Of a stretch of 24,464 nucleotides of DNA, positions 1-24,464 are shown piece after piece. The DNA is taken from positions 1 through 24,464 of the IMG/VR virus record IMGVR_UViG_3300029448_000423; one strand, given 5' to 3'. The stretch comes from a virus. Below the pieces are notes generated by a model. That model was not told where the DNA came from. It made no database searches and saw nothing but the letters and a program-made list of their open reading frames with translations. Position 1 is the first letter of the stretch; the number at the start of each line of letters is the position of its first letter. Both the position numbers and the translations under genes were made by a program.

Positions 1-84
1 CGCCTTAGGAGCCTTAGGTAGAATACCGATTGCTTGAAGTGGTTTGGTTACTAATCTTGTTACTGATCTTAGTGGGTTACACAT
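1..84 (-). CDS. Partial late gene, hypothetical (5' end only)
   Basis: An ATG at 84-82 (minus strand) is preceded by a strong GGAGG and opens a frame that runs off the left edge (28 codons, beginning MCNPLRSVTRLVTKPLQ). It overlaps the end of the acetyltransferase gene by 8 bases, which is typical of translational coupling in this block. Its place after terminase and acetyltransferase in a packaging operon suggests a structural or head-related protein. The visible residues match no family I can name, and no function is assigned. Confidence 0.6.
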   Translation of the reverse strand, partial: MCNPLRSVTRLVTKPLQAIGILPKAPKA

Positions 85-469
85 TATTTACCTCCTTATT
101 GTATGTATGCCCTGTAACTGTGTATCCCATCTTTTCGTAAAACTGCTTAGTTCTTTCGGGATTAATTCCAGTTGCCGTAGCCGGGCTTATTCTTTTTGCG
201 CCTCTTTTCGTAGCCCATGTTTCAAAGTCTCTAAATAGTCTGACCGCAGCTACTGATCCCCTTCTTGTTTGATCTACATAGTAAGTAAGATCAGAGGCAT
301 ATAAGTCCTTACCAAAATAGTACTCTGTTATAAAGCCAATGAACACCCCTATTATTTCATTATTCTCCTCAGCTATCTGTACAAACTGGTCATGTAAAAA
401 AGCCATAAGTAATCGTTTAAGTTTATCTGGGTCAAAATCAAGGTCTTTGAAGTGAGATTCTTGGTGCAT
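77..469 (-). CDS. GNAT-family N-acetyltransferase
   Basis: The protein has the GNAT fold pattern. An RRGSVAAVRLF stretch fits the acetyl-CoA pyrophosphate loop and following helix, and NPERTKQFYEKMGY near the C terminus is the usual last helix and strand. Members acetylate amino groups of proteins or small molecules, and the phage substrate is unknown. Coordinates given use the first ATG (130 aa). The reading frame, however, stays open and GNAT-like for about 22 further codons upstream (VTRPAEPGDIKEIIELGSR), back to a stop just before AAGGAGA. This supports a non-ATG start, perhaps ATT at 535-533 or ATA at 529-527, overlapping the terminase stop. The gene sits directly after large terminase and just before another late gene. 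A role in modifying host or virion protein is inference only. Confidence 0.8.
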   Translation of the reverse strand: MHQESHFKDLDFDPDKLKRLLMAFLHDQFVQIAEENNEIIGVFIGFITEYYFGKDLYASDLTYYVDQTRRGSVAAVRLFRDFETWATKRGAKRISPATATGINPERTKQFYEKMGYTVTGHTYNKEVNNV

Positions 470-525
470 ACGGCTACCTAATTCTATAATCTCTTTTATA
501 TCTCCAGGCTCTGCAGGCCGTGTTA

Positions 526-1821
526 CTATGCTAATATTGTATAGTCTCCTTCAGCTTGACGAGGCAGATCTTTCATTCTTGCATCTTGTTTATTCCTCAT
601 ACCTAATGCTAAGTATCTAAAAGCATCACAGGCATGGCTTGTCCAGTCATGTAACGGTTTATCTTTAAATGTATTATTCTTTTCATCAAAAGCTTTACGG
701 TATTGTCTCATAGCTTCTACAAGTAAACTACACTTATCTTCGTCAAAGTAACATCTAGGGATAATGGTCCTAGCTGCTTCTATCCCGTCATCTATTCTTA
801 GGTTAGGAGTTACTCTAAATCTAATTCCTAGTTCACGAGCAGATTCTAACCTTGATCTACCGGTACTCATTTCACGTACCTTAATATCATGAGGTGCAAT
901 ATGGTCTCCGTATACATATTCTTTTTCACGTAGCACTTTGGCATAGTGAGCTAGACCTTCACCTGAATTTTCATAGTAGTCTATAATTCTTATTTCGTTA
1001 TAATGATGCTGAAAGAAGATAATACTTGTCGAGTCACCCATACCAAGGTCCCAGGACGTATGCACATCGAGGAGGGGGTCATACGGTACCTTAGTTATTC
1101 TACGGTCTGCTAAGGCTTTTGCCATAAGGTTTCCATAGTAAGACCCGACAAGCGGAGCGTCAAAAGAGCAATAAAACTCTTGTTGAATCATTTCTTCTGG
1201 CATACCAGAATCTCGTTCATCGTCAATAGCTTGTTGTGATACAGCATTAGTATCTTCAATACTTAGGGTTTGGCTAAACCATTTTTGATTACGTTGTGCC
1301 ATAGTAATGAGATCGTAACCGTGGTTACGGCCCCTAGCTGTATATATGAATACGGCCCAGCCGTCGTTTTCTGCTAAGATCGGTCTTATATAGTCCCAGG
1401 CCCGTGGGTCTTGAACCGAATACTCTGAGAATATAACTCCAACTGGGTTGGCACCTATCAGTCTGTCAACGTTGTCGGTACCTACAACTTGGTAGATAGA
1501 GCCATTTTTTAATGTTAACCGCATCTCCGTATTGTTCTTGCTTTCTACAAGTTCTGATGGAAAGTGGTCAATAAACTTGCGACCGTCCCTGGTCATACCG
1601 TCCCACGCGATTTTTCGTCCTTGGTTATATGTGGGAAATAAATGCCAGTATAGTCCTGGTCTTTTTAATGCAGATACTACGCACCAGTTAATACTTGCTA
1701 AATCTTTGCCAGCACGTCGGTGCCATACGGCAACTGCTCGTTTACCGCCGTCTTCTAAAAATTTCCAGAGAGGTAATTGATAGTTACGCGGTTTCCAATC
1801 ATACGGAATCCTTATCTTCAT
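526..1821 (-). CDS. terL: Terminase large subunit (DNA-packaging ATPase/nuclease)
   Basis: This is the motor that pumps phage DNA into the prohead and cuts it. The ATPase half shows a Walker A-like HRRAGKD (residues 34-40), Walker B VGVIFSEYS (about 127-135, with Glu133 as the likely catalytic residue), and a TARGRNHG stretch near 161 that fits the coupling motif. The RNase H-like nuclease half shows Asp258 in SWDLGMGDST, acidic residues around 281-284, and Asp399 in HDWTSHACDAFRY. At 431 residues it is on the short side for the family, but both domains look complete. The start overlaps the small terminase gene by 23 bases, so the two are probably coupled in translation. The nuclease type (headful or cohesive end) cannot be told from sequence alone. 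Confidence 0.93.
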   Translation of the reverse strand: MKIRIPYDWKPRNYQLPLWKFLEDGGKRAVAVWHRRAGKDLASINWCVVSALKRPGLYWHLFPTYNQGRKIAWDGMTRDGRKFIDHFPSELVESKNNTEMRLTLKNGSIYQVVGTDNVDRLIGANPVGVIFSEYSVQDPRAWDYIRPILAENDGWAVFIYTARGRNHGYDLITMAQRNQKWFSQTLSIEDTNAVSQQAIDDERDSGMPEEMIQQEFYCSFDAPLVGSYYGNLMAKALADRRITKVPYDPLLDVHTSWDLGMGDSTSIIFFQHHYNEIRIIDYYENSGEGLAHYAKVLREKEYVYGDHIAPHDIKVREMSTGRSRLESARELGIRFRVTPNLRIDDGIEAARTIIPRCYFDEDKCSLLVEAMRQYRKAFDEKNNTFKDKPLHDWTSHACDAFRYLALGMRNKQDARMKDLPRQAEGDYTILA

Positions 1822-2092
1822 CTAAGTCTTGGAAGTTGACAACTTCTATTGTCACATCTCCTGTAGTATGTTGTTCTACGGCTTTACGTTTAGGGGCTAT
1901 GTATTGAGCTAGTTCCTTAAAACACTGAAACTTTAGTTCAGGGCTTGTTGTAGGATCTGCACTAATCATGGCCATACCTTCGATAGGGTCAACACCTAGA
2001 TCATCTAGCCTTTCAGATAGTTCTTTTGATCTTTTGTTAACAGCACCTTTAGGTCTGCCTGCACCTGGTCTTTTGCCGCCTTTGTCTGCCAT
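1799..2092 (-). CDS. terS: Terminase small subunit
   Basis: This 97-aa protein should recognise the phage DNA and load the large subunit. It has the familiar basic N terminus GGKRPGAGRPKGAVNKRS, seen in many phage small terminases, followed by a helical middle and an acidic C-terminal tail (DLDEDKD), which would contact the large subunit. It is the first gene of the leftward packaging block and overlaps terL by 23 bases. No Shine-Dalgarno sequence is visible ahead of its ATG. A possible extended -10 element lies so close (2108-2100) that the message could be leaderless. Confidence 0.85.
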   Translation of the reverse strand: MADKGGKRPGAGRPKGAVNKRSKELSERLDDLGVDPIEGMAMISADPTTSPELKFQCFKELAQYIAPKRKAVEQHTTGDVTIEVVNFQDLDEDKDSV

Positions 2093-2099
2093 ATAGGTA

Positions 2100-2108
2100 T
2101 TTATAACA
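2100..2108 (-). promoter_or_regulatory. Possible extended -10 promoter for the packaging operon
   Basis: On the minus strand the bases read TGTTATAAA, an extended -10 (TGnTATAAt with one mismatch). Transcription would begin around 2094-2092, at or almost on the ATG of the small terminase gene, which has no visible ribosome binding site. No good -35 lies at the usual distance. A second weak candidate on the same strand is TTGCAA, a 17-base spacer, then TAAATA, using the 2157-2128 region. Confidence 0.3.
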
Positions 2109-2133
2109 TTTATTACCTACGTTGTACATATTT

Positions 2134-2146
2134 ATTATCGGATAAT
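2134..2146. promoter_or_regulatory. 13-bp palindrome in divergent control region
   Basis: ATTATC-G-GATAAT is a perfect inverted repeat with a one-base centre, placed between the diverging packaging and early operons. It overlaps a weak TTGTAC (2122-2127) / GATAAT element for rightward transcription. A regulator-binding site is a reasonable inference. The ribbon-helix-helix protein at 5133-5381 is one candidate binder, but nothing in the sequence proves the link. Confidence 0.35.
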
Positions 2147-2255
2147 GTCAGTTGCAAAAATAGCCCCGACAGAATTACTGGCTTGGTATATAGCCTTTCG
2201 GTTCGCGTATATTTACGCCCCGGGGCCCAATAATGAAAATATAGGAGGTGCAATT

Positions 2256-2333
2256 ATGATGAATGATATCATGATGATGCTGATCATCCTCATCTTATGG
2301 ATGATGATCGGTATATTAGCAATGGTTGCGTAG
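2256..2333 (+). CDS. Tiny predicted membrane peptide (25 aa)
   Basis: A strong AGGAGG (2243-2248) sits eight bases before ATG 2256, and the frame encodes 25 residues. After MMNDI it is almost wholly hydrophobic (many Met, Ile, Leu, one Trp), so it can form a single membrane helix. The same frame is open upstream to an ATG at 2145, but that start has no ribosome binding site and would add an unlikely 37 residues across the control region, so the short form is preferred. It would be the first early gene. Function unknown; early phage membrane peptides sometimes disturb host membrane proteins, but this is only an idea. Confidence 0.45.
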   Translation: MMNDIMMMLIILILWMMIGILAMVA

Positions 2334-2350
2334 CAGCCAACACATAGCCG

Positions 2351-2376
2351 CCTGGTGCGTCGCGCAGCGCATCAGG
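2351..2376 (+). promoter_or_regulatory. Stem-loop between first two early genes
   Basis: CCTGGTGCG (2351-2359) can pair with CGCATCAGG (2368-2376) with one G-T wobble around an eight-base loop. No T-run follows, so it is not a plain terminator. It could be an RNA-processing or stabilising hairpin ahead of the gene at 2407. Confidence 0.4.
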
Positions 2377-2406
2377 TGTAACAAGCGCACGTTTATGGAG
2401 GTACTT

Positions 2407-2673
2407 ATGAGATATCATAACTACATCTTCATGACACCAGCTCAAATTAAAGCTGACGAGAAAAAGTTACTACGTGGTTTGCCTAAGCAAGCTAAGGATA
2501 TAGTGCTTAACATCGGGCTGCAAGGCGAGGTGACTATCAAGCAGGTCAAGGATCGTGTGACTGAGCTTGCGGATCAAGGTATTCTTAAGACTACCCAACG
2601 TCCGTTGCTTATCTTCACGTACTACCGTGCTGATATGATAGACAATGGTGTTGTGAAACACGTTGAGAAATAG
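2407..2673 (+). CDS. Small early hypothetical protein (88 aa)
   Basis: ATG 2407 is chosen because GGAGG lies at 2397-2401. The in-frame upstream start at 2326 would run back through the stem-loop and lacks a ribosome binding site. The product begins MRYHNYIFMTPAQIKADEKK and has an alternating charged, helical character with a TIKQVKDRVTELADQGIL segment like a winged-helix second helix. The C-terminal half could be a small DNA-binding wing (LLIFTYYRADMIDNGVV). I do not recognise the family. Its place at the head of the early block is consistent with a host-takeover or regulatory role, which is inference. Confidence 0.65.
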   Translation: MRYHNYIFMTPAQIKADEKKLLRGLPKQAKDIVLNIGLQGEVTIKQVKDRVTELADQGILKTTQRPLLIFTYYRADMIDNGVVKHVEK

Positions 2674-2718
2674 GACGCTTATCGGCACATGGACGTGCCA
2701 CCAACATAGGAGACAACT

Positions 2719-2952
2719 ATGCAACATCGTATATACGAAGGCATAGGTCCATACGACGGCAGTGCATACATCATCGAAGATGACGCGCACGCTGACGGAT
2801 TGATCTTTGTCTGCGCACTTATGCGTGATGGTAGTGTGTCACATGACTGGTACGAACTTGGTTGTGAGTTCTATGATGATATCATAGCTCACATACCAGG
2901 TATGCGAGTTATTGGACACATATCAACAAGACGTCTACGTGACTGCTTGTAA
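2719..2952 (+). CDS. Small early hypothetical protein (77 aa)
   Basis: The start ATG 2719 follows TAGGAGACAACT. The protein is acidic and rich in aromatic residues (YEGIGPYDGSAYIIEDD, DWYELGCEFYDD), with no membrane segment or known motif. A short hairpin lies just upstream (GGCAC 2684-2688 with GTGCC 2695-2699). It is the last gene before the long non-coding stretch. Function unknown. Confidence 0.6.
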   Translation: MQHRIYEGIGPYDGSAYIIEDDAHADGLIFVCALMRDGSVSHDWYELGCEFYDDIIAHIPGMRVIGHISTRRLRDCL

Positions 2953-3171
2953 TTAACTAGGGCTTACAAGCCAGGAGGTACTGCCTATGCACTAGCATAG
3001 TTACAATTTGACCTTGTACCACATGACACCGCTTCGGCGTATCGGCTACAGGCCGGCCGGATAGGGCGAAGAATTAGGGTGCCCTCCGGGTACACGGGGG
3101 TACACACAACCAGGGCCACGCGCCCCCAGAGAAGGGCTTAAAAAAAGGGCAACCCGAAGCAGTAAAAAAGT

Positions 3172-3198
3172 GTATATGAATCAATAACTTAGGGCCCT
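3172..3198 (+). repeat. 27-bp direct repeat, copy 1
   Basis: Reads GTATATGAATCAA then TAACTTAGGGCCCT. Matches copy 2 at 23 of 27 positions. A weak third relative (GTATAAAAATCA) starts at 4862 in another intergenic gap. Confidence 0.7.
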
Positions 3199-3240
3199 GC
3201 TGTAGCATGCAAAGGCCGTGCCACTAGTCCGTTAAAATAT

Positions 3241-3267
3241 GTATATAAATCAAACACTTAGGACCCT
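3241..3267 (+). repeat. 27-bp direct repeat, copy 2
   Basis: Reads GTATATAAATCAA then ACACTTAGGACCCT, starting 69 bases after copy 1. The CACTTAGGA part recalls the CACTATAGGG core of T7-type promoters but is one base shorter, so this resemblance may be chance. Confidence 0.7.
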
Positions 3268-3373
3268 CGCCCTTTGTTTATTGCCCACAATCCAAGGCGC
3301 CTGCGCCCTATAAAACTTGATTTTTAATCAATTGTGGAGGCAGTAAAAAATATACACCTTTTAGCCCTTTTTA

Positions 3374-3403
3374 TTGTACTACCGGATAAAATCAGATTAT
3401 AAT
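3374..3403 (+). promoter_or_regulatory. Sigma-70-type promoter for the gene at 3456
   Basis: TTGTAC (3374-3379), an 18-base spacer and a perfect TATAAT (3398-3403) stand 53 bases ahead of the ATG at 3456. This argues against the in-frame ATG at 3402, which lies inside the -10 box. Confidence 0.65.
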
Positions 3404-3455
3404 GGCTTTAGCAGGTAAAAATAGATTTGCCTGCACTAATAGAAAGGAGAAAGTT

Positions 3456-3821
3456 ATGCAAATATCAACTGCAAAACCTATCGCTAAGCCTACTGCGGCT
3501 AATGTTGTTAAAACAGTAGCTAAAAAAGAGGTAAAGCGTAAAGCAGCAACTATGTTTACATTCTTCGATTATACAAAAATCGAAAAGTGGGACAGAGCTA
3601 TGCCGCCGCAAGCTAAATGCATTGCTACAACAATAACTAAATACGGCATCCAGTATAATAAACCGTATGTACGTAAAGATATTGAGGTAGCTATGGAAAA
3701 ACTACACGAAGCCGAAACTAAGAAAAACGGCAAAAAATGGACTAGGCAGAATCCCTACAGGATTTTTGCTTACTACATTAAAAACATGACGGATAATAAG
3801 TTGCTTATGAAAACTAAGTAG
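3456..3821 (+). CDS. Basic hypothetical protein (121 aa)
   Basis: ATG 3456 follows GAAAGGAGAAAGTT, the same leader used by several other early genes. The N-terminal 35 residues are Ala/Lys/Pro/Thr-rich and basic (repeated AKP and KTVAKKEVKRK), like a flexible nucleic-acid-binding or histone-like tail. The rest is a compact domain with FFDYTKIEKW and many lysines. It has its own promoter upstream and terminator downstream, so it is a single-gene unit that is probably strongly expressed early. A DNA- or RNA-binding protein is plausible; the family is not recognised. Confidence 0.7.
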   Translation: MQISTAKPIAKPTAANVVKTVAKKEVKRKAATMFTFFDYTKIEKWDRAMPPQAKCIATTITKYGIQYNKPYVRKDIEVAMEKLHEAETKKNGKKWTRQNPYRIFAYYIKNMTDNKLLMKTK

Positions 3822-3832
3822 CTTTTTCTCGG

Positions 3833-3865
3833 GGCTGCCACATTATGAGTGTGGTAGCCTTTTTT
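3833..3865 (+). terminator. Rho-independent terminator
   Basis: GGCTGCCACA (3833-3842) pairs with TGTGGTAGCC (3850-3859, one G-T wobble) around a seven-base loop and is followed at once by six Ts. It ends the 3456 unit. Confidence 0.9.
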
Positions 3866-3867
3866 AA

Positions 3868-3902
3868 GGCAAAATATATATTAAGGAGGCAAAATATATA
3901 TT
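3868..3902 (+). repeat. Tandem pair of a 15-bp repeat
   Basis: GGCAAAATATATATT occurs at 3868-3882 and again at 3888-3902, separated by AAGGA. Each unit contains the self-complementary AATATATATT. It lies between a terminator and the next small gene. A regulator site is possible, and a simple AT-rich duplication is equally possible. A further 7-bp perfect hairpin (CTTATAA 3933-3939 with TTATAAG 3944-3950) follows. Confidence 0.7.
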
Positions 3903-3983
3903 TTGTGTAATTTTTACGCAATATATAATAAGCTTATAAATAATTATAAGGATTATTTATTAATAAAGAAAGGAGAAATAAAG

Positions 3984-4169
3984 ATGCTAAAATATAATAA
4001 TTTGGCGGATTATTTCTCAGATGAAGATATATTAAAAATAGCGGGGGAAGCGGCTTCGGACGCGGCTATCGTTATTGGAAATAAATCTGATGAAGATAAA
4101 GACGAAATGGTTACCGCCATTTGGAACGTCCTTCATCATCATCTGGGGAATCCAACCTCAAATAAATAA
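3984..4169 (+). CDS. Small acidic hypothetical protein (61 aa)
   Basis: ATG 3984 is preceded by GAAAGGAGAAATAAAG. A TTG start at 3903 in the same frame lies in the AT-rich repeat and has no ribosome binding site, so it is not used. The product (MLKYNNLADYFSDEDILKIA...) is acidic and helical. It resembles no family I know. A strong terminator follows, so this is another single-gene unit. An acidic early protein could act as an inhibitor or DNA mimic, which is speculation. Confidence 0.7.
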   Translation: MLKYNNLADYFSDEDILKIAGEAASDAAIVIGNKSDEDKDEMVTAIWNVLHHHLGNPTSNK

Positions 4170-4176
4170 CGAAGGG

Positions 4177-4205
4177 AGGCGGCTAATCATATTGGCCGCC
4201 TTTTT
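4177..4205 (+). terminator. Rho-independent terminator
   Basis: AGGCGGC (4177-4183) pairs perfectly with GCCGCCT (4195-4201), with an eleven-base loop, and the T-run continues to 4205. Confidence 0.88.
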
Positions 4206-4261
4206 GATCAGAAATCGTTGTAACCTCAGGGTACACAGTAATGCCCTTCGGGTACAAATTA

Positions 4262-4270
4262 TGATATAAT
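4262..4270 (+). promoter_or_regulatory. Extended -10 promoter for the 4301 gene
   Basis: TGATATAAT is a perfect extended -10 (TGnTATAAT), 31 bases ahead of ATG 4301. No clear -35 is seen, as is common with this promoter class. The same TGATATAAT recurs before the DUF932 gene and before the gene at 12528. AGGGTACAC (4228-4236) and CCCTTCGGGTACA (4245-4257) lie just upstream and echo motifs in the 3080-3105 region. Confidence 0.7.
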
Positions 4271-4300
4271 AGTACTATAGTACACAGAAAGGAGAATACT

Positions 4301-4501
4301 ATGAAGATAATAATGACAATAAATGTAGATTGTGCTACTACTGATGCAGTACAACGTAATCTAGGCGAACATCACGGTGACGACTGGGAACATTATGAGT
4401 TTCCCACTGCCGACGAGTCCGTGCGAGCAATAACTAATGAGTGCGTATCGTGGCTAGGCAGTCTAGGAATACAACCAACATTTAAAATAGAAAAGGAGTA
4501 A
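4301..4501 (+). CDS. Small early hypothetical protein (66 aa)
   Basis: ATG 4301 follows GAAAGGAGAATACT. The product starts MKIIMTINVDCATTDAVQRN and mixes short beta-like and helical stretches, with an overall acidic charge (EHHGDDWEHYEF). No known motif. It is followed one base later by the gene at 4503 and forms an operon with it. Confidence 0.7.
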   Translation: MKIIMTINVDCATTDAVQRNLGEHHGDDWEHYEFPTADESVRAITNECVSWLGSLGIQPTFKIEKE

Positions 4502-4502
4502 A

Positions 4503-4781
4503 ATGGCTAAACCGCCCAAATATTACGATAAAAGTAACGAGAAGTACTTTGCTAATCTCGATCGTAATCTTACCAACTATGAAGACATAGACCAGGCGTG
4601 TACCCTACGAGACTTACAAGAACAGGGTACACGGGCGGTACAAAAACTTGTTAACGACCCAGATCCTGCCTGGGACCCAGTTATCGACCATAGAGTCGGC
4701 AAGGGGGGACGCAACAGTAAGAATTACTCAACTAAAACAACAATTCCAGAGGATTACAGGAAAAAATGGTATGAAGATTAG
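4503..4781 (+). CDS. Hypothetical hydrophilic protein (92 aa)
   Basis: The ribosome binding site AAAGGAG overlaps the end of the gene before, and only one base separates that stop from ATG 4503. The product is very hydrophilic and rich in Asp, Asn, Lys and Tyr (PPKYYDKSNEKYFANLDRN, WDPVIDHRVGKGGRN), without hydrophobic core stretches, so it may be largely unstructured alone. Inside the gene a perfect 9-bp inverted repeat, GTGTACCCT (4598-4606) and AGGGTACAC (4624-4632), carries the same GGGTACAC word found in the upstream control regions. Function unknown. Confidence 0.65.
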   Translation: MAKPPKYYDKSNEKYFANLDRNLTNYEDIDQACTLRDLQEQGTRAVQKLVNDPDPAWDPVIDHRVGKGGRNSKNYSTKTTIPEDYRKKWYED

Positions 4782-4920
4782 CCCTCTATATAAGGAACTT
4801 TTTGAAAAAAAATATTCTTTTTATGTTAAACGGTCCAATAAATACAATAGGCCAATAAAGTGTATAAAAATCATATATATAGAGGCCAGCAGATTGTATT
4901 GGCCCTTTGACCCCAATACG

Positions 4921-4929
4921 TGCTACAAT
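4921..4929 (+). promoter_or_regulatory. Extended -10 promoter for the 4949 gene
   Basis: TGCTACAAT fits TGnTATAAT with one mismatch and lies 20 bases ahead of ATG 4949. A GGCCA/TGGCC stem (4884-4904) lies just upstream. The TTGACC at 4907-4912 is too close (11 bases) to be its -35. Confidence 0.5.
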
Positions 4930-4948
4930 AAAACAACAGGAGAAAACT

Positions 4949-5164
4949 ATGTCAGACATAATTGAATTAGTACGTTGTGACGTTTCTTATGACGTCGAAG
5001 ATGATGAATTTGTAAAAATTAAGCTCATGTACCGTGAAAATGGCAACCTGATCACTACACAACCGATCTATACTGCCCCTGACGTACTTACAGAGATGAT
5101 TTACCGCGAATTAAAGACATTAGGAATAATACATGGACAAAACAACTCAAAGACGCGCCATTAA
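4949..5164 (+). CDS. Small acidic hypothetical protein (71 aa)
   Basis: ATG 4949 follows ACAGGAGAAAACT. The TTG at 4907 in the same frame lies upstream of the promoter and is rejected. The product is acidic with a beta-rich N-terminal half (IIELVRCDVSYDVEDDEF) and a helical C-terminal part. No family is recognised. Its last 32 bases overlap the next gene, so the two are likely translated together. Confidence 0.65.
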   Translation: MSDIIELVRCDVSYDVEDDEFVKIKLMYRENGNLITTQPIYTAPDVLTEMIYRELKTLGIIHGQNNSKTRH

Positions 5165-5381
5165 GTATCAGAAAGAGAAGCGGTCCACGCTCAACATACC
5201 AAAGAGGCTGCACAAGGCGTTAAAGATCGCTGCAGACCGTGAGTGTCGGACTATTCCAGGCCTACTAATGGCGATGCTTATCAAGTGTAAGCATGAGCAA
5301 AAGAATTTATTGACGCAGAAATCAGATCAGATGAATGACGTGTCGGTAAATCAGTGTAAATCTGTTTTCACTCGTGATTAA
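5133..5381 (+). CDS. Ribbon-helix-helix (Arc/CopG-like) DNA-binding protein
   Basis: The 82-aa product has the length and pattern of a ribbon-helix-helix regulator: a basic start (KYQKEKR), a short strand RSTLNIP, then helices KRLHKALKIAADRECRTIPG and LLMAMLIKCKHEQK. Such proteins bind operator DNA as dimers through the strand and repress transcription. The start ATG 5133 has AGGA a few bases upstream and overlaps the gene before. It stands just ahead of an extended -10 promoter and an early control region with several palindromes and repeats, which could hold its sites. It is the only clear candidate transcription regulator in the window. Confidence 0.65.
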   Translation: MDKTTQRRAIKYQKEKRSTLNIPKRLHKALKIAADRECRTIPGLLMAMLIKCKHEQKNLLTQKSDQMNDVSVNQCKSVFTRD

Positions 5382-5395
5382 CGATATGATATAAT
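5366..5395 (+). promoter_or_regulatory. Extended -10 promoter for the DUF932 gene
   Basis: TGATATAAT at 5387-5395 is a perfect extended -10, with a weak -35-like TTTCAC (5366-5371) at 18-base spacing. It opens the long rightward operon that includes the nucleotide-metabolism genes and polymerase. Confidence 0.65.
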
Positions 5396-5434
5396 AGAAT
5401 TACAAAGTAATAATTGACAATAAAGGAGAAAGTT

Positions 5435-6394
5435 ATGTCACACATGGTAGAAACCATGGCTTATGCAGGCAAAACACCTTGGCACGGCTTAGGCAAGAAG
5501 GTCAAAGAGGGTCTGACCCCTGATCAAATGCTTAAAGAAGCCGGCTTAGACTGGGTTGTTAGCAAAAGGCCAGCTTACTACAAAGACAACGACAAGTATC
5601 ACATGTCTCCTGACTACAATTTACTAGTCAGAGAAGGTGATAACAATGTCCTAGGTCCTTGCGGTAAGAACTACACACCTATCCAAAACAAGGAGGTCTT
5701 TAAGTTCTTTAATAAGTTCTGTAAGGCTGGCGATATGTTTATGGATACAGCAGGCTCCTTAGACAACGGTCGTCAAGTATGGGGTCTTGCTAATATACGC
5801 AAAGGCTTTACATTACCTGGCGGTGATGATGTCGAAGGGCACTTGCTAATCTCACATCCCCACATCTGGGGTAAGGCGTTAACGATTATGTTTACACCGA
5901 TCCGTGTGGTTTGCAACAATACACTTACTATGGCACTCAACGATGCTAAATCCAATCAACGTTTTCGTATGGCTCACGTTACTGAGTTTAATGATGACAT
6001 GATCGGTAAGGCAGAGCTTGCCCTAGGCCTAGCTAATACACAGCTTGATACATTTAAACAACAAGCTGCATTCTTAGCTAAGAAAAAATACAAGGAACCT
6101 AAGGTCGAGGAGTTTATTGCTCGTCTATATCAACCTACAGTTGTTATGGAGAAAAGTAAGCTTGATAAGTTCAACCGTACAGCTAAAAATGTACATGAGC
6201 TCATCTCTACTCAACCCGGCGCTAAGATGTCAGAAGGTACGTGGTGGTCAGCATTAAATGCTGTTACGTATTATGTTGATCATGTTAGTGGTAACGATCG
6301 CAATGCAACTTTGAACTCGGCTTGGTTTGGCGCTAAGTCAGTACAGAAACGCAAGGCGTTAACAATGGCGTTAGAATATGCAAAGGCTGCTTAA
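5435..6394 (+). CDS. DUF932 phage/plasmid-like protein (TIGR03299 type)
   Basis: The 319-aa product begins MSHMVETMAYAGKTPWHGLG, the diagnostic start of DUF932 / TIGR03299 proteins, and continues with the expected LLISHPHIWGKALTIMFTPI and RVVCNNTLTMAL core. The length fits the family. DUF932 proteins occur on phages and plasmids; their biochemical role is not established. ATG 5435 follows AAAGGAGAAAGTT, while the TTG at 5414 in frame lies before that ribosome binding site. The gene is first in an operon with its own promoter, so it is likely made early and in quantity. An internal SWAP-like role in replication or recombination has been supposed for relatives but cannot be shown here. Confidence 0.85.
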   Translation: MSHMVETMAYAGKTPWHGLGKKVKEGLTPDQMLKEAGLDWVVSKRPAYYKDNDKYHMSPDYNLLVREGDNNVLGPCGKNYTPIQNKEVFKFFNKFCKAGDMFMDTAGSLDNGRQVWGLANIRKGFTLPGGDDVEGHLLISHPHIWGKALTIMFTPIRVVCNNTLTMALNDAKSNQRFRMAHVTEFNDDMIGKAELALGLANTQLDTFKQQAAFLAKKKYKEPKVEEFIARLYQPTVVMEKSKLDKFNRTAKNVHELISTQPGAKMSEGTWWSALNAVTYYVDHVSGNDRNATLNSAWFGAKSVQKRKALTMALEYAKAA

Positions 6395-6428
6395 GTACTA
6401 CATATTCAAGCAACATAAGGGAGGTAAC

Positions 6429-6662
6429 GTGAACTTGCCAACGCAGGCTCACGCCCTCCTGACTATTATTGAGGGTCACGGTACCATTGAGCAGCGACAG
6501 TTGCTTAAATGTATGGCCTTCAATAATCAGTTAAAGACAAAACAGAAGACCGAGCGTATACTTACGTATTACGGTGGGTTTTTAATTAAACATGGCTGTA
6601 TTGAGGTACTACATACAGCTCACAAGAAAGGAGAAGACAATGAACGACAAACTAACAGCTAG
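6429..6662 (+). CDS. Small hypothetical protein, possible winged helix (77 aa)
   Basis: A GTG at 6429 is chosen as start because GGGAGGT lies at 6420-6425. The ATG at 6378 in the same frame lies inside the end of the DUF932 gene and has no ribosome binding site. The product (VNLPTQAHALLTIIEGHGTI...) has helix-turn-helix-like spacing: a first helix LPTQAHALLTIIEGHG, a second EQRQLLKCMAFN, a third KQKTERILTYYGGFL, and a C-terminal wing-like turn. This would fit a small nucleic-acid-binding protein. I cannot place it in a named family. It overlaps the next gene by 23 bases. Confidence 0.6.
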   Translation: MNLPTQAHALLTIIEGHGTIEQRQLLKCMAFNNQLKTKQKTERILTYYGGFLIKHGCIEVLHTAHKKGEDNERQTNS

Positions 6663-6834
6663 TAACCACGTATCTAAAGATGAGTTTCATCGATTTGTAC
6701 GCGTACAACGTCAGGGATCTGTAAATATGATCTCGCCTGATGTACAAGTACTTGCGTGTATTGATAAAGATACTCATATGACGATACTTAGGCACTATGA
6801 AGAACTAGAGGACACACATGGTCAACCCGAATAG
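6640..6834 (+). CDS. Small hypothetical protein (64 aa)
   Basis: ATG 6640 follows GAAAGGAGAAGACA; the upstream in-frame start at 6592 lies before this site. The product is a mixed-charge soluble protein (SKDEFHRFVRVQRQGSVNM, HMTILRHYEELEDTHG) without membrane segments or known motif. It overlaps the gene before by 23 bases and the methyltransferase gene after by 17 bases, so it is translated as part of the cassette. Function unknown. Confidence 0.65.
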   Translation: MNDKLTASNHVSKDEFHRFVRVQRQGSVNMISPDVQVLACIDKDTHMTILRHYEELEDTHGQPE

Positions 6835-7654
6835 AAAGATCGACAAGACACATCTATCTATTGACAGTGCAGAGCAACGTGGTTTCTTACACAGAGACTA
6901 CATTGCTCACTGTCTTAGATGGACACACGTCGTCAAATACTTAAATGATCGTAAACGTTACACTACAGCACGTATCCTAGATATAGGTTGTGGCAAAGAG
7001 ATACCTATGGCAAAGCTAATGCACTCAAGCAGAATGCAGCCACATGTATACTACGCTTGCGATGTCAATAAATTAACTATGCCAAAGCAATTTGACAAGG
7101 CTAAGTGGAAACCTAGACTTGCAGGTAATACAGATGTTTGCGATCTAAAGCCTGAAGAGTTTGAAGAGGGCCCACCTAACATTATTAGTTGCTTTGAAGT
7201 GCTAGAACATGTAGCACCTGAACACTCAAGACGTATGCTCATGAAGATCTTTGAGCTGCTTGAGACAGAAGGTCGTGCATTTATTAGTACACCTTGCTGG
7301 GACCCTGATGTAGGAGCCGCTGGCAATCACATCAACGAAATGACTTATCAAGCCTTAGGAGCTATGATTGAAGATGTAGGTTTTAAGATCGAAGGTCATT
7401 GGGGTACATTTGCAAGTATAAAAGACTATAAAGATGAGCTTGGTATTCATCAAGGAACATGGGAAGAGTTACGTAGCTACTATGATACTAACTATTTAGC
7501 TACTATCTTTGCTCCATTGTTTCCACACAGATCGCGTAACTGTATCTGGCAGCTGATGAAGACACCAAACTATGATGGTAGATTATTTCCATCACTAAAA
7601 GATGTAGATACTCGCTGGTCAAGCTCAGAAGATTGGAGGCAATTACAACCATGA
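6818..7654 (+). CDS. Class I SAM-dependent methyltransferase
   Basis: This 278-aa protein has a Rossmann-type methyltransferase core: motif I ILDIGCGKE (residues 53-61) for SAM binding, an acidic residue after the second strand (YYACDVN, Asp82), and the post-motif FEVLEHV (126-132). The sequence type is that of small-molecule methyltransferases rather than the base-flipping DNA methylases, since no DPPY or NPPF motif or PCQ loop is seen. The substrate is therefore unknown. It opens a row of overlapping nucleotide-metabolism genes: its stop overlaps the next ATG (ATGA). It could act on a nucleotide, a modified base or a sugar; none of these can be shown from sequence. An AGAGGA lies before ATG 6818. 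Confidence 0.8.
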   Translation: MVNPNRKIDKTHLSIDSAEQRGFLHRDYIAHCLRWTHVVKYLNDRKRYTTARILDIGCGKEIPMAKLMHSSRMQPHVYYACDVNKLTMPKQFDKAKWKPRLAGNTDVCDLKPEEFEEGPPNIISCFEVLEHVAPEHSRRMLMKIFELLETEGRAFISTPCWDPDVGAAGNHINEMTYQALGAMIEDVGFKIEGHWGTFASIKDYKDELGIHQGTWEELRSYYDTNYLATIFAPLFPHRSRNCIWQLMKTPNYDGRLFPSLKDVDTRWSSSEDWRQLQP

Positions 7655-8010
7655 TTAAAGATGTTGATGCTTTTCTTAACAAATTTGGCTTAAAGTATGA
7701 CGGCTTAGCTCGTAGCTTACCTGCAAATACTCGACGAGAACGTATTCGTCATTTAGAAGAAGAACTTAGAGAGTATAGACAGGCCAAATCAGTTTCAGAA
7801 GAGTTTGATGCTTTAATTGACTTGATATACCTAGCAATAGGTACTGCACGCATGCAGGGTCTTGACCTTGAGGCTGGTTGGGACCGCGTGCACCAAGCCA
7901 ATATGAAAAAAGTAAGAAAATCTAATTGGGATGGAGATCATAAAGCAGGCATTGAAAAGCCAGAAGGCTGGATACCACCTGATCTTACAGATCTCACTAA
8001 TGGAGATTAA
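7651..8010 (+). CDS. MazG-like all-alpha NTP pyrophosphohydrolase
   Basis: The product (119 aa from ATG 7651, which overlaps the methyltransferase stop as ATGA) shows the EExxE...ExxD metal-binding signature of all-alpha NTP pyrophosphatases: EEELRE (36-41), then EEFD (50-53) and a second Asp57, followed by the usual HQANMKKV helix. These enzymes split an NTP or dNTP to NMP and pyrophosphate. T4 gp56, which removes dCTP so that hydroxymethyl-dCTP is used instead, belongs to the same superfamily. Its position two genes before a predicted dCMP (hydroxy)methylase makes a dCTPase or dUTPase role attractive, but the substrate is inferred from context. A TTG start at 7633 lies ahead of the GGAGG and is rejected. 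Confidence 0.8.
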   Translation: MIKDVDAFLNKFGLKYDGLARSLPANTRRERIRHLEEELREYRQAKSVSEEFDALIDLIYLAIGTARMQGLDLEAGWDRVHQANMKKVRKSNWDGDHKAGIEKPEGWIPPDLTDLTNGD

Positions 8011-9009
8011 ATGATAATAATATTAGAAGGGCCAGACGGTGCTGGTAAGACGACTCTTGCGCGTGAGTTAGTCAAGCAGACAAAGGGTATTTACTTACAC
8101 CTTAATTACCGCTGGCCTCAAAAGATTTTTTTATACCACACCGCTGCTATACGTTATGCAGCACGTCAAAATAGACCGATAATTATTGATCGATGGTGGC
8201 CATCAGAAGCTATTTATGCTACTAGCTACAGAAGCCAATCGCCCTGGCCATTGCAAGGCCGCATGGCTGATCGAGTTGCACGTAAACACGGTGCACTTTA
8301 CATTTACTGTCTACCAGAGAATGTAGCAGATCACTGTGAAAAGTTTATGCAACTAAAAGAAAATAGAGAAGAAATGTATGATGACATAGCAGAAGTCACT
8401 CACAAGTACATGTCACTGTGGTACGGCAATCAATTGCACGAACAAGGTGAAAATTATATAGATTTTGTAACACGTAATGGCGGCTTACACGAAAGAAAAG
8501 ACCACTTACGTTATAATATAGAAGAACACGGGCATTATTTAGACCTATTTGCAGAGCGTGCAATAGATCAAGCAAAGCTTATAAGAGAGCTACAATACCA
8601 GCCTGCATTAGAATATACTAATTTTAATATATTAGGAAATACTGATAAGCTAAAGTACCTATTTGTAGGTGAGCAAGTCAATCCTAAGTATCGTGAGCTA
8701 TTTTGGCCATTTTATGAGTACAAGAATTCTAGTTTATACTTAACACAATGTATGCAAGCTGCTGAAATACCTGAAGAAGGTATTATGTGGTGTAATGCTT
8801 ACAATCACGACGAGTCACTAAACAAGAATATAAAACCAATTGTTGAGCAGTATGATCCACGAGTAGTTACATTTGGGGCGCACGCTGCAGAGGCTATGGC
8901 AGAGCAAGGCATCATTACATATGAAGAGCTAGCTCATCCGTCATATGCTAAACGATTTGGTAAAGTTAACTTAATGGAGATAATGAAACATGTCATATTA
9001 TGCGAATAA
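8011..9009 (+). CDS. dNMP (thymidylate)-kinase-like domain fused to a UDG-like domain
   Basis: The N-terminal half is a P-loop nucleoside-monophosphate kinase of thymidylate kinase type: Walker A EGPDGAGKTT (6-15) and the DRWW motif at Asp60-Arg61, followed by SEAIY. It would phosphorylate a dNMP using ATP. The C-terminal part (about 214-332) has the uracil-DNA-glycosylase superfamily pattern: a YLFVGEQVNPK loop (217-226), hydrophobic strand with MWCNAYN (259-265), strand and loop VVTFGAHAAEAM (285-296), and the closing HPSYAKRF (309-316) that matches the HPS motif. A single 332-aa chain with both is unusual: classic kinases are about 200 residues. The start ATG 8011 directly follows the previous stop, and the end overlaps the next gene by 20 bases. 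The glycosylase may be catalytic or only a base-reading domain. Confidence 0.78.
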   Translation: MIIILEGPDGAGKTTLARELVKQTKGIYLHLNYRWPQKIFLYHTAAIRYAARQNRPIIIDRWWPSEAIYATSYRSQSPWPLQGRMADRVARKHGALYIYCLPENVADHCEKFMQLKENREEMYDDIAEVTHKYMSLWYGNQLHEQGENYIDFVTRNGGLHERKDHLRYNIEEHGHYLDLFAERAIDQAKLIRELQYQPALEYTNFNILGNTDKLKYLFVGEQVNPKYRELFWPFYEYKNSSLYLTQCMQAAEIPEEGIMWCNAYNHDESLNKNIKPIVEQYDPRVVTFGAHAAEAMAEQGIITYEELAHPSYAKRFGKVNLMEIMKHVILCE

Positions 9010-9808
9010 TGCGTGGCTGCAAGCACTCTCTGATGCTTACACATTCGGTAGTCCGTTTGCACCTAGAGGAGCTCATACACGCGAATTATTAGGACGCAAG
9101 ATACAGGTTCATATGAAGTGGCCAATCATAACTATAATAGAGCGCAAGCTTTCATATAAGTTTATGGCAGCAGAAGCTTTATGGATAATGTCAGGCGACA
9201 ATAAAGTAGAAACTATATCTAAGTATAATAAAAATATAGCTAAGTATTCTGATGACGGTCTTACATACTTTGGGGCGTATGGTCCTAAGTTTGTAGATCA
9301 AATTGCTTACGCGGCTAGAACATTACACGAAGACCATGACTCACGTCAAGCGGTCATAAACATTTGGCGAGAAAAGCCACATAAAACAAAAGATGTACCC
9401 TGCACTCTTAGTGTGCAATGGATGATCAGGTATGGTAAGTTAGACTGCTTTGTCAGTATGAGGTCATCTGATATTTGGCTAGGTCTACCTTATGACATCT
9501 TTAATTTTAGTATGATGTCACAGTACTTGATGCTATACCTTGAAAAACTAGGTCTAACAGTAGGTATTGGCGACTTACATCTTACAGCTGCAAGCATGCA
9601 CTTGTATGAGAGAGATGTTCAGGCAGCTGAGAAAGTACTAAACTATGCTTCACCAGAAGCAGCATTTGATCCTGATCGATGCATAAGAACTATAGAACCT
9701 ACGATAGCAAGTTTTGTAGACTTTGAAGAGTTTTTTCAATACTTAACTTATGCTAGAAACCATGGTTTTGATCTTGAGAGGGGCAATGTCGCAAATCAAA
9801 GCAACTGA
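8990..9808 (+). CDS. Thymidylate-synthase-fold enzyme, probably dCMP (hydroxy)methylase
   Basis: The fold family is clear: Glu62 in EALWIMSGD, catalytic Cys138 in VPCTLSVQW, a MRSSD arginine, LGLPYDI, and HLY at the end of the core. The key residue is Asp169 in LGLPYDI. True thymidylate synthases have Asn here (LGLPFNI; E. coli Asn177), which reads dUMP. dCMP hydroxymethylase of T4 has Asp at this place, and changing Asn to Asp in a thymidylate synthase turns it into a dCMP methylase. So dCMP is the likely substrate, with methylene-tetrahydrofolate, giving 5-hydroxymethyl-dCMP or 5-methyl-dCMP; sequence alone does not decide which. The second Arg of the DSRR motif is Gln120, and the usual PVAI-type C terminus is missing. 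A shifted start or divergence from ThyA is possible. Confidence 0.8.
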   Translation: MSYYANNAWLQALSDAYTFGSPFAPRGAHTRELLGRKIQVHMKWPIITIIERKLSYKFMAAEALWIMSGDNKVETISKYNKNIAKYSDDGLTYFGAYGPKFVDQIAYAARTLHEDHDSRQAVINIWREKPHKTKDVPCTLSVQWMIRYGKLDCFVSMRSSDIWLGLPYDIFNFSMMSQYLMLYLEKLGLTVGIGDLHLTAASMHLYERDVQAAEKVLNYASPEAAFDPDRCIRTIEPTIASFVDFEEFFQYLTYARNHGFDLERGNVANQSN

Positions 9809-10250
9809 GTACTTTTTAATTATGGCTAAATTAGTCTCGCGCAGAAGTACTTGTGCGAGACGTCAAGTAGGTTGTGTACTTGTAGATAAACATAAACATG
9901 TGCTTGCAACAGGTTATAATGGTGTAGCTTCAGGTGTAACACATTGTACTGATGAACCATGTCCAGGAGCTGCCTGCAAGTCAGGAGAAGGATTAGATTT
10001 ATGTGAGGCAATACATGCAGAACAAAACGCAATACTGCAGTGTAAAGATGCTCAACAAATTAGAACGGCTTATATTACAACTGCACCCTGTGTAACTTGT
10101 ACTAAGCTATTATTAAACACGTCCTGTAAGACGATAGTATTTTTAGAGAGCTATCCTAATTCAGGTAGAAAAATATGGAATAGGAGTTGGATAAAATATG
10201 TCCCAATTGACGATGTTTTCGCCAAAGTCTTCGTGGATACCACCAGCTGA
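9786..10250 (+). CDS. dCMP deaminase
   Basis: The 154-aa product has the zinc site of the cytidine/dCMP deaminase family: HAE at 77-79 and PCVTC at 101-105, plus a Cys-rich insert (HCTDEPCPGAACKSG, 53-67) typical of dCMP deaminases. It turns dCMP to dUMP in the cytoplasm, feeding thymidylate synthesis. ATG 9786 is chosen, with GAGAGGGG upstream. The TS-like gene overlaps it by 23 bases, and the polymerase gene begins 53 bases before it ends. Next to an enzyme that may use dCMP, it would shift the pool away from unmodified cytosine, as T4 does with its own dCMP deaminase. Confidence 0.9.
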   Translation: MSQIKATEYFLIMAKLVSRRSTCARRQVGCVLVDKHKHVLATGYNGVASGVTHCTDEPCPGAACKSGEGLDLCEAIHAEQNAILQCKDAQQIRTAYITTAPCVTCTKLLLNTSCKTIVFLESYPNSGRKIWNRSWIKYVPIDDVFAKVFVDTTS

Positions 10251-12078
10251 CTTTCCTACATTATCTAATGCAACAATGATTGCGTTTGATGTAGAAACTT
10301 ATGACCCTAACTTAATGACGTTAGGACCAGGTGGTGTTAGACGAGATGGTAAGTTAGTAGGTATCTCTATAAGATCAGATTGTGGCTTCTGTGGCTACTT
10401 TCCGTTTGGACATGAAGGTGGAGATAATTTAGAAAAAGAAAAGGTATTGCGTTGGGCTAAGGACATCTTAGGTCGCGATATAGAGTACGTAGGTGCCAAT
10501 ATTTTGTACGATATGGAATGGCTAAGAGCATATGACATAGAAGTCAAAGGAACCCTAAGAGACATACAGGTAGCTGAGCCACTAATTAATGAAGAATCAC
10601 CTCAAGGCTATAGCTTAGCAGTACTTGCTAAAAGATATTTAGGTGAAGATAAAAATGAAGATTTACTTATAGAAGCTGCCCGTGCTCACGGTGTAGATCC
10701 AAAAGGTGGTTTGTGGAAGTTGCCAGCAAGATTTGTAGGTCCATATGCAGAAGCTGATGCTGACTTACCATATAACATTTACTTACGTCAAATACAAAAA
10801 TTAAAGAATCAAGATCTGTGGGATATATTTGAACTAGAGTCAAAATTAATAAGAGTTATACTTGACATGAGGTTTAGAGGTGTAGCCATTGATCTTAATA
10901 AAGCAGAAGAGCTCAATGAAAAGTATAAGACAGAAGAAGTTAATATACTAAAAAGCATACGAAAAGAAAGTGGTATGCTAGTCGAACCATGGTCAGGCGA
11001 TGATTTAAAAAGAGCTTTTGATAAGGTAGGAATTTGGTATCCAACAACAGCTAAAGGTAATGCATCATTTGTATCTGACTGGCTAAACAACCATGAACAA
11101 GAATTACCACGACTAATAGGTAAGTTTCGTAAGACTTGTAAGATGAGAAGAGATTTTATAGAAGGTATCTGCATAAAGCAAAATCACAATGGCCGTATAC
11201 ATGCACAGTTTCATGCGCTCCGCAAAGACTCTGACGGTACTCGTACAGGTAGGTTTAGTTCGTCGACTCCTAATCTACAACAAATACCGGCACGTGACGA
11301 TCATTGGGGCCCATTGGTAAGATCGTTATTTACTCCTGACGATGGTTGCCATTGGGCTTGCTTAGACTATTCACAACAAGAACCTCGCGTGCTTATGCAC
11401 TATGCCTACTTAAGAAAATTAAGAGGTGCTGAAGAAGCGGTTAACTTATTTAATACAGATGAGCATGCTGACTTCCACCAGATTGTATCCGATATGGCAA
11501 ACATCCCCCGAAAATCTGCTAAGACTATCAATTTAGGTATGTTTTATGGTATGGGCATATTTAAGCTATCTCAACAATTAGGGCTAGAGATGAGTGAAGC
11601 TAAACCACTGTTTGAACAGTATCATCAACGTGTACCATTTGTAAGGCAACTTGCACAAGAGTGTAGCAAAGCTGCTAGTACTCGCGGACACATAAGAACA
11701 TTGCTAGGTAGACAGCGACATTTTGATCTGTGGGAACCATCAGATTCTAGAAACAAGTGGCCGAACAAAGAGATACCACTGTCATACGATCAAGCAATAA
11801 GAGTATGGGAAGGTAGACCACTAAGACGTAGCTTTACACACAAAGCACTAAATGCACTAGTCCAAGGTTCATCTGCTGACATGATAAAGAAAGCTATGAT
11901 AGAATTACATGAAGCAGGTATAGTTCCACAAATTACTGTGCACGATGAAGTAGATTTCTCATTTAATAATTCATCTGATTTAGTTATGGCACAAGAGATT
12001 ATGGAAAACTGTGTTAAGTTACATGTACCATTAAAAGTAGATGTAGAGACTGGCCCTAACTGGGGAGAAATAAAATGA
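10198..12078 (+). CDS. polA: Family A DNA polymerase with 3'-5' exonuclease
   Basis: This is the phage replicative polymerase (626 aa). The exonuclease domain shows Asp31 and Glu33 in FDVETYDP, GANILYDMEWL as Exo II, and YAEADAD as Exo III. The polymerase domain shows motif A CLDYSQQEPR (Asp390), motif B RKSAKTINLGMFYG (Lys442 to Tyr450), and motif C VHDEVDF (His582-Asp583-Glu584). The residue matching E. coli Phe762 is Leu446. Leucine at this place marks a class frequent in marine viruses, often linked to less strictly lytic lifestyles. No 5' nuclease domain is present. The gene overlaps the deaminase before and shares ATGA with the nuclease after. It stands in a row with primase, SSB-like and helicase genes, so it should be the replicase. 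Confidence 0.95.
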   Translation: MSQLTMFSPKSSWIPPADFPTLSNATMIAFDVETYDPNLMTLGPGGVRRDGKLVGISIRSDCGFCGYFPFGHEGGDNLEKEKVLRWAKDILGRDIEYVGANILYDMEWLRAYDIEVKGTLRDIQVAEPLINEESPQGYSLAVLAKRYLGEDKNEDLLIEAARAHGVDPKGGLWKLPARFVGPYAEADADLPYNIYLRQIQKLKNQDLWDIFELESKLIRVILDMRFRGVAIDLNKAEELNEKYKTEEVNILKSIRKESGMLVEPWSGDDLKRAFDKVGIWYPTTAKGNASFVSDWLNNHEQELPRLIGKFRKTCKMRRDFIEGICIKQNHNGRIHAQFHALRKDSDGTRTGRFSSSTPNLQQIPARDDHWGPLVRSLFTPDDGCHWACLDYSQQEPRVLMHYAYLRKLRGAEEAVNLFNTDEHADFHQIVSDMANIPRKSAKTINLGMFYGMGIFKLSQQLGLEMSEAKPLFEQYHQRVPFVRQLAQECSKAASTRGHIRTLLGRQRHFDLWEPSDSRNKWPNKEIPLSYDQAIRVWEGRPLRRSFTHKALNALVQGSSADMIKKAMIELHEAGIVPQITVHDEVDFSFNNSSDLVMAQEIMENCVKLHVPLKVDVETGPNWGEIK

Positions 12079-12470
12079 AGGAAAAAGATTTTTGGAGATC
12101 AATACAGCCTAAATTAAATGGGCATGTAAACCGCGTAGAAAATATAGCAGGTGTCGGTATACCTGATGTAAATATCTGTCACAATGGTATAGAAACCTGG
12201 GTTGAATTAAAGGTAGCCGTTGGTAGATATTTATTATTTGAGTGGTCACAAATAAGCTGGTATAAACATAGAGGTCAAGAACAAGGTAGAGTAAAAATTG
12301 TAGCTAAGCATAAAGAGGATATTATTATTTGTGATGCTGAAGACATACTACGTGTTGAGCCAAGACGTAAAGTAAAGGCAGGAATCCTGATCGATGACAT
12401 ACGTGAACTTAAAAGATACAGTAAACCATATGATTGGCAAAAGATAAATGATAGCATTTCATTTTGGTAA
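12075..12470 (+). CDS. PD-(D/E)XK (VRR-NUC-like) nuclease
   Basis: The 131-aa protein has the PD-(D/E)XK nuclease core: GIPDVNIC (Asp31), then WVELKV (Glu44 and Lys46), after an N-terminal helix with possible Glu22. The arrangement is like VRR-NUC or Holliday-junction-resolvase-type proteins found in phage replication blocks. It would cut branched DNA, perhaps during recombination or repair of replication forks. ATG 12075 lies within the polymerase stop (ATGA), a sign of coupled translation. The metal-binding residues are intact, so activity is plausible. Exact specificity cannot be read off. Confidence 0.75.
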   Translation: MKEKDFWRSIQPKLNGHVNRVENIAGVGIPDVNICHNGIETWVELKVAVGRYLLFEWSQISWYKHRGQEQGRVKIVAKHKEDIIICDAEDILRVEPRRKVKAGILIDDIRELKRYSKPYDWQKINDSISFW

Positions 12471-12486
12471 TACTGTATGATATAAT
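12457..12486 (+). promoter_or_regulatory. Extended -10 promoter for the 12528 operon
   Basis: TGATATAAT at 12478-12486 with TTTCAT (12457-12462) at 18-base spacing, matching the layout of the promoter at 5366-5395. The next gene starts at 12528 after GAAAGGAGAAATATACA. Confidence 0.65.
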
Positions 12487-12527
12487 TAATTAATAATATA
12501 ATATTTATTAGAAAGGAGAAATATACA

Positions 12528-12839
12528 ATGACTGTATATGTAGTACAAGAAGTAAAGGGCATTAATTTATTACCAGCAACAGAGTATGGTGATATAGAAA
12601 TACTCTTACCACAAGGACAAGTTGCTTTTTCTACTAAACCTACTATTAAACGCTTATATACTAACTTACGTAAGTATACTATGGACGACTATCTATTAAT
12701 GATAGGTGATCCAGCAGCTATTGCATTAGCAAGTGCTGTTGCAGCTGATATAGGTCAGGGTAATTTAAGGCTACTTAAGTGGGATAAACAAGAGAGAAAG
12801 TATTTTGTAATAAATGCTAATCTCAATGGAGGTAACTGA
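12528..12839 (+). CDS. Hypothetical replication-block protein (103 aa)
   Basis: ATG 12528 has a strong ribosome binding site and a promoter upstream. The product starts MTVYVVQEVKGINLLPATEYGDIEILLP and has a beta-rich N-terminal part followed by helices (RLYTNLRKYTMDDYLLMIGD, AAIALASAVAADIGQGN), ending KYFVINANLNGG. I see no known catalytic motif. Its stop overlaps the next ATG by one base. As the first gene of the SSB-primase operon it probably serves replication, perhaps as an accessory or regulator; this is inference from position. Confidence 0.75.
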   Translation: MTVYVVQEVKGINLLPATEYGDIEILLPQGQVAFSTKPTIKRLYTNLRKYTMDDYLLMIGDPAAIALASAVAADIGQGNLRLLKWDKQERKYFVINANLNGGN

Positions 12840-13354
12840 TGTCAATAGGTGACGATCAACTAAAGACTGTAAGTAAGTTAGCTGAGTATCAACTAATACT
12901 TGAGAACAAAATCAAGCAAACTGAAGACGACTTAGCGACACTTAAAGAACAGTTTAAACAAGTATCACAGACAGACCTGCCAGAAGCTTTAGCTGAGACA
13001 GGTTTATCTGAAATAAAATTAACTGACGGTAGTAAAATATCTGTTCAACAATTTTATAATGCAAGTATTCCTAAGGATAACTTAGATCAAGCATTTACGT
13101 GGCTACGTGATAATGGTCATGCAGATCTTATAAAGAATACCGTTGCATGTAGTTTTGGACGTGGTGAAGATGGCAATGCTAAGGTTCTAAAAGAAGAGCT
13201 GACAAAGATTGGTATCTCATTCACTTCAAAAGTAGGTGTACACCCACAGACACTAAAAGCGTTTGTGCGTGAACAAGTCGAGTCTGGCCAGAACCTGCCC
13301 CTGGACTTACTCGGAGTATATATCGGGCAGAAAACTGTAATAAAAGGAGGTTAA
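12839..13354 (+). CDS. Hypothetical protein with N-terminal coiled coil (171 aa)
   Basis: Residues about 8-45 form a clear coiled coil (LAEYQLILENKIKQTEDD, then LATLKEQFKQVSQ), after which comes a small mixed alpha/beta domain with SIPKDNLDQAFTWLRDNGHADLI and a C-terminal TSKVGVHPQTLKAFVREQVE helix. It lies directly before the SSB-like gene and ends four bases before that ATG. No catalytic motif is seen. A partner of the single-strand-binding protein or a recombination helper is reasonable, but the family is not one I can name with certainty. Confidence 0.75.
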   Translation: MSIGDDQLKTVSKLAEYQLILENKIKQTEDDLATLKEQFKQVSQTDLPEALAETGLSEIKLTDGSKISVQQFYNASIPKDNLDQAFTWLRDNGHADLIKNTVACSFGRGEDGNAKVLKEELTKIGISFTSKVGVHPQTLKAFVREQVESGQNLPLDLLGVYIGQKTVIKGG

Positions 13355-13358
13355 TATC

Positions 13359-14096
13359 ATGGCTCGTGATATGACAAATAAGAAAGAGCAACTACCCTCT
13401 GAGATTAATTTTGCTGAGGATGCTAATGTAGGATTTGAAGATCTTACACAGCAAGACGTTGCTATACCATTTTTTGTATTGTTACAAAAGATGAGCCCAC
13501 AACTAGATAGCGTTGAGGGCGCAAAGGCCGGCCAGGTCTTCAATACTGTGACTGAAGAAGTTTGTGACGAACTGAAGGTAATACCATGTGCATATAAGCG
13601 TGAGTTTGTAGAGTGGACTCCACGTGATGCAGGCGGTGGTTTGGTGGCACAACATAGTATTGATAGTGAGGCTGTGCAAAAAGCAACACGCTCTGCCGAC
13701 GGAAGACTAATCTCTGCTGCAGGCAACTGGCTCGTTGAGACTGCATATCATTTTGTGTTAGCAGTAACAAAGAATGGTCTGGAGCGTGGTTTACTTACCA
13801 TGACGAGTACTCAACTTAAGAAAAATAGGCGTTGGAATTCTCTAATGTCTGGTATTAAGTTAAAAGACTCTAAAGGTAATTCATACACACCAGCGAGGTA
13901 TAGCCATGTTTATAAGCTTACATCATCTCAAGAAAAGAATGATAAAGGCTCATGGTATGGCTGGAACATTGAGTTAGAATCTCAAGTTCTAAAACAGGAT
14001 GTTTATAGTAATGCAAAAGAATTTGCAGGCTCTATACAATCAGGTGACGTTAAAACAACTGCTCCTGTTCAGGAAGAAGAAACAAAACACTTCTAA
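13359..14096 (+). CDS. Single-stranded DNA-binding protein-like
   Basis: The 245-aa product has a central beta-rich region (residues about 30-190) and a flexible C-terminal tail that ends EEETKHF. An acidic tail ending in Phe is the hallmark of phage and bacterial SSB-type proteins (T7 gp2.5 is an example), used to bind polymerase and helicase. The sequence core is not obviously an OB fold by eye, so the call rests mainly on tail and context. It lies before a primase and two helicases and is followed by a terminator-like hairpin, which would let it be made in higher amounts. ATG 13359 follows AAAGGAGG. Confidence 0.55.
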   Translation: MARDMTNKKEQLPSEINFAEDANVGFEDLTQQDVAIPFFVLLQKMSPQLDSVEGAKAGQVFNTVTEEVCDELKVIPCAYKREFVEWTPRDAGGGLVAQHSIDSEAVQKATRSADGRLISAAGNWLVETAYHFVLAVTKNGLERGLLTMTSTQLKKNRRWNSLMSGIKLKDSKGNSYTPARYSHVYKLTSSQEKNDKGSWYGWNIELESQVLKQDVYSNAKEFAGSIQSGDVKTTAPVQEEETKHF

Positions 14097-14109
14097 TCAC
14101 TTAGAAGGG

Positions 14110-14141
14110 GGCGAGAGGTTTATTCATTCCCTCTCGCCTTT
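14110..14141 (+). terminator. Terminator-like hairpin after the SSB-like gene
   Basis: GGCGAGAGG (14110-14118) pairs perfectly with CCTCTCGCC (14130-14138) with an eleven-base loop, followed only by TTT. The short T-run suggests partial termination or attenuation, with the primase gene downstream getting less transcription. Confidence 0.7.
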
Positions 14142-14152
14142 AAGGAAGGACT

Positions 14153-15637
14153 ATGAATAAAGAATTTAACGAATTATTTGCAGGGCTTACCCGTGCTCAT
14201 GGCCAATATACATTATCAGGCACACTAAGATCTGATGGCAAAAAGCAAGGTAAGGCAACAACTGTAAGAGAAAATGTAACACTAGACAAATGGGATTTAC
14301 ATCTTAAAGGTAAAAAAGGTTTAGGAATTATACCGATCAATGATGATAGCTGTTGTAAGTTTGGAGCTATTGATGTTGATACGTATAAAGATTTAGATTA
14401 TAACAAGGTGCTAGAACAAGTTAGCAAACTATCCCTTCCGTTGTATCCTTGTAAATCTAAGTCTGGTGGCGTTCACTTATATATATTCACTTCAGAGTGG
14501 GCGCCTGCCAAATTACTACAAGACAAATTAAAAGAGTTTGCATCAGCATTAGGTTTTGGTGGCTCTGAAATATTTCCAAAGCAAACAGAAATACTAGCAG
14601 ATCGTGGTGACATAGGTCAGTGGATAAACATGCCCTACTTTGGTGATGAACGCTGGTATGCAGATAAGACTGCACAACAATTTATAAAGCATGTCAAACC
14701 TATATCTTTGTCTGACCTAGAGAAAATTAAAATAAAAGTAAAAACAGAATTTGATGATGGTCCTCCTTGTATACAGCACTTAGCTACACAAGGTTTTCCA
14801 CAAGGTACTAGAAACAACGGTCTATTTAATATAGCAGTATACTGTCGTAAGAAGAATCCTGATACATGGCAAGCAGACGTAGATACATATAATATAAAAT
14901 ACATGGATCCACCTCTTGCAAGTACTGAAGTACAAGCTGTAATGAAGTCAGCTAATAGAAAAGATTATCACTATACTTGTAGTAAAGCACCTATAGCTCC
15001 GTTCTGCAATGCAGCTGTATGTAAGCTAAGAGCTCATGGCATTGACGGCGGTAATGATATGCCAACAATACATAGCTTAACTAAGTTTGATAGTAATCCA
15101 CCGATCTGGTTTTTAGATATAGAAGGTGGTGGTCGGCTAGAACTAGAGACTGATGATTTACAAAACCAAAGACGATTTCAAAAAAAGTGCATGGAAAAAT
15201 TAAACATGCTACCTAGTAAAATGTCAGAGCAAGCATGGGGTAAACTAATTAATCATCTCATGGATAACCTAACTATAGTACCAGCACCTGTTGATGCTAG
15301 TGCAATAGGACAACTCATGGAGCACATAGATAGATTTGTAAATGGTAGAGCACAAGCAAGAAGTAAAGATGAATTATTGCTAGGTAAACCATGGTGTGAG
15401 AACAATAAGCATTACTTTAGAATGTCAGATCTTATGGCTTACTTTGATCGTATGCATTTTAGAGATTATCGCGTACATCAAGTAACTGCAATATTAAAAA
15501 ACAATGGTGCTGAACATCACTTCTTTAATTTAAAAGGTAAAGGCACTAACTGCTGGTCAATACAAAAGATTGATACACATGATGGAAAATTTGAATCACC
15601 AAAGGAGCTAGATAAGACAGATGAAATCCCGTTCTGA
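14153..15637 (+). CDS. AEP-superfamily primase (TOTE-type)
   Basis: This 494-aa protein looks like an archaeo-eukaryotic primase of the TOTE-conflict type. The catalytic domain has GAIDVDTY (Asp74 and Asp76, metal-binding), KSKSGGVHLYIF with His108, and the EIFPKQTEI...GQWINMPYF strand pair (139-163). A probable zinc site follows: Cys206 in DDGPPCIQ plus Cys276, Cys285 and Cys290 (YTCSKAPIAPFCNAAVCK). A C-terminal helical part with a winged-helix-like YFRMSDLMAYFDRM segment completes it. It would make primers for the neighbouring DNA polymerase. It overlaps the helicase gene by 17 bases. No DnaG or gp4-type primase is seen in the window. The bacterial TOTE systems also contain such primases, so a defence or anti-defence link is possible but unneeded. 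Confidence 0.8.
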   Translation: MNKEFNELFAGLTRAHGQYTLSGTLRSDGKKQGKATTVRENVTLDKWDLHLKGKKGLGIIPINDDSCCKFGAIDVDTYKDLDYNKVLEQVSKLSLPLYPCKSKSGGVHLYIFTSEWAPAKLLQDKLKEFASALGFGGSEIFPKQTEILADRGDIGQWINMPYFGDERWYADKTAQQFIKHVKPISLSDLEKIKIKVKTEFDDGPPCIQHLATQGFPQGTRNNGLFNIAVYCRKKNPDTWQADVDTYNIKYMDPPLASTEVQAVMKSANRKDYHYTCSKAPIAPFCNAAVCKLRAHGIDGGNDMPTIHSLTKFDSNPPIWFLDIEGGGRLELETDDLQNQRRFQKKCMEKLNMLPSKMSEQAWGKLINHLMDNLTIVPAPVDASAIGQLMEHIDRFVNGRAQARSKDELLLGKPWCENNKHYFRMSDLMAYFDRMHFRDYRVHQVTAILKNNGAEHHFFNLKGKGTNCWSIQKIDTHDGKFESPKELDKTDEIPF

Positions 15638-16817
15638 TTGGAATATAATATTTGGACCACCTGGTACTGGTAAGACAACAGCTTGTATGAATCACATAGC
15701 TAATTTAATAGAAGATAATGTAGACCCTATTCGTATAGGTTACATAGCCTTCACAAAGAAAGCAGCTAATGAAGCTAGGATGAGAGCTGCGCGTGACTTT
15801 AATTTTGATAAAGATGATATGCCTTATTTTCGTACTATACATAGTCTATGTTTTATGCAACTAGGTATTATACCGTCTAACATGATGCAGCCTAATCATT
15901 ACAGAGACCTAGGTGAAATGCTAGGTATAGAGGTAGGCGGCAATAAACTTAATGATGAAATATATAGTTTGTCAGCACCTATCGGTGATCGACTATTGTT
16001 CTTAGATAACCTAGCAAGAATTAGTGAATCAAGTCTTAATGATATCTACGACACTGTTGTAGATGATGATATTAGTATTGATGAGTTTAGACTAGTGTCA
16101 ACTAGTTTAAAAAAATATAAAGATAAGTTTAAGCTATTAGACTTTACAGATCTATTAGAAATGTTTATTGACCACGGTCTATGCCCTAAGCTACATACTC
16201 TTATTGTTGATGAAGCACAAGATTTATCTAAATTACAATGGCGTGTAGTTCATCTGTTAGCTGACAATGCAGAACATGTCTATGCAGCTGGTGATGATGA
16301 CCAAGCAATATACCGTTGGGCTGGTGCTTCTGTAGAAGATTTTATAGAGCTACAAGGTGATAAGAAAGTATTAAATCAATCTTATCGTGTACCACAAGAA
16401 GCTCACAAGCTGGCTAAAGAAGTACTATCTAATATTAAGAACCGAGTTGTCAAGATGTTTAATCCATCAGAAATAAAAGGTGAGATACATTATCACTTTG
16501 CTGTAGATGATATAGACATGAGCCAAGGCACTTGGTTACTACTAGCACGAAACACTTTCTTACTAAAAGAATATGAACGTGTAGTTAAGATGAATGGATA
16601 TGAAGACGAAGATCGAATTACTATTAGTACCATACACGGTGTCAAAGGTGGTGAAGCAGAACATGTAGCTATTATGACTGACATGGCATACAGATCGTAT
16701 AAGTATATGGAGAGATACCCTGACGATGAGCATCGAGTCTTTTACGTAGCCCTAACACGTGCAAAAGTATCAATTCATATCATTCAACCTAAGTCTCGGA
16801 TTTATTATGAAATATAA
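15621..16817 (+). CDS. Superfamily 1A (UvrD/Dda-like) DNA helicase
   Basis: A compact helicase (398 aa) with all core motifs: Walker A FGPPGTGKTT (11-20), FTKKAANEAR (Ia), Walker B LIVDEAQDL (194-202), GDDDQAIYRWAGA (224-236, motif III), LNQSYRVP (motif IV), ISTIHGVKGGEAEHV (motif V, 335-349) and YVALTRAK (motif VI, 375-382). UvrD proteins of bacteria have over 700 residues, so insert domains are missing, as in phage T4 Dda. It should unwind DNA 3'-5' or remove proteins during replication. It overlaps the primase by 17 bases. AAGGAG lies 13 bases before ATG 15621, which is a long spacing. Confidence 0.92.
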   Translation: MKSRSDWNIIFGPPGTGKTTACMNHIANLIEDNVDPIRIGYIAFTKKAANEARMRAARDFNFDKDDMPYFRTIHSLCFMQLGIIPSNMMQPNHYRDLGEMLGIEVGGNKLNDEIYSLSAPIGDRLLFLDNLARISESSLNDIYDTVVDDDISIDEFRLVSTSLKKYKDKFKLLDFTDLLEMFIDHGLCPKLHTLIVDEAQDLSKLQWRVVHLLADNAEHVYAAGDDDQAIYRWAGASVEDFIELQGDKKVLNQSYRVPQEAHKLAKEVLSNIKNRVVKMFNPSEIKGEIHYHFAVDDIDMSQGTWLLLARNTFLLKEYERVVKMNGYEDEDRITISTIHGVKGGEAEHVAIMTDMAYRSYKYMERYPDDEHRVFYVALTRAKVSIHIIQPKSRIYYEI

Positions 16818-16852
16818 TGACCTTAAACATATAATTATGGACGGCAAATAAC

Positions 16853-18304
16853 ATGTCACATATTAACATATATCCATTTAAAACCCGTCCATATAATCAT
16901 CAGAGGGAGGCATGGGAGCGTTCTAAGGATAAGACTGAATATGCATTGTTCATGGAGATGGGAACAGGCAAATCTAAGGTAATAATTGATACATTCTCAT
17001 ATCTCTATGACGCAGGTCAAATTGACAACGTACTTATTATAGCTCCTAAAGGTAACTATCTTAACTGGGTTAACAATGAAATACCTACACACCTACCTGA
17101 TCATATACAAACACAGCTTGCTTACTGGTCTGCCAGTCCTAAGAAGAAAGAGCGTATAGCTTTAGATGCTGTCATGACACCAACACCTGATTTAAGAATA
17201 TTAGTAGCTAATGTTGAAGCATTTAGTAGTGCAAAGGGTACTAAGTTTATTACAAGCTTTGTCAACTGTTCTCGATCATTTGTATGTGTTGATGAGTCAA
17301 CAACAATTAAAAACCCAGGTGCTATACGTAGTAAAAATATACTTAAGTTAAGTAACAAATGTAAATATCGTAGGATACTAACAGGTGAGCCTGTTACTCG
17401 TAGTCCATTAGATGTATATACACAGTGTCAGTTTCTTAACCCTGCTTTGTTAGGATTTAGTAGTTACTATAGTTTTAGAAATAGATACGCTATCATGATT
17501 AATATGAATAAAGGTAGTAGATCATTTAAGCATGTCGTAGGTTATCAAAGACTTAATGAGTTAGCTGATACTGTAAAAGCATTTAGTTACAGATGTAAAA
17601 AAGAAGATTGCTTAGACTTACCTGATAAGATCTATGAGCAACGATTTATTGAACAAACACCTGAACAAAAGAAACTATATAAAGAAATATCTGAGCAAGC
17701 ATTTACAGAGTTAGATGGTGAGTCTCTTACTATTACTAATATACTTACATCTATGTTAAGGCTACATCAGATAACCTGTGGTCATTTTAAATCTGACGAC
17801 GGTAAAGTATTAGATGTTAAAAGTCATAGGCTTGAGGAGCTTATGAATGTATTATCAGAGGCTCCTGACAAAGTTATTATATGGGCTACATACGTAGCTG
17901 ATATTAATGCAATATCTAAAGCTATACATCAAGCATACGGTGAAGATAGTTATGTACAATATTACGGTGCAGTCAACAATGACCAAAGGCAAGAGGCTGT
18001 AGATCGATTTCAAAATGACAAGGCATGTAGATTTTTCATAGGCAATCCTCAGACTGGCGGCTTTGGTCTTACACTAACAGCTGCCAGTTCAGTAGTATAC
18101 TATTCTAATAGTTATAACTTAGAGCATAGAATACAATCAGAAGATCGTGCACATCGTATAGGTCAATCAAAGCCTGTTGTATATGTAGATTTAATCTGTC
18201 TTAATACAGTAGATGAAATGATTGTAAAAGCACTACGTGATAAGAAACAAGTTGCTACCCAAGTAATGGGAGAGCAATGGAAAGAATGGCTAAAAGTAAA
18301 ATAA
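16853..18304 (+). CDS. Superfamily 2 (Snf2/Rad54-like) helicase/translocase
   Basis: The 483-aa protein has both RecA-like lobes. Lobe one: Walker A MGTGKSK (36-42) and DEST (147-150) in place of DEAH, then ILTGEPV (motif III). Lobe two: WATYVADINAISKA, FFIGNPQTGGFGLTLTAA (motif V) and IQSEDRAHRIGQ (motif VI, 427-438), the classic Snf2 signature. Snf2 proteins are ATP-driven double-strand DNA translocases that remodel nucleoprotein or drive branch migration. Some phages use this type next to primase as a replicative helper. It is the last rightward gene; hairpins follow its stop. Confidence 0.92.
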   Translation: MSHINIYPFKTRPYNHQREAWERSKDKTEYALFMEMGTGKSKVIIDTFSYLYDAGQIDNVLIIAPKGNYLNWVNNEIPTHLPDHIQTQLAYWSASPKKKERIALDAVMTPTPDLRILVANVEAFSSAKGTKFITSFVNCSRSFVCVDESTTIKNPGAIRSKNILKLSNKCKYRRILTGEPVTRSPLDVYTQCQFLNPALLGFSSYYSFRNRYAIMINMNKGSRSFKHVVGYQRLNELADTVKAFSYRCKKEDCLDLPDKIYEQRFIEQTPEQKKLYKEISEQAFTELDGESLTITNILTSMLRLHQITCGHFKSDDGKVLDVKSHRLEELMNVLSEAPDKVIIWATYVADINAISKAIHQAYGEDSYVQYYGAVNNDQRQEAVDRFQNDKACRFFIGNPQTGGFGLTLTAASSVVYYSNSYNLEHRIQSEDRAHRIGQSKPVVYVDLICLNTVDEMIVKALRDKKQVATQVMGEQWKEWLKVK

Positions 18305-18394
18305 GCTCTACCCAGCTTATCTTTGGCGATTGCCAATAAGTTCTAAAGTGATTAGGATAACCTACTACTAGTACAGCTAGTATAAAAGATAGGG
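18301..18394. other. Convergent intergenic region with three hairpins
   Basis: Between the converging helicase and 18395 genes lie three perfect small stem-loops: ATAAGCT/AGCTTAT (18301-18320), TTGGC/GCCAA (18323-18336) and TACTAG/CTAGTA (18366-18382). None is followed by a long T-run, but such a row between convergent operons is the expected place for two-way transcription stop signals. Confidence 0.5.
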
Positions 18395-18694
18395 CTAGGA
18401 CATAATCCATTTTTTAATTTTCCTGTTAAATGATCTTGGCAATGGTAGTTGCTTATATTCTTTAATCCAAGATTTATCTAGCACAAGGCTACCATCAATA
18501 TCTACTTGTGTTTCATCACCAGATAAGTGTGATACTATAGTAATAGTCTTTTCATCTTCAGCTACAATAATACCCATTGATATACAATCACCTAGTTTAG
18601 ATCGTAAATCTCGTAGATTAGTCCAGCCGCTGGTAGGAGAGATTGCATCTTCCCAGTTAATTATCACCAATCTCGGTAAATTCTTCTTTGCCAT
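18395..18694 (-). CDS. Hypothetical protein, last gene of leftward late operon (99 aa)
   Basis: The 99-aa product (MAKKNLPRLVIINWEDAISP...) carries a mostly beta pattern with a GIIVAEDEKTITIVSHL stretch and basic C-terminal end (RSFNRKIKKWIMS). It resembles no family I can name. Its first 38 bases overlap the end of the nuclease gene, so its translation is likely coupled. No transmembrane part is present. It ends about 90 bases from the converging helicase gene. Confidence 0.75.
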   Translation of the reverse strand: MAKKNLPRLVIINWEDAISPTSGWTNLRDLRSKLGDCISMGIIVAEDEKTITIVSHLSGDETQVDIDGSLVLDKSWIKEYKQLPLPRSFNRKIKKWIMS

Positions 18695-19037
18695 AATATT
18701 GTGTCTTTGAATGCTTTGCCATATAGTCTTTACGACGTTTTACTATCCTACATGTATTCTTAGTCAAGTCTACATATAACAATTGTACACCTAATTGACG
18801 AGCTTTTTTACTAATGATTCGAGATCTTATGGCATTAGACCCATCTTTATTATATCTATTGGCCTGCCACGATACAGTCTTTACATCAATAAACAGTACT
18901 TCACCTGTTTTCTGATGAACAGCAATCATATCTATAGGGCCCTGGGGCGCACGATTCTTAAACACCCAATAACCCTTACTGACCAACCAAGCCTCGGCTA
19001 CTGCCTCTGCAAGGTGGCCCTTGTCAGTGTGCTTCAT
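18657..19037 (-). CDS. PD-(D/E)XK endonuclease-like protein
   Basis: The 126-aa product has the PD-(D/E)XK core: helix with Glu11/Glu15 (HLAEAVAEAWLVSKGY), Asp36 in QGPIDMIAV, then LFIDVKT with Asp51 and Lys53, where Asp stands for the usual Glu. A basic stretch follows (KKARQLGVQLLYVD). Such small nucleases resemble archaeal Holliday-junction resolvases and the YraN/UPF0102 type. It lies in a late operon far from the replication genes, so a role in DNA maturation before packaging, or in degrading host DNA, is possible. It overlaps both neighbours (ATGA with the gene before). Confidence 0.75.
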   Translation of the reverse strand: MKHTDKGHLAEAVAEAWLVSKGYWVFKNRAPQGPIDMIAVHQKTGEVLFIDVKTVSWQANRYNKDGSNAIRSRIISKKARQLGVQLLYVDLTKNTCRIVKRRKDYMAKHSKTQYYGKEEFTEIGDN

Positions 19038-19237
19038 TGTGCTAGCGGATTACTGCTCTTCTTTTGTAGTTGCTCGATATCTTTTTTGATAGCGATTATA
19101 TCTTTTTCAATAGGTTTAGTATCTACTACCTTTGATTCAAGTACTTCAACTCTTTCTATTAACTGACCTTGAAATACAAATAGTGATGCTATTGTAATGG
19201 CTAGTCCTATCCCTGCTGCTATTGTCTTGATGTCCAT
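19034..19237 (-). CDS. Small membrane-anchored coiled-coil protein (67 aa)
   Basis: The product has one N-terminal transmembrane segment (TIAAGIGLAITIASLFVFQG, about 5-24), followed by a heptad-like region of charged and hydrophobic residues (LIERVEVLESKVVDTKPIE...IKKDIEQLQKK). That layout is like i-spanin (Rz) or small phage membrane adaptors. No Rz1-like lipoprotein gene is visible inside it. It starts with GAGGATAG before ATG 19237, overlaps the exported Glu-rich protein gene by 19 bases, and shares ATGA with the nuclease gene. A lysis-related role is inferred from neighbours. Confidence 0.7.
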   Translation of the reverse strand: MDIKTIAAGIGLAITIASLFVFQGQLIERVEVLESKVVDTKPIEKDIIAIKKDIEQLQKKSSNPLAQ

Positions 19238-20448
19238 AATCTATCCTCGTAAGTTTGGTTAGAGTAAATCTGTCTTATATCAACATAGCTACTAGCTATG
19301 TATGGATCTATATTAATATCTTTTATCTCTGGTTGTACAAATATTTCTGCATTTACTTCAGCATAAGAAGATATCTTACTGTGGTTTTGCATAACTTTAG
19401 CTACTATCATTTGTGTAGCTTTAAGCTGACCGTCTATTGTTTTAATCTTATCAGCTACCTTAATAGCAATGTCCTCTACTGTTATCGTAACATCGTCTGT
19501 AGAGCCACTGTCTGCGACTGCAGTTTCTTCAACTGTTTCTGTTGGTTCAGTAACCTCTTCTGTTTCAGGACTTGCCTCCTCCATCGGAGCTTCGACTTCT
19601 TCATATATTTCCTCCGCTATTAATATTTCTTCTTCTACCTGTACTTCAGGCTCAACTAAAATAATTTCTTCTTCTATAACTTCAGGTGCTAGCACAATAG
19701 TTTCTTCTATAAATTCTTCTTCTACAGTCATCTCTATTATTTCTGGTATAGATTCTACATAAACTTCTTCTATGATTGGTTCAACAAAAACTTCTTCAAA
19801 GATTAATTCTTCTTGCATAAAGACTTCTTCTATCTCTTCAAAGATTGCAGCAATCTCTTGTGTTTGCTCTACAGTTAAAACTGTAGGATCGTAGGTCATG
19901 GTCACTGATATGTTATCTACGTTAGGACCACCAAGATTAGCAGGAGCAGCAGCATCAGACCCACTAATAAAAAGATTTCCAATATTACTGCCAGTCCCTG
20001 TGTACGTAATACTGTCTGTAAAATCTTTCCCATTAATTCCTGTAACATTTGTTCTCTCCTGTATTGTTGTAGCTAATACGTTTTGATTTTCATCTTGTAT
20101 TTGTAACCTAATAGTAAATGTATCAGCACCGCCTCTGTTAGGTGCCCAACTACCAACACCACCTTCACCATTTTGTACTTCAACACTAGAGTTTAAAGTA
20201 ATGCCATTATCAAGCATTTGTTGACTTATAACGTTATTATGGAGAGGAAAACTCTGCTCAATACTACCATAATCTCCAAACTCTAGGTCATGTCCTCCTG
20301 GACAACAATCTCCTATTCTTTGTGCATCACCAGACAATGTCCACCCTGTCGTGCCATTGTCAAATGTGCCGTTAGTAATTAAATTTTCTGTTGTGTCTGA
20401 ACTTGCCAGTAGAGGTAGCATCAACAACAGGCTTAAAACCTTTTTCAT
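19219..20448 (-). CDS. Exported protein: jelly-roll-like head plus very Glu-rich stalk
   Basis: From ATG 20448 (409 aa; AAGGA lies nine bases before it) the product has a signal peptide (MKKVLSLLLMLPLLASSDT) without lipobox. Next comes a domain beginning ENLITNGTFDNGTTGWTLSG, the usual opening of carbohydrate-binding-module-like beta sandwiches, up to about residue 190. A long acidic stretch (about 200-320) follows, with dozens of Glu in EEVFVEPIIEEVYVE-like repeats. A final basic-acidic mixed helical part ends the protein. Another in-frame ATG exists at 20472 but gives a signal sequence starting with eight charged or polar residues. It overlaps its upstream neighbour by 77 bases. Binding to a surface glycan is inferred from the fold type only. 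Confidence 0.7.
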   Translation of the reverse strand: MKKVLSLLLMLPLLASSDTTENLITNGTFDNGTTGWTLSGDAQRIGDCCPGGHDLEFGDYGSIEQSFPLHNNVISQQMLDNGITLNSSVEVQNGEGGVGSWAPNRGGADTFTIRLQIQDENQNVLATTIQERTNVTGINGKDFTDSITYTGTGSNIGNLFISGSDAAAPANLGGPNVDNISVTMTYDPTVLTVEQTQEIAAIFEEIEEVFMQEELIFEEVFVEPIIEEVYVESIPEIIEMTVEEEFIEETIVLAPEVIEEEIILVEPEVQVEEEILIAEEIYEEVEAPMEEASPETEEVTEPTETVEETAVADSGSTDDVTITVEDIAIKVADKIKTIDGQLKATQMIVAKVMQNHSKISSYAEVNAEIFVQPEIKDINIDPYIASSYVDIRQIYSNQTYEDRLWTSRQ

Positions 20449-20950
20449 TCCATTTCTTCCTTGCTTCTTCACCGATTAATCCGTCTATAGGGCACGGGGT
20501 CCCTGCATCCATCATCGCTTGCCATACATTTTTATCTTGGCACATTATAGATATTGCAGCTACCTTCATACCTAAACCATTTAATAATTTAGACTTCTTT
20601 CTACGTTCACATTCTTCGTCATGGTAGTACGTACCCATGCTAGTAGAAAAACCAATCACTGTCATACCTATTGATAGCGGTATCACACAGCTGTCTTGTC
20701 CGTATACAGACATAGCCGGAGCCGTTGCAGTATTTACCGCAGTTTCTTGATTCGTTGAATTATTTGTTGTATTAGTCGTTGTAGAGTTTGAGCTACTACC
20801 TGACTGATATGTTGTAGAACTTTCATAACCACCTGTTATTGCAGTGTTAGATCCTGCATTGTTTGATTGTGTATTAGTTGTTGCACCAGAGGAAGTTACA
20901 TCTGCTGACGCTACATTGCAAAGTAATATCAGTGGTAATAATCGTTTCAC
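20372..20950 (-). CDS. Exported Ser/Thr/Asn-rich protein with Cys-containing domain (192 aa)
   Basis: A GTG start (20950-20948) follows AAGGATGACTA; the first residues (MKRLLPLILLCNVASADV) form a signal peptide with a likely ASA-DV cut. Residues about 20-75 are a low-complexity Ser, Thr, Asn and Gly linker, followed by a domain with four or so cysteines (DSCVIPL, DEECERR, IMCQD, TPCPID) that could form disulfides in the periplasm, and a hydrophobic segment VIPLSIGMTVIGFSTSMG. The C-terminal part overlaps the next gene by 77 bases in another frame. It resembles other phage exported proteins of unknown role. With the neighbouring membrane proteins it may belong to host-envelope disruption. Confidence 0.7.
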   Translation of the reverse strand: MKRLLPLILLCNVASADVTSSGATTNTQSNNAGSNTAITGGYESSTTYQSGSSSNSTTTNTTNNSTNQETAVNTATAPAMSVYGQDSCVIPLSIGMTVIGFSTSMGTYYHDEECERRKKSKLLNGLGMKVAAISIMCQDKNVWQAMMDAGTPCPIDGLIGEEARKKWNEKGFKPVVDATSTGKFRHNRKFNY

Positions 20951-21036
20951 TAGTCATCCTTAAAAACTATATATAAAATTAACATCAAACAAAAAACTGA
21001 TATTCCATAGTTTAATGTGCATAGCTCAGGTTTCAT
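20950..21036 (-). CDS. Tiny membrane peptide (28 aa)
   Basis: ATG 21036 overlaps the stop of the holin-like gene (ATGA), and its TAG overlaps the GTG start of the next gene (TAGTG). The frame codes for 28 residues: a short polar start (MKPELCTLN) then a hydrophobic run (YGISVFCLMLILYIVF) and a charged end (KDD). This is the size and shape of a single-span phage membrane peptide. Its snug fit between two genes, with both junctions overlapping, is good evidence that it is translated. Function unknown; a lysis helper is possible. Confidence 0.55.
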   Translation of the reverse strand: MKPELCTLNYGISVFCLMLILYIVFKDD

Positions 21037-21467
21037 TTACGCACCAACGAGCCACCAAAATACAAACCAATAATTGAACTGACTACATGAGTATCTAGTG
21101 GTGTAATTACTAATCCAGTCATAGGTTTCCATTGTGTCATATCTACATCAGTTGAGAATATCCACCAACCTTCCTGTACTGTTTCTGTATACCCTACGTA
21201 GATAGGCATACTAGGATCTATAAAAGGTGCAAGTTTAGGTATGACCAGTATAGATACTACTGCTATTAGAGCTATCCATCGTCTAGTATTTTTAGTAAAT
21301 GCATCAGTAACTTCTCTAGCTTTGTCTACTTGTTTTGCTGCAAACTCAGCTCGTTGCATAAACATCTTTTGTTTTTCAGCCTCAGCTTGTGATTTCTGAG
21401 CCATTATAGATAGCACACCACCTAGTACTGTACTAGCTAACATTGATAATAATTCCATTGGTATCAT
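21033..21467 (-). CDS. Holin-like protein, possibly three membrane spans (GTA holin type)
   Basis: From ATG 21467, which shares ATGA with the gene before, the product has 144 residues. An N-terminal hydrophobic stretch (LLSMLASTVLGGVLSIM) is followed by a charged coiled helix (SQAEAEKQKMFMQRAEFAAK), a second span (IALIAVVSILVIPKLAPFI) and a third at the C terminus (VVSSIIGLYFGGSLV). This order fits the three-span holins of gene-transfer agents and related phages, which form pores in the inner membrane for lysis. The longer frame back to 21515 lacks a ribosome binding site. No endolysin gene is visible nearby, so the lysis role is only likely. Confidence 0.6.
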   Translation of the reverse strand: MIPMELLSMLASTVLGGVLSIMAQKSQAEAEKQKMFMQRAEFAAKQVDKAREVTDAFTKNTRRWIALIAVVSILVIPKLAPFIDPSMPIYVGYTETVQEGWWIFSTDVDMTQWKPMTGLVITPLDTHVVSSIIGLYFGGSLVRK

Positions 21468-21628
21468 GAGTTGTAAAAATAGCCTCCGACTATTGCAGCT
21501 ATACCACCGAGCCAAGCTATTAAAGATATAGCACCCTTGCCTTTGTTGATGGTTTCTTCAAGTTTAGTGATCCTCTCTTCCAGAGATTCTAGCTTTTCTA
21601 AGATCTGATTATTAGTTACTGTTCTCAT
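21464..21628 (-). CDS. XhlA-like coiled-coil plus membrane-span protein (54 aa)
   Basis: The 54-residue product has a polar heptad region (ILEKLESLEERITKLEETIN) followed by a GKGAISLIAWLGGIAAIVGG membrane span. This is the layout of haemolysin XhlA-type proteins, which are partners of holins in some phages. It shares ATGA junctions with both neighbours: its ATG is in the stop of the 21625 gene, and its TGA overlaps the holin-like ATG. That chain of overlaps supports real translation. Confidence 0.65.
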   Translation of the reverse strand: MRTVTNNQILEKLESLEERITKLEETINKGKGAISLIAWLGGIAAIVGGYFYNS

Positions 21629-21933
21629 TTAGGATACTTGTCCTTTACTGCTTTAATTGTTGCTTTCCAACCATCTACACCATTGTGATATATGTCATCT
21701 AATTGTGTTTCGATACTTGGATATTCGTTTGCTCTTTTGTGTTGATATTCTTTTGCTTCATACTGAGTTGTCAGTTCTGTTAATTTAGCATTGACTTCAC
21801 TTTCTGTAGGTTTTGCATTTTCTGTATCATTCCATACTAAAGTAGAATAATCTCCATTAGTTAATCTAAATGTAGAGTTTGGTCTTAATGATTTAATTGC
21901 ATCTACTATTTCAGGTTTTCTTAAAAAATCCAT
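21625..21933 (-). CDS. XkdW-like tail-associated protein (102 aa)
   Basis: The C-terminal half matches the XkdW pattern: a YPSIETQLDDIYHNGVDGWKATIKAVKDKYPK-like segment (about 71-102, with IETQLDDIYHNG and WKATI as key points). Such proteins accompany tail fibres in many phages. The N-terminal half (RKPEIVDAIKSLRPNSTFRLTNGDY) is a small beta-rich domain. It follows the third tail-fibre gene by eight bases, so it may be that fibre's chaperone or helper. Its TGA overlaps the next ATG. Confidence 0.75.
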   Translation of the reverse strand: MDFLRKPEIVDAIKSLRPNSTFRLTNGDYSTLVWNDTENAKPTESEVNAKLTELTTQYEAKEYQHKRANEYPSIETQLDDIYHNGVDGWKATIKAVKDKYPK

Positions 21934-21941
21934 ATTATCCT

Positions 21942-22589
21942 CTATGTACTAATTGTTGTATTACTGCCATCTAATTCAATAGCATATAAGTATGAAGAAG
22001 TTACAGCGTGTGAAGCATCACTACTATTACTAAAGTTCCATGATTGATTTATTCTCCATGTTTGGTCTGAAGCTGATTCTATTTGTACTTTATATGTTAA
22101 TGCACTTGTTGAGTTTGGTGATAAAATACAAGAGCCAACAAAGTTTTGTGAGCCATTTAAATCTGTAATAGTTGTTTTCCATGAAGTTCTTTGTCTTGCT
22201 GTGTTTGATGCAGGAGTATCACCAATACCTACAGCAGTTCCATTTTGTGTAAATCTCCATGCACAAGTTTTATGAGACAATGCAACTGAACCTGTAGCTA
22301 ATAATAATATTTTATTTGAAGTCGATGCAGGAGTAATAGTAACTTCTAAACCTGTATCTTGAAAAGTTCCTGAACCATCTGATACTGCTGTAATTTCATC
22401 TGCTGCAATCTTAACAATAGTTCCACCTGCAAGACCTGTTAATGCAGAACCATCTATAGCAGGTAAAGCTGCTCCATCTGTTAAAATATTACCTGATACA
22501 GCAGGAAAATTAATTGCTCGTGTACCTGCTTCGGCAGGAACATCTATAGTTACTTGTCCTGAAGTTGATCCTTTAATTACTAATGCCAT
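21942..22589 (-). CDS. Tail fibre protein 3 (215 aa)
   Basis: The N terminus MALVIKGSTSGQVTIDVPAE and the LPAIDGSALTGL motif are typical of short fibres in marine tailed phages; the latter also appears in the second fibre. The rest is beta-strand rich with many Ser, Thr, Gly and Asn, ending in a receptor-binding-like domain (SYLYAIELDGSNTTIS). ATG 22589 follows GGAGAATAATAA, which lies within the last codons of the gene before. It is followed by the XkdW-like gene. As an adhesin it would bind host surface. Confidence 0.8.
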   Translation of the reverse strand: MALVIKGSTSGQVTIDVPAEAGTRAINFPAVSGNILTDGAALPAIDGSALTGLAGGTIVKIAADEITAVSDGSGTFQDTGLEVTITPASTSNKILLLATGSVALSHKTCAWRFTQNGTAVGIGDTPASNTARQRTSWKTTITDLNGSQNFVGSCILSPNSTSALTYKVQIESASDQTWRINQSWNFSNSSDASHAVTSSYLYAIELDGSNTTIST

Positions 22590-22592
22590 TTA

Positions 22593-22961
22593 TTATTCTC
22601 CGGGTTTTGTTGGGAATGTTACATCCGTTGGAAAACCAGATTGTGCTGGTATATCTCTTAATGCTTGTCTGTATGTTTTCCAATCAGCATCATTACTTAA
22701 AGTAATATCTTTTGTTTGTGTCCAATCTGATTGTTCTAAGAGTTGATCTCTCTGAATTCTAATAGCGGCTGCTTTTTCGTCATTAGTTGAAAAGTCTTTG
22801 TATACAAACTTGTTATCAACATAAGCAGTAGCTCCATTTTCTAAAGCTTTTTGCCATACTTCATCTGTTACTTCTACATTAGGTGTAGGTATGTTGTCAC
22901 CATGTACATCTTTTGTATACCACCCTAATAATTTTTCACCATTTAAATGTGCATATTTCAT
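22593..22961 (-). CDS. Tail fibre assembly chaperone (APC family)
   Basis: The C-terminal half has the tail-assembly chaperone signature IRIQRDQLLEQSDWTQTKDI, then WKTYRQALRDIPAQSGFP and a FPTKPGE end. These proteins help fold or trimerise the fibre encoded next to them. The N-terminal half (MKYAHLNGEKLLGWYTKDVHG) is a domain often seen in front of it in marine phages. It follows the second fibre after one base and precedes the third fibre after three bases. Its last codons GGA GAA TAA form part of the ribosome binding site for the next gene. Confidence 0.85.
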   Translation of the reverse strand: MKYAHLNGEKLLGWYTKDVHGDNIPTPNVEVTDEVWQKALENGATAYVDNKFVYKDFSTNDEKAAAIRIQRDQLLEQSDWTQTKDITLSNDADWKTYRQALRDIPAQSGFPTDVTFPTKPGE

Positions 22962-22962
22962 A

Positions 22963-23508
22963 CTATCTACCTGTCGCTACATAAACGACACCTTGTGTTG
23001 AACCTGATACATTGTATGCGCCAAACCCTGATGTTGACATACTTCCGTCAGGAAAAGCACTATGCCATGAACCAGAAGTTTGTACTGTCCATGATGCTGC
23101 AAATGAAAACATAGCATTAGGAAATGTAATTGGAAAAACTATACTTCTTATACCACCATTCGCTAAAGAACCTTGCCTAGCCCACTGTATTATTAATCCA
23201 TTACTTAATGTTATATATCCATTACTACTAGCACTATAAGCACTAGCAGTTAATCCAGCAGAAATACCAGTTAGTGCTGAACCATCAATTGCTGGTAATG
23301 TACCAGTTATATTGGCTGCTGCTAAGTTAGTTAATGCTGAAGCATTTAAAGCCGGTAAGTTACCACTTAATTTAGATGATGTAACAGCAGTAATCTTAGC
23401 ATCTGTTACTGCACTATCAGCTATATCAGCTGTAGTAATACTATCATCTGGTAATCCACCAGCAGATACGCCTGTTATTGTTCCTGATCCATTTATTACT
23501 ATTGCCAT
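22963..23508 (-). CDS. Tail fibre protein 2 (181 aa)
   Basis: Starts MAIVINGSGTITGVSAGGLP, a common start for phage tail fibres, then TTADIADSAVTDAKITAV, a coiled trimerisation-like region, two leucine-rich repeats around NLPALNASALTNL and TLPAIDGSALTGI, and a C-terminal beta-rich domain (IQWARQGSLANGG to TQGVVYVATGR) similar to the phage fibre-head type with SFAASWTVQTSG. The start has AGGAGAATAATTA before it, shared with the end of the chaperone gene before. Its own chaperone gene follows one base later. Confidence 0.85.
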   Translation of the reverse strand: MAIVINGSGTITGVSAGGLPDDSITTADIADSAVTDAKITAVTSSKLSGNLPALNASALTNLAAANITGTLPAIDGSALTGISAGLTASAYSASSNGYITLSNGLIIQWARQGSLANGGIRSIVFPITFPNAMFSFAASWTVQTSGSWHSAFPDGSMSTSGFGAYNVSGSTQGVVYVATGR

Positions 23509-23511
23509 TAA

Positions 23512-23955
23512 TTATTCTCCTGTTGGTTTGGTTGGAAAAGAAAAATTAACACAATCATATTTTTGTGTTTCTTCGTTAAATTGAAATTCTGCATCTGAAT
23601 ACGTAGCTGTTATATCTAGTAGCGATTGTCTATAAACTTTCCATTCTTCTTTTTTTTCTTCTGTTAAACTTTCCCATCTTAATGGATTAGAAACTATTGG
23701 GTCTATTTCGCTTTCTAATTTATAATTTCTCATATCTCTTAATAAAGATATAGCTTCATCTCCTGTTATTTTGGGTGGTTTTTGATAATCAGATACTACT
23801 CCATAGTCGCCTTTTTTTGCTTTTGAAAATATTTCTACACTCATTTCTTCTACATCATTTTCATCTGCTGTAAAAGGAATCCATCCATATTCGGAGTGAT
23901 TTATTTCACAATCAATCCTACCATCCCATGTGTACTTTAAGTTTCTTACTTCCAT
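23512..23955 (-). CDS. Tail fibre assembly chaperone-like protein (147 aa)
   Basis: From ATG 23955, overlapping the stop of the fibre gene before (TAATG), this product (MEVRNLKYTWDGRIDCEINH...) ends with the same type of chaperone tail: LTEEKKEEWKVYRQSLLDITATYS and FSFPTKPTGE. It lacks the full RDQLL-SDWTQ motif of the other chaperone: the matching part reads SNPLRWESLTEEKK, so it is a more divergent member. The longer ORF back to 23985 only adds residues from the overlap with the fibre gene. Likely helper of the first tail fibre. Confidence 0.75.
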   Translation of the reverse strand: MEVRNLKYTWDGRIDCEINHSEYGWIPFTADENDVEEMSVEIFSKAKKGDYGVVSDYQKPPKITGDEAISLLRDMRNYKLESEIDPIVSNPLRWESLTEEKKEEWKVYRQSLLDITATYSDAEFQFNEETQKYDCVNFSFPTKPTGE

Positions 23956-24464
23956 TACGATATTCTCACATAAATTGTGTAACAAGGATTACTGTTTCTT
24001 GTGTCGTCTGCTGTTCCTAAAGAACGCCATGTTCCTGAAAGAGTTGCCCCATTATTATATTCATACGCATTGGTATTAAAACCACTAGTCATAAGTCCTG
24101 CTCTGCTTAGTTGGCTACCTGCATAGGTTGTACCTGCTGTAGTATTATCAGAACGTTTTGCAAAACAAAATGTTCCAACTGCCCCAAAACTTAATCCTGC
24201 TATAGCACTTAATACTGGGCTTGTAGCAAATGCTGTTGCATTTATAGTTCCACTAACATCTAGACCACTAGAATCTACTCTCATACGTTCTGTGCCACCT
24301 GTCCTAAATAAAATATTTCCTGAAGCAGAGTTAGATTCTAAATCATTAGCGTTTTGCCTTATATATCCTTTTTCTGTGCCACCAATATTAAATAAAAGAT
24401 TGGGTGATGCTGATTTATCTATTGTTAAGTTACCATTATTTACTTCTAAATTACCACTTGAATC
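23955..24464 (-). CDS. Tail fibre protein 1, C-terminal part (partial)
   Basis: The frame is open from the right edge (24464) to the stop at 23957-23955, giving 169 residues; no start codon lies inside the window before a long open stretch. It is not an independent gene starting at ATG 24284, as the codons before it read LFRTGGTERM and RVDSSGLDVSG, the classic run of tail-fibre beta-helix repeats that must continue upstream. The GGTE element occurs twice (NIGGTEKGY and RTGGTERM). The C-terminal piece (TTYAGSQLSRAGLM to CYTIYVRIS) is a fibre-tip-like domain. Confidence 0.8.
   Translation of the reverse strand, partial: DSSGNLEVNNGNLTIDKSASPNLLFNIGGTEKGYIRQNANDLESNSASGNILFRTGGTERMRVDSSGLDVSGTINATAFATSPVLSAIAGLSFGAVGTFCFAKRSDNTTAGTTYAGSQLSRAGLMTSGFNTNAYEYNNGATLSGTWRSLGTADDTRNSNPCYTIYVRIS

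Follow-up and report, generated by a model that had tools for sequence, protein, structure and literature searches.

Among the systems closest to the locus described here, the T4 route comprises the gp56 dCTPase, the gp42 dCMP hydroxymethylase, the gp1 kinase and the cd deaminase. In the ternary structure of gp42, an aspartate three residues before the catalytic cysteine (Asp145), which is a leucine in thymidylate synthases, activates the substrate water, and an Asp or Glu at this place is a published hydroxymethylase signature (PMC6400193). MilA, the CMP hydroxymethylase of the mildiomycin pathway, carries Ala176 and Lys133 in place of the Ser and Arg that select deoxyribose (PMC5175136). At the level of phage contigs, positions 147 and 177 of the thymidylate synthase family were the top two associated with cytosine-modified DNA, and the cytosine-modified contigs recovered by MetaGPA carry genes of this family together with PRA-PH (MazG), dCMP deaminase and carbamoyltransferase genes (PMC8670742). 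Lastly, gp27-gp31 of Stenotrophomonas phage AXL3 were published as thymidylate synthesis genes, with its DNA modification left open by the authors (PMC7504290).

The locus that we analyzed lies in a 24.5 kb fragment of a viral genome (the whole analyzed stretch, hereafter the window), in which the open reading frame at 8990..9808 on the plus strand encodes 272 aa with no stop codon inside. Both profile (PF00303, 6.5e-23, 81.7 bits against a cut-off of 24.3) and fold place its product in the thymidylate synthase superfamily, and none of the NCBIfam thymidylate synthase equivalogs fit it, the best scoring 68 bits where the cut-off is 327. We interpret it as a phage dCMP hydroxymethylase, an activity that we predict from its sequence with high confidence. 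For the residue comparison we aligned it with E. coli ThyA (its sequence agreeing in length with PDB entries), T4 gp42, SPO1 gp29-type and Elanor/DLP4-type enzymes, and phage homologues. At the base-reading position, the alignment placed Asp169 (codon 9494..9496, plus strand), not Asn, opposite ThyA Asn177 and T4 gp42 Asp179, as a preliminary description of this DNA had proposed. Its other residue claims held as well, in that catalytic Cys138, the arginine of MRSSD and the HLY motif are kept (Cys138 with Thr139, codons 9401..9406, plus strand, opposite ThyA Cys146 and His147; Arg158/Ser159/Asp161 opposite Arg166/Ser167/Asp169; His204 and Tyr206 of H204-L205-Y206 opposite His207 and Tyr209), SRQ (S118 R119 Q120) replaces the usual SRR, and the PVAI-type end is absent, the enzyme having no ThyA-type C-terminal tail. 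Absent from that description were Asp135, which stands three residues ahead of the catalytic cysteine in Asp135-Val-Pro-Cys138 (codon 9392..9394, plus strand; T4 gp42 Asp145, ThyA Leu143), the Thr139 that follows the cysteine, the lost equivalent of ThyA Trp80, and the neighboring gene cassette. The T4 gp42 set of Asp145-x-x-Cys148-Thr plus Asp179 is thus present in full. Together, Asp177, Asp143 and Thr147 (ThyA numbering), the absent tail and the NCBIfam score rule out a ThyA equivalog, and residue alignment, tree, fold and gene context support the earlier view of a thymidylate synthase-fold protein that acts on dCMP and for which a plain thymidylate synthase label would be wrong.

Positions 143/147/177 (ThyA numbering) sorted the aligned reference enzymes into four sets, whose activities rest on annotation and residues save for those of T4, SPO1, E. 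coli and MilA. These sets were Leu/His/Asn in the thymidylate synthases of E. coli and RB16, Asp/Asn/Asn in the dUMP hydroxymethylase type (SPO1, SBSphiC, Montesquieu, Ab18), Asn/Pro/Asp in Elanor and DLP4, where a downstream DHFR gene fits a methylase, and Asp/Thr/Asp in T4 gp42, the window enzyme and several others. Asp/Thr/Asp also occurs in L122 (AB434P2), L126 (Enterococcus 9183), L128 (ATCCB) and L132 (Xp15), whose annotations as thymidylate synthase or dUMP hydroxymethylase are probably mislabels. Separately, the Bacillota contigs L112 (4990-5988), L118 (12138-12758), L119 and L120 encode, close to a hydroxymethylase-like gene, a second and strongly degenerated thymidylate synthase-fold protein in which several residues of the active site differ.

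With Elanor/DLP4 standing in for Xp12, this code bears on whether the enzyme could be an Xp12-kind dCMP methylase, which would reduce the methylene intermediate by hydride transfer to yield 5-methyl-dCMP and dihydrofolate, and so DNA with 5-methylcytosine. Asp177 alone is reported to confer dCMP methylase activity on a thymidylate synthase (Liu and Santi 1992, as cited in PMC8670742), and MazG and dCMP deaminase genes flank the Elanor/DLP4 enzymes too, but the window enzyme has Asp and Thr where these have Asn143 and Pro147 and lacks both the Trp80 equivalent and the C-terminal tail, and no DHFR gene was seen in the window's list of open reading frames or among the Pfam matches of the relative G002. 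The Elanor/DLP4 enzymes also cluster with thymidylate synthases and stand well apart from the window clade, and we consider a methylase improbable. The preliminary description did not choose between the two activities; a hydroxymethylase is favored because of Asp135 and Thr139, as opposed to the Asn/Pro of the DHFR-linked enzymes.

Alternatively, the product could act on dUMP, which the dCMP deaminase encoded next to it makes and would supply; it would then be a thymidylate synthase of divergent sequence or a dUMP hydroxymethylase like that of SPO1. SPO1 gp29-type enzymes share SRQ, Asp143 and the lack of a ThyA-type tail with the window enzyme and lay nearer to it than T4 gp42 did in a quick tree, and one homologue is annotated as deoxyuridylate hydroxymethyltransferase. 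They differ, however, in substrate and in having Asn at 177 and 147, whereas the window enzyme has Asp169 and the whole cassette set has Asp at 177 and Thr or Ser at 147; moreover, T4 likewise pairs a dCMP deaminase with its dCMP enzyme, such that we regard a dUMP enzyme as very improbable. The best reading is therefore a dCMP hydroxymethylase, based on the 143/147/177 code, the Asp three before the cysteine, and Ser159 and Arg119, which align with the residues of deoxyribose enzymes.

The aligned active-site residues were invariant in nine phage homologues of 39-75% identity, so their match is not due to chance. In a set of 65 hydroxymethylases gathered through a neighboring methyltransferase gene, without selection on the 143/147/177 residues, Asp177 and Asp143 were each found in 65/65 and position 147 was Thr or Ser in all. 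Asp177 was also present in all 103 loci of the enzyme's clade, a count partly forced by search patterns that included the YD motif. The published Ser-x-Tyr plus Asp signature is matched only in part, as the window enzyme has Gly95-Ala96-Tyr97 in place of T4 Ser94-x-Tyr96, with Gly in 103/103 clade loci. Because SPO1-type hydroxymethylases have Ala at the Ser94 position and nonetheless work, a serine there is probably not essential.

The fold was evaluated with an AlphaFold model (pLDDT 86.9, pTM 0.87, 31 sequences), whose best PDB matches in Foldseek were MilA structures, ahead of all thymidylate synthases, the top one being the MilA dCMP complex (E 9.4e-20, 34% identity, 231 columns). As MilA was also the best PDB relative by sequence, and has Asp186 and an Asp three before its cysteine, we considered a MilA-like hydroxymethylase of CMP or free nucleotides, used outside DNA. 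This we hold to be extremely unlikely, since Ser159 and Arg119 stand where MilA has its ribonucleotide-selecting Ala176 and Lys133 (PMC5175136), and the gene sits within a phage replication operon beside PolA; MilA further differs in its extra C-terminal helices and its antibiotic pathway. Returning to a dCMP hydroxymethylase of phage DNA, an IQ-TREE phylogeny of 45 rows placed the window enzyme inside a well-supported clade of 16 rows (99/99) that includes AXL3, PW916, ctUtU524, ct3Et533 and the pelagiphages HTVC200P and HTVC119P, with T4 gp42 outside. Its deep branches are long and weakly resolved; we tried a single origin of the Asp switch, and the deep nodes were too weak and long-branched to give the number or direction of Asn/Asp switches. 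The enzyme thus presumably works like the T4 gp42 type while forming a clade of its own, with Gly for Ser94.

The genes around it form a cassette in the order methyltransferase, MazG, kinase, hydroxymethylase, dCMP deaminase and PolA, each abutting or overlapping the next. The MazG-type nucleotide pyrophosphohydrolase (7633..8010, plus strand; PF01503, 6.8e-9) possibly has a dCTPase role like T4 gp56, and a cyanophage MazG has been reported to hydrolyze dCTP and dGTP (Rihtman 2019, as cited in PMC9038755). The gene at 8011..9009 (plus strand) encodes a dNMP kinase-like P-loop protein (dTMP kinase TIGR00041, 5.2e-9, below cut-off; phrog_761, 5e-13) with a UDG-superfamily C-terminal domain (about residues 205-332), the C-terminal third being matched by PF03167 in 10 of 24 homologues (best 2.3e-6). 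A separate protein annotated as a G:T/U glycosylase is encoded in ct3Et533 (L006, 14838-15326), as opposed to the kinase-fused UDG-like domain of the window. The dCMP deaminase (9786..10250, plus strand; PF00383, 1.4e-19; phrog_174, 4.3e-40) likely starts at 9786, its reading frame opening at 9750, and PolA (10198-12078) follows it.

This arrangement recurs across many phages, unrelated ones included: where clade loci had enough flank, MazG was found in 71/76, the kinase in 71/76, the methyltransferase in 65/76 and the deaminase in 79/84. Its presumed steps, from dCTP removal through hydroxymethylation to phosphorylation and deamination, parallel those of the T4 pathway, but the window has MazG rather than gp56, a UDG-fused kinase, and a methyltransferase where T4 has glucosyltransferases. 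It shares Asp177, MazG (PRA-PH) and dCMP deaminase with the MetaGPA contigs, which differ in that their partner is a carbamoyltransferase and not a class I methyltransferase, the text of PMC8670742 being silent on a methyltransferase. Glucosyltransferase and carbamoyltransferase genes were also sought in G002, a 41.4 kb relative that looks near complete because both its ends join within the methyltransferase gene, and its Pfam matches (1e-3) held neither; nor was any hydroxymethylcytosine-decorating gene recognized as a conserved neighbor across about 100 loci. In phage ATCCB, an enzyme with the Asp/Thr/Asp code adjoins a gene annotated as a beta-glucosyltransferase. Elsewhere in the window, 19219-20472 (minus strand) has a long Glu-rich low-complexity stretch ahead of its C-terminal part, with spurious long open reading frames opposite, and 77-469 (minus strand), beside the terminase end, reads as a GNAT-like acetyltransferase whose G002 relative matches PF00583; no tRNA or RNA families were found across the window.

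The new part of the finding is the methyltransferase, which accompanies hydroxymethylases of two lineages. It is a class I SAM-dependent enzyme of 278 aa (6818..7654, plus strand), assigned on PF13489 (1.1e-13), co-occurrence and similarity to Hen1 and UbiG profiles. A tblastn search of 50,697 phage records gave five with a member of its family; these come from four phages, each of which has the cassette, and the plasmids searched had no member. A profile search of viral contigs, from which 80 loci were kept, revealed a hydroxymethylase at 51 of the 54 methyltransferase loci with at least 3.5 kb downstream; the three others look like truncations, as L215 opens on what seems to be the C-terminal end of a hydroxymethylase, and L207 and L211 begin further downstream than the gene's place in relatives. 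The family (represented by the window gene and L200, L203, L208 and L226) is thus nearly confined to phages with a dCMP hydroxymethylase. At 17 loci (L200-L206, L208-L210, L212, L216, L218-L220, L226, L232), the hydroxymethylase has a Ser matching T4 Ser94; there we found no MazG, kinase or deaminase match, and those of the loci that we read gene by gene gave a second arrangement, with dUTPase, helicase and apparent ribonucleotide reductase. Six of these enzymes, added to the tree, joined T4 gp42 and Nebulous (83/86), outside the window clade. Because it is paired with both lineages, the methyltransferase tracks hydroxymethylated cytosine and not one enzyme lineage. HTVC200P and HTVC119P, which keep the hydroxymethylase without the methyltransferase, offer a natural control.

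As to its chemistry, the invariant residues E127, E130, H131 and H171 are reminiscent of the Hen1 O-methyltransferase metal site. Kinship to Hen1 is tentative, with profile matches on one side and only remote PDB matches by Foldseek on the other (query-normalized TM-score at most 0.56, top match CmoM). A general DNA methylase was rejected, there being no DNA-methylase Pfam match and the best profiles being Methyltransf_23, Hen1 and UbiG. Its co-occurrence with hydroxymethylases suggests further modification of hydroxymethylcytosine, and we tentatively propose, as a possibility short of even chances, that it methylates this base such that the phage base differs from plain 5-hydroxymethylcytosine. 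Methylation of the hydroxymethyl oxygen, giving for example 5-methoxymethylcytosine, is a hypothesis, and the enzyme might instead serve nucleotide or RNA metabolism; such a methyl could act as a small cap in place of glucosylation, concealing the base from enzymes directed against hydroxymethylcytosine.

Evidence on the DNA itself comes from AXL3, which carries the full cassette (five genes, gp27-gp31, in window order) and whose enzyme is 49% identical to that of the window over residues 5-218. Of 37 restriction enzymes tried on its DNA, the 35 with G/C in their sites all failed to cut, and only TasI and Tru1I, whose sites are A/T-only, cut it (PMC7504290). This cutting is unlike what one would expect of heavily modified thymine and so speaks against a dUMP enzyme; the resistance does not single out the base, and a guanine modification is also compatible with it. 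By comparison, of 227 enzymes, 82% failed to cut the 5hmC DNA of T4gt and 94% failed to cut T4 DNA (PMC7653180), which across differing enzyme panels is only a hint of something beyond plain 5hmC in AXL3. Among the enzymes that do cut T4gt 5hmC DNA are AbaSI, MspJI and McrBC (PMC7653180). Indirectly, and by analogy, AXL3 resistance and the association of Asp177 with cytosine-modified contigs point to modified cytosine in the DNA of the window's phage (PMC7504290, PMC8670742).

From the fold, residues, clade and conserved cassette that we computed, we infer a route of catalysis, a substrate for each neighbor and a modified base in virion DNA. Cys138 would attack C6 of dCMP, with Asp169 reading the cytosine ring and protonating it, the one-carbon unit would come from methylene-tetrahydrofolate, and water activated by Asp135 would add at the exocyclic methylene, yielding 5-hydroxymethyl-dCMP with no dihydrofolate made. 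MazG would convert dCTP to dCMP, clearing the normal nucleotide and feeding the hydroxymethylase, the P-loop kinase would begin phosphorylation of hydroxymethyl-dCMP, and the deaminase would turn part of the dCMP into dUMP, a source of thymidine. PolA of the phage would then incorporate the modified base instead of cytosine, possibly with further modification by the linked methyltransferase, and the modified base would shield phage DNA from restriction.

For the family, these readings imply that many phage genes labeled thymidylate synthase would be DNA-modification enzymes, and the 143/147/177 code, which separates the reference enzymes of four aligned activities, is usable on any phage protein of the thymidylate synthase family. 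Members of the enzyme clade occur in phages of Pelagibacter, Stenotrophomonas and Pseudoxanthomonas and in dozens of viral contigs, and from this spread, cytosine replacement may be common beyond T4-like phages. That the methyltransferase accompanies two hydroxymethylase lineages suggests a modified base not described before, and the cultured phages AXL3 and PW916 carry the methyltransferase gene.
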